Source: Bifidobacterium vansinderenii | GTDB taxonomy: Bacteria > Actinomycetota > Actinomycetes > Actinomycetales > Bifidobacteriaceae | Length of the DNA: 56,576 nucleotides | Assembly (NCBI RefSeq): GCF_002234915.1 | Contig: NZ_NEWD01000029.1 | Location: 1,762 to 58,337 of the forward strand | Direction: 5' to 3' | Part shown: piece by piece, positions 1 through 56,576 of the stretch | Layout: each line of letters begins with the position of its first letter | Position numbering within the stretch: position 1 is the first letter of the stretch | Notes under the pieces: generated by a model | What the model was told of the DNA's origin: nothing | The model's database searches: none | The model's input: only the letters and a program-made list of their open reading frames with translations | Position numbers and translations under genes: made by a program

Positions 1-64
1 GGCCGACGGCGAGGAGTCGCTCGACTACCGTTACCTGCTCGTGCCTATGCGTTTCACCGACTGA
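1..64 (+). CDS. dnaN: DNA polymerase III subunit beta, C-terminal end (partial)
   Basis: The first 20 codons of the window read in frame to TGA and end in YLLVPMRFTD, which matches the conserved C-terminal end of the beta sliding clamp (typically LxMPxR followed by a short tail). Its position directly before recF is the standard dnaA-dnaN-recF order. Only the tail is present, so the identity rests on this motif and on synteny. Confidence 0.85.
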   Translation, partial: ADGEESLDYRYLLVPMRFTD

Positions 65-77
65 TCGCTTTCACTTC

Positions 78-113
78 GTTGGGTGTGACATGTAACATCG
101 CGCCACACCCAAC
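78..113. other. dnaN-recF intergenic hairpin
   Basis: GTTGGGTGTG at 78-87 and CACACCCAAC at 104-113 form a perfect 10-bp stem with a 16-nt loop. It lies between the dnaN stop and the recF start. There is no following T-run, so it could be a processing or attenuation hairpin instead of a simple terminator. Confidence 0.5.
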
Positions 114-149
114 CAAACCAACCAAATTTCGAAAAAGGTAACATTTTTC

Positions 150-1628
150 ATGTTCGTTTCTCGCTTAGCGTTGGATGACTTCCGTTCCTGGCATCAGCTC
201 GTGCTCGATTTCGCGCCGGGACTGAACGTGCTGTTCGGTGCCAACGGCATGGGCAAGACGAACATCGTCGAGGCGATCGAAGTCCTCTCGACGGGCGGCA
301 GCCATCGTGCCAACGGCTCGGTGCCGCTGGTCAAGGCCGGCGAGAAGACAGCCGTGATCCGCGCGAACGTGAACGAGACCGCGGCGGAGGTCACCGGCGT
401 CGGCGCGGTCTCGAGGGCCGGCGCATCCGATGCGGAAACGGGCGACTCCCCCACCGAAACCGTTACCTACGAGGTGTCCATTCCGGTTCGCGGCGCCAAT
501 CGCGCCCGCATCAACTCCGGCAAGTCGCTGTACATGCGCGACGTGGTGGGCCGTGTGCCGTCGGTCACCTTCTCCCCCGAGGATCAGCGGCTAGTCTCCG
601 CCGACCCCGCCACGCGTCGCGCGTTCCTCAATCAGTCGGCCAGCCAGTTGCGACTCGACTACTACGAGACGCTGCAGCGGTTCAATCAGACCGCCAAGCA
701 GCGCTCCACGCTGCTGCGTCAGCTCAGCCAGCAGCAGATCGCCGGTCGTCCCGTGGACGCGGCGCTGAGCGGACTGGAGATCTGGACCGGGCAGTTCATC
801 GAATCCGGTGTGGCGCTCACCCGCATGCGCCGGCAGATCGTGAAACAACTCAGCGAGCCGTTCTCGCGCATCTACCGCCAGCTGGCCGGCGATCGCAATC
901 GGGTCCGACTGATCTATGCGCCGTCGTTCGAGGAGGTGCTGAGCATTCCGCAGGCGCTGGCGCAGGAGACGGATCATGTGTCAACGAACGTTGACAGCGA
1001 TTTGCTTGGTGTCGCCGACTCTGGTAACGCCCCCGCCGGTAGCGGCGTCTCCCCCGATCTCGACATGCAGGTGCACGCGGCGATCAGCCGGCACTTCCAG
1101 CGCATCTACCCCGGCGAGGTGGCGCAGGGGCGGAACCTCATCGGACCGCATCGCGACGATCTGATCGTGGAACTCAACGGCATGACGGCGCGCGAATACG
1201 CGTCGAACGGCGAGATGTGGACGCTCGCGCTCGCCCTGCGCATGGCCGTGTTCGAGATGCTGTCCGCCGAACGGGGAACGACGCCGATCCTGATCCTGGA
1301 CGATGTATTCGCCCAGCTCGACGACTCGCGGCGTCGTCAGATCGTTGATTTCGCAAGGAAGCAGAGCCAGGTGATCATCACCATGGCCGCGCGCGGCGAT
1401 CTGCCGGACGGACTGGAGAACGGCGACGGCGATGCTGCCGACGGCTCCGGAAACGACGTGAACGGCGCGGTCAATCTGATCGACGTGGGTGAACTGGCAG
1501 AGCGCATGGAGGCCATGTTCGCCGTGCCCGACATCAGCCAGTTCATGACGAAGACGGATACGAACGGAGACGGGGCCGCTGGTGTTACGTCCCGTGAAAC
1601 TGAGACCGGCAAGGGCACCGACCGATGA
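150..1628 (+). CDS. recF: DNA replication/repair protein RecF
   Basis: RecF is an SMC-like ATPase that loads RecA through RecFOR at single-strand gaps. The Walker A motif GANGMGKTN is at residues 30-38, the signature region (SNGEMWTLALALRMA) lies near residue 355, and the Walker B segment ILILDDVFAQLD lies near residue 380. At 492 aa it is longer than the usual 360-400 aa. The excess is in Gly/Ala/Asp/Thr-rich inserts at about residues 75-110 and 275-305 and in a tail after about 425. The ATG at 150 begins the conserved MFVSRLALDDFRSW. Its stop overlaps the next start by 4 nt (ATGA), which implies translational coupling to the DUF721 gene. Confidence 0.96.
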   Translation: MFVSRLALDDFRSWHQLVLDFAPGLNVLFGANGMGKTNIVEAIEVLSTGGSHRANGSVPLVKAGEKTAVIRANVNETAAEVTGVGAVSRAGASDAETGDSPTETVTYEVSIPVRGANRARINSGKSLYMRDVVGRVPSVTFSPEDQRLVSADPATRRAFLNQSASQLRLDYYETLQRFNQTAKQRSTLLRQLSQQQIAGRPVDAALSGLEIWTGQFIESGVALTRMRRQIVKQLSEPFSRIYRQLAGDRNRVRLIYAPSFEEVLSIPQALAQETDHVSTNVDSDLLGVADSGNAPAGSGVSPDLDMQVHAAISRHFQRIYPGEVAQGRNLIGPHRDDLIVELNGMTAREYASNGEMWTLALALRMAVFEMLSAERGTTPILILDDVFAQLDDSRRRQIVDFARKQSQVIITMAARGDLPDGLENGDGDAADGSGNDVNGAVNLIDVGELAERMEAMFAVPDISQFMTKTDTNGDGAAGVTSRETETGKGTDR

Positions 1629-2131
1629 GCACCGCACCGATCGCCGAGATCCTCAAACTCGATCCGCGTCGACTCGAATCCGAGGTTTTTGAACGCTACA
1701 CGCAGCGTGCCGCCGGCATCGCCAAGCGCAAGGAGCGCGCCGAGGAGGCGTGGCTGAACTTCGGCAAGCCCGGCCGTGACCCGAATACGCTCGGCGCGGT
1801 GCTCGCCGGCATCGCCAAGCGCGACCACTGGCGTCCGCATCTGATGATCGCGCAGCTCGGCCAGCACTGGGACCAGGTGGTGGGAGCCGGCATCGCACGG
1901 CACACGAGCGTGGCGTCGTACAACCGCGGCGTACTCACCATCCGCGCGGAATCGCCGGTCTGGGCCACGCAGCTCACGTACATGATCCCGCAGCTCAAGG
2001 AGAAGATCGCCTCGCGTCTGGAAGGCATGCCGATCGACCGCATCGTCGTCACCGGTCCCCGCGCCGACACCGTCCGCCACGGCTCCAACGACCGCCTCAC
2101 CGGCCAATGGCGCCCCCGCGGCCGGTACTGA
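1625..2131 (+). CDS. DUF721 (DciA-type) protein
   Basis: This 168-aa protein has the DUF721 fold in its C-terminal half, with the typical GxxxARHT...RGVLTIRAESPVWATQLTYM...L segment at about residues 85-130. DUF721 proteins include DciA, which interacts with the replicative helicase in bacteria lacking DnaC/DnaI. That role is known for the family and inferred here. The N-terminal 60 residues are charged and Arg/Lys-rich. It is coupled to recF by an ATGA overlap and precedes gyrB, the usual actinobacterial position. Confidence 0.85.
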   Translation: MSTAPIAEILKLDPRRLESEVFERYTQRAAGIAKRKERAEEAWLNFGKPGRDPNTLGAVLAGIAKRDHWRPHLMIAQLGQHWDQVVGAGIARHTSVASYNRGVLTIRAESPVWATQLTYMIPQLKEKIASRLEGMPIDRIVVTGPRADTVRHGSNDRLTGQWRPRGRY

Positions 2132-2496
2132 GGGTGAATTCGCAGTGTCAAATCCCCGTTATCGACGATTCGCAGCGCCAAACGGAGGAATTGGGGTGGA
2201 GGGAACTTCCGTTTCGCGCTGTGAAGAGCGGATTTCGGGTATTTGCCACTGTGAATCACGCAATATGGGCGGACGCGGTGCCGTCGATAGCGCAGGAAGT
2301 GAAGAGTGGGCGGATATTGCGGCGTAGAGGGGTGAGGGTCCTGAGATGGTAGTACCCTAATCTCAGTATGTAAAACGCGCGGAAGGCCCCATATTTCGAG
2401 ATTTTGGGCATGGTGCCCTTAGGGGAAACCTCAAAACCTGTGGAAAACGTGAGAGCGGGCCCGTCGTGCGTCAGGGCTAGATGGAAAGGATAGTTG
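2132..2496 (+). promoter_or_regulatory. gyrB upstream region
   Basis: A 365-bp gap with no convincing gene. Near its 3' end, CTGTGGAAAA at 2437-2446 is one mismatch from an inverted DnaA box (TTATCCACA). An imperfect dyad pairs GAATTCGCAGTG near 2136 with CACTGTGAATC near 2248. The gyrB Shine-Dalgarno is GGAAAGGA at 2483-2490. The promoter itself could not be assigned. Confidence 0.35.
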
Positions 2497-4641
2497 GTGG
2501 CAGACCAGACCCAGGATTCGCCCGAAGAAACCAACGAAGGCGTGCCAACGAACGCCGATCAGAACATTGACAATCCCGCCGGCGACGCCGCGGACGAGAT
2601 CAGCGAAGCCGACATCAAGAACGGACAGCTTGACGACTCCCTCGCACCCCAGCACTACGACGCCAGCGACCTCAAGGTGCTCGAAGGCCTCGAGGCCGTG
2701 CGCATCCGCCCAGGCATGTACATCGGCTCCACCGGCCCGCGCGGCCTGCACCACCTCGTGTACGAGATCGTCGACAACTCCGTTGACGAGGCGCTCGCCG
2801 GATACGCCACGCATATCGAAGTGAGCATCCTGCCGGACAACGGCATCCGCGTGGTCGACGACGGCCGAGGCATCCCGGTCGACATCGTGCCGGGCGAGGG
2901 CATCTCCGGCGTCGAGACGGTCATGACCAAGCTGCACGCCGGCGGCAAGTTCGGCGGCGGCGGATACGCGGTCTCCGGCGGTCTGCACGGCGTGGGCATC
3001 TCCGTCGTCAACGCACTGTCCACCCGTGTGGACGTCGAAGTGCGCCGTCAGGGATTCCACTGGACCCAGACGTACATCGACCAGAAGCCGCAGGCCCGAC
3101 TCAAGCAGGGCGCGGCCATGGGCCCCGACGAGCACACCGGCACGTCCGTGACGTTCTGGGCCGATCCGGCGATCTTCGAGACCACCGAATACGACTTCGA
3201 GACGCTGCGCTCGCGCTTCCAGCAGATGGCCTTCCTCAACAAGGGCCTGAAGATCTCGCTCACCGATCTGCGCACCGTGGACCAGGCCGGCGACGAGGTG
3301 ACCGGCGAGGACTCCGAGACCCCGGTCGAGGAGCGCCACCAGAGCGTCACCTACCAGTACGTCAACGGCATCAAGGACTACGTGGACTACATGGTCAAGT
3401 CGAAGAAGGCCACGCCCGTGGTCGACGACGTGATCGACTTCGCCGCTGAGGACCTGAAGCTCGGCATCTCCGCCGAGGTCGCCATGCAGTGGACGAGCGC
3501 CTACTCCGAGTCCGTGCACACCTTCGCGAATACCATCTCCACCACCGAGGGCGGCACCCACGAGGAGGGCTTCCGCGCCGCGCTCACCACGCTCGTGAAC
3601 CGCTACGCCCGCGAGAAGAACATCCTCAAGGACAAGGACGAGAACCTGTCCGGCGACGACGTGCGCGAGGGACTGACCGCCGTGGTGTCGGTGAAGCTCA
3701 CCACCCCGCAGTTCGAGGGCCAGACCAAGACCAAGCTCGGCAACTCCGAGGCCAAGACGTTCGTGCAGCGCGTGATGACCGACAAGTTCGGCGACTGGCT
3801 CGACGCCAACCCCGCCGGCGCCAAGATGATCATCCAGAAGGGCATCGAGGCGTCCCGCGCCCGCATCGCCGCCAAGAAGGCCCGCGAATCGACTCGTCGC
3901 AAGTCCATCTTCGAGACCGCCGGTATGCCCGACAAGCTCAAGGACTGCCAGTCGAACAACCCCGAGGAATGCGAGCTGTTCATCGTCGAGGGTGATTCTG
4001 CAGGCGGTTCCGCCATCCAGGGCCGCAACCCGGAGACGCAGGCCATCCTGCCGCTGCGAGGCAAGATCCTCAACACCGAGCGTGCGTCGATCGACCGCAT
4101 CATGAAGTCCGACACCATCGAATCGCTGATCACCGCGGTGGGCGGCGGCTACGGCGAGGACTTCGACCTGAGCAAGGTGCGCTACCACAAGGTCATCATC
4201 ATGGCCGATGCCGATGTGGACGGCGCGCACATCGCCACGCTGAACCTGACGCTGTTCTTCCGCTACATGCGACCGATGATCACCGCCGGATACGTGTACG
4301 TGGCCATGCCGCCGCTCTACCGACTCAAGTGGACGCGCGGCGACCACGACTACGTGTACACCGACGCCGAGCGCGACGCCAAGCTCGCCGAGGGCAAGGC
4401 CGCGGGACGTCAGCTGCCCAAGGGCGAAGGCATCCAGCGCTACAAGGGTCTGGGCGAGATGACGTACCAGGAGCTGTGGGAGACGACCATGGACCCCGCG
4501 CACCGCATCCTCAAGCAGATCCACATCGAAGACGCGGCCGCCGCCGACGAGACGTTCTCCATGCTCATGGGCGACGACGTGGAACCGCGCCGACTCTTCA
4601 TCCAGCGCAACGCGAAGGACGTTCGCTTTATCGATGCCTGA
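2497..4641 (+). CDS. gyrB: DNA gyrase subunit B
   Basis: GyrB supplies the ATPase and TOPRIM parts of gyrase, which introduces negative supercoils. GHKL ATPase motifs are visible (EIVDNSVDEALAG, DDGRGIPVD, GGLHGVGISVVNALS), then the TOPRIM EGDSAGGSA near residue 497, MADADVDGAH, and the C-terminal QRYKGLGEM. A TTG at 2494 is also in frame, but the SD at 2485-2490 leaves only 3 nt to TTG and 6 nt to GTG at 2497, so GTG is preferred. The last codons and the stop lie inside a perfect hairpin (separate entry). An acidic stretch of about 45 residues precedes the ATPase domain. Confidence 0.97.
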   Translation: MADQTQDSPEETNEGVPTNADQNIDNPAGDAADEISEADIKNGQLDDSLAPQHYDASDLKVLEGLEAVRIRPGMYIGSTGPRGLHHLVYEIVDNSVDEALAGYATHIEVSILPDNGIRVVDDGRGIPVDIVPGEGISGVETVMTKLHAGGKFGGGGYAVSGGLHGVGISVVNALSTRVDVEVRRQGFHWTQTYIDQKPQARLKQGAAMGPDEHTGTSVTFWADPAIFETTEYDFETLRSRFQQMAFLNKGLKISLTDLRTVDQAGDEVTGEDSETPVEERHQSVTYQYVNGIKDYVDYMVKSKKATPVVDDVIDFAAEDLKLGISAEVAMQWTSAYSESVHTFANTISTTEGGTHEEGFRAALTTLVNRYAREKNILKDKDENLSGDDVREGLTAVVSVKLTTPQFEGQTKTKLGNSEAKTFVQRVMTDKFGDWLDANPAGAKMIIQKGIEASRARIAAKKARESTRRKSIFETAGMPDKLKDCQSNNPEECELFIVEGDSAGGSAIQGRNPETQAILPLRGKILNTERASIDRIMKSDTIESLITAVGGGYGEDFDLSKVRYHKVIIMADADVDGAHIATLNLTLFFRYMRPMITAGYVYVAMPPLYRLKWTRGDHDYVYTDAERDAKLAEGKAAGRQLPKGEGIQRYKGLGEMTYQELWETTMDPAHRILKQIHIEDAAAADETFSMLMGDDVEPRRLFIQRNAKDVRFIDA

Positions 4642-4663
4642 TCGGCATCGATAAAGCGAACGT
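4619..4663 (+). repeat. Perfect 20-bp hairpin spanning the gyrB stop codon
   Basis: ACGTTCGCTTTATCGATGCC at 4619-4638 is exactly complementary to 4644-4663. The 5-nt loop TGATC contains the gyrB TGA stop. The left arm is coding sequence for the last GyrB residues. No T-run follows, so it is not a canonical terminator. Confidence 0.85.
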
Positions 4664-4664
4664 A

Positions 4665-4710
4665 GACGCCGGAGAAAGCTGAATGTCCGGTGGACATTCA
4701 GCCCGGCGTC
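4665..4710 (+). repeat. Second gyrB-gyrA hairpin
   Basis: GACGCCGG (4665-4672) pairs with CCGGCGTC (4703-4710), and GCTGAATGTCC (4678-4688) pairs with GGACATTCAGC (4692-4702). There is a 5-nt one-sided bulge and a 3-nt loop. It starts 2 nt after the preceding hairpin. The rest of the spacer to gyrA holds a GAGGGGAGC fragment related to the dispersed palindromes. Confidence 0.7.
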
Positions 4711-4830
4711 CCGAGCGCTTCCGACGAAGCGCGAGGCCAGCCCAAACTTCTTTGGTTCCCCCTCGGCGAGGGGAGCCGAGCGAAACACGTCAGGGCCCGC
4801 ACGGGTCCACATATGACAAAAGGACACTAA

Positions 4831-7473
4831 TTGGCAGACGAAACCAACAGCAGCGGCAACGAGGCTGAGCAGAACGACGAGCGTGCCGAACGCTCGCTCG
4901 AGCCCACCAGCCCGCAGGCCGGAGAGAAGCTGGAACTCGACGAGAACCGCATCCAGCACACCGACATCCAGCAGGAGATGCGTCAGTCGTACCTCGACTA
5001 CGCCATCTCCGTGATCGTGGAACGCGCCCTTCCGGACGTGCGCGACGGCATGAAGCCCGTGCACCGCCGCATCGTGTACGCGATGTACGACGGCGGCTAC
5101 CGTCCCGATCGTGGCTATTCCAAGTGCGCGCGACCCGTCGCCGACGTGATGGGCAACTATCACCCGCACGGCGACGCCGCGATCTACGATTCGCTCGTGC
5201 GTATGGCCCAGCCGTGGTCCATGCGATACACGCTCGTCGACGGACAGGGCAACTTCGGTTCGGCCGGTGACGATCCGCCCGCGGCAATGCGTTACACGGA
5301 GTGCCGCATGATGCCGCTCGCCATGGAGATGGTGCGCGACATCGACAAGGACACCGTGGACTTCGTGCCCAACTACGACGGTCGCACGCAGGAGCCCACC
5401 GTGCTGCCTGCGCGCTTCCCGAACCTGCTCGCCAACGGTTCGTCCGGCATCGCCGTCGGCATGGCCACCAACATCCCTCCGCACAACATGCGCGAGCTGG
5501 GCGAGGCCGTGCACTGGGCGCTCGACCATCCGGACGCCAGCCGCGAGGAGCTGCTCAACGCGCTCATCGGCATCATCAAGGGACCGGACTTCCCCACCGG
5601 CGCGACGATCCTCGGCCACAAGGGCATCGAGCAGGCGTACCGCACCGGTCGTGGTCTGATCACCATGCGTGCCGTGGTGAACACGGAGGAGATCAAGGGC
5701 CGCATGTGCCTGGTGGTCACCGAGCTGCCGTATCAGGTGAACCCGGACCGTCTGGCCGCGTCCATCCGCGAAGGCGTGCGCGACGGCAAGATCCAGGGCA
5801 TCGCCGACATGCGCGACGAGACGTCCGGCCGTACCGGTCAGCGACTCGTGCTCGTGCTCAAGCGCGACGCCGTGCCGAAGGTCGTGCTCAACAACCTGTA
5901 CAAGCATTCGCAGCTGCAGCAGACGTTCGGCGCGAACATGCTGGCGCTGGTCGACGGTGTGCCGCGCACGCTCTCGCTCGACGCGTTCATCCGCCACTGG
6001 GTGAACCACCAGCTCGAAGTGATCGAACGCCGCACCCGCTACCTCAAGCGCGAGGCCGAGGAACGCGACCACATCCTGCAGGGCCTGCTCAAGGCGCTCG
6101 ACGCGATCGAGGAGGTCATCCGACTCATCCGCTCCAGCCAGGGCCGTGAGGACGCCCGTCCGAAGCTGATGGAGTTCCTCGACATCGACCAGGTGCAGGC
6201 CGACGCGATCCTGTCCATGCAGCTGATTCGACTGGCCAACATGGAGGCGCAGAAGATCATCGACGAGCATGAGGAACTCATGCGCAAGATCGCCGACTAC
6301 AACGACATCCTCGCCAAGCCGGAACGCCAGCGTCAGATCGTGGGCGACGAGCTCGACGAGATCGTCGACAAGTACGGCGACGAGCGTCGCACCAAGATCC
6401 TGCCGTTCAGCGGCGAGGTCAACATGGAGGATCTGATCGCCGAGGAGAACGTGGTGGTCACCGTCACGCACTCCGGCTACATCAAGCGCACCAAGGCCGA
6501 CGAGTACCGCGCCCAGCACCGCGGCGGCAAGGGCATCAAGGGCGCCAAGCTGCGCGAGAACGACGTGGTGGACCACTTCTTCCTCACCAGCACGCACAAC
6601 TGGCTGCTGTTCTTCACGAACGCCGGCCGCGTGTACCGCATCAAGGGATACGAGGTGCCGGAGGGCTCGCGCGACTCCAAGGGCTCGCACGTGGCCAACC
6701 TGCTGCAGCTGTCGCCCGACGAGAAGATCCAGCAGGTGCTGTCGATCCCGAACTACACGGTGGCCGACTACCTGGTGCTCGCCACGCGCAGCGGCAAGGT
6801 GAAGAAGACCCGTCTGGCCGACTACGATTCGCCGCGTCAGGGCGGCCTGATCGCCATCCGTCTCATGGAGAGCGAGGGTGACGACGGCGTGGTGGCCGAC
6901 GAGCTCGTGGGCGCCAACCTGTGCAACGCGACCGACGACATCATCCTCGTTTCTCGCAAGGGCATGAGCCTCAAGTTCAAGGCCGACGACGAGCAGCTGC
7001 GACCCATGGGCCGTCAGACCGCCGGCGTGCAGGGCATGAAGTTCCGCGACGGCGACAGCCTGCTGGCCATGGACGTGGTGTCCGGCGACACCGACAAGGA
7101 TCTGCTCGTGGTGACCGACGAGGGCTTCGCCAAGCGCACCGCGATCAGCGAGTACCGTCTGCAGGGCCGTAACGGCTTCGGCGTGAAGGCCATGCAGCTG
7201 GCCGAGGGCCGCGGTTCGCTGGTGGGCGCCGTGGTGGTGGCCGAGGACGATCAGATCATGGCCATCATGAAGTCCGGCAAGGTGATCCGCTCCGACGTGG
7301 CCGAGGTGAAGCGCACCGGCCGTAACACCCAGGGCGTCACGCTCGCCAAGCCCGACAAGGGCGACGAGATCATCTCCATCGCCCGCAACGAGGAGAAGGA
7401 CGACGACGAGGAGTCGGAGGCCACCTCGGACGTGCAGCAGGCGCAGGATGCGGAGGCTCCGGCCGAGGCCTGA
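4831..7473 (+). CDS. gyrA: DNA gyrase subunit A
   Basis: GyrA is the breakage-reunion subunit of gyrase. The catalytic tyrosine is Y155 in MRYTECRM, and the HPHGD segment is at 111-115. The C-terminal half contains beta-pinwheel blades with repeated GRxxxGVxG-like motifs (for example [11 protein letters not shown] near residue 830) and an acidic tail. The 880-aa length is normal. The start is TTG at 4831 with SD AAAGGA at 4818-4823. The residue equivalent to E. coli Ser83 is Ala116, while Asp120 is retained, as in several actinobacteria. Confidence 0.97.
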
Positions 7474-7485
7474 CGTCATTCCTTA

Positions 7486-7672
7486 GGCTCCCCTCTCTGA
7501 GGGGAGCTGTCGGCATGGCCGACTGAGGGGAGTATTGGGCTTATAGCAAGTTGAGCCCTCCCCTCAGTCCGCCTTGCGGCGGCCAGCTCCCCTCCCTTGG
7601 AGGGGAGCCTGTGCCTCTTATTCTTGGCTCCCCTCTATGAGGGGAGCTGTCTGCGAAGCAGACTGAGGGGAG
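7486..7672. repeat. Three GAGGGGAG two-hairpin repeats downstream of gyrA
   Basis: Copies at 7486-7532 (+), 7559-7609 (inverted) and 7626-7672 (+). Each has a CTCCCCTC/GAGGGGAG stem, then CTGTC, a variable apical stem (GTCGGC/GCCGAC, GTCTGC/GCAGAC) and ACTGAGGGGAG. The stem sequences differ with compensating changes. They fill most of the gyrA-DUF3566 gap; the remainder to 7862 holds the next gene's leader with AAAGGAGA at 7851-7858. Confidence 0.85.
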
Positions 7673-7862
7673 ACCGGGTGATGAGTCAACGGTCTTACCC
7701 CCTATTTCCAGCCCCGCAAACGCACCGTGAGAAAACGGCAACGAAACGTGGGCGTTCCAATCGTCACGTCCCAAAAGGCTGGTAACCTCGGGGCAGCAGC
7801 AGGCAGCGCCGATCGACGATCGCGCTGCGACATTGCGTTAGCGAATTCCCAAAGGAGATTCA

Positions 7863-8447
7863 ATGAGCGACGAACAGTCAGTGCCACAGGAGGAGACCGT
7901 GGCCGAGGCTCAGCCGGTGCAGCCGGGGCATCGTACGTCCCGCTCCGCGGCGTCTTCCCCCAAGCCGCTGATCAGCGAGGAGCAGGTGGCCGAGCATGAG
8001 GCCGGCGCCGAACCCGCTCCCGCGGCGTTCAAGCCCGCCGGCAGGCCCGCCAAGTCCAAGAACGAGCGCAAGTCCAGCGTTCCGCGCGCCCGTCGCATGA
8101 AGCTTTCCCTCACCAAGATCGACCCGTGGTCGGTCACCAAGGTGTCGTTCCTGCTGTCCATCGCCGGTGCGCTGATCCAGGTGATCGCCGTGGCCCTGAT
8201 CTGGCTGCTGCTCAACTCCATCGGTCTGTTCGACAACATCACGCAGATCGTCTCCACCACCGGTCTCGACAGCGGCGGTCTTGACATCGCCAGCTTCTTC
8301 GGCATCGTCAAGGTGCTGAGCGCCGTGACGATCTTCTCGATCTTCGAGATCGTGCTGGTCACCGTACTCGCCACCATCGGCGCGTTCCTGTACAACGTGG
8401 TGAGCTCGCTTGTGGGCGGTGTGCACCTGACGTTGGGTGACGACTGA
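7863..8447 (+). CDS. DUF3566 membrane protein
   Basis: This 194-aa protein belongs to the DUF3566 family, which regularly follows gyrA in actinobacteria; its function is not established. Residues 1-55 are acidic and low-complexity, 56-80 are Lys/Arg-rich, and two hydrophobic segments follow (about 95-125 and 155-185). The segment KIDPWSVTKVSFLLSIAGALI is typical of the family. The SD AAAGGAGA is 4 nt before ATG. A strong terminator follows. Confidence 0.85.
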   Translation: MSDEQSVPQEETVAEAQPVQPGHRTSRSAASSPKPLISEEQVAEHEAGAEPAPAAFKPAGRPAKSKNERKSSVPRARRMKLSLTKIDPWSVTKVSFLLSIAGALIQVIAVALIWLLLNSIGLFDNITQIVSTTGLDSGGLDIASFFGIVKVLSAVTIFSIFEIVLVTVLATIGAFLYNVVSSLVGGVHLTLGDD

Positions 8448-8472
8448 TCTGTCGTATACGTAGATAGATAGC

Positions 8473-8515
8473 GTAAGGGCCTTTCCGAATATCTCGGAAA
8501 GGCCCTTACTTTTTG
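8473..8515 (+). terminator. Rho-independent terminator after the gyrA-DUF3566 genes
   Basis: GTAAGGGCCTTTCCGA (8473-8488) and its exact complement (8494-8509) form a 16-bp stem with loop ATATC. TTTTT follows. Confidence 0.9.
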
Positions 8516-8524
8516 GTTGTCAGC

Positions 8525-8572
8525 CCTCCCTCAGTCGCGCAGGGCGCGACAGCTCCCTCCCTTGGAGGGAGC
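8525..8572. repeat. GAGGGGAG-family repeat (GAGGGAG variant, inverted)
   Basis: CTCCCTCAGTCGCGC-AGG-GCGCGACAG followed by CTCCCTCC/GGAGGGAG. It has the same two-hairpin layout as the copies after gyrA with one G fewer in the stem. It lies between convergent DUF3566 and opcA. Confidence 0.8.
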
Positions 8573-8592
8573 ACAAAGGGTGGGCGGGACGG

Positions 8593-9507
8593 TCAGTAGT
8601 GGTCGACCATTTTCCAGCCGTGGGTGATGACCTCGGCGTACTCCTCGTCGGGGTCGAGGCGTCGCAGTTCCTCGCTCAGGCACTCGACCATGGAACGACG
8701 CGGCAGTGAGATGCGCTGCTCGGCCTGGCCCGGCTGGCTGATGATCGCCGTGGTATCCTCGCCGCGTTCCAGGCTGGTTACGCCGTCCTCACGGTGGAAG
8801 TACACGCCGATCAGCGTATCCTGCTCCGTGCGTTCGATGCGCGTCGGCGCCTTGAGCGCCACGGCCAGCCAGGAGGCCACCAGATCCACGCACAGACGGT
8901 TGCCGCCACGCACCACCACGGACTCGACGGGCAGGTACGGCGGCTGGTCGAGCATGGACGCGAGCACGCCGCGCCACACGGTCAGGCTCGTCCACGACAT
9001 GTCGGTGTCTCGCGGCGACCAGTTGGCGCGCAATGCGGTGAACAGCGCCTCCGGATTCGGGGACTCCATCGCATCGGTCACACGGCTGGTGGCCATGCGT
9101 CCGATCGGGTCCTCGGCCAGATTCTCCGGGGCCTTGCCCGGCCACCACGCCACGATCGGCGAATCGGGCACCAGCAGCGGAATCACCAACGTGTCGAGAT
9201 GACGGGTCAGGCCGTTCGTCGGTCGCAGCACGATCACCTCGCCCGCGCCGGCGTCGGCGCCGAAGCGCACCTGCGCGTCAAGACGGGATTCGCTGATCTC
9301 CGGGTGCGCGACCAGTGCGATCACGCGGCACGGATGCTCGCGGCTGGCGGTGTTGGCCGTCTCCACCACGTCTTCCAGATGATCCTCGTCGGTGGAGATC
9401 AGCAGTGTGAGCACACGGCTCTGCGCGGACTCGCCGCGCTCCTTATGCAGCTGGTCGATACGGCGCGAGATCTCGGCCGTGGTGCTGTTCGGCAGTTCAA
9501 CGATCAT
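8593..9507 (-). CDS. opcA: Glucose-6-phosphate dehydrogenase assembly protein OpcA
   Basis: This 304-aa protein matches the OpcA/assembly family that partners with Zwf in cyanobacteria and actinobacteria. Diagnostic segments are SRVLTLLISTDEDHLEDVVETANTASREHPCRVIALV near residues 32-70, LIPLLVPDSPIVAWWPG near 110, and SWTSLTVWRGVLAS. It has no catalytic motifs of its own. It lies 54 bp downstream of zwf on the same strand, so the two are probably one transcript. The start ATG at 9507 is preceded by AGGAGCGAACA. Confidence 0.92.
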   Translation of the reverse strand: MIVELPNSTTAEISRRIDQLHKERGESAQSRVLTLLISTDEDHLEDVVETANTASREHPCRVIALVAHPEISESRLDAQVRFGADAGAGEVIVLRPTNGLTRHLDTLVIPLLVPDSPIVAWWPGKAPENLAEDPIGRMATSRVTDAMESPNPEALFTALRANWSPRDTDMSWTSLTVWRGVLASMLDQPPYLPVESVVVRGGNRLCVDLVASWLAVALKAPTRIERTEQDTLIGVYFHREDGVTSLERGEDTTAIISQPGQAEQRISLPRRSMVECLSEELRRLDPDEEYAEVITHGWKMVDHY

Positions 9508-9561
9508 TGTTCGCTCCTCGTTTCGTTCTCATGCATGTCTTGCGTTGCGGCGGATCGTCGA

Positions 9562-11088
9562 TCACGGCAGTCGCCAGGCGCGGCCGTCGGCGGCGAGCAT
9601 CTCGTCGGCCTCGGCCGGACCCCACGTGCCGGCGCGGTACTGCTGCGGCTGGCCGAGCGTGGACCAGTACTCCTCGATCGGGTCGAGGATGCGCCAGCTG
9701 AGCTCCACCTCCTTGGTGGTCGGGAACAGCGGCGGATCGCCGAGCAGCACGTCGAGAATCAGTCGTTCGTACGCCTCGGGGGATGCCTCGGTGAAGGAGC
9801 TGCCGTAGCTGAAGTCCATGTTCACGTCGCGCACCTCCATGGCGGTGCCCGGCACCTTGGCGCCGAATCGCAGCGTCACGCCCTCGTCGGGCTGCACGCG
9901 GATCACCACGGCGTTCGAGCCGAGCTCACGCGTGGCGGTGGACTCGAACGGCAGATGCGGGGCGCGCTTGAACATCACGGCGATCTCGGACACGCGCTTG
10001 CCGAGGCGCTTGCCGGTACGCAGGTAGAACGGCACGCCGGCCCAGCGGCGGGTGTCCACGTCGAGGCGGATGGCCGCGTACGTCTCGGTGGTGGACTTCG
10101 GGTCCACGCCATGCTCCTCGAGGTATCCGACCACCTTCTCGGAGCCCTGCCAGCCGCCCGCGTACTGGCCGCGCGCGGTGTGATGGCTCAGATCCTTGGG
10201 CAGGCGCACGGCGGAGAGCACCTTGGTCTTCTCGGCGGCCAGATCGGCGGCGGAGAACGAGACCGGCTCCTCCATGGCGGTGAGCGCGAACAGCTGCAGC
10301 AGGTGGTTCTGGATCACGTCTCGCGCGATGCCGATGCCGTCGAAGTAGCCGGCGCGCGAACCGATGCCGAAGTCCTCGGCCATGGTGATCTGCACGTGGT
10401 CCACGTAGTTCGCGTTCCACACCGGCTCGAACATCATGTTCGCGAAGCGCAGGGCGAGCAGGTTCTGCACGGTCTCCTTGCCGAGATAGTGGTCGATGCG
10501 GAACACCGAGTTCGGGTCGAACACCTCGGACACCACGCGGTCGAGCTCCTGGGCGCTGGCCAGATCATGACCGAACGGCTTCTCGATGATCACGCGACGC
10601 CATGCGCCCTCCGGCGACTTGGCCAGACCGGACGCGGCGAGCTGACGGGACACCACGGGGAACGCGCTCGGCGGCACGGACATGTAGAACGCGTGGTTGC
10701 CGCGGGTGCCGCGATCGCGGTCGAGTTCGGAGACGGTGTCCGACAGGCGGGTGAACGCGGCGGCGTCGTCGAACGCGCCGGAGACGAAGCGCAGGCCGGA
10801 CGCGAGCTGCGCGAACGTGGCCTCGTTGAACGGGGTGCGGCAGCGGGCGCGCACGCACTCCTCCACGTAGTTGGTGAAGTGCTCGTCGGTCCAGTCGCGG
10901 CGGCCGAAGCCGATCAGCGCGAAGCCGGCGGGCAGCAGGCCGCGGTTGGTCAGATCATAGACCGCGGGCAGCAGCTTCTTCTTGGCGAGGTCGCCGGTCA
11001 CGCCGAAGATGACCAGCGAGCACGGGCCCGCGATGCGGGGCAGACGCAGATCATGCGGATTGCGCAATGGGTTGGTGAAGTCTGGCAT
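9562..11088 (-). CDS. zwf: Glucose-6-phosphate 1-dehydrogenase
   Basis: Zwf oxidises glucose 6-phosphate to 6-phosphogluconolactone with NADP+. The nucleotide-binding motif FGVTGDLAKKKL is near residue 30 and the active-site motif RIDHYLGKETVQNLLALRF is near residue 195. The start at 11088 (MPDFTNPLRNPHD) has an AAGGAGGAG Shine-Dalgarno; an upstream in-frame ATG at 11136 lacks one. The length from this start is 508 aa, normal for the family. In bifidobacteria the hexose flux runs through the phosphoketolase shunt, so Zwf is probably an NADPH source. A large palindrome lies about 50 nt upstream. Confidence 0.96.
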   Translation of the reverse strand: MPDFTNPLRNPHDLRLPRIAGPCSLVIFGVTGDLAKKKLLPAVYDLTNRGLLPAGFALIGFGRRDWTDEHFTNYVEECVRARCRTPFNEATFAQLASGLRFVSGAFDDAAAFTRLSDTVSELDRDRGTRGNHAFYMSVPPSAFPVVSRQLAASGLAKSPEGAWRRVIIEKPFGHDLASAQELDRVVSEVFDPNSVFRIDHYLGKETVQNLLALRFANMMFEPVWNANYVDHVQITMAEDFGIGSRAGYFDGIGIARDVIQNHLLQLFALTAMEEPVSFSAADLAAEKTKVLSAVRLPKDLSHHTARGQYAGGWQGSEKVVGYLEEHGVDPKSTTETYAAIRLDVDTRRWAGVPFYLRTGKRLGKRVSEIAVMFKRAPHLPFESTATRELGSNAVVIRVQPDEGVTLRFGAKVPGTAMEVRDVNMDFSYGSSFTEASPEAYERLILDVLLGDPPLFPTTKEVELSWRILDPIEEYWSTLGQPQQYRAGTWGPAEADEMLAADGRAWRLP

Positions 11089-11137
11089 GACTCTCCTCCT
11101 TGAAAGCGAATGATGGCCGCTGCGTTGATTCAACACG

Positions 11138-11168
11138 GGCGTGGCTTCTGTCTAACAGAATCCACGCC
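11138..11168. promoter_or_regulatory. 31-bp palindrome upstream of zwf
   Basis: GGCGTGG (11138-11144), TTCTGT (11146-11151), CTA, ACAGAA (11155-11160) and CCACGCC (11162-11168) form a near-perfect dyad with one mismatched pair. It begins about 50 nt before the zwf start codon. It could be an operator or a 5'-leader hairpin. Confidence 0.5.
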
Positions 11169-11783
11169 GGTCGAATAGTCTGTTGCCGGGGTTTGGACGG
11201 TGACCGTCCCAAGCCGGCATGCGCCGAGCAGTCCGATATGCGTGCGCGTATCGGAGTATCTCATACGTGGCGGGTGTTCGCTGGGTTGGATGGTTCGATG
11301 TTCGGTTATGGTTCGTTTGGTTCAGTTGTACTGGTCTCGGTCGTGCTGCGACGTCGGTCATATTGTCTTGCCGGGCCGGCCGATCATGCGGGCCGCATGC
11401 TCCGATCGTGTCCGTTTCCATGAACGACGGCGTATGCCGACGCTGACGCGATCGACATGTCGATGATTGATCGAAGTCGTACGTGAAGCTGGGGCATGGA
11501 TCATGTGGCTCGGACGGCTTCTGGCCCCCTAAGTGCATAAAGATACTACGAATCCGACCGTGATGGGAGGGATGATCCACGGTATGGAGGCCTTATTTGC
11601 TGCGGGCGATATCGGTGTATGGTGCGTGACATCTGCGGCGGGATGTGCGGGGTGGTGCCGCGGGGTGTATGGAGCGGCGCGGTGGGGTGTACGGAACGGA
11701 AGTGGTGGGGCGTGCGGAGATTTGCGTCATGCAACTGGTGGAAACGTTTCGTGTGTGCGAATGTCGTCGGGAATATGCTATAT
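11169..11783. other. Long intergenic stretch between zwf and the Ldh_2 gene
   Basis: No convincing gene was seen. The stretch from about 11600 to 11720 is G-rich, with repeated GGGGTG runs. GAAACGTTTC at 11741-11750 is a perfect 10-bp palindrome resembling LacI/GalR operator cores. Confidence 0.4.
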
Positions 11784-11803
11784 CCAACCGATATATCGGT
11801 TGG
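11784..11803. promoter_or_regulatory. 20-bp perfect palindrome upstream of the Ldh_2 gene
   Basis: CCAACCGATATATCGGTTGG is fully palindromic and ends 73 nt before the start codon. A second half-site CAACCGAT occurs at 11827-11834. Its core ACCGA-N4-TCGGT recurs with mismatches upstream of TetR2 and both GH3 genes. It is a good operator candidate. Confidence 0.6.
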
Positions 11804-11876
11804 GAACTGTGGAAAGACCGCGGTCGCAACCGATCGATTGACGACGATAATCAAGGTTTTTCAAAGGAGAACAGCC

Positions 11877-13043
11877 ATGAGCGTTGCACAGATGACCAGA
11901 CCGACGATGAACGTGACCGTGCAGTCGAACATCGATGACGGACCGGCCGAGTCAGCGGCGGATCGCCATCGATACGATGCGCACGCGCTGCGCGATCTGA
12001 CCAGCAGGATCGTACAGGGCTACGGACTGAGCGCGCACGACGGCGACGTGGTGGCCGACGTGCTCTCGTTCGCCGACACCCATGGCATCGACTCGCACGG
12101 CCTGCAGCGATTCCAGCTCTACGATGCGCAGATGGGCAACAAGATCGACCCGGCCGCGCAATCCGAGATCGTGGTCGATACGCCGGTGAGCACCGTGATC
12201 GACGGACACCGACGCATGGGGCAGCTCAACGGCCGGCAGGCCATGGACATGACCATCGCCAAGGCCAAGAAGACCGGCATGGCCATCGCCGCGGTCCGCC
12301 ACTCCTGCCACTACGGTGCCGCCGGATACTACGCCAACCTGGCCGCCGAACAGGGGCTCATCGGCTTCTCCGTGACCAACACCGAACCCGCCGTCTACCC
12401 GCTGTACGCCAACGACGTATGGCTGGGCACCAACCCCATCGCCTGCGCGATCCCCACGCGGCCGCACGCGTTTTTCTTCGACGCGAGCACGTCCGTGGTG
12501 GCGTACGGCAAGGTGGAGCTCTACTCCAAGCAGCGCAAGGATCTGCCGGCTGCATGGGTGGTGGACCCGAACAACCAGCCGATCCACGACTCCACCGACG
12601 CGCTCGGCCGGCTCATGCGCTACGACAACGAGGCCGGACTGCTCGCCACCGGCGGCAACAGCGAATACACGGGCGGGCACAAGGGGTACGGATTCTCCGT
12701 GCTTGTGGAGTTCTTCTCCGGCATCGTCTCGCAGGGCGCGACCACCGACCGCACGGCGGTGGGAGATCCGGTGGAGGGCATCAGCCACGGATTCATGGCG
12801 ATCGATCCGCGCATCTTCGGCGATGCCGACACGATCCTGCGCAACTTCTCCGAATACCTCGATCAGATCCGCGCCCTGCACGCCGTGCCGGGCAAGCGCA
12901 TCTACGTGCACGGCGACAAGGAGGCCGAGGCGTACGAGGACCGCATGACGAACGGCGTGCCGCTGTACCACAAGACCGTGGCGGAGCTGCGGGGCATCTG
13001 CGACAGGCTCGGCATCTCGTACGCGGGCGTGCTGGACCACTGA
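11877..13043 (+). CDS. Ldh_2-family (malate/L-lactate-type) dehydrogenase
   Basis: A 388-aa NAD(P)-dependent oxidoreductase of the malate/L-lactate/ureidoglycolate dehydrogenase superfamily, which is unrelated to classical LDH. Family segments are ADTHGIDSHGLQRF near residue 62, RHSCHYGAAGYYA with the catalytic-type His145, LGTNPIACAIPT near 183, and GHKGYGFSVLVE near 265. The start at 11877 has SD AAAGGAGA. Translation open upstream to 11619 has no SD and odd composition. The true substrate (malate, lactate, 2,3-diketogulonate, ureidoglycolate or other 2-hydroxyacid) cannot be told. A GntR regulator lies 74 bp downstream. Confidence 0.85.
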   Translation: MSVAQMTRPTMNVTVQSNIDDGPAESAADRHRYDAHALRDLTSRIVQGYGLSAHDGDVVADVLSFADTHGIDSHGLQRFQLYDAQMGNKIDPAAQSEIVVDTPVSTVIDGHRRMGQLNGRQAMDMTIAKAKKTGMAIAAVRHSCHYGAAGYYANLAAEQGLIGFSVTNTEPAVYPLYANDVWLGTNPIACAIPTRPHAFFFDASTSVVAYGKVELYSKQRKDLPAAWVVDPNNQPIHDSTDALGRLMRYDNEAGLLATGGNSEYTGGHKGYGFSVLVEFFSGIVSQGATTDRTAVGDPVEGISHGFMAIDPRIFGDADTILRNFSEYLDQIRALHAVPGKRIYVHGDKEAEAYEDRMTNGVPLYHKTVAELRGICDRLGISYAGVLDH

Positions 13044-13117
13044 GGAAAGAAGACTCGCTCGTATACTGAGAGGTCGGATATTTGCGGGATCGGTAACCGA
13101 GTGAGGCGGGCGGAATC

Positions 13118-13777
13118 ATGGCGGAAAGCAAGCGCGACCGGGCGTACAACTACCTGCGCGAGCAGATCGTGCTGTGCCGCATCAAGCCGGGCGAGGCGCT
13201 GGACGAGAAGCGTGTGGCCGCAGAGCTCGGCTTCAGCCGCATGCCCGTGCGAGAGGCGGTGAACAAGCTCGCCGAAGAGCATCTGGTGAGCATCTTCCCC
13301 TCGCGCGGCGTGATCGTCAACCAGATCTCGCTGGCCGACTTCCAGGAGATGCTCGATGTTCGTTTGCTCATCGAACCATATCTGCTGCATCTGGCGATGC
13401 CGCGCGTGGAACGTTGCGATCTTGAGGAATTCCGGGCCGCGATGATTGCGCGCATCGACAATCCCGAAGTCGAGGCCGACTCGTTCGGGCATGACTTCGA
13501 CTACACGTTCCACATGTACTTCGCGCACAAGGCCGGCAGTCGATACCTGACTTCTCTGATGAGCACGCTCATGACGCAAAGTCAGCGCATCCGGTTCTTC
13601 TCGGCCGTGGCGCCCGAACGCATCACCGAATCGTACCGGGAGCATGTGGCGATCATCGACGCCGTGCTCGCCGGGGATGAGGCGGCGGCCGCGGCGGCCA
13701 TCCGGGTGCATCTCGACAACACCCGTGAAGGCTATCTGCGCATCTCCCGAACCCAGGAGAGCTTCTTCCGCGCGTAG
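13118..13777 (+). CDS. GntR-family (FadR/FCD-type) regulator
   Basis: A 219-aa regulator with an N-terminal winged HTH (residues 5-70: DRAYNYLREQIV...GEALDEKRVAAELGFSRMPVREAVNKLAEEHLV) and a C-terminal all-helical FCD ligand domain. FCD metal-site histidines are plausible (H125, H129 region; EHVAIIDAVLAGD; IRVHLDNTREG). TCGGTAACCGA at 13090-13100, just before the start, is a perfect dyad that may be its operator. It probably senses an organic acid and controls the preceding Ldh_2 gene, as is common for this pairing. Confidence 0.85.
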   Translation: MAESKRDRAYNYLREQIVLCRIKPGEALDEKRVAAELGFSRMPVREAVNKLAEEHLVSIFPSRGVIVNQISLADFQEMLDVRLLIEPYLLHLAMPRVERCDLEEFRAAMIARIDNPEVEADSFGHDFDYTFHMYFAHKAGSRYLTSLMSTLMTQSQRIRFFSAVAPERITESYREHVAIIDAVLAGDEAAAAAAIRVHLDNTREGYLRISRTQESFFRA

Positions 13778-13815
13778 GCGGGGGCGAACGGTTTCGGTGC
13801 GGTAGTGTGGTGCGC

Positions 13816-14445
13816 ATGGCTGAGGCAAGGAAAAAGAAGATCCGCAAGTCCCCCGAGGAGCGTCGGGCGGAGATCGAGCAGGCGGCCGTCAGGCTCATCG
13901 GCGAACGTGGCTACAACGGCATCTCGCTCAAGGACGTGGCCGACGAGGTCGGTATCAGCCAGCCGGGGCTGCTGCACTACATCGGCAACAAGGAAGGGCT
14001 GCTGTCGCTGCTGATCACCGACGTCTACGACACGTCGGGCTCGCCCGAGGACTTTCTGGAATCCGGCCTGCCGGGAAGCGATCCCGAAGCGCCCCACTTC
14101 CCCGCCTACCTGCGCTATCTGGTGCGGCATAACGCCACGCGACGCGCCATGGTGCAGCTGTATATGGTGCTGGAGACCGAGTCGTTCAATGAATCGCATC
14201 CGATGCATGAATACTTCAGGGAACGTCCGGCCAGCGTGTGGGAGCATTATTCACGCTATCCGTGGAAGCTGCCGCCCGAGGTCGGCGACTGGGAGAACAT
14301 GCGACAGACCGTGCGCATGGTGACCGAGATCATGGACGGCATCCAGCTGCGCTGGCTGCGTGAGCCGCCGATCGACTATTACGACGAATGGCTGTCGTTC
14401 GAGCGACTGCTGTTCCCATCGCCGGTGTGGGACTCGTATCGGTAG
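13816..14445 (+). CDS. TetR-family regulator 1 (module 1)
   Basis: A 209-aa TetR-type repressor. The N-terminal HTH is RAEIEQAAVRLIGERGYNGISLKDVADEVGISQPGLLHYIGNKEGLL (about residues 16-62), followed by a helical ligand domain. It ends in LLFPSPVWDSYR, a signature shared by three other TetR proteins in this window; the TetR at 24853 is a close paralogue. The ATG at 13816 is chosen because GTG at 13807 and 13810 lie next to no clear SD. It has its own terminator and lies upstream of MFS1 and GH30, its likely targets. Confidence 0.85.
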   Translation: MAEARKKKIRKSPEERRAEIEQAAVRLIGERGYNGISLKDVADEVGISQPGLLHYIGNKEGLLSLLITDVYDTSGSPEDFLESGLPGSDPEAPHFPAYLRYLVRHNATRRAMVQLYMVLETESFNESHPMHEYFRERPASVWEHYSRYPWKLPPEVGDWENMRQTVRMVTEIMDGIQLRWLREPPIDYYDEWLSFERLLFPSPVWDSYR

Positions 14446-14474
14446 GCGGGTGTGCCGGACGGGCGGAGAGTTGA

Positions 14475-14506
14475 GGCATCGGCTGAGGCCGATGCCGTTT
14501 TTTTAT
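14475..14506 (+). terminator. Terminator after TetR1
   Basis: GGCATCGGC (14475-14483), loop TGAG, GCCGATGCC (14488-14496), then GTTTTTTTATTT. Confidence 0.9.
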
Positions 14507-14510
14507 TTGT

Positions 14511-14640
14511 CACCTCATCAGTCGACTGTCGTCGACAGCTTCCCCTCGAGGGGAAGCCGGCATTATGCGCTTCACGTCTCCGGCCGCAGGCCGGGCTTCC
14601 CCTTGAGAGGAAGCTGTCAGCGAAGCTGACTGATGAGGTG
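14511..14640. repeat. Two GATGAGGTG-type palindromic repeats, head to head
   Basis: Inverted copy at 14511-14557 (CACCTCATCAGTCGAC...CTTCCCCTCGAGGGGAAG) and direct copy at 14595-14640 (GCTTCCCC...GGAAGCTGTCAGC...GCTGACTGATGAGGTG). This is the second subfamily of the two-hairpin element. Between them CCGGCCGCAGGCCGG adds another small dyad. The following 140 bp are strongly A+T-rich and contain ATCGTTG-CTATAT-CAACGAT at 14723-14742. Confidence 0.8.
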
Positions 14641-14783
14641 ATTATGCTCCAATATTGAGTAGATATCGAATTGCAGTTAGATATATAATATCACGCTGTT
14701 TTCTAGCAATTATTTGCCATATATCGTTGCTATATCAACGATTTATACACACTAATACACTCTATGTCGCTTTATTTATCCAT

Positions 14784-14839
14784 TTGACATACTATCTTGG
14801 CGTGTCGTATAGTATGCTTATCTAATGAACGTTCGATAA
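14784..14839 (+). promoter_or_regulatory. MFS1 promoter and operator
   Basis: -35 TTGACA (14784-14789), an 18-nt spacer and -10 TATAGT (14808-14813). CATACTAT (14788-14795) and ATAGTATG (14809-14816) form an inverted repeat within the promoter. TTATC-N12-GATAA at 14818-14839 overlaps the expected transcription start and matches sites upstream of MFS2. Confidence 0.7.
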
Positions 14840-14988
14840 ACATTGCGAACAAGCAAAGGCGAAGGTTGCCGGTCGGACGTTCGGACGTCATACGCGCGCC
14901 GCAGACGCGCTGAGCACATGTCGGTCCGTCAAGGAAGACACGGAAGACTGAAGAACAAACAAGGTCGTTTAGAAAGGCTCGAATTCAA

Positions 14989-16317
14989 ATGGCCGCAACC
15001 GCAACCCTGTCCAAGGAAGAACGGCTCGCCGCGCACAACGCCGCGATCGCCGCCGCCGACAAGGATCCCTCACTCTCCCCCGAAACCGGCAAGCCGGTCT
15101 CCAAGTCCACGCTGTTCCGCTTCGGCGCCGGATTCCTGGTGTTCGGCATCCTGTGGATGAGCGGTCTTGGCATCGTCTCCTCGGTGCTGCTGCCCGAACA
15201 CTACAAGGCCATTGAAGGCGCCGACCCCGAGGCTCTGGTCGGCATCGTCAACTCGTTCACCGCTGTCGCGTCGCTGGTCTCCAACCTGCTGTTCGGCAAC
15301 TTCTCCGACCGTTCCCGCTCCCGCTTCGGCCGCCGCACCCCGTGGATCGTGTTCGGTGCGTTCCTCGGCGGCGTCATGCTGTTCCTCACCGGCACCACGC
15401 ACAACGCCGTGCTGCTCATCATCTTCTACTGCGCCTGCATGTTCGGCCTCAACTGCATGATCGCCCCGCTGGTCGCCATTCTCTCCGACCGTGTGCCCTC
15501 CGGCGTGCGCGGCACCATGAGCGCCTTCTATGGTGCCGGCTCCACCATCGGCGCACCCATCGGCACCATGATCGGCGCCCTGTTCATCACCAACCTGATC
15601 CCCGGCTTCGCCGTCGCCGGCGTGCTCATGTTCCTTGGCGGCGCGGTCGCCGTGATCATCATGCCGCGCGAACAGTCCGCCGACTACCTGCCCAAGGAGG
15701 AAAGCTCCGTCAAGGACGTTCTCGCAAGCTTCCGCCCGCCGAAGTTCTCCACCGCCCACGACTTCTACAAGGCGTTCGCAGGCCGCTTCTGCATGCTCGT
15801 CAGCTACCAGATGATCAACGTGTACCAGCTGTACATCATCCAGAACTACATCGGCCAGAGCGTGAAGCAGTCCGCCGTCACGATTTCCGTGGTCTCCTCG
15901 ATCATCATGGTCGTCTCGCTCGTCGGCTCGTTCATCTCCGGCCCGGTCTCCGATCTCATCGGTCGCCGCAAGGTGCCCGTCATCGTCGCATCCGTGCTGT
16001 TCGCCGTCGGCATCGCCATGCCGTGGATCTTCCCCTCCTCGATGGGCATGTACCTGTTCGCCGGCATCGCCGGTCTCGGATACGCCGTCTACTCCGCCGT
16101 CGATCAGGCGCTGCTCGTCGACGTGCTGCCGAACAAGGAGGAGGCCGGCAAGGATCTCGGCATCCTCAATCTGGCCACCACACTCGGCCAGATGTGCGGA
16201 CCGATCATCATGAGCGCCATCGTGGTGAACGCCGGCTACTCGTTCGCCTTCCCGGTCTCCATCGCGCTGGCCATCATCGGCTGCTTCTTCATCCAGATCA
16301 TCAAGGGCGTCAAGTAG
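14989..16317 (+). CDS. MFS transporter 1 (probable glycoside carrier)
   Basis: A 442-aa major facilitator superfamily protein with about 12 hydrophobic segments. The motif-A-like loops are GNFSDRSRSRFGRRTPW near residue 105 and GPVSDLIGRRKVP near 325. The N-terminal 40 residues are hydrophilic. It is a close paralogue of MFS2 (25755), sharing the segments LSPETG.PVSK, MSAFYG.GS.IGAPIGTM and GKDLGILNLATTLGQM. It is followed 67 bp later by GH30, which points to uptake of an oligosaccharide or glycoside for intracellular hydrolysis. The start is ATG with AGAAAGG upstream. The substrate is unknown. Confidence 0.87.
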   Translation: MAATATLSKEERLAAHNAAIAAADKDPSLSPETGKPVSKSTLFRFGAGFLVFGILWMSGLGIVSSVLLPEHYKAIEGADPEALVGIVNSFTAVASLVSNLLFGNFSDRSRSRFGRRTPWIVFGAFLGGVMLFLTGTTHNAVLLIIFYCACMFGLNCMIAPLVAILSDRVPSGVRGTMSAFYGAGSTIGAPIGTMIGALFITNLIPGFAVAGVLMFLGGAVAVIIMPREQSADYLPKEESSVKDVLASFRPPKFSTAHDFYKAFAGRFCMLVSYQMINVYQLYIIQNYIGQSVKQSAVTISVVSSIIMVVSLVGSFISGPVSDLIGRRKVPVIVASVLFAVGIAMPWIFPSSMGMYLFAGIAGLGYAVYSAVDQALLVDVLPNKEEAGKDLGILNLATTLGQMCGPIIMSAIVVNAGYSFAFPVSIALAIIGCFFIQIIKGVK

Positions 16318-16384
16318 ACCGCAACCGCTCGTCACCCGCCGCCAAAATCACCCATCGGACATCCACGAAAGGAAACGAACGATC

Positions 16385-17728
16385 ATGACCACATGGATCG
16401 CCACCACGCAAAACGACAAACTCGTCGACCGCAGCGCCGACGTCAAGCACACCAACGCCACCGCCGCGTTCGATCTCACGCTCGACGGCACCGAACACCA
16501 GACGCTGCGCGGCTTCGGCGGCTGCTTCAACGAACTCGGCTGGCTGCCGCTGCAGACCGTGACCGGCGAGGAACGCGACCAGATCATCAAGGAACTGTTC
16601 AGCCCCGACGAAATGAACTTCACGTTCAACCGTGCACCCGTCGGCGCCAACGACTTCGCCGACCACTGGTACAGCTACGACGAGGTCGAAGGCGACTACG
16701 AGATGGAGCACTTCTCCGTGGAACGCGACGAGCAGACGCTCATTCCCTACATCCATCGCGCGCAGGAATGGCAGCCGAACATGCAGCTGTTCTCCAGCCC
16801 GTGGAGCCCGCCCACGTGGATGAAGCGCCCCAAGGCCTACAACTACGGCCGTCTGGTGCAGACCCCGGAAAACCTCGCCGCATACGCCAAGTATCTGGTC
16901 AAGTACGTGCAGGCGTACGCCGAGCATGGCATCGACGTGACCCAGCTGCATGTGCAGAACGAGGTGTTCGCCGACCAGAAGTTCCCGAGCGCCCTGTGGG
17001 ATTCCGACGCGCTCAAGACGTTCATCCGCGACTACCTCGGCCCCGCGTTCGAAGAGGCCGGACTGAACACCGACATCTGGCTGGGCACGCTCAACGGCCC
17101 GGAAGACATGGCGTGGACCGGCGGCGGCTACGGCATGAAACTCAACAACTACAACCGCTTCGTCGACAACATCCTCTTCGATGAGGGCGCGCGCCGGTTC
17201 ATCAAGGGCATCGCCTACCAGTGGGCCGGGCAGAACTGCATCGCCCGCACGCACGAATCATGGCCGGAGATCGAACTCATCCAGTCCGAATCCGAATGCG
17301 GCGACGGACAGAACACGTGGGAGTACGCGGAATACGTCTTCCACCTGATCAACCACTATCTGCGCAACGGCGCCACCGCCTACACCTACTGGAACATGAT
17401 CCTCGACGATCAGGATTCCACATGGGGCTGGTGGCAGAACTCGCTGTTCACCATCACCGCCGACACGCACGAGGTGCGTCGCAACCCCGAATACTACGTG
17501 ATGCGCCACTTCTCGAAGTACGTGAAGCCCGGCGCCACGGTGCTCGGCACCACCGGACACTTCAACTCCATGGCCATCGCCTTCCGCAACCCGGACGGCA
17601 CGATCGCCGTGGTGGCGCAGAACGCGCTCGACTACGAGATGCCGTTCACGTTCGCCGATCCCGCCGACGCTTCGCGCGGATTCGAGGTCACCCTCGCCCC
17701 GCGGTCGTTCAACACGTTCGTGCTGTGA
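16385..17728 (+). CDS. GH30-family glycosidase
   Basis: A 447-aa intracellular-looking retaining glycoside hydrolase of family GH30 (TIM barrel plus beta-side domain). Family landmarks are LRGFGGCFNELGW at 41-53, SPWSPPTWMK at 138-147 (as in glucocerebrosidase-like members), acid/base candidate E193 in HVQNEV, and nucleophile candidate E302 in IQSESECG. No signal peptide is seen. It is probably a beta-glucosidase-like exo-enzyme, but beta-xylosidase, beta-fucosidase or beta-1,6-glucosidase activity is equally possible in GH30. It is probably co-transcribed with MFS1; its SD is GGAAACGAAC. Confidence 0.85.
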   Translation: MTTWIATTQNDKLVDRSADVKHTNATAAFDLTLDGTEHQTLRGFGGCFNELGWLPLQTVTGEERDQIIKELFSPDEMNFTFNRAPVGANDFADHWYSYDEVEGDYEMEHFSVERDEQTLIPYIHRAQEWQPNMQLFSSPWSPPTWMKRPKAYNYGRLVQTPENLAAYAKYLVKYVQAYAEHGIDVTQLHVQNEVFADQKFPSALWDSDALKTFIRDYLGPAFEEAGLNTDIWLGTLNGPEDMAWTGGGYGMKLNNYNRFVDNILFDEGARRFIKGIAYQWAGQNCIARTHESWPEIELIQSESECGDGQNTWEYAEYVFHLINHYLRNGATAYTYWNMILDDQDSTWGWWQNSLFTITADTHEVRRNPEYYVMRHFSKYVKPGATVLGTTGHFNSMAIAFRNPDGTIAVVAQNALDYEMPFTFADPADASRGFEVTLAPRSFNTFVL

Positions 17729-17735
17729 GGCGGGG

Positions 17736-17918
17736 CTGGTTCACGATTTGAGGGGGTCTTCGGATCGTGAACCAGACCTGGCGTGGCCTCCCATGGAATG
17801 CGGACTTTTCCGGTGACGTGAAAGCGTTAGGATTTCAAGGAAAAGCGAGAAGCCGCCGATGAGCGGCTTTGGGAGAGGCCGGTTCACGATTTGAGGGGGT
17901 CTTCGGATCGTGAACCGG
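17736..17918. repeat. Two copies of a GGTTCAC...GTGAACC palindrome
   Basis: Copies at 17736-17775 and 17879-17918 share 36 identical nt, with arms GGTTCACGAT/ATCGTGAACC. The flanking pair changes in a compensating way (CTGG/CCAG against CCGG/CCGG). Between them AAGCCGC/GCGGCTT (17850-17869) is a small terminator-like stem. They follow GH30 and precede the LysE gene. The right arm resembles the elements near 30.6 and 55.1 kb. Confidence 0.8.
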
Positions 17919-17941
17919 AAATGAGGCGTTCGGGAGGCGAC

Positions 17942-18634
17942 ATGACCTACATGCAGGCGTTATTGGGGTTCGCGCTGGTGGCGGGATCCATGGCTTTGGT
18001 GCCGGGACTCGACATGATGATGGTGCTGCACGAGACGATCAACACCACGCGTGCCCGCGGACTCGCCGCCGTATGGGGCATCTCCTGCGGCGTGCTGGTC
18101 TGGGCCGTGGCCGCGGCGGTCGGGCTGGCGGCGCTGATCAGCGCGTTCCCCATGGCGTATGACGCGATCCGCGTGCTCGGCGGACTGTACCTGTTCTATC
18201 TGGCGTTCAGCATGGCGCGGAAGAAGAAGGGCGGGGACGGCAAGACCGAGCCCGTTGAAGTCAAGACCGACGGCGGTTCCGCTGCCGGAATGATGAAAGC
18301 ACTGCGCGGATCGACGTTCAGGGAATGCGCGCAGTCGTTCTGGCGCGGCTTCCTCACCGACTTCTTCAACCCCAAGATCGGCGTCTTCTACATCGCCATC
18401 ATCCCGCAGTTCCTGGTGCCCGGCGTGGGCAATCTGGAAATGGGCATCTCGCTCGGCATGGTGCACTTCGTCGAAAGCGTGATCGTGCTCACCACCGTGG
18501 CCTACGCGGCGTCGTTCTTCGCCGGCCGGCTGCGCAATGAGCGTTCGCAGCGCATCCTCGGGCTGGTGTCCGGCGGCATCATGGCCATCCTGGGCGGCGT
18601 GACCATCGCCGACGTGGTCAAAAGCCGACTGTAA
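17942..18634 (+). CDS. LysE/RhtB-family exporter
   Basis: A 230-aa inner-membrane protein of the LysE/RhtB amino-acid exporter family with about six hydrophobic segments. The family region PGLDMMMVLHETINTTRARGLAAVWGISCGVLVW is at residues 20-55, and DFFNPKIGVFYIAIIPQF is near 140. The central loop (about 92-120) is charged. The start at 17942 is supported by CGGGAGGCG; earlier in-frame ATG/GTG codons at 17921 and 17891 are less well placed. The exported compound is unknown. Confidence 0.85.
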   Translation: MTYMQALLGFALVAGSMALVPGLDMMMVLHETINTTRARGLAAVWGISCGVLVWAVAAAVGLAALISAFPMAYDAIRVLGGLYLFYLAFSMARKKKGGDGKTEPVEVKTDGGSAAGMMKALRGSTFRECAQSFWRGFLTDFFNPKIGVFYIAIIPQFLVPGVGNLEMGISLGMVHFVESVIVLTTVAYAASFFAGRLRNERSQRILGLVSGGIMAILGGVTIADVVKSRL

Positions 18635-18659
18635 GAGTTAGTTCAACGGTTGTTCAAAC

Positions 18660-18697
18660 GAAGACTCCCGTCGGGTGAATCCCCGGCGGGAGTCTTC
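18660..18697. terminator. Convergent terminator hairpin
   Basis: GAAGACTCCCG (18660-18670) and CGGGAGTCTTC (18687-18697) enclose a loop with a further CGGG/CCCCG pairing. It lies between the convergent exporter and cytidine deaminase genes and lacks a strong T-run on either side. Confidence 0.65.
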
Positions 18698-18775
18698 GTA
18701 TAACCTCGTATAATGATCAGTTCAATGACATAACTATCGATTCGGCCGACAGCTCAGTGAACGAGAAACGAGCGA

Positions 18776-19225
18776 TCACTTGCCGCCGAACGCGCCCTTG
18801 AACGGGTCGTCGGTGTCGAAGACCGGCTTCTCGGTGAGCGGGTAGAGCTCGTCGAGCGTGTACGTCTTGTATTCGGTGGGGCTGACGGCCAGGATGATCT
18901 GGAAGTCGCGCTCGCAGAACTCGCACAGGAACTCACGGCACATGCCGCACGGCGAGCAGTACGCGGTGATCGGGCCCTCGGCGCTGCCGACGACCACGAT
19001 GCGCGTGAACTCGCGGTGGCCCTCGGACACGGCCTTGGCGCAGGCCGTGCGCTCGGCGCAGATGGTGGGGGCGAAGCCCATGTTCTCGATGTTGCAGCCC
19101 GTGTACACCGTGCCGTCCGTGGCCTCGAGCGCCGCGCCGACCTGGAAGTGCGAGTAGGGCGTGTACGCCAGCTTGCGCGCCTCGATGGCCTTGGTGATCA
19201 GTTCCTCGGTGGTGATCGTGCTCAT
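18776..19225 (-). CDS. cdd: Cytidine deaminase
   Basis: A 149-aa tetrameric-type cytidine deaminase (cytidine or deoxycytidine to uridine or deoxyuridine), used in pyrimidine salvage. Zinc ligands are C56 (in TICAERTACAKA), C93 and C96 (SPCGMC), and the catalytic Glu is E58. The start at 19225 has AGGAGC 5 nt upstream; reading further upstream would add non-conserved residues. The C-terminus is slightly extended and ends in GAFGGK. Confidence 0.95.
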   Translation of the reverse strand: MSTITTEELITKAIEARKLAYTPYSHFQVGAALEATDGTVYTGCNIENMGFAPTICAERTACAKAVSEGHREFTRIVVVGSAEGPITAYCSPCGMCREFLCEFCERDFQIILAVSPTEYKTYTLDELYPLTEKPVFDTDDPFKGAFGGK

Positions 19226-19415
19226 GTCATGCTCCTTCGTTTGCTTCATCGCAGTTGGGATTTCGGTTCCGCGCTCATTGTACGTGCCGGAGATAGCGGT
19301 GAAACGCTGTGCATTGGGAAAGTGAACGGACGTGCAGGGCGCGGCGGCGGTGAGGTGAACGGATGCGTGGGGGTGGTGGCGTGGGGCGATGACGGTGTGG
19401 GGCGAGGTGCGGAGC

Positions 19416-19462
19416 CCTCCCTCAGTCCGCCTGAGGCGGACAGCTCCCTCCCATGGAGGGAG
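19416..19462. repeat. GAGGGAG-type palindromic repeat (inverted)
   Basis: CTCCCTCAGTCCGCC-TGA-GGCGGACAG followed by CTCCCTCC/GGAGGGAG. It lies just beyond the 3' end of the carboxylesterase gene. Confidence 0.8.
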
Positions 19463-19486
19463 CACGATGGGAGGGAGCATTATGGG

Positions 19487-21022
19487 TTATTGCGCGGCGG
19501 CGTATCGGGCCAGTTCGTGGCCGAAGCGGTAGGCCTCGGGATCATAGGTGGCGTCGCCCTGCAGGCGGATGGCGCCGTAGGGATGATCGTCCACGGTCGG
19601 GCGGGACAGGCGCCCTGTCGCGATGAACTCGGCCCAGAGCCCGTTCATCACCGACGCGAGATATTGCGACGGATGATGGCCAAGCACCTGCTCCACCTTG
19701 ACCGCGTCCAGGTTGCCGAAGAAGTACGGAATATCCGCGCAGTGCGTGCACGCGTTGTCGGCGGACGACTGCTGCGCGAAATCGTACAGCCACGTGCGAT
19801 CGCCGACTCCGGCCATGCGGCGGGCGTTCGCGATGCTCGCCAGTCCCACGTAGAAGGTCATGGTCGTCATGATCTGGCCGGGAATGTATTCTTCGCCGCC
19901 GAGCTTGTCGATCTCCGCAGTGAAGTGCCCGATGGCGTCGTCGCTCAGTCCGGCCTTCTTGAACGCGCTTATCGTGTCGGCCAATGTCGGACCGTTCGGC
20001 ATGGTGAACTTCATCTCGTTGCGGGTCGTGCCCATGAGCACCGACACGTCATTGCCGGCGCCGGCGGTCTGGGATGCGGCGATCGGTCGGGTCAGCACTT
20101 CGCCATCCACCACGGGAACGTAGATCATGCCGCTCTTGTCGAGCAGCCCGTCGTGCAGCACGCCGAGCAATGTATCGGCGTCGAGCACCGCCGACGGCAC
20201 GCCCTCGGTGTGATTGGTCTTGCGTTCGTTGTCGAGAATCGTGTCGTGATCGATCGTACGGAAGCCGTCGATGGTCGGTTCGACGCCGAGCCGTTCGGCC
20301 AGTTTGCGCCCGCCGATCATCGCGTCCTCGACGGTGGGCGTGCCGAACGATCCGGATTCGCTGATCACGCCGCGGAACAGGCCTCGTGCTTTGGGCGACG
20401 ACGCCAGCACCATCACATTGCCGCCGCCGGCCGATTGCCCGGCGATGGTCACACGATCCGGGTCGCCGCCGAACGCCGCGATGTTGCTGCGCACCCATTC
20501 CAACGCCTTGATCTGGTCGAGCGTGCCGCGGTTGAGTGGGGCGCCCTCCATCCAGCCGAAGCCGTCGAAGCCCAGACGATACGACACCGTGACCGTGACG
20601 ATGCCGCGCGCGTTGAACGTGCTGCCGTTGTACCACGGCGACGCGGGCGAGCCGGCGAACCAGCCGCCGCCGTGAATCCACACCAGAACAGGCAGCTTGG
20701 CCGAGCGGTCGCGCGGCGCCGGAGTGAACACGTTGACGTTCAGCACCGATTCGCCGGGAATGGACGGCTCGGGAATCGTGACCAGATCGCCGAACGGGCG
20801 ACGCTGCGGCGTGGGGCCGTAGTCCACGGTCTGCCTGACGCCGTCCCACGGTTCGGGGTCGACGGGCGCGGTGAAGCGGTGCTCGCCGAACGGCGCCGCT
20901 GCGAACGGAATGCCGAGGTACGCGGCCGATGTGGCGTTCTGCCATCGGCCCTGCACCTTGCCGTGCGTGGTCTGCACGACTGGCGCCGGGGTCAGCGGTT
21001 CGTAGAGGAATGTCTGAGGCAT
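19487..21022 (-). CDS. Type-B carboxylesterase
   Basis: A 511-aa alpha/beta-hydrolase of the carboxylesterase type B (PNB esterase) family. The oxyanion-hole motif is HGGGW near residue 116, the nucleophile is Ser197 in AGQSAGGGN, the conserved Glu region is GTTRNEMKF, and a His is near GHHPSQYLAS. No signal peptide is seen, so it acts in the cytoplasm. It lies 77 bp downstream of TetR2 on the same strand and is divergent from a GH3 gene. This suggests removal of acyl groups from a glycoside before or after deglycosylation. The substrate is inferred from context only. Confidence 0.88.
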   Translation of the reverse strand: MPQTFLYEPLTPAPVVQTTHGKVQGRWQNATSAAYLGIPFAAAPFGEHRFTAPVDPEPWDGVRQTVDYGPTPQRRPFGDLVTIPEPSIPGESVLNVNVFTPAPRDRSAKLPVLVWIHGGGWFAGSPASPWYNGSTFNARGIVTVTVSYRLGFDGFGWMEGAPLNRGTLDQIKALEWVRSNIAAFGGDPDRVTIAGQSAGGGNVMVLASSPKARGLFRGVISESGSFGTPTVEDAMIGGRKLAERLGVEPTIDGFRTIDHDTILDNERKTNHTEGVPSAVLDADTLLGVLHDGLLDKSGMIYVPVVDGEVLTRPIAASQTAGAGNDVSVLMGTTRNEMKFTMPNGPTLADTISAFKKAGLSDDAIGHFTAEIDKLGGEEYIPGQIMTTMTFYVGLASIANARRMAGVGDRTWLYDFAQQSSADNACTHCADIPYFFGNLDAVKVEQVLGHHPSQYLASVMNGLWAEFIATGRLSRPTVDDHPYGAIRLQGDATYDPEAYRFGHELARYAAAQ

Positions 21023-21099
21023 GATCGTTTTCTCCTTTGCAAACGATGATGTGATGCGTGTTCCTCAGTCGGGCAGAGCCAGGCGAGCTGCGGGCTGGC

Positions 21100-21720
21100 T
21101 CAGCGGTAGCCCTCCCAGAGAGGAAGCGGGAAGAGAACATCTTCGCAGCGGGCCCACATCTTCTGGAAGTCCTGGCCGGGGGTGCGCAGCCAGCGCAGCT
21201 GCGCGCCGTCCATCATGCTGAAGCCGGCGAGCAGCACGTCGGCCGGATCCACGCCGTCGGGCACGGCCCAGTCGATCTTCAACGCCTGCTCCACGCCGTT
21301 GCGCTCGCGCTGGGCGAAGTAGTCGTGGGCCGGATGATTCGGGTCCAGGGCCTCCGCGCTCAGCGTGGAGAACATGTGCACCAGCTGGGGGCGCTTGACG
21401 TTGATGGCCACGTTCTCGCGGAACATGGCGGCGATCGACGGCTTTTCGGCGTGCTCGAGCGAGGCGAGCAGCTCGTTGGTCTCCTTGTCGTACATCTCGG
21501 TGAGCACGAGCTCGAGCAAACCCTCCTTGCTGCCCACATAGTGCAGCACGCCGGCCTTGGTGAGCCCCACCTTGGTGGCGATCTTCTGGATGGAGGTGCC
21601 GTAGTAGCCGAAAGTGCCGAAGTATTCCACGGTGGCGGCGAGGATCTTCTCGCGGCGGTCGGGTTCGCGGTTGGTGGTGCGGTGATGCGTGTTGGTGGTG
21701 GCCGTCGTTGCTGAAGTCAT
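21100..21720 (-). CDS. TetR-family regulator 2 (module 2)
   Basis: A 206-aa TetR-type regulator. The HTH at about residues 22-68 is RREKILAATVEYFGTFGYYGTSIQKIATKVGLTKAGVLHYVGSKEGLL. A helical ligand domain follows, with DPNHPAHDYF, and the C-terminal signature is LFPLPLWEGYR. The ATG at 21720 has GGAAAGGAAG upstream. It is divergent from the GH3 gene at 22360 and precedes the esterase. Two related dyads (21901, 22226) lie in the divergent region and are its likely operators. Confidence 0.87.
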   Translation of the reverse strand: MTSATTATTNTHHRTTNREPDRREKILAATVEYFGTFGYYGTSIQKIATKVGLTKAGVLHYVGSKEGLLELVLTEMYDKETNELLASLEHAEKPSIAAMFRENVAINVKRPQLVHMFSTLSAEALDPNHPAHDYFAQRERNGVEQALKIDWAVPDGVDPADVLLAGFSMMDGAQLRWLRTPGQDFQKMWARCEDVLFPLPLWEGYR

Positions 21721-21900
21721 GGCCTTCTTCCTTTCCTCTGCCGACTGATCTTCGCCGATTGATCGGTGCCGACTGAATCTCTGCCGACTAAATTACTGCC
21801 GACCGAATCTTCGCCGGCGTGCGCCTGTCGCGTCTCTCGTCTCTCCGTCGGAGCATTTGAGACAGGCCGTCTGCGTCGCTGCCTATCCATCATAATCAAT

Positions 21901-21914
21901 ACCGTTCGGTCGGT
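21901..21914. promoter_or_regulatory. Candidate TetR2 operator (TetR side)
   Basis: ACCGTTCGGTCGGT, one mismatch from the dyad ACCGA-N4-TCGGT. The surrounding TACCG/CGGTA is symmetric. It lies 180 nt upstream of the TetR2 start. Confidence 0.45.
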
Positions 21915-21954
21915 AGACCGGCGGTGTGCTTTTTGGCGCAGATGTTATGGAATG

Positions 21955-22062
21955 CCGAGTTTTGTGGTTTCTTCATCCCGTGAAGAGCTTGTTGCGTATT
22001 GCAAACATTGGGATCTCAATGGAGACCTCTGCCAGTGCGACAAGAAAAACCACAAAACTCGG
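21955..22062. repeat. Long inverted repeat in the TetR2/GH3 divergent region
   Basis: CCGAGTTTTGTGGTTT (21955-21970) and its exact complement (22047-22062) flank 76 nt without an open gene. Composition is more A+T-rich than the flanking genes. It could be a miniature element remnant or a structured transcript. Confidence 0.6.
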
Positions 22063-22225
22063 GGTTCTACGTCGTGGGATGGTGAAAATCGGGACGGCGA
22101 GAGCTGGAGGCGGCCGGTGTGATGCAGATCGTGACGATGGGAATGAGCCAAATGGTGTCGAACGGTGTCGAAAAGTCGGACTGAAGTTAGCGTGTCGTAA
22201 GTTTCGTCATGATATATTATTGCTT

Positions 22226-22239
22226 ACCGACCGGTTGGT
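22226..22239. promoter_or_regulatory. Candidate TetR2 operator (GH3 side)
   Basis: ACCGACCGGTTGGT, one mismatch from ACCGA-N4-TCGGT. It directly follows a -10-like TATTAT at 22215-22220, so binding would block the GH3 promoter. Confidence 0.5.
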
Positions 22240-22359
22240 TCAAGATTTCGTCGTCGAGATCGGAATCAGCCAGGGGTCCACGTTTACCAACAAACCAACG
22301 CAACCAATGCATCCACGACGGCGGCATGGCGGCCGACGTCAGACAGGAAACGAGGCACA

Positions 22360-24635
22360 ATGAGCGAGAGCACCTACCCCAGCGTCAACGACCTGACCCT
22401 CGAGGAGAAGGCCAGCCTGACTTCCGGTGGCGACGCCTGGCCAGCCTGACTTCCGGTGGCGACGCCTGGCATCTGCAGGGCGTTGAGCACAAGGGCATCC
22501 CCGGTTACATGATCACCGACGGCCCCCACGGACTGCGCAAGGCCAACGCCTCCAGCACCGGCGAGACCGACCTCAACGATTCCGTGCCCGCCACCTGCTT
22601 CCCGCCGGCGGCCGGCCTGTCGAGCGCATGGAACCCGGATCTGGCCTTCCAGGTGGGCGAGGCCATGGGCGAGGAGTGCATTCAGGAGAAGGTGGCCGTC
22701 ATCCTCGGCCCCGGCGTGAACATCAAGCGCAACCCGCTGGGCGGCCGCTGCTTCGAGTACTGGTCCGAGGACCCGTTCCTCGCCGGCCATGAGGCCGCCG
22801 GCCTGGTCAAGGGCGTGCAGTCCAAGGGCGTGGGCACCTCCCTCAAGCACTTCGCCGTGAACAACCAGGAGACCGACCGTCTGCGCGTCTCCGCCAACGT
22901 CTCCCAGCGTGCGCTGCGCGAGATCTACTTCCCGGCCTTCGAGCACATCGTCAAGGACGCTCAGCCGTGGACCATCATGTGCTCCTACAACAAGATCAAC
23001 GGCGTGCACTCCGCCCAGAACCACTGGCTGCTCACCGACGTGCTGCGCAACGAGTGGGGCTTCAAGGGCATTGTGATGTCCGACTGGGGTGCCGACCACG
23101 ACCGCGTCGCCTCCCTGAACGCCGGCCTGAACCTGGAGATGCCGCCGAGCTACACCGACGACCAGATCGTGTACGCCGCGCGCGACGGCCGCATCCAGCC
23201 CGAACAGCTCGACCGCATGGCCCAGGGCATGATCGACCTGGTGAACAAGTCCCGCGCCGCCATGAGCATCGACGGCTACCGCTTCGACGTGGACGCCCAC
23301 GACGAGGTGGCCCGTCAGGCCGCCGTGGAGTCCATCGTGCTGCTGAAGAACGACGACGCCGTGCTGCCCGTGGCTGCCGACGCCAAGGTCGCCGTGATCG
23401 GCGAGTTCGCACGCTCCCTGCGCTACCAGGGCGGCGGCTCCTCGCACATCACCCCCACCAAGATGACCGGCTTCCTCGACACTCTCAAGGACCGTGGCAT
23501 CGACGCCGCCTTCGCCCCCGGCTTCACCTTCGCCGATGAGCCGCAGGATCCGGCCCTGACCGCCGAGGCTGTGGAGACCGCCAAGGGCGCCGACGTGGTG
23601 CTGCTGTTCCTCGGTCTGCCCGAGGCGGCCGAGTCCGAGGGCTTCGACCGCGAGACCCTCGACATCCCCGCCAAGCAGGTGGAGCTGCTCAAGGAGGTGT
23701 CCGCCGCGAACAAGAACGTCGTGGTGGTGCTGTCCAACGGCTCCGTCGTCTCCGTGGCTCCGTGGCGCGACCACGCCAAGGGCATCCTTGAGACCTGGCT
23801 GCTCGGCCAGTGCGGCGGTCCGGCCATGGCCGACGTGATCTTCGGCGTGCAGAGCCCGTCCGGCAAACTGTCCCAGACCATTCCGATGAACATCCTCGAC
23901 GATCCGTCCATGCTCAACTGGCCCGGCGAGGAGGGTCACGTGGACTACGGTGAGGGCGTGTTCGTCGGCTACCGCTACTACGACACCTACGGCAAGGAGG
24001 TCGCCTACCCGTTCGGCTACGGCCTGAGCTACGCGAGCTTCGAGATCTCTGACGTGACCGTGGCCAAGACCGGCGCCAACACCGCGTCCGTGACCGCCAC
24101 CGTGACCAACACGTCCGACGTGGACGGCGCCGAGGTCGTGCAGGTGTACGTCGCGCCGGGCAAGGCCGACGTGGCCCGTCCGAAGCACGAGCTCAAGGGC
24201 TTCGTCAAGGTGTTCCTTGCCGCCGGCGAATCCAAGACCGTCACCGTTGACCTCGACGAGCGTGCGTTCGCCTACTGGTCCGAGAAGTTCAACGACTGGC
24301 ACGTGGAGTCCGGCGAGTACACGGTCGAGGTGGGCGTGAGCTCCCGTGACATCGTCGCCACTGGCGTGGTTGATCTCGACGGCGACGGCAAGACCGCGCC
24401 GCTGACCGAATGGTCCACCTTCGGCGAGTGGAAGGCCGACCCGGTCGGCTCCAAGATCGTGGCCGACCTGGTCGCCAAGGCCGACGCCGGTGAGCTTCCC
24501 AAGCTGCCGCAGAACGACATGATGGACATGTTCCTCAACTCCATGCCGATCAACAGCCTCACCACGCTGCTCGGCGAGCCCGGCAAGCAGACCACCGCCT
24601 TCCTGCTCGACGAGTACGCCAAAGTCACCGCCTGA
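22360..24635 (+). pseudogene. GH3 beta-glucosidase, frame broken by a 29-bp tandem duplication
   Basis: The expected start ATG at 22360 (SD GGAAACGAGG) reads MSESTYPSVNDLTLEEKASL..GGDAW, then hits TGA at 22447-22449. The remaining gene, open to 24635, is in another frame and resumes at LTSGGDAWHLQGVEHKGIPGY. The cause is a perfect 29-bp duplication. Removing one copy gives a normal 748-aa GH3 enzyme: nucleophile Asp232 in IVMSDWGAD, GH3 C-terminal domain, and a fibronectin-III-like end. A reading from ATG 22326 stays open across the junction with an unrelated N-terminus but lacks a good SD. Family role: exo-beta-glucosidase. It may be inactive, phase-variable or an assembly error. Confidence 0.85.
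22410..22467 (+). repeat. 29-bp tandem duplication inside the GH3 gene
   Basis: Unit 22410-22438 is repeated exactly at 22439-22467. The trinucleotide GGC borders both units and recurs at 22468-22470, so the endpoints share microhomology. The length is 2 modulo 3, which shifts the frame. Confidence 0.95.
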
Positions 24636-24666
24636 TTGCCTGACCGTCGTCATACTTTTTCCTGAT

Positions 24667-24714
24667 CCTTCCCCTCGAGGGGAAGGTGGCCGACGCAGTC
24701 GGTCGGATGAGGTG
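24667..24714 (+). repeat. GATGAGGTG-type palindromic repeat
   Basis: CCTTCCCC-TCGA-GGGGAAGG followed by GGCCGAC/GTCGGTC and GGATGAGGTG. It lies just downstream of the GH3 gene. Confidence 0.8.
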
Positions 24715-24748
24715 ACCGACATCTTCAGCAGGTGATCGACATATTGCA

Positions 24749-24782
24749 GTGCTCCCTCCCCTGGAGGGAGCACTTTGCGTTT
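24749..24782 (+). terminator. Terminator after the GH3 gene
   Basis: GTGCTCCCTCC (24749-24759), loop CCT, GGAGGGAGCAC (24763-24773), then TTTGCGTTT. Confidence 0.7.
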
Positions 24783-24852
24783 AGGGCGGTCGGGGGCTGT
24801 GCGACAATCGGACGTGAAATATGAACGTTGCCGAAAGACAAGAGGGGGAATC

Positions 24853-25491
24853 GTGGCTGAGTCGACCGGCGGAAAGAAGAGGGTGCGCAAGAACCCGGAG
24901 GAGCGCCGTAGGGAGATCGCAGAGGCCGCCGCGAAACTGATCAGCGAACGTGGCTCCAACGCCGTGTCCATCCGTGATGTTGCGGATGAAGTGGGCATGA
25001 GCCATTCCGGCTTGCTGCACTACATCGGCGACAAGAACGGTCTGATCCGTATGGTGATCGACGATGTATATGCTGGTGGCGGTACGGTCGACGATTTTCT
25101 ACGATCGGGGCTTCCGGGTTCCGACCCTGAAGGACCGCTGTTTCCCGCCTATCTGAGATTCCTGGTTCGGCATAATGCGCAACGGCGGTCGATGGTGCGA
25201 CTGTTCTCGGTGTTGTCGGTTGAGTCGCTGTCGGTCTCGCATCCGCTGCATGAGGATTTTGAACGTCGTTTTGACGATATCTGGCAGGATTACCTGCCGT
25301 TTCCGTGGCGTATCCCGCCTCAGGTCGGCGACTGGGGGACGGTGATGCGTCCGCGTGTGCGGCTGTGCATGGAGACCATGGATGGAATCCAGCTGCGTTG
25401 GCTACGTGATTCCCCGATCGATCTGTACGATGAGTGGCTGCAGTTCGAGTCGATCATGTTTCCCTCCCCTTTGTGGGACGGGTATAAGTAG
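24853..25491 (+). CDS. TetR-family regulator 3 (module 3)
   Basis: A 212-aa TetR-type regulator, closely similar to TetR1. The HTH is RREIAEAAAKLISERGSNAVSIRDVADEVGMSHSGLLHYIGDKNGLI, both have GLPGSDPE, and both have MDGIQLRWLR and a FPSP.WD.Y end. GTG at 24853 is preceded by AGAGGGGGA and begins the region alignable to TetR1; earlier in-frame codons are not alignable. Codon usage is visibly less G/C-biased at third positions than neighbouring genes, as in MFS2. It is likely to control MFS2 and the GH3 gene at 27238. Confidence 0.87.
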   Translation: MAESTGGKKRVRKNPEERRREIAEAAAKLISERGSNAVSIRDVADEVGMSHSGLLHYIGDKNGLIRMVIDDVYAGGGTVDDFLRSGLPGSDPEGPLFPAYLRFLVRHNAQRRSMVRLFSVLSVESLSVSHPLHEDFERRFDDIWQDYLPFPWRIPPQVGDWGTVMRPRVRLCMETMDGIQLRWLRDSPIDLYDEWLQFESIMFPSPLWDGYK

Positions 25492-25529
25492 AGGTTCAAA
25501 ACCTATATCTGGATCCAGAAATTTTATAT

Positions 25530-25674
25530 TTATCGACCGGTATGTCGATAAATTATCTCGCTAAAGAATCAGCGTTTTTCTCGGCATAATCTCTTTCGAC
25601 ACTCCGTTATCTACCAAGTTGACGATAGTGTGCTGCCTGCTTATAGTTTTCCTTACCGGACAAGTGGTCGATAA
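25530..25674. promoter_or_regulatory. Three TTATC-N12-GATAA sites upstream of MFS2
   Basis: Site a at 25530-25551 is perfect and lies inside the 10-bp-arm palindrome ATTTATCGAC-N6-GTCGATAAAT (25528-25553). Site b at 25607-25628 (TTATC-N12-GATAG) and site c at 25653-25674 (TTACC-N12-GATAA) each have one mismatch. The same spacing occurs at the MFS1 promoter. Confidence 0.6.
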
Positions 25675-25754
25675 GGTGTCGGCGCTGATGGCCTTGCCTG
25701 CTGATCGCCCATCTGTCTACTTCGTAATCGATGAGGATAAAAAGGAGTATCATC

Positions 25755-27098
25755 ATGGATTCGTCATACACTCCATCCGTGAATCTGTCCAAGGAGAAGC
25801 GTCTGGCCGCCCATAACGCTGCTGTCTCTGCCGCCTCGGAAAATCCCGTGCTCAGCCCGGAAACCGGTCGTCCTGTATCCAAGCTGACCTATGCGAGATT
25901 CGGTGCTGGATTCCTGCTGTTCGGCGTGTTGTGGATGAGCGGTCTGTGCGTCGTCAGTGCAGTGATCTTGCCGCAGCATCTCAAGGAGATCAACGCCGGA
26001 TCGCCTGAAGCGCTGATGGGTGTCATCAATGCGTGTACGGCCGTTGCATCATTGCTCGCCAATGTGATCTTCGGCAATTTCTCCGATCGGTCGCGTTCCC
26101 GTCTGGGCCGCCGTACTCCGTGGATCATCGCCGGTGGCTTCCTTGGGGGTGTGACGCTGTTCTTGACCGGAATCATGACCAATCCGGTTTTGCTTACGAT
26201 CTGCTACTGCCTCTCCATGGTCGGTCTGAACATGATGATCGCTCCGTTGGTTGCCGTGATCTCGGATCGCGTGCCGCAGGGTACCCGTGGAACCATGTCC
26301 GCGTTTTATGGTGGTGGTTCGGCCATAGGCGCGCCTATTGGCACCATGCTCGGTTCGCTGTTCATCACCAACATGTTCCCCGGCCTGATCGTGGCCGGCG
26401 TGCTTATGGCGCTGTCGGGCGTCGTTTCGGTGGCGATCATGCCCCGCGAGGAGTCCGCGGACTACCTGCCTCAGAGCGAGGGTGGTCTCAAGGACGTGCT
26501 GGTAAGTTTCCGACCTCCGAAATTCGGTGACAATCATGACTTCTACAAGGCATTCGGTGGCCGCCTGTGCATGCTGCTGAGTTATCAGATGATCAGCGCC
26601 TATCAGCTGTACATCGTGCAGGATTATGTGGGAATGGGGGTGCAGGAGTCCGCGGTGGTCGTCTCCGTGATGTCGACCATCACGCTGATCGTCGGTCTGA
26701 TCGGTTCCCTCGGCGGAGGCCCGATCTCTGATCTCATCGGTCGTCGTAAGGTGCCGGTCGTCGTGGCGTCGCTCTGCTTTGCCACGGGTGTCGCTATGCC
26801 GTTGGTCATGCCGAGCGCGATGGGCATGTATCTGTTCGCCGGCATCGCTGGTTTGGGGTATGCCGTGTATGGTTCCGTGGATCAGGCGCTGAATGTCGAT
26901 GTGTTGTCCAGCAAGGAGGAGGCCGGCAAGGATCTGGGCATTCTGAATCTGGCCACCACTCTTGGTCAGATGGCCGGCCCCATCATTACGTCGTCCGTCG
27001 TGGTAGCCACCGGTACATACATGCCCGCGTTCTTCATCTCCATCGCCTTCGCCGTGCTCGGATACGTGTTCATCATGGCGATCAAGGCCGTGAAGTGA
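25755..27098 (+). CDS. MFS transporter 2 (probable glycoside carrier)
   Basis: A 447-aa, about 12-TM MFS protein, paralogous to MFS1 over its whole length. It shares LSPETGRPVSK, GNFSDRSRSRLGRRTPW, RGTMSAFYGGGSAIGAPIGTM, PISDLIGRRKVPV and GKDLGILNLATTLGQM. The start at 25755 has AAAGGAG with a 7-nt spacing. It is followed 139 bp later by a GH3 gene with its own promoter and operator, so import of a beta-glucoside is likely. Third-position G+C is lower than in MFS1, which argues against a very recent duplication of that copy. Confidence 0.87.
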   Translation: MDSSYTPSVNLSKEKRLAAHNAAVSAASENPVLSPETGRPVSKLTYARFGAGFLLFGVLWMSGLCVVSAVILPQHLKEINAGSPEALMGVINACTAVASLLANVIFGNFSDRSRSRLGRRTPWIIAGGFLGGVTLFLTGIMTNPVLLTICYCLSMVGLNMMIAPLVAVISDRVPQGTRGTMSAFYGGGSAIGAPIGTMLGSLFITNMFPGLIVAGVLMALSGVVSVAIMPREESADYLPQSEGGLKDVLVSFRPPKFGDNHDFYKAFGGRLCMLLSYQMISAYQLYIVQDYVGMGVQESAVVVSVMSTITLIVGLIGSLGGGPISDLIGRRKVPVVVASLCFATGVAMPLVMPSAMGMYLFAGIAGLGYAVYGSVDQALNVDVLSSKEEAGKDLGILNLATTLGQMAGPIITSSVVVATGTYMPAFFISIAFAVLGYVFIMAIKAVK

Positions 27099-27143
27099 TG
27101 TGCTGAAGAAGTCGGGGCACGCATGAGATGTTTGTCTCCCGAC

Positions 27144-27198
27144 TTGTGGAACGTTGTAAAAGACTGTAGTATTTATCTACCGAATGGTTAGTAGATAA
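27144..27198 (+). promoter_or_regulatory. GH3 promoter with overlapping palindrome
   Basis: -35 TTGTGG (27144-27149), 17-nt spacer, -10 TAGTAT (27167-27172). The dyad TTATCTAC (27173-27180)-N10-GTAGATAA (27191-27198) begins right after the -10 and covers the start site. Inside it ACCGAATGGTTAGT (27179-27192) resembles the 22226 site at 11 of 14 positions. The arrangement is typical of a repressor site. Confidence 0.65.
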
Positions 27199-27237
27199 TT
27201 ATGTGTGATTTTTAGACTTCGATGAGGAAGGAAACCT

Positions 27238-29670
27238 ATGACCGACAACAAAACCAAGGATCAGAACAAAACGTCATCCGTAATGCCGGAGGACACCTCC
27301 GCCATGCCGTTCCGCGATCCGTCGCTGAGCGTGGACGAACGCATCGCCGATCTGCTGGGCCGCATGACGCTCCGCGAAAAGATCGGCCAGATGATGCAGC
27401 TCGACGCACGCGGCGATCTTGACGACGAGATCCTGCGCGTGAACGTCGGCTCGATCCTGCACACCAGCCCCGAGAACCTGTATCGCGCCGCCGATCTGGT
27501 GAAACGGACGCGACTGCAGATCCCGCTGATCATCGGCGAGGATCTGATCCACGGCTACTCGTTCTACCCCGGCGCCACCATCTTCCCCGAACAGCTCGGC
27601 ATGGCCGTTTCGTGGAACCCGTCGCTCGTCGAGAAGGCTGCGCGCGTGACCGCCGAGGAGGGCGCGTCCACCGGCGTGCACTGGACCTTCTCCCCCGTGC
27701 TGTGCATCGCGCGCGACACCCGTTGGGGGCGCGTCGGCGAGACGTTCGGCGAGGACCCGCACCTGATCGGCGAGATGGCATCGGCCATGGTCCGCGGCTA
27801 TCAGAAGGGCCCGGCCACGGCCGGCTCGCTCGACAAGGACGCCATTCTGGCCACGGCCAAGCACTTCGCCGGATACTCCGAGACGCAAGGCGGTCGCGAC
27901 GCGTCCGAGGCCGATCTCTCGCACCGCAAGCTCGCATCCTGGTTCCTGCCGCCGTTCGAGCGTGTGGCCAAGGAAGGCTGCGGCACGTTCATGCTCGGCT
28001 ACGAGTCGATCGAAGGCGTGCCGGTCACATTCAACAAGTGGCTACTGTCCGACGTGCTGCGCGGCGAATGGGGCTACAAGGGCACGCTGATCACCGACTG
28101 GGACAACGTCGGTCGTTCCGTATGGGAACAGAAGGTGCAGCCCGACTTCGCGCACGCCGCTGCCGCCGCCGTAAAGGCCGGCAACGATCTGGTCATGACC
28201 ACGTCGCAGTTCTACGACGGCGCGTACGAGGCGATCGCAGCCGGCATGCTCACCGAGGCGGAGCTCGACTCCGCTGTTTCACGCATTCTGGCGCTCAAGT
28301 TCCGTCTGGGCCTGTTCGAGGATCCGCGTCTGCCGAACGCCGAGCGCATCAAGGCGGTCATCGGGTCTGCCGAGCATGGCGAGACGAATCTGGAGCTGGC
28401 CCGTCAGTCGGTGGCGCTGTTGCGTAACGATGGCGCGTTGCCGTTCGCGGTCGGCGGTGCGGATGGTGCGAACGGCGCGGCTAACGCGGCTGCCGGCTCT
28501 CCGAAGCGTATCGCGCTGATCGGCCCGCTTGCCGACGATGCGCAGAACCAGCTTGGCGACTGGGCCGGCAACTCCGGACAGGTCACGTGGATGCCGGACG
28601 GGCACCCGCGCGAGACCATCACCACGGTGAAGGACGCCTTCGAGGCGCTGGTGCCGTCCGACTGGACGGTGACGTATTCGCGCGGTGCAAACGTGGTCGA
28701 TCTGGTGACCGATCCCGAAGGCGAGTTCTATCCCGACGGCCAGCCGCGTCCGAAGATCGGCGTTTCCGCGGCGGTTGATCAGGCGCTGATCGACGAGGCC
28801 GTGGAGAACGCATGCCGGTCCGATCTGATTGTGGCCGTGGTCGGCGATGTCGTGCAGCTGGTCGGCGAGACGTGTTCCACGGCCACCCTTGATCTGCTCG
28901 GCGGTCAGAATGCGCTGCTCGATGCGCTTGCCGATGTTTCACGTGAAACAAACAAGCCGCTGGTCGTGGTGCTCATGAGCTCCAAGCCTCAGATCCTGCC
29001 GGCGAGCATCGTCGGCGAGAACGGCGTATTTGCCAAGCGCGTGTCCGCCCCCGCGACCGGCACAGGCTCGATCCTGTGGGCGCCGAGCCCGGGCATGAAG
29101 GGCGGTCAGGCGATTGCCGAGATCATTCTCGGCATCACCGACCCGAGCGGTCGACTGCCGATCACGTTCCCGCGTCACGCCGGACAGCTGCCCGTGTACT
29201 ACAACCAGATTCGCGGACAGCACGGCAACCGGTACGCCGACCTGACGCAGGATCCGGCGTTCGCATTCGGCGAGGGACTGTCGTATACCACGTTCGCATA
29301 TGGCGATGTGGTGATTGGTGACGGCGTTGGTGGCTCCGATGGTGGCGTGACGTTCGGCAAGGACGATGTGATCCGTGCCCACGTGGACGTGACGAACACC
29401 GGTGATCGCGCCGGCGTGGAAGTCGTGCAGGCGTACGTGGGCGACGTGGTCACTTCGGTGAGCTGGACCGATCGTGAACTCAAGACGTTCCGTCGCGTTG
29501 AGCTCGAGCCGGGCGAAACCAGGACGGTCGAATTCGAGATCCCCGTCGCCGACTGTTCGATCGTCGGCCCGGACGCACGACGCATCGTCGAACCTGGCGA
29601 ATTCGAGCTCCTCATCGGCCACTCCAGCCGCCGCGAAGACCTCAAACGCGCCACCTTCATCGTGAAGTAG
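27238..29670 (+). CDS. GH3 beta-glucosidase (BglX-like)
   Basis: An 810-aa GH3 enzyme with full domain order: TIM barrel (about 30-360), alpha/beta sandwich (about 390-640) and fibronectin-III-like C-terminal domain (about 700-800). The nucleophile is Asp287 in LITDWDN; KHFAGYSETQGGRDASEADLS and ETFGEDPHLIGEM are BglX-like. No signal peptide is seen. It hydrolyses terminal beta-glucosyl (possibly beta-xylosyl) residues. It forms module 3 with TetR3 and MFS2. A perfect parS site lies within its coding sequence near codon 567. SD is GAGGAAGG. Confidence 0.93.
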   Translation: MTDNKTKDQNKTSSVMPEDTSAMPFRDPSLSVDERIADLLGRMTLREKIGQMMQLDARGDLDDEILRVNVGSILHTSPENLYRAADLVKRTRLQIPLIIGEDLIHGYSFYPGATIFPEQLGMAVSWNPSLVEKAARVTAEEGASTGVHWTFSPVLCIARDTRWGRVGETFGEDPHLIGEMASAMVRGYQKGPATAGSLDKDAILATAKHFAGYSETQGGRDASEADLSHRKLASWFLPPFERVAKEGCGTFMLGYESIEGVPVTFNKWLLSDVLRGEWGYKGTLITDWDNVGRSVWEQKVQPDFAHAAAAAVKAGNDLVMTTSQFYDGAYEAIAAGMLTEAELDSAVSRILALKFRLGLFEDPRLPNAERIKAVIGSAEHGETNLELARQSVALLRNDGALPFAVGGADGANGAANAAAGSPKRIALIGPLADDAQNQLGDWAGNSGQVTWMPDGHPRETITTVKDAFEALVPSDWTVTYSRGANVVDLVTDPEGEFYPDGQPRPKIGVSAAVDQALIDEAVENACRSDLIVAVVGDVVQLVGETCSTATLDLLGGQNALLDALADVSRETNKPLVVVLMSSKPQILPASIVGENGVFAKRVSAPATGTGSILWAPSPGMKGGQAIAEIILGITDPSGRLPITFPRHAGQLPVYYNQIRGQHGNRYADLTQDPAFAFGEGLSYTTFAYGDVVIGDGVGGSDGGVTFGKDDVIRAHVDVTNTGDRAGVEVVQAYVGDVVTSVSWTDRELKTFRRVELEPGETRTVEFEIPVADCSIVGPDARRIVEPGEFELLIGHSSRREDLKRATFIVK
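28935..28950. other. parS site 1 (inside GH3 coding sequence)
   Basis: TGTTTCACGTGAAACA matches the ParB/Spo0J parS consensus at all 16 positions. It is read as part of DVSRETN in the GH3 protein. Confidence 0.9.
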
Positions 29671-29688
29671 CCGGAGAGGTGCTTTCTC

Positions 29689-29797
29689 GGCTCCCCTCTC
29701 TGAGGGGAGCTGGGAACCCTTTGTCCGGTAGGCTATTTCCCCCTCCGGCTCCCCTCCGAGGGAGGGGAGCTGTCTGCCTTCGGCAGACTGAGGGGAG
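29689..29797 (+). repeat. GAGGGGAG-family repeat with a preceding partial copy
   Basis: Partial copy (first hairpin only) at 29689-29712, full copy at 29747-29797 with apical stem GTCTGCC-TTC-GGCAGAC and terminal ACTGAGGGGAG. They follow the GH3 stop by 20 bp. Confidence 0.8.
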
Positions 29798-29847
29798 GGA
29801 TCGATTCCGACATGAAACACTCGCCCATATCACCCTGCACTCTTCGC

Positions 29848-29863
29848 TGTTTCACGTGAAACA
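29848..29863. other. parS site 2 (intergenic)
   Basis: TGTTTCACGTGAAACA, perfect parS. It sits in a larger perfect palindrome from 29839 to 29872 (34 bp). It lies between the repeats and the higA stop. Confidence 0.92.
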
Positions 29864-29893
29864 GCGAAGAGTATACCGTCGGACATGTATTGA

Positions 29894-30199
29894 TTACGCG
29901 GAAACCAGCGGCTTGATATCTCCCACGCTCGATGCGTCGAATGTCAGCAAATCATAATCGCTCTGAAGCGAGATCCAGAATTCCGGGGTAGTGCCCAAAG
30001 CCTTGCTGAGTCGTACGGCCATGGGTGTGGTGATACGTCTTTTGTTGTGGACGATCTCTCCCACCGCGGTTTCGGATACGCCGATGGTTTTAGCCAGCCG
30101 ATAGTTGCTGATGTTCAGCGGCTCCAGAAATTCCTCTTTGAGGATTTCGCCAGGGGTGCTGTAGAAGCCGTCAGCTGTGGTAGTCGCAGAAATAGACAT
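29894..30199 (-). CDS. higA: HigA-type antitoxin (XRE HTH)
   Basis: A 101-aa antitoxin with the HigA/VapI-type HTH: PGEILKEEFLEPLNISNYRLAKTIGVSETAVGEIVHNKRRITTPMAVRLSKALGTTPEFWISLQ. It binds and inhibits the adjacent HigB-like RNase and represses the operon. The start at 30199 has AGGAGGC located inside the toxin gene, and the two reading frames overlap by 29 nt. An upstream in-frame ATG at 30220 lacks an SD. Confidence 0.9.
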   Translation of the reverse strand: MSISATTTADGFYSTPGEILKEEFLEPLNISNYRLAKTIGVSETAVGEIVHNKRRITTPMAVRLSKALGTTPEFWISLQSDYDLLTFDASSVGDIKPLVSA

Positions 30200-30458
30200 C
30201 AATAGCCTCCTTGGCCTCATCGTCCCAAAGGAATACGAGACGATACTGTTGGTTGACGCGAATACTCCAATGTCCGAGAAGATTTCCGGATAACGCTTCG
30301 AGTCGGTTTCCCGGCGGTACTTTTAGATCCTGCAGTGCGTGCGCAGCCTTGAGCATCTGTAACTTGCGCATAAGCTGTTTTTCGCAGCCTGTCGGATATC
30401 CTTTGGGATACCGACCGCCGTACAGGAACTCGGTGAGCTCGGAATCTCGCGTTCTCAT
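30171..30458 (-). CDS. higB: HigB/RelE-type toxin
   Basis: A 95-aa ribosome-dependent RNase-type toxin of the HigB (RelE superfamily) group. Family features are KGYPTGCEKQLMRKLQMLKAAHALQDLKVPPGNRLEALSGNLLGHWSIRVNQQYRLVFLW near residues 20-80, ending VYFCDYHS. The toxin comes first and the antitoxin second, the usual hig order. Two ATG codons are possible (30464 and 30458). The promoter predicts transcription starting near 30458, so the mRNA may be leaderless from the second ATG. Confidence 0.88.
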   Translation of the reverse strand: MRTRDSELTEFLYGGRYPKGYPTGCEKQLMRKLQMLKAAHALQDLKVPPGNRLEALSGNLLGHWSIRVNQQYRLVFLWDDEAKEAIDVYFCDYHS

Positions 30459-30464
30459 ATTCAT

Positions 30465-30501
30465 ATACTAATGTGAAACGTTACTATCGTCAATCGATAG
30501 T
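30465..30501 (-). promoter_or_regulatory. higBA promoter and operator
   Basis: On the minus strand: -35 TTGACG (30493-30488), 17-nt spacer, -10 TAGTAT (30470-30465). ACTATCG-TCAAT-CGATAGT (30483-30501) is a perfect 7-bp dyad covering the -35, suited to autorepression by HigA. Confidence 0.65.
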
Positions 30502-30565
30502 ATATTGGGCGATTGTTTTATGCCTTATAGGGGCGCGTCATCTTCTTTGACTTCTCCGGTCGTAG

Positions 30566-30739
30566 CGGTACACAAATCGACGATACCTGATGGGGAGGGT
30601 TGAGTTTTCAACGGTGAAAGTTGGGTATCTTCGTTTTGTGTACCGTTTATCCAAGTATCCCGGTACACAAAACGAAGATACCCAACTATGACCCGCGGAA
30701 TCTCAACGCTTCGAGTCCGTATCGTCGATTTGTGAACCG
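30566..30739. repeat. Nested double palindrome (GTACACAAA...GATACC arms)
   Basis: Four arms occur in order A (30566-30587), B (30620-30645), B' (30661-30686) and A' (30719-30739). B and B' are perfect 26-nt complements. A and B, and B' and A', are near-complements, so either two side-by-side hairpins or one nested cruciform can form. Related arms (GGTTCACAAATCGAAGATAC) occur at 55045 and 55102. Confidence 0.85.
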
Positions 30740-30747
30740 CCATACAA

Positions 30748-30777
30748 CAAGAAAGGGCCCGACGCGATGTCGGGCCC
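30748..30777 (-). terminator. Terminator of MFS3
   Basis: Read on the minus strand: GGGCCCGAC (30777-30769), loop ATCGC, GTCGGGCCC (30763-30755), then TTTCTTG. Confidence 0.8.
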
Positions 30778-30832
30778 GGAAAAGGAAGGGAGGTGGGCGG
30801 AGGACTCGGTGCGCGAGCCCTCCGCGAGAAGA

Positions 30833-32113
30833 CTACTTGGCCTTCTTGATGAAGAGGATGATCACGGCACCGGCCATCACGGCGGCGATGGCGCTCGGGA
30901 AGGCGAGGGCGTAGGAGCCGGTGGCGATCACGATGGAGGAGGTGGCGATCGGGGCGATGACCTGGCCGAGGGTGTTGGCGAGGTTGAGGATGCCCAGATC
31001 CTTGCCGGCGTCGTCCGGGTTCGGCAGCACGTCCACGTTCAGCGCCTGATCGACGGCCATGTAGATGCCGTAGCCGACGGCCATGATGGCGGAGAAGATC
31101 AGCATGCTGGTGCGGGTGGGGGCGAGCCACGGCACGACCAGGCCGATGGACATGATCGCGGAGGCGACGAACACGGGCAGCTTGCGCTTGCCGAGCTTGT
31201 CGGAGATCGGGCCGCCGGCGAGGGCGAAGATCAGGGAGACGACCATGACGATGGTGGCCATGGTGGATACGGTGGCCGCGGCGTCGGTGGTGCTCAGACC
31301 GATGTACTTCTGGCAGACGTAGAGCTGGTAGCCCATGATCATGTTGTAGCCGAAGATCATGAGCAGGCGGCCGATGAGCGCGAGGTAGAAGTCACGGGCG
31401 CCCTTGACCGGCGGGCGGAACTGCATGACGATCTGCTTGACGCTGAAGGACTCGCCTTCCTTGGCGACGGTGGGCAGCTCCTTCGGAATGATGATGATGG
31501 TGACGATGCCGGTGAGGACCCAGATCACCACGCCGACGAGGAAGCCGGGGCGCGGATTGGTAACGAACGCGGCGCCGATGATCGCGCCGAGGGACTGGCC
31601 GACGATCTGGCCCACGCCGTAGAAGGCGGAAAGGGTGCCGCGGATCTTCTGCGGGATGCGGTCGGAGAGGATGGCGACGCACGGGGCGATCATCATGTTC
31701 AGGCCGATCTGCAGCACGGACCACCAGGCGACGATGCCGGTGAGGGTCACGGCCACGGAGGTCATGTAGTAGCCGATGCCGGCGATGATGCCGCCGGGGA
31801 TGATCCACGGGGTGCGCTTGCCGAGCTTGCCGTGGGTGGCGTCGGACAGCGCGCCGAAGACGACGTTGGAGATCAGGGCGAAGATGATGCCGATGGAGTT
31901 CATCGAGGCGAGGATGGCCTCGGGGGTCATGCCGATGTTCAGATCGTTGAAGCGGTTCGGCAGCAGCACGGACGATCCGGCGCTACCGGCCATCATCCAC
32001 ATGATGTTGAAGATGATGAAGCCTGCTGCGAAGCGGATCATCTGGGACTTCGGCATCGGCTTGCCCGTGTCGGGCGCGATGTCATCACCGATGGCGACGG
32101 TCTTCTCTTCCAT
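30833..32113 (-). CDS. MFS transporter 3 (probable glycoside carrier)
   Basis: A 426-aa MFS protein with about 12 hydrophobic segments, related to but more divergent than MFS1 and MFS2. It keeps DTGKPMPKSQMIRFAAGF, GALSDATHGKLGKRTPW, RGTLSAFYGVGQIVGQS, GGPISDKLGKRKLPV and AGKDLGILNLANTLGQV. The start at 32113 (MEEKTVAIGDD) has AGGAAGG; the in-frame ATG at 32140 has no SD. It is divergent from TetR4, with two adjacent AAGTTA-N8-TAACTT-type sites between. It likely imports the substrate of the GH78/DUF5605 enzymes. Confidence 0.87.
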   Translation of the reverse strand: MEEKTVAIGDDIAPDTGKPMPKSQMIRFAAGFIIFNIMWMMAGSAGSSVLLPNRFNDLNIGMTPEAILASMNSIGIIFALISNVVFGALSDATHGKLGKRTPWIIPGGIIAGIGYYMTSVAVTLTGIVAWWSVLQIGLNMMIAPCVAILSDRIPQKIRGTLSAFYGVGQIVGQSLGAIIGAAFVTNPRPGFLVGVVIWVLTGIVTIIIIPKELPTVAKEGESFSVKQIVMQFRPPVKGARDFYLALIGRLLMIFGYNMIMGYQLYVCQKYIGLSTTDAAATVSTMATIVMVVSLIFALAGGPISDKLGKRKLPVFVASAIMSIGLVVPWLAPTRTSMLIFSAIMAVGYGIYMAVDQALNVDVLPNPDDAGKDLGILNLANTLGQVIAPIATSSIVIATGSYALAFPSAIAAVMAGAVIILFIKKAK

Positions 32114-32250
32114 AACAACACCTTCCTTGGCGTGTGTCATATCGACGATATTGACGTTATTGGCGGTTGCAGTGGTCTGCAGGGTCTATGAGAGCTCCAT
32201 CTCATAGGGGTTGGTCCGATATAACTTCATTGTTCCGGTGCGGCAACCAG

Positions 32251-32292
32251 CAGTTACCGTTAAGTAACTTATAAGTTAGTGCGCGGTAACTT
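32251..32292. promoter_or_regulatory. Two adjacent AAGTTA-N8-TAACTT sites (MFS3/TetR4 operators)
   Basis: CAGTTA-N8-TAACTT at 32251-32270 (one mismatch) and AAGTTA-N8-TAACTT at 32273-32292 (perfect), separated by AT. The centre also forms TAACTTATAAGTTA. An identical-format site lies upstream of the DUF5605 gene at 36826. The rest of the 580-bp divergent region shows no gene. Confidence 0.65.
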
Positions 32293-32693
32293 GCCTGTCA
32301 AATTCGTTGGAATTTGAGTCGTGTCGAGATTTTTGTGAGCGCTGACATGAAGAATTTCGTCGGTTTTCCCTACCTCTTTGCGGTTTGCCGCGGCCTTAGT
32401 GTGATCACACCGAGGATGGATCGGACCATTTTCTGGTGTGATCGCATTGAGAGGGAAGTCCGTCTTCTTCCTCGTTCCTTGGCGTGGTCGCACTTGAGGG
32501 ACGAGGCGGCTGGCCGTGGCGTGAGTGCGGTGCGGTCGACAGGGCGACCCAGACCGGTGGTCTGTGTTTTGTGACGATGAACACGCATGTACATGTGTAC
32601 AAGGGGGTGTTCGGGTACGATAAGTGCTCGATTGCGGACGACAGATCCGAGAAAATCCGACACCATCAGCAAGAAACAACAGGGGATGAGACT

Positions 32694-33314
32694 ATGGCGA
32701 GCACAAAAGGCACGCCGCGCATGAGTGCCGAGGAACGACTCGAGCAGATCCTGGACGTGGCCGTACGACTCATCGGCGAGAAGGGCTATAACGGCTTCTC
32801 TCTGCAGGACGTGGCCAGTGAGATCGGTGTTTCACAGACGGCCGTGATCCATCGAATCCTCAACAAGCAGAACCTGCTCATGCTGGTGCTCGAACGGTAC
32901 TACGACAACACCGGTGCCGCGAACGACTATCTCAAGCAGTTCCAGCCGGGCGGCGCGCGTGAGGGCGACAAGCCGCGTATTCCCGAGGTCATGCAGGTCG
33001 TGGTGGATCAGAATTCCAAACAGCCCGAACTGGTGCGGCTGTTCGAGATGCTGAACACCGAGGCCATGTCCCCCGATCATCCCGCGCACAACTACTTCGT
33101 GCAGCGGACGAAGAAGATCTCCGGCGAGTACTACGACACCGACTGGCTGGTGCCGGACGGCGTGGACGGGCATCTGGTCTACATGCTCGCCTACGCGGCC
33201 ATGTACGGTCTCGAGGGACGATGGCTGGCCAATCCCGAGATCGACTACCCCGCCGAGTGGCAGCGCTACGCCGACTACCTCTTCCCCTCCCCCACTTGGG
33301 ACGGCTACCGCTGA
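32694..33314 (+). CDS. TetR-family regulator 4 (module 4)
   Basis: A 206-aa TetR-type regulator. The HTH is LEQILDVAVRLIGEKGYNGFSLQDVASEIGVSQTAVIHRILNKQNLLMLVLERYY. Like TetR2 it has SPDHPAHNYF in the ligand domain, and the C-terminal signature is LFPSPTWDGYR. The start at 32694 has AGGGGATGAG; the upstream open frame to 32484 has no family similarity. It is divergent from MFS3 and upstream of GH78, so it probably controls both directions. Confidence 0.87.
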   Translation: MASTKGTPRMSAEERLEQILDVAVRLIGEKGYNGFSLQDVASEIGVSQTAVIHRILNKQNLLMLVLERYYDNTGAANDYLKQFQPGGAREGDKPRIPEVMQVVVDQNSKQPELVRLFEMLNTEAMSPDHPAHNYFVQRTKKISGEYYDTDWLVPDGVDGHLVYMLAYAAMYGLEGRWLANPEIDYPAEWQRYADYLFPSPTWDGYR

Positions 33315-33382
33315 CCTGCGAGACTTCCTTCCCCTTCCCTGTTGAGCGGCCGCGCCCTGCCCGACCTGCTGCCCGCCTCTTT

Positions 33383-33430
33383 CCTTCCCCTCGAGGGGAA
33401 GGTGTCGCGCAAAGCGCGACGGATGAGGTG
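33383..33430 (+). repeat. GATGAGGTG-type palindromic repeat
   Basis: CCTTCCCC-TCGA-GGGGAAGG, GTCGCGC-AAA-GCGCGAC, GGATGAGGTG. It lies in the 400-bp gap between TetR4 and GH78. The rest of the gap has no visible gene; the GH78 SD is AAGGAG at 33702-33707. Confidence 0.8.
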
Positions 33431-33714
33431 CCGCCTGAAACCTTTGCTCTCGCATCTCCACGAGCGGCCGGCTGAAGGACTCTTGACATTCCCGTCCGGC
33501 ATTGCCGTCCACCCCAACCGGCGTGTCGCCGATTCCCCCACGGTTATAGTGGGTCTCAACTTCATTGCTCCCCCATAATCCGAACGTGACCGGCCGCGCC
33601 GGAACGCTGTCATGCCGTGTTGCCGTGTGCGCATCGTTGTGATCACGTTTGGATACGACCATCGAATACGAAGTGGTATGCGAACCGCACGTCAGCGTGC
33701 GAAGGAGTGATGCA

Positions 33715-36405
33715 ATGATGACTAACGCAACCCAGACCGTCGAACAGTCCATCTCCCGACTGCGCGTCGAGCATGCGCATGGCGATGTCATCGGCCTGCC
33801 CACCGGCACCCCGCGTCTGTCGTGGGATTACGCCGTCGAACCGCCGTCCGATTCGGAAATCGTGTTTCACGTGGAACGCCGAACGCTGGGTGCCGCCGAA
33901 CCCGTCGTGCAGGAGGCCCGCGTTCCCGCCGCGGACAACACCCTGTGCGCATGGCCGCTGCCCGCGCTCGCATCCTTTGAGTCGGCCGTTGCCACCGTGC
34001 AGCTCGTCGACGCCAATGGAGAGCCCGTCTCCCCCACGTCATCCCCCGTGCGATTCGAGGCCGCGCTGCTGGAGAACTTCCAGCACTTCGCCGACTTCGT
34101 CGGTCCCTCCTGGGTGGAGCCGGAAACCGATCATCGTCATCTGCCGCTCGTTCGCGCCGAAATCAATCTGCGTGACAAGCCGGCCGCCGCACGCCTGACC
34201 CTGACCGCGCTCGGCGTGGTCGAGGCGGAGATCAACGGCGTGAAAATCGCCGACGATGCACTGCTGCCTGGCTGGACCGTCTACTCCGACCGACTCGACT
34301 GCTGGACCTTCGACATCACCGACCGACTCGTATCCGGCGCCAACGCGCTCGGCTTCTGGCTGGGCGACGGCTGGTGGCGCGGCCGACTCGGCTTCGACGG
34401 CGGCTGGGTCAACTTCTACGGCGATAGGATCGGCGTGGCCGCACAGATCGACCTCGTCTACCCCGACGGCGGCACCGAGCGAATCCTGTCGAACTCGTGG
34501 GATCGCACGTGGAAGGTCACGCCCGGACCGATCGTCTGCTCCGACCTGTACGAAGGCGAGCACTACGACGCGCGCCTCGAACAGCCCGGCTGGTCCATGC
34601 CCGGATTCGACGACTCGTCATGGAAGCCCGTCGCCGAGGTCCACTACGACACCACCAAGCTCGTCAACGCCGAACTACCGCCCGTCCGCCCGATCGAACG
34701 CGACGAGCCGGTGTCGATCGTCAAACGCGACGACGGCAGCTGGCTGATCGACTTCGGGCAGAACTGCTCGCAGCGCATGCGCGTCCATATGCGCGGACTG
34801 GCCTCCGGCGACACCGTCACCATGCGCCACGTCGAAGTGCTTAACCCCGACGGATCGCTCGCCACCCGCACCCTGCGCCGCGGCCAGCAGTGCGACGTCT
34901 ACACGTCCAACGGCACCGACGCCTGGTGGGAGCCACGCTTCGCCATGCACGGATTCCGCTACGCCAGCATCGAAGGCTACAAGGGCGAACTCACAGCCGA
35001 CGACATCGACTGCCGCGTCTACCACACCGACATGGAACGCACCGGCTGGTTCGACTGCTCCAACCCCATGGTCAACCAGCTGCACAGCAACGCCGTATGG
35101 TCCATGCGATCCAACTTCGTGTCCATCCCCATGGACTGCCCACAGCGCGACGAACGCATGGGCTGGACCGGCGACATCTCACTGTTCTCCCCCACCGCCA
35201 CCTACCTGTATGACGCGCAGAGCTTCCTCGCCAACTGGCTCGAGGACGTACGCGGCGAACAGCTGCGATACGGCACCGTGCCGTTCTACGTGCCGTTCAT
35301 TCCGATCGGCGCGTGGGGCACCGCCGCGGCAATCGCCATTTGGGGAGACTCGGCGGCGATCGTGCCGTGGGCGCTCTATATGGACGGCGGCGACACCGAA
35401 CTGCTGCGCCGCTCCTACCCGCTCATGACCACGTGGATCGACGAAGTGGCCGGATATCTCTCCGAGGACGGCGTGTGGGAGCGTCGCCCCGAATTCGCCA
35501 TCGGACAGCTCGGCGACTGGCTCGACCCCACCGCCCCGCCGGACGATCCGATGCTCGCCATGACCGACAAGGTGCTCGTCGCCACCGCGTTCTTCGCGCA
35601 GAGCTGCCGCATCGCCGCCGACGTGGCGCGCGTGCTCGGCGAACCTGAGGATACGCTGCGGTTCGGCCGACTGTACGACCACGTGCGTGGCGGATTCATT
35701 GGCCGATACGTGGGAGAGAACGGCATCATGACGTCCGACACCCAGTGCGCGTACGCGCTCGCCATTGCGCTCGGCCTGCTTGACGACGACGATGCGCTGC
35801 GCGCCGCGGCCGGTGATCGTCTGGCCCAGCTCGTGCGCGAATCCGGCGGCAAGGTGGCCACGGGCTTCGCCGGCACTCCGTACGTGCTGCCCGCGCTGAG
35901 CCGCACCGGCCACGACGAGGAGGCCTACTCGCTGCTGCTGTCTACCGAATGCCCGAGCTGGCTGTATCAGGTGAAGATGGGTGCCACCACCACCTGGGAA
36001 CGTTGGGATTCGATGATGCCCGACGGCACGGTGAATCCGGGCGGCATGACCTCGTTCAACCATTACGCGCTCGGCTCGGTGGCGCACTGGCTGCACGCGC
36101 GCATCGGCGGACTTGAGCCGATCGAGCCTGGTTGGCGGCGATTCCGCGTGGCGCCCATGCCCGGCGGCGGCATCGATCATGCTTCCACCTCGCACATGAC
36201 CCCGTACGGTCTGGCCGCCTGCTCGTGGAGTGTTGCCGATGGTGCCGGTGCCGACGCCACTGTGACCGATTCCGACGCGGCCAATGCAGGACGTGTGATG
36301 ACCGTGGAGGTCGACGTGCCCGTGGGCACCGTCGCCTCCCTCGAGATCGGTCCCGCCCCGCAGGAGCTCGCCCCCGGCCACCACACCCTCACCATCCGCC
36401 TCTGA
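33715..36405 (+). CDS. GH78 alpha-L-rhamnosidase
   Basis: An 896-aa protein with GH78 domain order: N-terminal beta-sandwich domains (about 1-320, including GDGWWRGRLGF), a concanavalin-like segment (IDFGQNCSQRMRV...MRHVEVL near 345-385), an (alpha/alpha)6 barrel (about 440-780) and a C-terminal beta domain. The general acid is probably E480 in CPQRDERMGWTGD; LYQVKMGATTTWERWDS and GMTSFNHYALGSVAHWL are typical. No signal peptide is seen. It removes terminal alpha-L-rhamnose from oligosaccharides or plant glycosides such as flavonoid rutinosides. No rhamnose catabolic genes are in the window. Confidence 0.93.
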   Translation: MMTNATQTVEQSISRLRVEHAHGDVIGLPTGTPRLSWDYAVEPPSDSEIVFHVERRTLGAAEPVVQEARVPAADNTLCAWPLPALASFESAVATVQLVDANGEPVSPTSSPVRFEAALLENFQHFADFVGPSWVEPETDHRHLPLVRAEINLRDKPAAARLTLTALGVVEAEINGVKIADDALLPGWTVYSDRLDCWTFDITDRLVSGANALGFWLGDGWWRGRLGFDGGWVNFYGDRIGVAAQIDLVYPDGGTERILSNSWDRTWKVTPGPIVCSDLYEGEHYDARLEQPGWSMPGFDDSSWKPVAEVHYDTTKLVNAELPPVRPIERDEPVSIVKRDDGSWLIDFGQNCSQRMRVHMRGLASGDTVTMRHVEVLNPDGSLATRTLRRGQQCDVYTSNGTDAWWEPRFAMHGFRYASIEGYKGELTADDIDCRVYHTDMERTGWFDCSNPMVNQLHSNAVWSMRSNFVSIPMDCPQRDERMGWTGDISLFSPTATYLYDAQSFLANWLEDVRGEQLRYGTVPFYVPFIPIGAWGTAAAIAIWGDSAAIVPWALYMDGGDTELLRRSYPLMTTWIDEVAGYLSEDGVWERRPEFAIGQLGDWLDPTAPPDDPMLAMTDKVLVATAFFAQSCRIAADVARVLGEPEDTLRFGRLYDHVRGGFIGRYVGENGIMTSDTQCAYALAIALGLLDDDDALRAAAGDRLAQLVRESGGKVATGFAGTPYVLPALSRTGHDEEAYSLLLSTECPSWLYQVKMGATTTWERWDSMMPDGTVNPGGMTSFNHYALGSVAHWLHARIGGLEPIEPGWRRFRVAPMPGGGIDHASTSHMTPYGLAACSWSVADGAGADATVTDSDAANAGRVMTVEVDVPVGTVASLEIGPAPQELAPGHHTLTIRL

Positions 36406-36424
36406 CCGCATGCGCCCCGCCTTT

Positions 36425-36775
36425 CCTTCCCCTTGAGGGGAAGGTGGCCGCCGAAGGCGGACGGATGAGGTGACCGACGCATGACGACTGAAGGCGGGTT
36501 GACTTTGGCCGTGGGGCGGGACGATGGGCGGGAATCGACACACTCGGGCCGTTTGGCCTCGCTCCGGCGATTTGATTGCGAAGCATATCAAATCACCTCC
36601 GCTGATACAGTCGATTCCCGCCCATCGTCCCACCTCACTCAGCGCTCATGACTACCATCCCATTCCCACCCCGTGGCTCCGTGTGCCTCTGTGCTGGCGC
36701 TGTGAACCTGATGGCTGCCATCCCCGTCACCTCATCAGTCACGCTGCGCGTGACAGCTTCCCCTCAAGGGGAAGC
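36425..36775. repeat. Palindrome cluster downstream of GH78
   Basis: Three separate elements: a GATGAGGTG-type copy at 36425-36472, an unrelated perfect 22-bp inverted repeat (36518-36539 with 36610-36631) whose loop contains GATTTGAT/ATCAAATC, and an inverted GATGAGGTG-type copy at 36728-36775. No gene is seen in this 719-bp gap. Confidence 0.8.
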
Positions 36776-36825
36776 CCACCATTCCTCTTCGACACGCCGA
36801 GTGGACGAATTTCGCAACTCGGATT

Positions 36826-36845
36826 AAGTTACTAGGTAGTAACTT
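36826..36845. promoter_or_regulatory. AAGTTA-N8-TAACTT operator upstream of the DUF5605 gene
   Basis: AAGTTACTAGGTAGTAACTT is a perfect palindrome with 9-bp arms. It has the same half-sites and spacing as the sites between MFS3 and TetR4, 4.5 kb away. A lone half-site AAGTTA recurs at 36888. Confidence 0.7.
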
Positions 36846-37124
36846 GAGTTGTTCGACGATGAATGTTCCGGTTTCGTCAAATGATCTAAGTTACGCCCAC
36901 TTTCTGATTCGGGCTTCTTCCCCTCACCCTTGAGAAGCCCGAATCACAAAGCCTTGATCGCCCATCGCGATCCGCCATAACCACAACCAAACATCAGTCG
37001 CACGTCGAGGAAATCGCAACAGCGCAACCTTTTTCGACAAACGCATCCGTTGATGTCCGTCGCCGTACATCGACGCCAGGCCCCACCCACACCCATCCAC
37101 CGGCATCAGCAGGAGGAACCCATC

Positions 37125-38828
37125 ATGACCACCACGCCGACCGCAGCCAACAACACCGCCGTCCCCATCGATCCGATCGCTATCGTGCGAGTTTCCCCGC
37201 AGTCCGCGCTCGCCGAAGCGTCCGCCGTCACCGCAAAGGCCCCTCACGTCGAACGCTACGGACTCTTCGAGATCGCGCTCGCCGGCACGGCCGACGGCAA
37301 TCCGTACGTCGACGTGGACCTGTCCGCCGACTTCACTTCCACTGCGACCGGCGAAACCGTCACCGTCGGCGGTTTCTACCGTGGCAACGGCGACTACGCC
37401 ATCCGATTCATGCCGCTCGAGGAAGGCGAATGGCGCTACGTCACGCACAGCGCCGCCGACCCGTCGCTGAACGCCATCTGCGGCACCCTGATCGCCGATC
37501 CGGCCGGCGAGAACAATCACGGCCGCGTTCTGCGCGCCACCGACGTCCACCGCGCCGCCGCCGAACCCGAGACCGACCCCGCCGGCAGCGAGCTCAAGTT
37601 CCAGTTCAGCTACGAGGACGGCACCCGCTACATGCCCTTCGGCACCACCTGCTATGCGTGGACCAGCCAGAGCCAGGCCGTGCAGGACCAGACCGTGGAG
37701 ACCCTCGCCGCCGCGCCGTTCAACAAGATCCGCATGTGCGTGTTCCCCAAGTTCTACGACTTCAACAACGCCGATCCCGACGTCTTCGCCTACGAGGGCA
37801 GCATGGAGAACGGCTTCGACCACACGCGCTTCAATGAGGAGCTGTTCGCCAACCTCGATCGTCGCATCGGCCAGCTGTGCGCGCTTGGTATCGAGGCTGA
37901 CATCATCCTGCTGCACCCGTACGACAAGCCCGAGTGGGGCTTCTCCAAGATGAGCCGCGAAGCCGACATCATGTATCTCACGTACATGGCCCGCCGCTAC
38001 GGCGCCTACCGCAACGTATGGTGGTCGCTCGCCAACGAATACGATCTCATGCCGCAGAAGTCGCTCGAGGACTGGCGCACGTACGCGCGTGTGGTCATGG
38101 CCAACGATGCGTTCGGTCACCTGCGCTCCATCCACAACTGCGTGACCGTGTACGACTACAACGAGCCGTGGTGCACGCACTGCTCCATCCAGCGCGTGGA
38201 CGTGACCCGCACCACCGAATGCATCGCCGACTGGCGCAGGGAATACGGCAAGCCCGTGGTGTGCGACGAACCCGGCTACGAAGGCAACATCTACTGGGGC
38301 TGGGGCAGCCTGCCCGCCACCGAGCTCATGCGCCGCTACTGGGAGGGCCTGATGCGCTGCGGCACCGTGACGCACGGCGAATCGTTCATCGACAAGGGCG
38401 ACCAGATCTGGTGGGCGCACGGCGGCACCCTGCACGGCGAAACCCCCGCGCGCATCGCGTTCATGCGCGGCATCTTCGAGACCGCGCCGCGCGCCGCCAG
38501 TCCGCTGGACGCCGACACCGCGCCGGAGGACGTGTGGAGCGTGAACCCGGTCGACGTCTCGCAGCCGCTCAACGGCGCCATGGAAAAGGCCATGAAGTTC
38601 TGGGACGTGCCCGTGCTGCGCGCCGGCACCGACTGGCAACTCGTGTACTTCGGCTGGTATCAGCAGCTCTACCGCGAGTTCGACCTGCCCGCCGGCGGCG
38701 AATACACGGTCGACGTGATCGACACGTGGAACATGACCATCGATCGTCTGCCCGGCACCTACACCGGCACCGTGCGCGCCGACCTTGGCGGCAGGCAGTA
38801 CATGGCCGTGCGCATCCAGCGCGCATAG
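37125..38828 (+). CDS. DUF5060/DUF5605 putative glycoside hydrolase
   Basis: A 567-aa protein with an N-terminal beta domain of DUF5060 type (ERYGLFEIALAG...GFYRGNGDYAIRFMPLEEGEWRY, about 40-120), a central TIM-barrel-like domain (about 150-470) and a C-terminal beta domain (DUF5605-like). Paired acids fit a retaining mechanism: E305 in WWSLANEYD and E382 in VVCDEPGYEGN. The activity of the family is not established to my knowledge; relatives of the DUF4038/GH140 type act on apiose-containing pectin. Start SD AGGAGGA. It follows GH78 and shares the TetR4-type operator. No signal peptide is seen. Confidence 0.8.
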   Translation: MTTTPTAANNTAVPIDPIAIVRVSPQSALAEASAVTAKAPHVERYGLFEIALAGTADGNPYVDVDLSADFTSTATGETVTVGGFYRGNGDYAIRFMPLEEGEWRYVTHSAADPSLNAICGTLIADPAGENNHGRVLRATDVHRAAAEPETDPAGSELKFQFSYEDGTRYMPFGTTCYAWTSQSQAVQDQTVETLAAAPFNKIRMCVFPKFYDFNNADPDVFAYEGSMENGFDHTRFNEELFANLDRRIGQLCALGIEADIILLHPYDKPEWGFSKMSREADIMYLTYMARRYGAYRNVWWSLANEYDLMPQKSLEDWRTYARVVMANDAFGHLRSIHNCVTVYDYNEPWCTHCSIQRVDVTRTTECIADWRREYGKPVVCDEPGYEGNIYWGWGSLPATELMRRYWEGLMRCGTVTHGESFIDKGDQIWWAHGGTLHGETPARIAFMRGIFETAPRAASPLDADTAPEDVWSVNPVDVSQPLNGAMEKAMKFWDVPVLRAGTDWQLVYFGWYQQLYREFDLPAGGEYTVDVIDTWNMTIDRLPGTYTGTVRADLGGRQYMAVRIQRA

Positions 38829-38870
38829 TCGTTGCGTGGAGCGCTCCTAGTGTGATCCCACCAAGGCATG

Positions 38871-38920
38871 AACGGCCCGATCTTGCTGACGGATAAATCC
38901 GGAAACGAGCGGGCCGTTTG
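38871..38920 (+). terminator. Terminator-like hairpin after the DUF5605 gene
   Basis: AACGGCCCG (38871-38879) pairs with CGGGCCGTT (38910-38918), with an internal GGAT/ATCC stem in the loop. Only a short T-run follows. Confidence 0.55.
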
Positions 38921-38944
38921 TCATGAACAAGAGTAGAGTACTTG

Positions 38945-38968
38945 CGTCGGTCAAACAGGTGACCGACG
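38945..38968. promoter_or_regulatory. Operator-like dyad upstream of the efflux pump
   Basis: CGTCGGTCA-AACAGG-TGACCGACG, perfect 9-bp arms. It lies 158 nt upstream of the pump start. No regulator gene is adjacent. Confidence 0.55.
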
Positions 38969-39125
38969 AACCGACCCGTGCACGATGACCATGCGATGAC
39001 AGCGGCGGCATGCGCTCCGGCCACATCCGGCCTCACGACAACGACTGCTCGGAAACGCACGACGACAGACGCCGACGGATCGGCGCAAGAGGCGGCAGAC
39101 AGGCAGACAGGGAAGGTGAGACGGC

Positions 39126-40763
39126 ATGACGACCGATGGGCGCAACGAATTCCATGGCCGCGACGATATCAATGACCGCGACGAATATTCCACGGAACAG
39201 GTGGGGTCAACCGCAAACGAGACATCGGCAGTCGAAACGCCAACGTCGAACAACGATCGCAGTGCATCCCGCACCCTCACCAGCGAGGAATCCTACCGGG
39301 ACGGCCATCTCACGCACACCGCATTCATGTCGCTTGCGATCCTCACATTCATCACGTTCATCGGCAACTTCACACAGCTGCAGCTCAGCTCCGCGCTGCC
39401 GTCGATCGTCACCGAATTCCACGTGAGCGTGACCACCGGACAGTGGCTCACCTCCGTGTTCCAGCTCGTCATGGGCGTGATGGTGCCGCTCACCGCGTTC
39501 CTCACCAAACGCTTCTCCACACGGCAGATCGTCATCACATCGATGGTCGTGTTCACGATCGGATCGGCGCTCGCCTGGACCGCGCCCACATTCCTGCTGC
39601 TGCTGGCCGGACGCGTGCTTGAGGCCATCGGCACGGGTGTGATGTGGCCGGTGCTGCAGATCACCGTGTTCTCCATCTACCCGCTCTCCCGACGCGGCAT
39701 GGCCATGGGCACGGTGGGCCTGGCCATGAGTGTGGCTCCGGCGCTCGGCCCCACGCTCGGTGGCTGGCAGACCGATATGGGCGGCTGGCGTTCCATCTTC
39801 CTCACGCTCACCGTGATCGGCGTGCTCAGTCTCGCCGCGTCCGTGCTGGGGCTGCGCAACTTCGGTGCGCACGACCCGTCGGTCAAGGCCGACTTCTTCT
39901 CTGTGATGCTGTCGATCTTCGGATTCGGCGGGCTCATGTTCGGCTTCACGAACATCGAGGCCTTCCCCATCACGCATCCGATGACCTGGCTGCCCATGAC
40001 GATCGGCGTGCTCGGCATCATCTGGTTCGTCACGCGCCAGCTGCGTCGTGACAAGCCGCTGCTCAACCTGCGCGTGCTGAAGAACCACGGGTTCATGATC
40101 GGCACGATCATCGCGTCCATCGCGTTCTTCGCATTCAGTTCGATCATGGTGATCATGCCGCTCTACATTCAGAACGACCGCGGCTACTCCGCCACGCTCA
40201 GCGGCCTGATCATGATGCCCGGCGCTATCGGCATGGCCATCACGCAGTTCTTTGGCGGCAAGGCGCTCGACAAGTTCGGAGCCCGTCCCGTGGTGATCAC
40301 CGGTAGCGTGATTCTGACGCTCGGCACGTTCGCCATGAGTCTGATCTCCATGCATTCGTGGATCTGGTGGGTGTCGATCTGCCAGTTCACGCGTCAGATC
40401 GGTATGGGTTTCGTGCTCATGCCCGTAACCACGTGGTCGTTGAACTGTCTGGACCCGGAGGACGTGTCGGCGGGGTCGTCCGTTACGAACACGGCCCGTC
40501 AGATCGCCGGCGCCATGGGCGCACCGGTGCTGGTCATCCTCATGGAGACTATGGCGGCCGCGCGCAAGGCGGCGCTTGGAGGAGGTGCGGATGTGGCCGT
40601 GGCCGCAAGCATCTTCGGCATCCAGTGGGTACTGCGCATCAGCGGCATGCTGTGCATCGCCATGGTGCTGATCGCCGTGTTTGGGGTGCGAGGCCAGGGT
40701 GCCGGCACCGCGCATGGCGCCCTGCAGCGCATTCGCGAGGTCCGCGTGCGGGCTCGTCACTGA
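39126..40763 (+). CDS. DHA2-type (EmrB/QacA) MFS multidrug efflux protein
   Basis: A 545-aa MFS antiporter of the 14-TM DHA2 type. The N-terminal about 60 residues are hydrophilic. TM1 carries LTFITFIGNFTQLQLSSALPSI, motif A is FLTKRFSTRQIV, and motif C is GLAMSVAPALGPTLGGW, typical of drug:H+ antiporters. It probably exports hydrophobic or cationic compounds. The start is ATG at 39126 with GGAAGGTGAG. It is monocistronic, with a dyad in its leader. Confidence 0.88.
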   Translation: MTTDGRNEFHGRDDINDRDEYSTEQVGSTANETSAVETPTSNNDRSASRTLTSEESYRDGHLTHTAFMSLAILTFITFIGNFTQLQLSSALPSIVTEFHVSVTTGQWLTSVFQLVMGVMVPLTAFLTKRFSTRQIVITSMVVFTIGSALAWTAPTFLLLLAGRVLEAIGTGVMWPVLQITVFSIYPLSRRGMAMGTVGLAMSVAPALGPTLGGWQTDMGGWRSIFLTLTVIGVLSLAASVLGLRNFGAHDPSVKADFFSVMLSIFGFGGLMFGFTNIEAFPITHPMTWLPMTIGVLGIIWFVTRQLRRDKPLLNLRVLKNHGFMIGTIIASIAFFAFSSIMVIMPLYIQNDRGYSATLSGLIMMPGAIGMAITQFFGGKALDKFGARPVVITGSVILTLGTFAMSLISMHSWIWWVSICQFTRQIGMGFVLMPVTTWSLNCLDPEDVSAGSSVTNTARQIAGAMGAPVLVILMETMAAARKAALGGGADVAVAASIFGIQWVLRISGMLCIAMVLIAVFGVRGQGAGTAHGALQRIREVRVRARH

Positions 40764-40865
40764 CCGTTCTGGCTGTTATACGAAAAACTTGCCGGCGCCG
40801 GGGTGATGACAACCGGTGCCGGGAGCATTGTGCCGTATTCCAAGCCGCGGAATGCGGCTATTCCC

Positions 40866-41046
40866 CGTTTTGGAGGTCCTTTCGAGCTGTTGCAGGATCA
40901 TAACCTTCGATTTGGAGGTCCTTCGCCAAGTAGCCGGACTCTGGAATCGCGCATTATTGTGCAAGAATTAATTGTTTGCGGCTACTAACTGCTGAATAGG
41001 GCCCTGGGCGCCATATTGTCTGCAAACGGAAAGACCTCCAAATCGG
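40866..41046. repeat. Three copies of a TTTGGAGGTC motif
   Basis: CGTTTTGGAGGTCCTTTCG (40866-40884), CGATTTGGAGGTCCTTCG (40908-40925) and an inverted copy CGGAAAGACCTCCAAATCGG (41027-41046). The last can pair with either upstream copy. It lies in the 867-bp gap after the efflux pump, where no protein gene is seen. Confidence 0.65.
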
Positions 41047-41172
41047 TAGATAGCATCTCGTCGAACCGGCAAAGAACTACACGACTTCACGATAGGTGGT
41101 AAAACCGGTGAAAGCGTGGGCCTGAAAGTCGGCGCATGCACCGTATGCGGCTCCCGAGGCGGAAGCGATCCC

Positions 41173-41281
41173 GGAAAAAGAGAACCCCGGCGGGTTGGGC
41201 GCCGGGGTAGAGAGAGGAAGAGAGAAGAAGGGTTCAGTTATCAGGTTCCTAGTGGAACCTCACCAGCGGTTGTATCCGTTG
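41173..41281 (-). ncRNA. Candidate small RNA
   Basis: Minus-strand promoter: -35 TTGTGC (41316-41311), 17-nt spacer, -10 TATAAG (41293-41288). The predicted RNA of about 109 nt contains AGGTTCC-ACTA-GGAACCT (41260-41243) and ends with ACCCCGGC (41208-41201), a 9-nt loop, GCCGGGGT (41191-41184) and TCTCTTTTTCC. No open reading frame of note and no downstream minus-strand gene are present. It does not look like 6S, 4.5S, tmRNA or RNase P RNA. Confidence 0.4.
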
Positions 41282-41630
41282 ACAGTTCTTATATAACCGC
41301 ATGACTCTTGGCACAAGGATGTCAAAGCCTTGGATTTCTCTGGGCAATTCGTGGCGATTGTGTGACGTCGCTTTCGAGGCCGTCACATTTGGTTTTGCTT
41401 CCGCTGGTCTTGGCGCACTCCTCCGAAGAGCTTCAATTATGGAAAATAGTGGTTACCGTCGTGCCATCGGGGGTGTATCGGTATACCGTATTACTGTCTG
41501 GATCACCGTCCGGCCCACGCCCCACAGACGGGACGCCCGACCGGGATGATCGGTCAGGAAGAACGACTGAGACAATGCGCAACGCAACGAATGACGAACG
41601 ACGAACTGCGTGCGGACCGTGGGAGGCTAT

Positions 41631-42635
41631 ATGGAGAAGATCATTGAGCCGGTGGTGTTCCTATGCATCATCTTGCTGGGCTACGCGTTCAAACGCATCG
41701 GCTGGGTGAAGTCCGACGACTACAAGGTCATGCAGAAGATCGTGTTCAATCTGCTGCTGCCGGCCGCCGTGGTCGTGTCGTTCATCAACAACGAGCATGA
41801 TCTGCGACTCCTGTGGGTGGCGCTGTTCGGCTTCTGCGCGTCGGTCATCCCGATTCTCACCATCTACCTGTTCACAGGCAAGACCCCGCTCGGCAATCGC
41901 GCGTTCTATATGCTCAATGGTTCCGGCTTCAACATCGGCTGTTTCGCGCTGCCGGTGGTGCAGGCGCTGATGGGCCCCGGACCAGCCGTGGCCGTGGTCA
42001 TGTTCGATATCGGCAATTCGGTGATGATGTCGGCCGGCATGAACGCCGTGACCACGCAGCTGCTGCGCATCGACGACACCAGTCCGCTCACCCCGGAGGA
42101 GCAGTCCCGTCCGCTTGGCCCGCGCCCGCCGCGCAAGGTTCTAGACAAGGATGCGCGCCGACTCCAGCGCAGGGCGAACTTCCGCCGCATCGCCCGAAAC
42201 TTCTACTCGTCCGCCGCGTTCATGACGTATATGCTCATGCTGGTGTTCATGATCTCCGGCTTCGCGATTCCGCACTGGGTGGGTACGGTGCTGCAGCCGT
42301 TCTCGAACGCCAACGCGTTCTGTTCCATGTTCATGGTGGGCATGCTGATGGATGTGCCGCACGGCATGAAGGACGTCAAGCCGCTGGCCACCGTGATCGC
42401 ATGGCGCTGGGCGTTCGCGTTCATCTTCTCGGTGGCGGCCTGGTTCATCCTGCCGGTGGATCCGGAGATCCGCAAAGCCGTGATCTTCGTATGCTTCGCT
42501 CCCGTGGGCGTGTTCTCCACGCTGTTCACCGACCGTGTGCTCGGTAACGCGCGACTGGCCGGTCTGTGTCTGGCGAGCACCGGCACGCTCGGCCTGGTCG
42601 CCATGACCGTCGCCAACCTCGTGATTCCCGTGTGA
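41631..42635 (+). CDS. AEC-family (auxin efflux carrier) transporter
   Basis: A 334-aa membrane protein with about ten hydrophobic segments. AEC features are GYAFKRIGWVKSDDYKVMQKIVFNLLLPAAVVVSF near the N-terminus and LNGSGFNIGCFALPVVQALMGPGPAVAVVMFDIGNSVM near residue 100. A long cytoplasmic loop (about 150-190) is Arg/Pro-rich. The start at 41631 has GGGAGG; a GTG at 41610 is also in frame. Bacterial AEC proteins move malate, malonate or other acids; the substrate here is unknown. Confidence 0.85.
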   Translation: MEKIIEPVVFLCIILLGYAFKRIGWVKSDDYKVMQKIVFNLLLPAAVVVSFINNEHDLRLLWVALFGFCASVIPILTIYLFTGKTPLGNRAFYMLNGSGFNIGCFALPVVQALMGPGPAVAVVMFDIGNSVMMSAGMNAVTTQLLRIDDTSPLTPEEQSRPLGPRPPRKVLDKDARRLQRRANFRRIARNFYSSAAFMTYMLMLVFMISGFAIPHWVGTVLQPFSNANAFCSMFMVGMLMDVPHGMKDVKPLATVIAWRWAFAFIFSVAAWFILPVDPEIRKAVIFVCFAPVGVFSTLFTDRVLGNARLAGLCLASTGTLGLVAMTVANLVIPV

Positions 42636-42682
42636 TCATCCTTCCTCGGGCTCCCCTCTGAAGGAGCTGCTGCAATGGAATT

Positions 42683-42732
42683 GGCTCCCCTCCCAGGGAG
42701 GGGAGCTGTCAGCGTCAGCTGACTGAGGGGAG
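42683..42732 (+). repeat. GAGGGGAG-family repeat
   Basis: GGCTCCCCTCC-CAG-GGAGGGGAGC, CTGTCAGC-GTC-AGCTGACTG, AGGGGAG. It follows the AEC gene; a partial GGCTCCCCTC lies at 42649. The rest of the gap to the tRNA genes shows no gene. Confidence 0.8.
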
Positions 42733-42941
42733 GGCTCCAGCACCTTCGCCTCCAATAACCATCCCACTGGTCACACGCTCTTGGGCCACGTGCCTTGGGC
42801 CATGCAATCCAAATTCATCCCTCCCGCCCTGCTGCCGCCGCGCACCTGCACCGTCCGTGCACCGTTGCGTGCGATATCCGTGCTATAAGACCGGCAAAAA
42901 CAACCGCTCGATCCGAACACGGGCGGAGCGCGTAGAAACAG

Positions 42942-42975
42942 AAAAAGGCTTGAAATCACAACGATTTCAAGCCTT
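42942..42975 (-). terminator. Terminator of tRNA-Ala
   Basis: A 13-bp perfect stem between 42945-42957 and 42963-42975 with loop of 5 nt, followed on the minus strand by a T-rich tail (TTTC). Confidence 0.85.
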
Positions 42976-42983
42976 CACATATG

Positions 42984-43056
42984 TGGAGCATGCCGGGTTC
43001 GAACCGGCGACCCTCTGCTTGCAAAGCAGATGCGCTACCAGCTGCGCCAATGCCCC
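42984..43056 (-). tRNA. tRNA-Ala (anticodon TGC)
   Basis: The 73-nt cloverleaf reads GGGGCAT...ATGCTCCA. The anticodon stem-loop CTGCTTTGCAAGCAG gives TGC, the D-arm is GGCGCAGCTGGTAGCGC, and the T-arm is GCCGGTTCGAACCCGGC. CCA is not encoded. Confidence 0.97.
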
Positions 43057-43066
43057 AGTTTTTTGG

Positions 43067-43094
43067 GAGAAAAAAAGCGGCCCGAAAAGCCGCT
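43067..43094 (-). terminator. Terminator of tRNA-Ile
   Basis: Minus strand: AGCGGC, loop TTTTCGG, GCCGCT (43094-43076), then TTTTTTCTCCC. It separates the two tRNA genes. Confidence 0.85.
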
Positions 43095-43106
43095 GTCTTC
43101 TCTGTG

Positions 43107-43180
43107 TGGGCCCGGGAGGACTTGAACCTCCGACCTCATCCTTATCAGGGATGCGCTCTAACCACCTGAGCTACGGGCCC
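43107..43180 (-). tRNA. tRNA-Ile (anticodon GAT)
   Basis: The 74-nt cloverleaf reads GGGCCCG...CGGGCCCA. The anticodon loop CTGATAA gives GAT, the D-arm is TAGCTCAGGTGGTTAGAGC, and the T-arm is GGAGGTTCAAGTCCTCC. It lies outside any rRNA operon in this window. Confidence 0.97.
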
Positions 43181-43215
43181 GATCCATGTGCAATCTCGAA
43201 ATCGCACAAGCAATT

Positions 43216-43245
43216 ACTATAGCGGTAGGTTGTCAGTCTGTCCAA
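43216..43245 (-). promoter_or_regulatory. tRNA-Ile promoter
   Basis: Minus strand: -35 TTGGAC (43245-43240), 18-nt spacer, -10 TATAGT (43221-43216), about 35 nt before the mature tRNA. Confidence 0.65.
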
Positions 43246-43352
43246 TATCGGCGTGTCGCGTTATTCTATGCGGGTTTGAGGGTGAAATCTCGGTCCCTGC
43301 GTCGACGATTCACCGTCCCGGTACGTACCGAAAAATCGGAAAGGAGTCCGCG

Positions 43353-43952
43353 ATGGCCGGTCGTCGAACGCTTGCCGTGGAGATCCTGGACATGGGCGAC
43401 CTGCATATCCGGGTCGCGCGCAAGGCCGTGAAGAACATGTATCTGCGGATCAAGCCGCCGGACGGTCGTGTCGAGATCACCGCTCCGGTGCGGATGAGTC
43501 ATGCACAGATCGAGCAGTTCGTGCGTTCCCGACGACCGTGGATCCGAAAGGCTCGGCAGCGGATCCTTGATCACGCCACGGTTTCGCCGCCCCAGACCCG
43601 TCCCCCGTTCGGCGCGCCATGGAGCACGGAACGCAAAACCTGGGCCAAAACGGTCATCAATGCGCGTCTGCCGGAGCTGCTGCGCAAGTGGACACCGATC
43701 GTCGGCAAGACCCCGACGAACGTCTCGCTGCGTGCAATGACGTCGCGATGGGGGTCGTGCACGCCGGCGACCGGCCGCATCCGTCTCAATCTCGAACTGG
43801 CGTATCTGCCCGAACGGTATCTGGAATACGTGCTGGTGCACGAACTGACGCATCTGTGGGAGCACGGGCATGGCGAGGGATTTCGCCGCCGCATGACCGC
43901 ATACCTGCCCGAGTGGCGGCGATTGCGGCGCGAACTCAACCAACTGGTGTGA
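43353..43952 (+). CDS. YgjP/M48-like zinc metallopeptidase
   Basis: A 199-aa protein of the YgjP (DUF45, SprT-related) family. The N-terminal half is a basic beta domain (VARKAVKNMYLRIKPPDGRVEITAPVRMS). The zinc motif is H163-E-L-T-H167 in VHELTHLWEHGHGEGFR, preceded by the family segment MTSRWGSCTPATGRIRLNLELAYLPERYLEYV. Start ATG at 43353 with AAAGGAG. It is presumed cytosolic; its physiological substrate is unknown. Confidence 0.88.
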   Translation: MAGRRTLAVEILDMGDLHIRVARKAVKNMYLRIKPPDGRVEITAPVRMSHAQIEQFVRSRRPWIRKARQRILDHATVSPPQTRPPFGAPWSTERKTWAKTVINARLPELLRKWTPIVGKTPTNVSLRAMTSRWGSCTPATGRIRLNLELAYLPERYLEYVLVHELTHLWEHGHGEGFRRRMTAYLPEWRRLRRELNQLV

Positions 43953-44000
43953 TGCGCGGTATATGACTCGTTCATCGACGGACGGCGTTCACGCGCATTC

Positions 44001-44200
44001 GGTTACGTTCGGTTGCCCGATGAAAACGAAACGTAACCGAAAGCGGTTCGACAATTCCGTTCTGTACAGCATCGGTAATGAAACGTACTCTGACGACGGC
44101 TTTCCGTTACGTTCCGTTTTGATGGCGGAACGAAACGTAACCGTGGAGGCGTGGCCGGTTACGTTCTGTTTCGGCGCCGAAGCGCAGCGTAACGGGGTTT
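44001..44200. repeat. Array of GTTACGTT motifs in both orientations
   Basis: GGTTACGTT (44001), AACGTAACC (44030), AACGTACTC (near 44084), CGTTACGTT (44105), AACGTAACC (44134), GGTTACGTT (44157) and GCGTAACG (near 44188). Adjacent copies form at least two hairpins (44001-44038 and 44106-44141). They occupy the gap between the metallopeptidase and dps, where no gene is evident. Confidence 0.7.
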
Positions 44201-44297
44201 TCCGCCACCTCCGGCCGTTCGGCGCGGGTATACCGCGTGCGTGCATCAGACCCGCGGTGAAAGACGCCGCACGGTATGGGTTTGTTGTGCGGATACG

Positions 44298-44337
44298 ACG
44301 AACCCGCAGCGGGGAACGTGCTCCGCTGCGGGTTCGT
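44298..44337 (-). terminator. Hairpin at the 3' end of dps
   Basis: A 15-bp perfect stem, 44298-44312 with 44323-44337 (core AACCCGCAGCGG/CCGCTGCGGGTT), 10-nt loop. There is no clear T-run, so termination strength is uncertain. Confidence 0.6.
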
Positions 44338-44383
44338 TACAAGTGCGAGGGTTCCGGCAGCTCCATACGCCGCCGATCGGCCC

Positions 44384-44863
44384 CTACGCGATGTGGCTGC
44401 GCAGGAACCACTGGAACAGCTCCAGCGCCTGCACGTGGTCCTGCACGATGTTGGAACTGACCACGTCCAGTTCGTCGAGCTCGGCGATGGCTTTGCGGTC
44501 GTCGGTGATGAACACGTCGTAGTAGTCGATCAGCGCCTTGATGTAATCCTCGGTGGAGGCGCGGCCCTTGAGATCCAGCCCCTTCCACGAGCGGTTGCGC
44601 ACGATCGCGTCGGGCGTGCCGTCGGGCGAGCCGCCCAGCGTGGCGATGCGTTCGGCGGTCTCGTCGGCCTGGGCGAGCACGACCTCGACCTGCGGGTCGA
44701 GCATCTCATGCACGGCGATGAAGTTCGGTCCGGTCACGTTCCAGTGCGCGTGCTTGAGCACCAGAGCGGCCTCCTGCTCCTGGCTGAGACGGTTCTGCAG
44801 AATGGCGATCGCCTTTTCCGCCTGCTCGTCGCTCAGGCCGGGGACGGTGAATTGAAGCGTCAT
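44384..44863 (-). CDS. dps: Dps-family ferritin-like DNA-protection protein
   Basis: A 159-aa Dps: a dodecameric mini-ferritin that oxidises and stores iron and protects DNA under stress. The ferroxidase-type segment is LKHAHWNVTGPNFIAVHEMLDPQVEVVLAQADETAERIATLGG (about residues 35-78). The start at 44863 has AAAGGGG 8-9 nt upstream; the extra 36 codons upstream are not conserved. Confidence 0.93.
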   Translation of the reverse strand: MTLQFTVPGLSDEQAEKAIAILQNRLSQEQEAALVLKHAHWNVTGPNFIAVHEMLDPQVEVVLAQADETAERIATLGGSPDGTPDAIVRNRSWKGLDLKGRASTEDYIKALIDYYDVFITDDRKAIAELDELDVVSSNIVQDHVQALELFQWFLRSHIA

Positions 44864-45018
44864 GATGATTCCCCTTTGCTGATGTGCTGATATCGATTGG
44901 TTGTGGATCGGCGTGCCGGTCAGTCGAATCACCGCCGATGCGCGGACCATCGTGGTCCGTTGCTGATTCAATTCTAGGCCCGCACGACGGCCAATCGTTC
45001 AGCGACGGGCGTAGATGC

Positions 45019-45075
45019 GACTCGCCGTGATATCGCGGTCGTGCGTGCGTCGATCGCGACCGTTCACGGCGAGTC
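45019..45075. other. Hairpin between dps and the CNNM gene
   Basis: GACTCGCCGTGA (45019-45030) pairs with TCACGGCGAGTC (45064-45075), with a further CGGTCG/CGACCG pairing inside. It lies beyond the 3' end of the minus-strand CNNM gene and upstream of dps, so it may terminate the former. Confidence 0.6.
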
Positions 45076-45159
45076 GTTCCCACGCTGATGCAGAGGTGAT
45101 GTCGTTGATGCCGATGCGGCAGACGGTGTTCGGCGGGATCACCCGGAACCGCCCAGGGA

Positions 45160-46658
45160 CTACCTGACGAGTCCGTCCGGCCCGACGAACGGTGATCCGT
45201 CGTCGTGTGTGGCGTCGCCGCCGGCACGATCCGTGGAGGCCGTGGTACCGCCTTCGCCGTGTCCATGACCGTGTCCGTCCTTCTCGCCGCCGTTGCCATT
45301 ACCGGCGCCATGGCCGTCATCATTGCCGTCGGCGTCGCTGCGTTGCACCTCGATCGTCTGAATACGACGACCGTCCACTTCGGTGATGACCATGTCGTAT
45401 CCGTCGTCGGAGTGCAGCACGGCGCCCACCTTGCCCATTTCGCCGGTCTTCGCGAGGAAGTATCCGGCCACGGTCTCGTACGGGCCGTCCTCGAGCTCGA
45501 TGCCGGTGAGCTCGTCGAAGTCCTCGATCGTCATGCCGCCGTCAATGCGCGCCACGCCGCCCACGAACGCCGAACCGGGCTTCTTGCCGCCGGCCTCCTC
45601 GGGCAGATCGTATTCGTCGCGGATGTCGCCCACGAGCTCCTCGGTCATGTCCTCCAGCGTCACGATGCCGTCGGTGCCGCCGTATTCGTCGATCACGATG
45701 GCCAGGTGGATGCCACGTTTGCGCAGCAGCGACAGGCTGGGCAGCAGTTTCGACGTGCCGGGCAGTGAGATGCCCTCGCGCGTCACGTCGGCCACGGTCT
45801 TCGCCTCCTTGTTGCGCACGTCGAGCAGATCGCGCACGTGCACGAAGCCGAGTACGTCGTCGAAGTCCTTGCCGATCACCGGGTATCGCGAGTACGGCAT
45901 GTCGTGCACGAAGTCGGCGGCCTTGTCGAGTACGGCATGTCGTGCACGAAGTCGGCGGCCTTGTCGAGCGGCATGTCGCCGTCGATGAACACGACGTCGG
46001 CGCGCGGACGCATGACCTCCGCCACGATCGTCTCGGACGCGTCGAACACGTCGTCGAGGATCACACGCTCGTCCTTGCTCAGGTTCGTGTTCGACGACAC
46101 GAGCACGCGCAGCTCGTCGTCGGACACTTCGGATTCGGTTTCGTTCGGATCAAAGCCGAGCAGACGCACGATGCCGTTCGTGTTCTTGCCGATCAGCCAG
46201 ATGATCGGACGGCAGATCGTGGCGAACACGTCGATCGCGGGGACCACGGCGCGGGCGATCGCCTCGGTCTTCTGCATGGCGATGCGCTTGGGCACCATTT
46301 CCGAGATGACGATCGAGCAGTAGGAGATGACGAGCGTCAGGCCGATCGTGATGAGCGGATTGGCTACGAACGTGGGTACGCCCCAGCTTTCGACCAGCGG
46401 GATCAGGAACGGCGCGATGGACGATGCGCCGAACGATGCCGAAAGAAAACCGGACAGCGTGACGCCGATCTGCACGGTGGATAGGAACGTATTCGGGTCG
46501 CGGGCGATCTTCGCCACGCGGGCGCCTCGGGCATCCTCCTGCTCCATCTGTTCGATCTGCGAGCCGCGCAGACTCACCAGCGCGAGCTCGGTGCCGGAGA
46601 ACATGGCGCCGATGACCAGAAAGACGAAAATCAGTAGGATATTCAAACCAAGTGACAT
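45160..46658 (-). pseudogene. CNNM/CorC-type CBS membrane protein, frame broken by a 38-bp tandem duplication
   Basis: The N-terminal part (46658 downwards) has DUF21 membrane segments (MSLGLNILLIFVFLVIGAMFSGTE, QIGVTLSGFLSASFG, SEMVPKRIAMQ) and the start of a CBS pair. It runs into TRPPTSCTTCRTRDTR and stops near 45876. The C-terminal part (MPYSRYPVIGKDFDDVLGFVHVRDLL..., VIDEYGGTDGIVTLEDMTEELVGDI) has CBS and CorC_HlyC domains and ends in a His/Gly-rich tail (GHGHGHGEGG). Deleting one 38-bp copy joins both parts into one normal protein. Family members are linked to Mg2+ or Co2+ homeostasis. It may be inactive, split, phase-variable or an assembly error. Confidence 0.85.
45889..45964. repeat. 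38-bp tandem duplication inside the CNNM gene
   Basis: Unit 45889-45926 is repeated exactly at 45927-45964. CGAG begins each unit and recurs at 45965-45968, so the endpoints share 4-nt microhomology. The length is 2 modulo 3. Confidence 0.95.
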
Positions 46659-46692
46659 GCTTCCACCCTAATGGGAGCCCTACCTCCCCCAC

Positions 46693-47328
46693 TCAGAACG
46701 ACAGCACCTCCACCTTGCCGTCATCGAGCTTGTAGCGCGCGCCCACCAGCGACACCGCGCCGGAATGCACGGCCTCGCGGATCACCGCGGAATCGGTGAC
46801 CAGCGCCTCGAGCGTCTGTGCCACATGGATGCGCTCCACATCCTCGGCGGTATCCAGATCGGAATCCATCGCGAGCCGTGCGGACGCGCCCACCTCGCGC
46901 ATGAGGATCGAACGGAATCCCTCGTCCTCCGCGTTCTCGTCGCCGGCCAGCACCTTCATGGCCGCGGCCACAGCGCCGCAGTTCTGATGGCCCATCACCA
47001 CGATCAGACTCACATGCAGATGCAGCACCGCGTATTCCAGCGATTCGAGCACGGCGTCGTCCACCACTTCGCCGGCGGTGCGAATGGTGAACAGATCGCC
47101 CAGCCCCTCGTCGAAGATGATCTCCGGGGGCACACGCGAATCGGAGCAGGACAGGACCGCAGCGTCGGGCGTCTGCGCGTCGATCAGCGATTCGCGGGTC
47201 TCACGGTCCTGCCACGGGTGTTCGGCCTTGCCCTCGGCGAAACGACGGTTGCCCGCCAGCATACGGCTCCATGCCGCGTCGGCGCGGGTTCGTCCGTCAA
47301 GTCCGTCATGCTCATTCATCTGTGCCAT
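46693..47328 (-). CDS. Beta-class carbonic anhydrase
   Basis: A 211-aa beta-carbonic anhydrase interconverting CO2 and bicarbonate. Zinc ligands are C61 and D63 in SCSDSRVPPE, H114 and C117 in GHQNCGAV. The start at 47328 has GGAGGTG. It sits directly beside ppc, which consumes bicarbonate, a functionally sensible neighbour. The gene may read from the same direction as ppc but is separated by a terminator-like hairpin. Confidence 0.94.
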   Translation of the reverse strand: MAQMNEHDGLDGRTRADAAWSRMLAGNRRFAEGKAEHPWQDRETRESLIDAQTPDAAVLSCSDSRVPPEIIFDEGLGDLFTIRTAGEVVDDAVLESLEYAVLHLHVSLIVVMGHQNCGAVAAAMKVLAGDENAEDEGFRSILMREVGASARLAMDSDLDTAEDVERIHVAQTLEALVTDSAVIREAVHSGAVSLVGARYKLDDGKVEVLSF

Positions 47329-47412
47329 GCTGCACCTCCATCGACGATGATCCGTCACCAATGAAACCCGCGCGCACCGACAAGCCTGTGGGTGTCGGCC
47401 ATGCAAATCGAA

Positions 47413-47476
47413 TCTGGGTATAACCGCATCATGAAGACGGTCGAAACGGTGCTCTCATGATGCGGATATACCCAGA
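47413..47476. repeat. 22-nt inverted repeat upstream of the carbonic anhydrase gene
   Basis: Arms 47413-47434 and 47455-47476 match with one mismatch (core CCGCATCATGA/TCATGATGCGG, outer TCTGGGTATA/TATACCCAGA). The loop is 20 nt. It lies about 85 nt upstream of the gene's start. Confidence 0.7.
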
Positions 47477-47496
47477 ACTCAGATACACCCGGATAC

Positions 47497-47546
47497 GGAA
47501 AGGGCCCGCCATGGGTATCCGAAATCGGATATCCACGACGGGCCCT
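47497..47546 (-). terminator. Terminator-like hairpin after ppc
   Basis: AGGGCCCG (47501-47508) and CGGGCCCT (47539-47546) enclose an inner GGGTATCCGA/TCGGATATCC stem. On the minus strand TTCCG follows, so the T-run is weak. Confidence 0.6.
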
Positions 47547-47580
47547 CTCACCCCTTACGGCCGGGAATCCCGGCGGCGGA

Positions 47581-50340
47581 TCAGCCCGTGTTCTGCAGGC
47601 CTGCCGCCACACCGGACACGGTGCAGAGAATCAGATAGATGAAGTCCGCGGTCTGGGACTCGCTCAGCTCGTTCTTCTCGTCGCGACGACGGACCGAACG
47701 CAGCGCGCGCACCTGCGTGACCGACAGAGCGTTCACGTACGGCGAGCGGATGCGGATGGCCTGGCCGAGCACGTGACGGTGCTGCAGCGGCCACTCGTCG
47801 CCCACGATCTTCAGAACCCACTTGCGGGTGAGCGCCATCTCCTTGAGCACCTTGTCGCGCAGATCGTCACGATCGCCGAGAGCCAGATACAGCTTGGCGA
47901 TGCGCTCGTCGGTCTTGGCCAGCGACATCTCGATGTTGTCGATGAAGGTGCTGAACAGCGGCCACTCCTCGTACGCCTTGCGCATGGTGGCAAGGTCGCC
48001 GAACTGCTCGCATGCGGAACCCAGACCGTACCAGGCGGCCAGGTTGATGCGGGCCTGGGCCCAGGAGAACACCCACGGGATCGTGCGCAGATCGTCGAGC
48101 GACTTCGCGCCCAGACCACGCTTGGCCGGACGGGAGCCGATCGGCAGCAGGCCGACCTCGGTAAGCGGGGTGACGATGGAGAACCACGGTGCGAAGTCCG
48201 GCGTGTTCAGCAGGTCGAGGAAGCGCGCGTGAGACGCGTCGTCGAGCTGCTTGGTCATGTCGGCGTACTTCGCGGTCATCTCCGTGTTCGTCTTCTCCAC
48301 GCTCGGAGCGGACTGCAGCAGCGTGGCCGAGGCGACGGACTCGATGTGGCGCACGGCCAGCACCGGGTTGCCATAACGGGCGAAGATGACCTCTCCCTGC
48401 TCGGTGAGCTTGAAGCGGCAGTTCACGGAGCCACGCGGCTGGGCGAGCACGGCACGGTTGGCCGGGCCACCGCCACGACCGACGGCGCCGCCACGACCGT
48501 GGAACAGCGTCAGATCGAGGTTGTTGGCCTCGGCCCATTCCACGATGCGCGCCTCGGCGGAATGCAGGGCCAGCGTAGCGGTGGTCGGGCCGGCGTCCTT
48601 CGACGAATCGGAGTAGCCGAGCATGACCTCGAGCTTGCGGCCGGTGGCCTTCAGGCGAGCCTGCACCTCCGGGATCTTCAGCATGGCGTCGAGTACGTCC
48701 ACGCAGTTCTGCAGATCCTCAAGCTGCTCGAACAGCGGAATCACGTCGATGATCGGCGCATCCTCCGGGTGCTCGAACGCCAGACGGTTCAGCTCGTACA
48801 CATCCTTGATGTTCTGAGCGGACTTGGTGAACGAGATGATGTAGCGGCGGGCGGCCTTGATGCCGTTGCGACGCTGGATCGAACCGAGCGCGCGGAAGGT
48901 GTCGAGCACCTCGCGGGTCATCGGCTGCAGTTCGCCGCGTTCGCCGTGCAGACCATGCTCGCGAATATCGGCGAGGGCACGCGAATGCACCACGGAATGC
49001 TGACGGAACTCCATCTCGACCATGTGGAATCCGAACGTCTCGGCCTGCCAGATCAGCGTCTGCAGCGGGCCGTACGCGCTACGCGGAGCGCCGGCGTCGG
49101 CCAGCGACTTCTGCACGGTCTTCAGATCGGAGATGTAGTCCTCGCAGGAGTGGTACATCAGATCGGTGTCACGTTCGATGGTGGCGTGCAGACGGTCGGC
49201 GATCACCAGCATGACGGCGCGATGCGGCTCCTTGGTGGAGATCAGCTCGGCCTTCTCGGTCAGACGCTCGCTCATCTCGCGCTGGTGGCTCCACAGGCTC
49301 AGCAGGCCGGCGCACGGCTTGGTGTCCTTGGACTCCAGCGTGAGGTTGCGGCCCACCTCACGGGTGGCCTCCTCGAGCTTGGCGATCACGTGGTCGCTGA
49401 ACTTGCGGGCCACCTGACGGCTCACACGGGCGGTCACGTTCGGGTTGCCGTCACGGTCGGAGCCGATCCAGCTGCCCGGGTGGAAGAATGCGGGGCATGC
49501 CGGCGGAACCTTGCCCGCCTTGTCGCCCAGCACCCAGTCGTCGAAACGACGGTAGACCTTCGGCACGGTGTCGAACAGCGTGTTGTCGAAGATGTCGAGG
49601 ATGGTGTCGGCCTCCTCGACCGGAGTCGGCTTCTTCAGCGCGATCGGCGAGGTGCGGAACATGGCGTCGATCTCGTTGAGCATCATGCGCTCGTTCTCCG
49701 CCAGATCGGAGCCGCCCAGACGCGGACGCTCCTCCAGCAGTTCGGCGATGCGACGGATCTTGCCTTCCACGGCCTTGCGACGAGCCTCGGTCGGGTGTGC
49801 GGTGAACACCGGATGGAACTCCAGCTTCTCCAGCAGCTCCTTGGCCTTGGCCGGTCCGCACTCCTCGATCATGCGCTTGTAGGCGCCGGTCATTTCGTTG
49901 ATCGGATCGGTGGGGGCATCGACCGGAACCTGCTTCTCGCGCTCATGCAGAACGCTGACGCGGTAGTTCTCCTCCGACAGGTTCGCCAGATGGAAGTATG
50001 TGGTGAACGCGCGGGCCAGCAGGGTGGCATCGTCAACGGACACCGAATCAATGAGCTTCACGGCCTTTTCGAAACCGGCCTGCTCAGGATCGTCGTCCTC
50101 GTATTCCGCGCTTGTGCCGCCGAACTCGCCACTGGTCGCCTCGTTGGCGTAATCCAGCAGCTGATCGAAGTTCTCCAGCAGATTACCGTCGTACTCCTTC
50201 AGCACCGTACGCAGCAAACGAAGGAACAAGTCCATGTTGTTGCCGAGGTTGGCAGGAAGATTCTGCTCCTCGGGTCCCTTCGTGCCGGTTCCGGTGCTAA
50301 CGATTCCCGAATCGGCGGCTTTGATCGTCTCGTCTGTCAT
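47581..50340 (-). CDS. ppc: Phosphoenolpyruvate carboxylase
   Basis: A 919-aa PEP carboxylase, making oxaloacetate from PEP and bicarbonate. Catalytic His182 is in VFTAHPTEARRK. GYSDSSKDAG is near residue 575 and the LFHGRGGAVGRGGGP loop is near 612. The C-terminus is QNTG, the conserved end of the family (usually RNTG). The ATG at 50340 is preceded by AGGAGG. It is the main anaplerotic enzyme expected in bifidobacteria, which lack a full TCA cycle. Confidence 0.97.
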   Translation of the reverse strand: MTDETIKAADSGIVSTGTGTKGPEEQNLPANLGNNMDLFLRLLRTVLKEYDGNLLENFDQLLDYANEATSGEFGGTSAEYEDDDPEQAGFEKAVKLIDSVSVDDATLLARAFTTYFHLANLSEENYRVSVLHEREKQVPVDAPTDPINEMTGAYKRMIEECGPAKAKELLEKLEFHPVFTAHPTEARRKAVEGKIRRIAELLEERPRLGGSDLAENERMMLNEIDAMFRTSPIALKKPTPVEEADTILDIFDNTLFDTVPKVYRRFDDWVLGDKAGKVPPACPAFFHPGSWIGSDRDGNPNVTARVSRQVARKFSDHVIAKLEEATREVGRNLTLESKDTKPCAGLLSLWSHQREMSERLTEKAELISTKEPHRAVMLVIADRLHATIERDTDLMYHSCEDYISDLKTVQKSLADAGAPRSAYGPLQTLIWQAETFGFHMVEMEFRQHSVVHSRALADIREHGLHGERGELQPMTREVLDTFRALGSIQRRNGIKAARRYIISFTKSAQNIKDVYELNRLAFEHPEDAPIIDVIPLFEQLEDLQNCVDVLDAMLKIPEVQARLKATGRKLEVMLGYSDSSKDAGPTTATLALHSAEARIVEWAEANNLDLTLFHGRGGAVGRGGGPANRAVLAQPRGSVNCRFKLTEQGEVIFARYGNPVLAVRHIESVASATLLQSAPSVEKTNTEMTAKYADMTKQLDDASHARFLDLLNTPDFAPWFSIVTPLTEVGLLPIGSRPAKRGLGAKSLDDLRTIPWVFSWAQARINLAAWYGLGSACEQFGDLATMRKAYEEWPLFSTFIDNIEMSLAKTDERIAKLYLALGDRDDLRDKVLKEMALTRKWVLKIVGDEWPLQHRHVLGQAIRIRSPYVNALSVTQVRALRSVRRRDEKNELSESQTADFIYLILCTVSGVAAGLQNTG

Positions 50341-50568
50341 TCAGACCTCCTTTGCCTCGTCACCGGTTGCTCGTCTATCGGCGTTCTGCGGCTCCTCCGC
50401 AGTTATTGATGCCGACCGTTCCAAACCCAAAGCCGGTGAACAGACGCCCCACCATTGTATTGCGTCAAAACCTGCGTTTATTACGGGGAGTTTTCATGAT
50501 GGACGATTCCGGCCGTCGATCGCAGATTCTCCGACCTCAGTTCTGCCCGACGGAGTACAAATGGAGTC

Positions 50569-52443
50569 GTGATTTTCGGGAAGAAGCATGACAACAACGG
50601 AACGCTCCACGGCGCCGCCATGCCGGCCGGCGTGGAAAAAGTGACCAAATTCCACACCCATTCCATCCCGCTCGACATGGAAGACATCGAACGGGACTAC
50701 GACAAGCCGATCGTCGAGGCCGGAATCGCCGCCAAGGCCAGCGTCATCGTACGCGTCGGCATGCTCGACCTCGGCGCCGGCACGGGAAGCTTCCGCGTGC
50801 GACAGATGATGCACCGCATCGCCTACCCGCTCGGCGTGCACGTGCGCGCCGACGTCAACCTCACCGACATCGAGGCCTCCTGCACCGACCACAAGGACCG
50901 CGTCACCGAAGTCATCGATCTGCCCACCACAGGTGTCAACACCGAACGCATCTGGCTGCTCGAACACTTCGCCGACTGGTTCAGCGTGAACCTCGGCCAC
51001 TCCGCCGTCTACCACAACCACGGCGTCGAGCTCTCCGACAGACTCGTGGAGAACCTCAACGTGCGCGACGTCTCCCAGCTGTCCGCCGAAGCGGCCAAGG
51101 AGCTGCGCGAAGCCGAGAAGGCGGCCAAGGCACGCGGCGGCGATAACGCGCATGACGTCGATGCGCATGACGTCGCCGAACTGCCCGACAACGCACCCAT
51201 GCAGTCCACGTCCGCCGCCACCCGGCAGGAACGCATCGACGAAATCGATCGGCAGCGCGAGATCGACGCCGACGACCCCATCGTCAAGCAGATGCAGAAC
51301 AACGGTAAGAACGAGCCGACCGCAGACGCCAAACCAGGCAAAGCGGCCAAGACGCGCAAGCCGCGAGAGCATCATCCGCCACGCGGACAATACGCCCAGC
51401 ACTTCGACCATGTCGGCAAGCTCGCCCCCAACGCGACCGACCCGAACTTCAAACCCATCACCGTGCGCGAAGCCCACGAACGACTCGACCTCATCGAACA
51501 CCGCAAACCGCTCTACAGCGCTGAATTCGCCGGCTTCGCCTCCGCCATCGCCTGCGCATCCTTCGTCTTCCTCCTCGGCGGCGGACTCTACGACATGATC
51601 GCCGCATTCGTCGGCGCCGGCATCGGCCACTGGCTGCGCCGCAAACTCTTCGCCAAACACCTCAACCAGTTCTTCGTCACCTTCGTCGCCGTCTTCGTCG
51701 CCGCGCTCGCCTGCACCGGCACCCTACGACTCATCGGCTTCTACGATCCGATAGCCCTCGCGCACGACACCGCCTACATAGGCGCCATGCTCTTCGTGAT
51801 CCCCGGCTTCCCGCTCATCACCGGTGGACTCGACATCGCCAAAATCGACTTCCCCTCCGGCATCCAACGACTCACCTACGCGCTGTCCATCATCCTCATG
51901 GCCACGCTCGCAGGCTGGGCCGTCGCCCGCATCGTCTTCCTCAACCCCCAGGGATTCGAACCCCAGGGGCTCAGCCCCCTCATCACCGGCATCCTGCGAT
52001 TCGTCTTCGCCTTCATCGGAGTCTGGGGCTTCTCCGTCATGTTCAACTCCCCCCAGCGCATGTGCCTCGTCGCCGCCCTCATCGGCGCCATCACCGACAC
52101 CATGCGACTCGAATTCCAGGACCTTCTCGGCATGCCCCCGGAAGCCGCCACCTTCATCGGCGCCTTCCTCGCCGGTCTCCTCGCCGCCGTCTGGCGCTCC
52201 TCCGTCCGCCACGGCTGGCTTCCCCCACACCTCGGCTACCCGCGCATCTGTCTCACCGTGCCGTCCATCGTCATCATGGTCCCCGGAATGTACATGTACC
52301 GCGCCATGTTCTACCTCGGCCAGTTCGACACCCAGAACGCCCTCGACTGGGCCTTCCGCGCCTTCATGGTCATCATCTGCCTGCCCATCGGCCTCGCCAT
52401 GGCACGAGTGGTAACCGACAAATCCTGGCGCTACGACATCTGA
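50569..52443 (+). CDS. ThrE-type threonine/serine exporter family protein
   Basis: A 624-aa protein with a cytoplasmic N-terminal DUF1212-like domain (about 30-170: DYDKPIVEAGIAAKASVIVRVGMLDLGAGTGSFRVRQMM, then VRADVNLTDIEASC), a charged Ala/Lys/His-rich linker (about 180-310), and about ten hydrophobic segments forming the DUF1212 C-terminal and DUF3815 membrane halves. The start is GTG at 50569; the SD (GGAG) is very close, and ATG 50620 is an alternative. The family exports threonine and serine; the substrate is inferred. Confidence 0.82.
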   Translation: MIFGKKHDNNGTLHGAAMPAGVEKVTKFHTHSIPLDMEDIERDYDKPIVEAGIAAKASVIVRVGMLDLGAGTGSFRVRQMMHRIAYPLGVHVRADVNLTDIEASCTDHKDRVTEVIDLPTTGVNTERIWLLEHFADWFSVNLGHSAVYHNHGVELSDRLVENLNVRDVSQLSAEAAKELREAEKAAKARGGDNAHDVDAHDVAELPDNAPMQSTSAATRQERIDEIDRQREIDADDPIVKQMQNNGKNEPTADAKPGKAAKTRKPREHHPPRGQYAQHFDHVGKLAPNATDPNFKPITVREAHERLDLIEHRKPLYSAEFAGFASAIACASFVFLLGGGLYDMIAAFVGAGIGHWLRRKLFAKHLNQFFVTFVAVFVAALACTGTLRLIGFYDPIALAHDTAYIGAMLFVIPGFPLITGGLDIAKIDFPSGIQRLTYALSIILMATLAGWAVARIVFLNPQGFEPQGLSPLITGILRFVFAFIGVWGFSVMFNSPQRMCLVAALIGAITDTMRLEFQDLLGMPPEAATFIGAFLAGLLAAVWRSSVRHGWLPPHLGYPRICLTVPSIVIMVPGMYMYRAMFYLGQFDTQNALDWAFRAFMVIICLPIGLAMARVVTDKSWRYDI

Positions 52444-52860
52444 AAATCATTGGATAACGGAGTGTCGTCTGCGTTGCGGAAGACTCGACGTACCTTCGTA
52501 CGCCTTCGTCTTCCGCGCCTTGACGACACACGCGTTATCCAATGATTTTGGAGTGAACGGGATGGGGCATCATCCGCGTTGCTCCTCAGTCGACGTACCT
52601 TCGTACGCCTTCCTTCGGTGCGCCTTGGCGACGCACGCATCATGTGAATAATTCGGGCTGGACGGTGTCATCCGCGTTGCTGCGGACTTCGACGTACCTT
52701 TGTACGCCTTCGCCTTCCGCGCCTTGACGACACACGCGTTATCCAATGATTTTGGAGTGAACGGGATGGAGCGTCGCCTGCGTTGCTCCTCAGTCGACGT
52801 ACCTTCGTACGCCTTCCTTCGGTGCGCCTTGGCGGCGCACGCATCATGTGAATAATTCGG
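52443..52860. repeat. Tandem array of large palindromic elements, 204-bp period
   Basis: Four copies of CGACGTACCTTCGTACGCC (third with T for C) at 52486, 52591, 52690 and 52795, alternating between two flank types, so the true period is 204 bp. The first element (52443-52549) folds as nested stems: a 17-bp outer stem (core ATCATTGGATAACG), GTGTCGTC/GACGACAC and GCGGAAGAC/GTCTTCCGC. No gene is evident. Confidence 0.85.
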
Positions 52861-52902
52861 GCTAGGCGGGGTGGCGCATCCGCGGTTGGGTCATTTCTCT
52901 CC

Positions 52903-52955
52903 GGCTCCCCTCGCTGACGAGGGGAGCTGTCCGCCGCATGGCGGACTGAGGGGAG
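52903..52955 (+). repeat. GAGGGGAG-family repeat
   Basis: GGCTCCCCTCG-CTGA-CGAGGGGAGC, CTGTCCGCC-GCAT-GGCGGACTG, AGGGGAG. Confidence 0.8.
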
Positions 52956-53034
52956 GCAGTCATACGCAACTGCTCCCCTTTCACCGCGCACCTCTGCGTG
53001 GTTTCCAGCAACTTAGACACGCGTGCACCCCAAC

Positions 53035-53160
53035 TTGGTAGTCCAAACCCAACTTGGTAGTCCAAACGCGACGTTCCTCCCACCTTGTTAGGGGTCACAC
53101 CGTCCCGTTTCGACTACCAAATTCGTTTCGACTACCAAAATGTCACGTCTCGACTACCAA
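53035..53160. repeat. Five TTGGTAGTC motifs (two direct, three inverted)
   Basis: TTGGTAGTC at 53035 and 53054 (19-bp spacing, in CCCAACTTGGTAGTCCAAAC); GACTACCAA at 53112, 53130 and 53152. The two groups can pair. They lie downstream of the aldo/keto reductase stop, in a gap without genes. Confidence 0.7.
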
Positions 53161-53216
53161 GATGTCTCATCCGGACCACCGAATCCGGTCACGCAGCGCC
53201 GGCCGATCGGCGTCGA

Positions 53217-54230
53217 CTACTTCCCCGCCGCGATCTCGTCGATGCGGCGCAGCTCGTCGTCGCTGAACTCGGTGTTCTTCAGCGCGCCGATGTTGTCGAG
53301 AATCTGCTGCGGCTTGGAGGCACCCACCAGCACGGTCGTCACCGCCGGATGATGCAGCAGCCACGCCACCGACATCTCCGCCAGCGTCTGCCCACGGTCG
53401 GCGGCCAGATCATTCAGTGCGCGGATCTGCGCCAGACGCTCCGGAGTCAGCGCGTTCTCCTGCAGGAACCGGCCATCGGCCTTGATGCGGCTGTCGTCCG
53501 GCACGCCGTTGAGATACCGGTTCGTCAGCAGACCCTGCTGCAGCGGGCTGAACGTGATCACGCCCTTGCCGAGACGCTCGGCCGAATCCAACAGACCGTT
53601 CTCCGCCGTCCTGCGATCGAAGATGTTGAACTTGTTCTGATTGATGATGAACGGCACGTGCATCTCCTGCAGGATCGCCGCCGCCTTCTCCATGGTCGGC
53701 CCATCATAGTTCGACAGACCCACGTACAGCGCCTTGCCGCTGCTCACCGCCTGCGCCAGCGCTCCCATCGTCTCCTCGAGCGGCGTCTCCGGATCCGGAC
53801 GATGGTGGTAGAAGATATCCACGTAATCCAGTCCCAGACGCTCCAGACTCTGATCCAGGCTCGCCAGCAGATACTTGCGGCTGCCCCAGTCGCCGTACGG
53901 TCCCTGCCACATCTCGTAGCCGGCCTTGGTGCTGATGATCAGTTCGTCGCGATGTCCGCGGAAGTACTCGTGCAGCAGTCGGCCGCAATTCCGTTCCGCA
54001 GCTCCCGGCTCCGGACCGTAGTTGTTCGCCAGATCAAAGTGCGTGATGCCGTTGTCGAACGCCGTGAACACCAGCTGCTTCATGTGCTCGTACGGCGTGA
54101 TGTCGCCGAAGTTGTGCCAGAATCCCAGCGACAGCGCTGGCAGCTTCAGTCCGGAATTGCCGCAGCGGTTGTAGGTCATGCCGTCGTAGCGGGTGGGGGC
54201 GGGCGTGTATGTGGTGGTGGGTTCGAACAT
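53217..54230 (-). CDS. Aldo/keto reductase (YghZ/AKR14-like)
   Basis: A 337-aa aldo/keto reductase. The N-terminal signature is MTYNRCGNSGLKLPALSLGFWHNFG, as in YghZ/L-glyceraldehyde-3-phosphate reductase-type enzymes. The catalytic tetrad positions are visible: D and Y in FDLANNYGPEPGAAE, K in ISTKAGYEMWQG, H in YHHRPDPETPLEETM. It reduces aldehydes such as methylglyoxal with NADPH (family knowledge). The start at 54230 has AGGAG. It is divergent from a MerR regulator. Confidence 0.9.
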   Translation of the reverse strand: MFEPTTTYTPAPTRYDGMTYNRCGNSGLKLPALSLGFWHNFGDITPYEHMKQLVFTAFDNGITHFDLANNYGPEPGAAERNCGRLLHEYFRGHRDELIISTKAGYEMWQGPYGDWGSRKYLLASLDQSLERLGLDYVDIFYHHRPDPETPLEETMGALAQAVSSGKALYVGLSNYDGPTMEKAAAILQEMHVPFIINQNKFNIFDRRTAENGLLDSAERLGKGVITFSPLQQGLLTNRYLNGVPDDSRIKADGRFLQENALTPERLAQIRALNDLAADRGQTLAEMSVAWLLHHPAVTTVLVGASKPQQILDNIGALKNTEFSDDELRRIDEIAAGK

Positions 54231-54280
54231 CGTTGCTCCTTGTCGTATGCCTTTGGAATCGTCGCGGATTCCGTGTCGTT

Positions 54281-54329
54281 GATTCCATGGTTGCACTTCA
54301 AGTACGCTTGAATGCAAATCCATGGAATC
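54281..54329. promoter_or_regulatory. Extended dyad between the reductase and MerR genes
   Basis: TTCAAG-TACG-CTTGAA (54297-54312) is the core, flanked by TTGCA (54291)/TGCAA (54313) and GATTCCATGG (54281)/CCATGGAATC (54320). The symmetry has a one-base bulge. On the minus strand TTGCAT followed by 19 nt is compatible with a long-spacer MerR-type promoter. Confidence 0.65.
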
Positions 54330-54447
54330 CCGACGTTTTCGCCGACGCCATCCGGCGGTTGCCTGGAGGCTGTCTTGTGACATGCCGTCGGTTACGGCGG
54401 CGATGACATCGCCGAAGGTGATTCCACGATCGAAACGAGGCTGACTC

Positions 54448-54951
54448 ATGACGAAGAACAATGACGGGAACGTCGAACACCTTGCCGATGACGACACATC
54501 CTCTATCGGCTACACCATCCGACAGGTCGCCACGATGTTTCACATGCCGCCGTCCACGCTGCGCTACTACGAGGACGCCGATCTGCTCACCAATGTGGAG
54601 CGTGACCTGGCAGGGCAGCGCGTATACCGGGAATGTCATATCAACCGTCTGCGCACGATCTGCTGCTTCAAGCACGCCGGCATGAGCATCGGCGAGCTTC
54701 AGCGGTTCTTCGCGTATGAATCCGACGAGCCCGGACACATCGACGAGATCATGGATCTGCTGAACGAGCGACACGAGGCGCTTGACGAGCAGCGCCGTGC
54801 GCTTGAGGAGGCTCACGCGCATCTTCTGCGCAAACTGCACTACTACGGTGACATTCAGAAGGCGGTCCGCGCGAATCGTCCACTTCCCGAATGGGGTGAA
54901 TACCGCAATGCGGTGTTCAGGGAAAGGCCAGTTTCCTCATCCGGTGAATAG
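54448..54951 (+). CDS. MerR-family regulator
   Basis: A 167-aa MerR protein. The winged HTH is YTIRQVATMFHMPPSTLRYYEDADLLTNVERDLAGQRVY at about residues 22-62. A coiled-coil dimer helix (EIMDLLNERHEALDEQRRALEEAHAHLLRKLHYY) follows. No cysteine cluster for metal sensing is seen; relatives of this type control aldehyde-responsive aldo/keto reductases. It is divergent from the reductase and probably regulates it through the dyad at 54281. Confidence 0.88.
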   Translation: MTKNNDGNVEHLADDDTSSIGYTIRQVATMFHMPPSTLRYYEDADLLTNVERDLAGQRVYRECHINRLRTICCFKHAGMSIGELQRFFAYESDEPGHIDEIMDLLNERHEALDEQRRALEEAHAHLLRKLHYYGDIQKAVRANRPLPEWGEYRNAVFRERPVSSSGE

Positions 54952-55044
54952 ATGCACAAAACCTTACATTTCCTAGATTTTTTGAGTGTGAAGAGAACGC
55001 TATTCGCTCAGATTGCACAATAGTGGACACCGCTCCGGCAAGAC

Positions 55045-55124
55045 CGGTTCACAAATCGAAGATACCCTGATCCGAGCCGCGAAATTCCGCGGCCGGCAGG
55101 CGGGTATCTTCGATTTGTGAACCG
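55045..55124. repeat. GGTTCAC...GTGAACC palindrome, probable bidirectional terminator
   Basis: Perfect 23-bp arms 55045-55067 and 55102-55124 (core GGTTCACAAATCGAAGATAC) with an inner GCCGCG/CGCGGC stem. It lies between the MerR gene and the 3' end of the HTH gene and belongs with the 30.6-kb and 17.8-kb elements. Confidence 0.8.
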
Positions 55125-55127
55125 CTT

Positions 55128-55442
55128 TCAGCCAAGAGGACGCCCCTCGGCGATCGCGCGCAACGCCGCCATGTGCGCGGCGAAGGCGTGCGCTCCGGCC
55201 GGCAGCATGCGCACCAGCGTCACCTTGTGCCGGTTGAGAATACCCGGCCGCTTTTCCAACGCCACGTACCCGCTCTCCGCCAAAGCCTTGAGATGCTTGG
55301 AACAGGCGGCGTCGCTGATCTCCAATGTGTCGCGAATCACGGAGAACTCCAGTGGGTTGCTTGCGGCCAGCAGCCCGCAGATGCGCAGGCGATTGGGCTC
55401 ATGGATGAGCTCGTCGAAGCGCGGAGTGGCATCGCCGCTCAT
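55128..55442 (-). CDS. ArsR-like winged-helix regulator
   Basis: A 104-aa winged-HTH protein (RFDELIHEPNRLRICGLLAASNPLEFSVIRDTLEISDAACSKHLKALAESGYVALEKRP), of the PF13601-like group often paired with a small membrane protein. It starts at ATG 55442, overlapping the preceding membrane protein stop by 4 nt (ATGA), so the two are translationally coupled. It has no metal-binding cysteines. Confidence 0.85.
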   Translation of the reverse strand: MSGDATPRFDELIHEPNRLRICGLLAASNPLEFSVIRDTLEISDAACSKHLKALAESGYVALEKRPGILNRHKVTLVRMLPAGAHAFAAHMAALRAIAEGRPLG

Positions 55443-56035
55443 GGCGTGACCCCATCGCCGGGATTATGCCGGCTTGCGATGAGCCGGCTGATCTCGCGTT
55501 CGCGCATCCAGGTGAGCAGTATGATCGCCGTCGCGCCGAGAACAGGCAGAACACCGTACCGCACGATCGTCAGCGAGAGGGGTTCTGCGCCGCCGAGCAG
55601 CCGAGCCTGCTCGCGCATCGCGCCTTCGGCCAGAAGCACGATCACCGCCAAGACCGTGGTGAGCGTGTAGTTGAGGACAATGGCGCGATTGCCCATCCAC
55701 GCGGTTCTGCGCACGCGCTTGCGGCGCTCGTCGGGAATGATGGTGATCGCTTCGAACAGAATGAAGACGGCCAGCAGCTTCATGGTGATGGACGGATCTG
55801 AGATCCCCATGCCGGCGAAGAACGCGCCCCATGCGATGCCATGCGCCACGCTGACCCACAGGGGCCAGGCGGCCTTTTTCCCGAGTCTGGCACTGTCCTT
55901 GTTGAGTTGCTGCAGGTTCCGATAGGCTTCGGACTGCGGGGTGGTGCTCGGGTCGGCATGGTGCTCCGGGGGCGGTGCGGTCCGCCCGTTCGCGTTATTC
56001 GGGTCGATATGAGGAACGGGTTGTTCGATACGCAT
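55439..56035 (-). CDS. Four-TM membrane protein coupled to an HTH regulator
   Basis: A 198-aa protein with a hydrophilic Pro/His-rich N-terminus and four hydrophobic segments (near WPLWVSVAHGIAWGAFFAGM, ITMKLLAVFILFEAITII, AIVLNYTLTTVLAVIVLLAE, YGVLPVLGATAIILLTWM). The function is not recognised. The ATG at 56035 is 9 nt from AAAGGAG; another ATG at 56044 directly abuts the SD. It is the first gene of a two-gene operon with the regulator. Confidence 0.75.
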   Translation of the reverse strand: MRIEQPVPHIDPNNANGRTAPPPEHHADPSTTPQSEAYRNLQQLNKDSARLGKKAAWPLWVSVAHGIAWGAFFAGMGISDPSITMKLLAVFILFEAITIIPDERRKRVRRTAWMGNRAIVLNYTLTTVLAVIVLLAEGAMREQARLLGGAEPLSLTIVRYGVLPVLGATAIILLTWMREREISRLIASRHNPGDGVTP

Positions 56036-56263
56036 CGGAATCATCTCCTTTCCGACTTCGTCGTCGGTTGATGAGACGGATTAAGTAATGGGTGGATGCC
56101 GCGTTCCGCAAGGGATAAACGTAGCGCGACATGACTGGTGAAATGAATGAACCAAAAGTGCTGGGCGAGCGAATCGAGTGGTGACCGTTCGTCGTCACCG
56201 ATCATCTGCATCCATCGATCGTAACGGTCGTGATCACGATGATTCTCGATGGAGGAATAACTC

Positions 56264-56302
56264 TTTCCTCTAAGGAAATAATAACTCTTTCCCTACAGGA
56301 AA
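56264..56302. promoter_or_regulatory. Two TTTCC-N5-GGAAA dyads in tandem
   Basis: TTTCC-TCTAA-GGAAA (56264-56278) and TTTCC-CTACA-GGAAA (56288-56302), period 24 bp, each preceded by ATAACTC. They lie about 230 nt upstream of the membrane protein/HTH operon. The rest of this end region to 56576 shows no gene. Confidence 0.45.
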
Positions 56303-56479
56303 GTCAATGGAAAAAAGACCGTCGCCGGAGTGGGATTGCCGCCAAGCTACTAAGTATGGAGTCCGAAGTAATGCGACCGGAGATCAGGCCAAGGAACAGG
56401 ATTCAGTGAGGCTGTGGAGATGGCGAATGTAAGAGAGACCGTCGGTAGCCGCACTTTTGCCGGAGAGATCCGATACTCT

Positions 56480-56531
56480 GGGTCCCCTCACCGCTGAGGG
56501 GAGCTGTCTGCCAAAGGCAGACTGAGGGGAG
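56480..56531 (+). repeat. GAGGGGAG-family repeat
   Basis: GTCCCCTCA-CCGC-TGAGGGGAGC, CTGTCTGCC-AAA-GGCAGACTG, AGGGGAG. It is the last copy in the window. Confidence 0.8.
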
Positions 56532-56576
56532 TCTTGCAAAGGATTACGCCATGAATCGCGCCGCATGCCCCGCATC

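Follow-up and report, generated by a model that had tools for sequence, protein, structure and literature searches.

Two described systems come closest to the locus analyzed here. In P. aeruginosa, a pilD gene carrying a 12-bp duplication regained function, whereas a codon-modified form did not, and this reversion is ascribed to slippage as the probable route (PMC13170266). That case resembles ours in that a short coding segment is perfectly duplicated head to tail, with a change in function, and the extra pilD copy was lost precisely; it differs in that the pilD unit is 12 bp long, in frame and phage-selected, with reversion shown, whereas the unit described here is 29 bp long and breaks the frame. 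In Bifidobacterium breve, the expression of sortase pili is switched ON and OFF by replication slippage at an intragenic G-tract (PMC9187656). The pili share with our locus the genus and a slippage-type change in length predicted to set expression; they differ in using a homopolymer whose plasticity has been measured and which has equivalents in various other bifidobacteria, whereas the locus here carries a one-off 29-bp unit that is absent from the relatives examined. Among the titles and abstract openings listed by literature searches, none names this GH3 locus, and a term search of the main text of PMC11868660 found no mention of a tandem repeat, a duplication or Bifidobacterium. The available part of PMC10688797 concerns GH36 and GH39 enzymes, with no bearing on this GH3 gene.

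The window analyzed here is a stretch of 56,576 bases (bases 1762–58337 of the 58,337-base contig C22) from a genome of 3,111,005 bases in 68 contigs. On its forward strand, two copies of a 29-bp unit lie head to tail at 22410–22438 and 22439–22467, beginning 50 bp past an ATG at 22360. TRF and an exact scan agree on a period of 29 and 100% identity over a match run of 22410–22470, which overshoots two units by three bases (GGC), and the second copy is an insertion relative to the corresponding loci of B. callimiconis (L021) and B. tissieri (L022). Perfect repeats whose period is at least 10 numbered only three in an exact scan of the window at periods 9–400, namely those of 19, 29 and 38 bp; the 29-bp repeat is not a chance occurrence. 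Because 29 is not divisible by 3, the frame from the conserved start stops early: translation from ATG 22360 yields 29 residues (MSESTYPSVNDLTLEEKASLTSGGDAWPA) followed by TGA at 22447–22449, giving a truncated frame at 22360–22449. The GH3 body (22440–24635, 731 codons plus the stop) lies intact in a different frame, which is open from 22209 to 24635. The original prediction had described perfect head-to-tail copies with GGC microhomology at their endpoints and a start placed out of frame with the body, all of which our scans and translation confirm, and its restored product of 748 residues matches the sister protein of 17 + 731 residues. In our assessment, the arrangement probably arose recently and spontaneously in the sequenced lineage or clone, as a short tandem duplication mediated by microhomology, with the GH3 arabinopyranosidase predicted to be off. 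Short tandem duplication is an ordinary kind of event.

The affected gene had been called a beta-glucosidase, a name that the family models do not uphold. The body scores 1381.4 bits against the NCBIfam model NF041610 (cutoff 1300; model positions 9–737 of 738), while the next-best model, a beta-glucosidase, reaches only 439 bits (cutoff 1300). The family model therefore predicts that the gene encodes an exo-alpha-(1->6)-L-arabinopyranosidase and not a beta-glucosidase. Pfam assigns GH3 N, GH3 C and Fn3-like domains to the body, and the best solved relative, 5wab (titled putative beta-glucosidase), aligns over 730 of the 731 residues. The body thus resembles the NF041610 enzymes and 5wab in score and alignment; the difference is that, in this genome, the 17 residues that should precede the body sit in another frame. 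Two TetR regulators, an MFS transporter (Pfam) and a second GH3 gene neighbor it. A GH3 paralogue on contig C45 (L013) shares 77% DNA identity across the matched part and is open for about 700 codons, up to the edge of the stretch examined, so the function of the arabinopyranosidase may be backed up. A frame that looks like an MFS transporter, named by appearance, adjoins this paralogue.

To place the duplication in an evolutionary context, we took the best 80 of the 170 loci at which a relative was found and checked each for a start in frame with the body and for any perfect tandem repeat of at least 10 bp, a scan that diverged or imperfect repeats escape. The 29-bp repeat occurred in none of these 80 loci, and unrelated 12-bp repeats occurred in two (within the gene in L035 and upstream of the start in L067). 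An ATG, GTG or TTG lies in frame upstream of the body in 79 of the 80. In an alignment of 12 relatives, of which eight were readable (L005, L011, L012 and L013 were on the wrong strand and uninformative), the extra 29 bases were found in none of those eight and in the window alone. The sister species B. callimiconis carries a single copy of the unit, as does B. tissieri, and in BLAST comparisons with both the sole indel in the GH3 coding sequence is the 29-bp insertion of the window. The single-copy frame of L021 has the same start and N-terminus as the 22360 frame and continues directly into the body. Since relatives keep this frame, comparison indicates that 22360 is the ancestral, conserved start. 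The one locus among the 80 without an in-frame start, L094 (B. pullorum subsp. saeculare An836, around 3001), is a decayed GH3 copy: a smaller and different change disrupts its frame in this same short run of codons, and the copy is broken again further on. We considered whether the site might be a mutation hotspot; as L094 breaks in the same codons without a duplication, we took the correspondence to be a coincidence.

Ribosome-binding signals single out the same start. A GAGG core at 22352–22355 precedes 22360, and the duplex of the upstream stretch with a 16S tail has an energy of -9.7 kcal/mol, a value that only 2.8% of 3000 random window positions equal or exceed in strength. The alternative ATG at 22326–22328 was rightly described as in frame with the body, and a second ATG at 22209 shares that frame; both give -2.1 kcal/mol, at least matched by 67% of random positions in the case of 22326, and neither has a ribosome-binding site. 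Thus 22360, which the original prediction regarded as the proper start, is supported both by the frame of the relatives and by the best ribosome-binding site among the starts tested, whereas an upstream start as the normal state, which had been raised as an objection, was rejected: the frame of 22360 is retained in relatives, and no ribosome-binding site precedes 22326.

A separate question is whether the two-copy allele is still expressed, either from 22326 or 22209 or by a restart at the CTG of CTGA (22446–22449). Besides the shared frame of both ATGs, this reading draws on the overlap of the TGA at 22447 with a body-frame CTG, whose upstream stretch pairs moderately with the 16S tail at -6.7 kcal/mol (14% of random positions are as strong), and on the presence of the 22326 ATG in the sister B. 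callimiconis. UGA stops translation weakly when the next base is C; CTG starts, however, are rare. In L021 a single in-frame start precedes the body, 17 codons ahead of it, and hence the 22326 ATG is not the start of the sister gene; in B. tissieri (L003) this ATG is replaced by ATT. Furthermore, an upstream start or a CTG restart would replace or lose the LTLEEK segment of the relatives. We accordingly regard expression by these routes as highly improbable.

The duplication had also been proposed to act as a phase switch, in which an evolved and maintained flipping of copy number between one and two would turn the enzyme on and off within the population. The repeat is perfect and close to the start, and the region near the start is the classical place for phase-switch repeats. 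Precedent exists in the sources introduced above, both for the renewed loss of a short coding duplication (PMC13170266) and for slippage switching within the genus at the B. breve pilus G-tract (PMC9187656). Set against this, a contingency locus keeps its tract across relatives with varying copy number, and the repeat is present in 0 of the best 80 of 170 related loci. There is no multi-unit tract, and the single-copy state offers just a 3-bp match on which to slip. In addition, the same window holds, 23 kb from the GH3 gene, a like lesion in an unrelated gene of the CNNM/CorC kind, which points to accident. The phase-switch reading is therefore not borne out, and we hold it to be the least probable of the explanations considered.

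The lesion in question, absent from the original prediction, is a 38-bp perfect tandem duplication on the reverse strand, detected by exact scan, with copies at 45889–45926 and 45927–45964 and a 4-bp microhomology extending the match to 45968. It frameshifts a CNNM/CBS/CorC_HlyC gene at 45160–46658 (reverse strand), splitting it into open reading frames at 45876–46658 and 45160–45909; Pfam places CNNM on one piece and CBS and CorC_HlyC on the other. All eight of the other genomes searched match the region, with a matched stretch 38 bases shorter than that of the window. In BLAST comparisons, the extra 38 bp appear as one insertion against L202 and L136 (both from G001, B. callimiconis) and as a split one of 8 + 30 against L203 (G008, B. 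tissieri). In the alignment of this region, the rows for L202 and L209 had the wrong orientation, so that L202 was read by BLAST and L209 by match length only.

The remainder of the GH3 gene, described in the original prediction as undamaged, is so: the body is open and the 29-bp insertion is the only indel in the coding region relative to L021. Against B. callimiconis, the body is identical at 2130 of 2193 bases and 721 of 731 residues (dN 0.006, dS 0.108). With B. tissieri as the outgroup, codon changes on the window branch divide into 21 synonymous and 3 nonsynonymous, those on the sister branch likewise into 21 and 3, and the branch codon changes thus give no sign of relaxed constraint on the GH3 body of the window. 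Because constraint has been equal on the two branches, with no long period without it, the lesion appears to be recent, that is, young on the scale of the divergence of the sisters, and the intact body supports the same conclusion, in agreement with the age originally proposed.

To gauge how common such lesions are, we surveyed 100 further stretches of the same genome (1,528,719 bp, about half of it) for perfect repeats inside the stretches. Fourteen had a period of at least 15 and four a period of at least 20. Only one with a period of at least 15 was not divisible by 3, namely a 20-bp unit present three times without mismatch at L114:17835–17894, and no other perfect duplication of at least 25 bp with a length not divisible by 3 was present in these 1,528,719 bp. 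Among the controls, repeats with a period of at least 15 not divisible by 3 numbered two in G001 (20 stretches, 346,515 bp) and six in G008 (20 stretches, 372,500 bp); the longest such repeat across the survey of this genome and both controls was 23 bp. Short frame-breaking repeats are thus not rare in the control genomes, while the 29-/38-bp class was seen nowhere else surveyed. Two lesions of this class within 56.6 kb form an unusual cluster that random mutation would rarely give: with one lesion in place, a second in the same window has a chance of about 56.6/1585 = 0.036, a simple proportion calculated after the fact.

This clustering bears on whether the duplications exist in the cells at all. 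In an assembly artefact, the ends of pieces overlapping by 29 (and 38) bases would have been joined unmerged, and the cells would hold one copy. The genome is a draft of 68 contigs, and two perfect frame-breaking duplications on a single contig, with none of the class in the 100 other stretches, could signal a local fault; one of the two, moreover, falls in a gene matched in all eight other genomes searched. The junctions weigh against this explanation. The chance that a random join shows an excess match is 0.051 for at least 3 bp and 0.016 for at least 4 bp, so that the joint probability of both microhomologies at unmerged overlaps is about 0.0008 (assuming equal base frequencies, and slightly low for G+C-rich DNA). 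The 3- and 4-bp microhomologies at both junctions consequently favor slippage over a random mis-join or an unmerged overlap. Faults of this kind would also be expected at other joins, and none was found in the sampled half of the genome. Counting against slippage, along with the clustering, three two-copy duplications of 20–23 bp in G008 (B. tissieri) have 0–1 bp of microhomology, which therefore does not characterize duplications in these genomes generally. A genome-wide assembly fault was rejected because it would have given many duplications and L114 alone was recovered in the 100 stretches surveyed (period of at least 15, not a multiple of 3); we retained a fault of this kind as a local possibility. 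Overall, we favor mutation and consider an artefact rather unlikely, if deserving of real weight.

For the favored mutational origin, the features of a slippage duplication are in place: perfect copies, a junction with microhomology, and relatives that carry the unit once. We infer that replication in living cells slipped between a pair of GGC trinucleotides lying 29 bp from each other, leading to the stretch being copied twice, and that the resulting 29-bp shift would end translation from the conserved start after 29 residues and abolish arabinopyranosidase activity. A second event of like kind, with a 38-bp unit and 4-bp microhomology, would have broken the CNNM/CorC gene 23 kb away. Reversion would occur when one copy is deleted, at a low frequency, and literature precedent makes such reversibility plausible. 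A hairpin-driven form of slippage was rejected: folded as two-copy DNA, neither the 29-bp nor the 38-bp site gave a hairpin signal, and folding was no stronger than that of shuffled sequences (z from -0.52 to 1.14). The duplications verified in the available part of PMC3411829 have microhomologies of at least 11 bp, and so those cases lend no direct support to 3-bp events.

A further, improbable reading combines a locally raised rate of microhomology-mediated duplication with a population mixed for one and two copies at both the arabinopyranosidase and the CNNM/CorC gene, which would create unprogrammed reversible on/off alleles of a glycan-use gene. Should the duplication be real and heterogeneous, the locus would offer a simple system for measuring the formation and reversion rates of 29–38 bp duplications in a gut commensal; should it be an assembly fault, both broken genes of the window would be false pseudogenes. 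There is also a risk to annotation, as a pipeline may call the GH3 gene a pseudogene or start it at the false upstream ATG, and the ability of the strain to release arabinopyranose with this enzyme would then be misjudged.

The third perfect repeat of the window, at 53029–53067, consists of two perfect 19-bp repeats (CCCAACTTGGTAGTCCAAA), after which several motifs of the CGACTACCAAA type run in the reverse orientation as far as 53170; the segment 53029–53170 looks like an operator-like array. Just before it, at 52462–52863, lie two copies of a 204-bp unit with a 92% match and shorter inner repeats.
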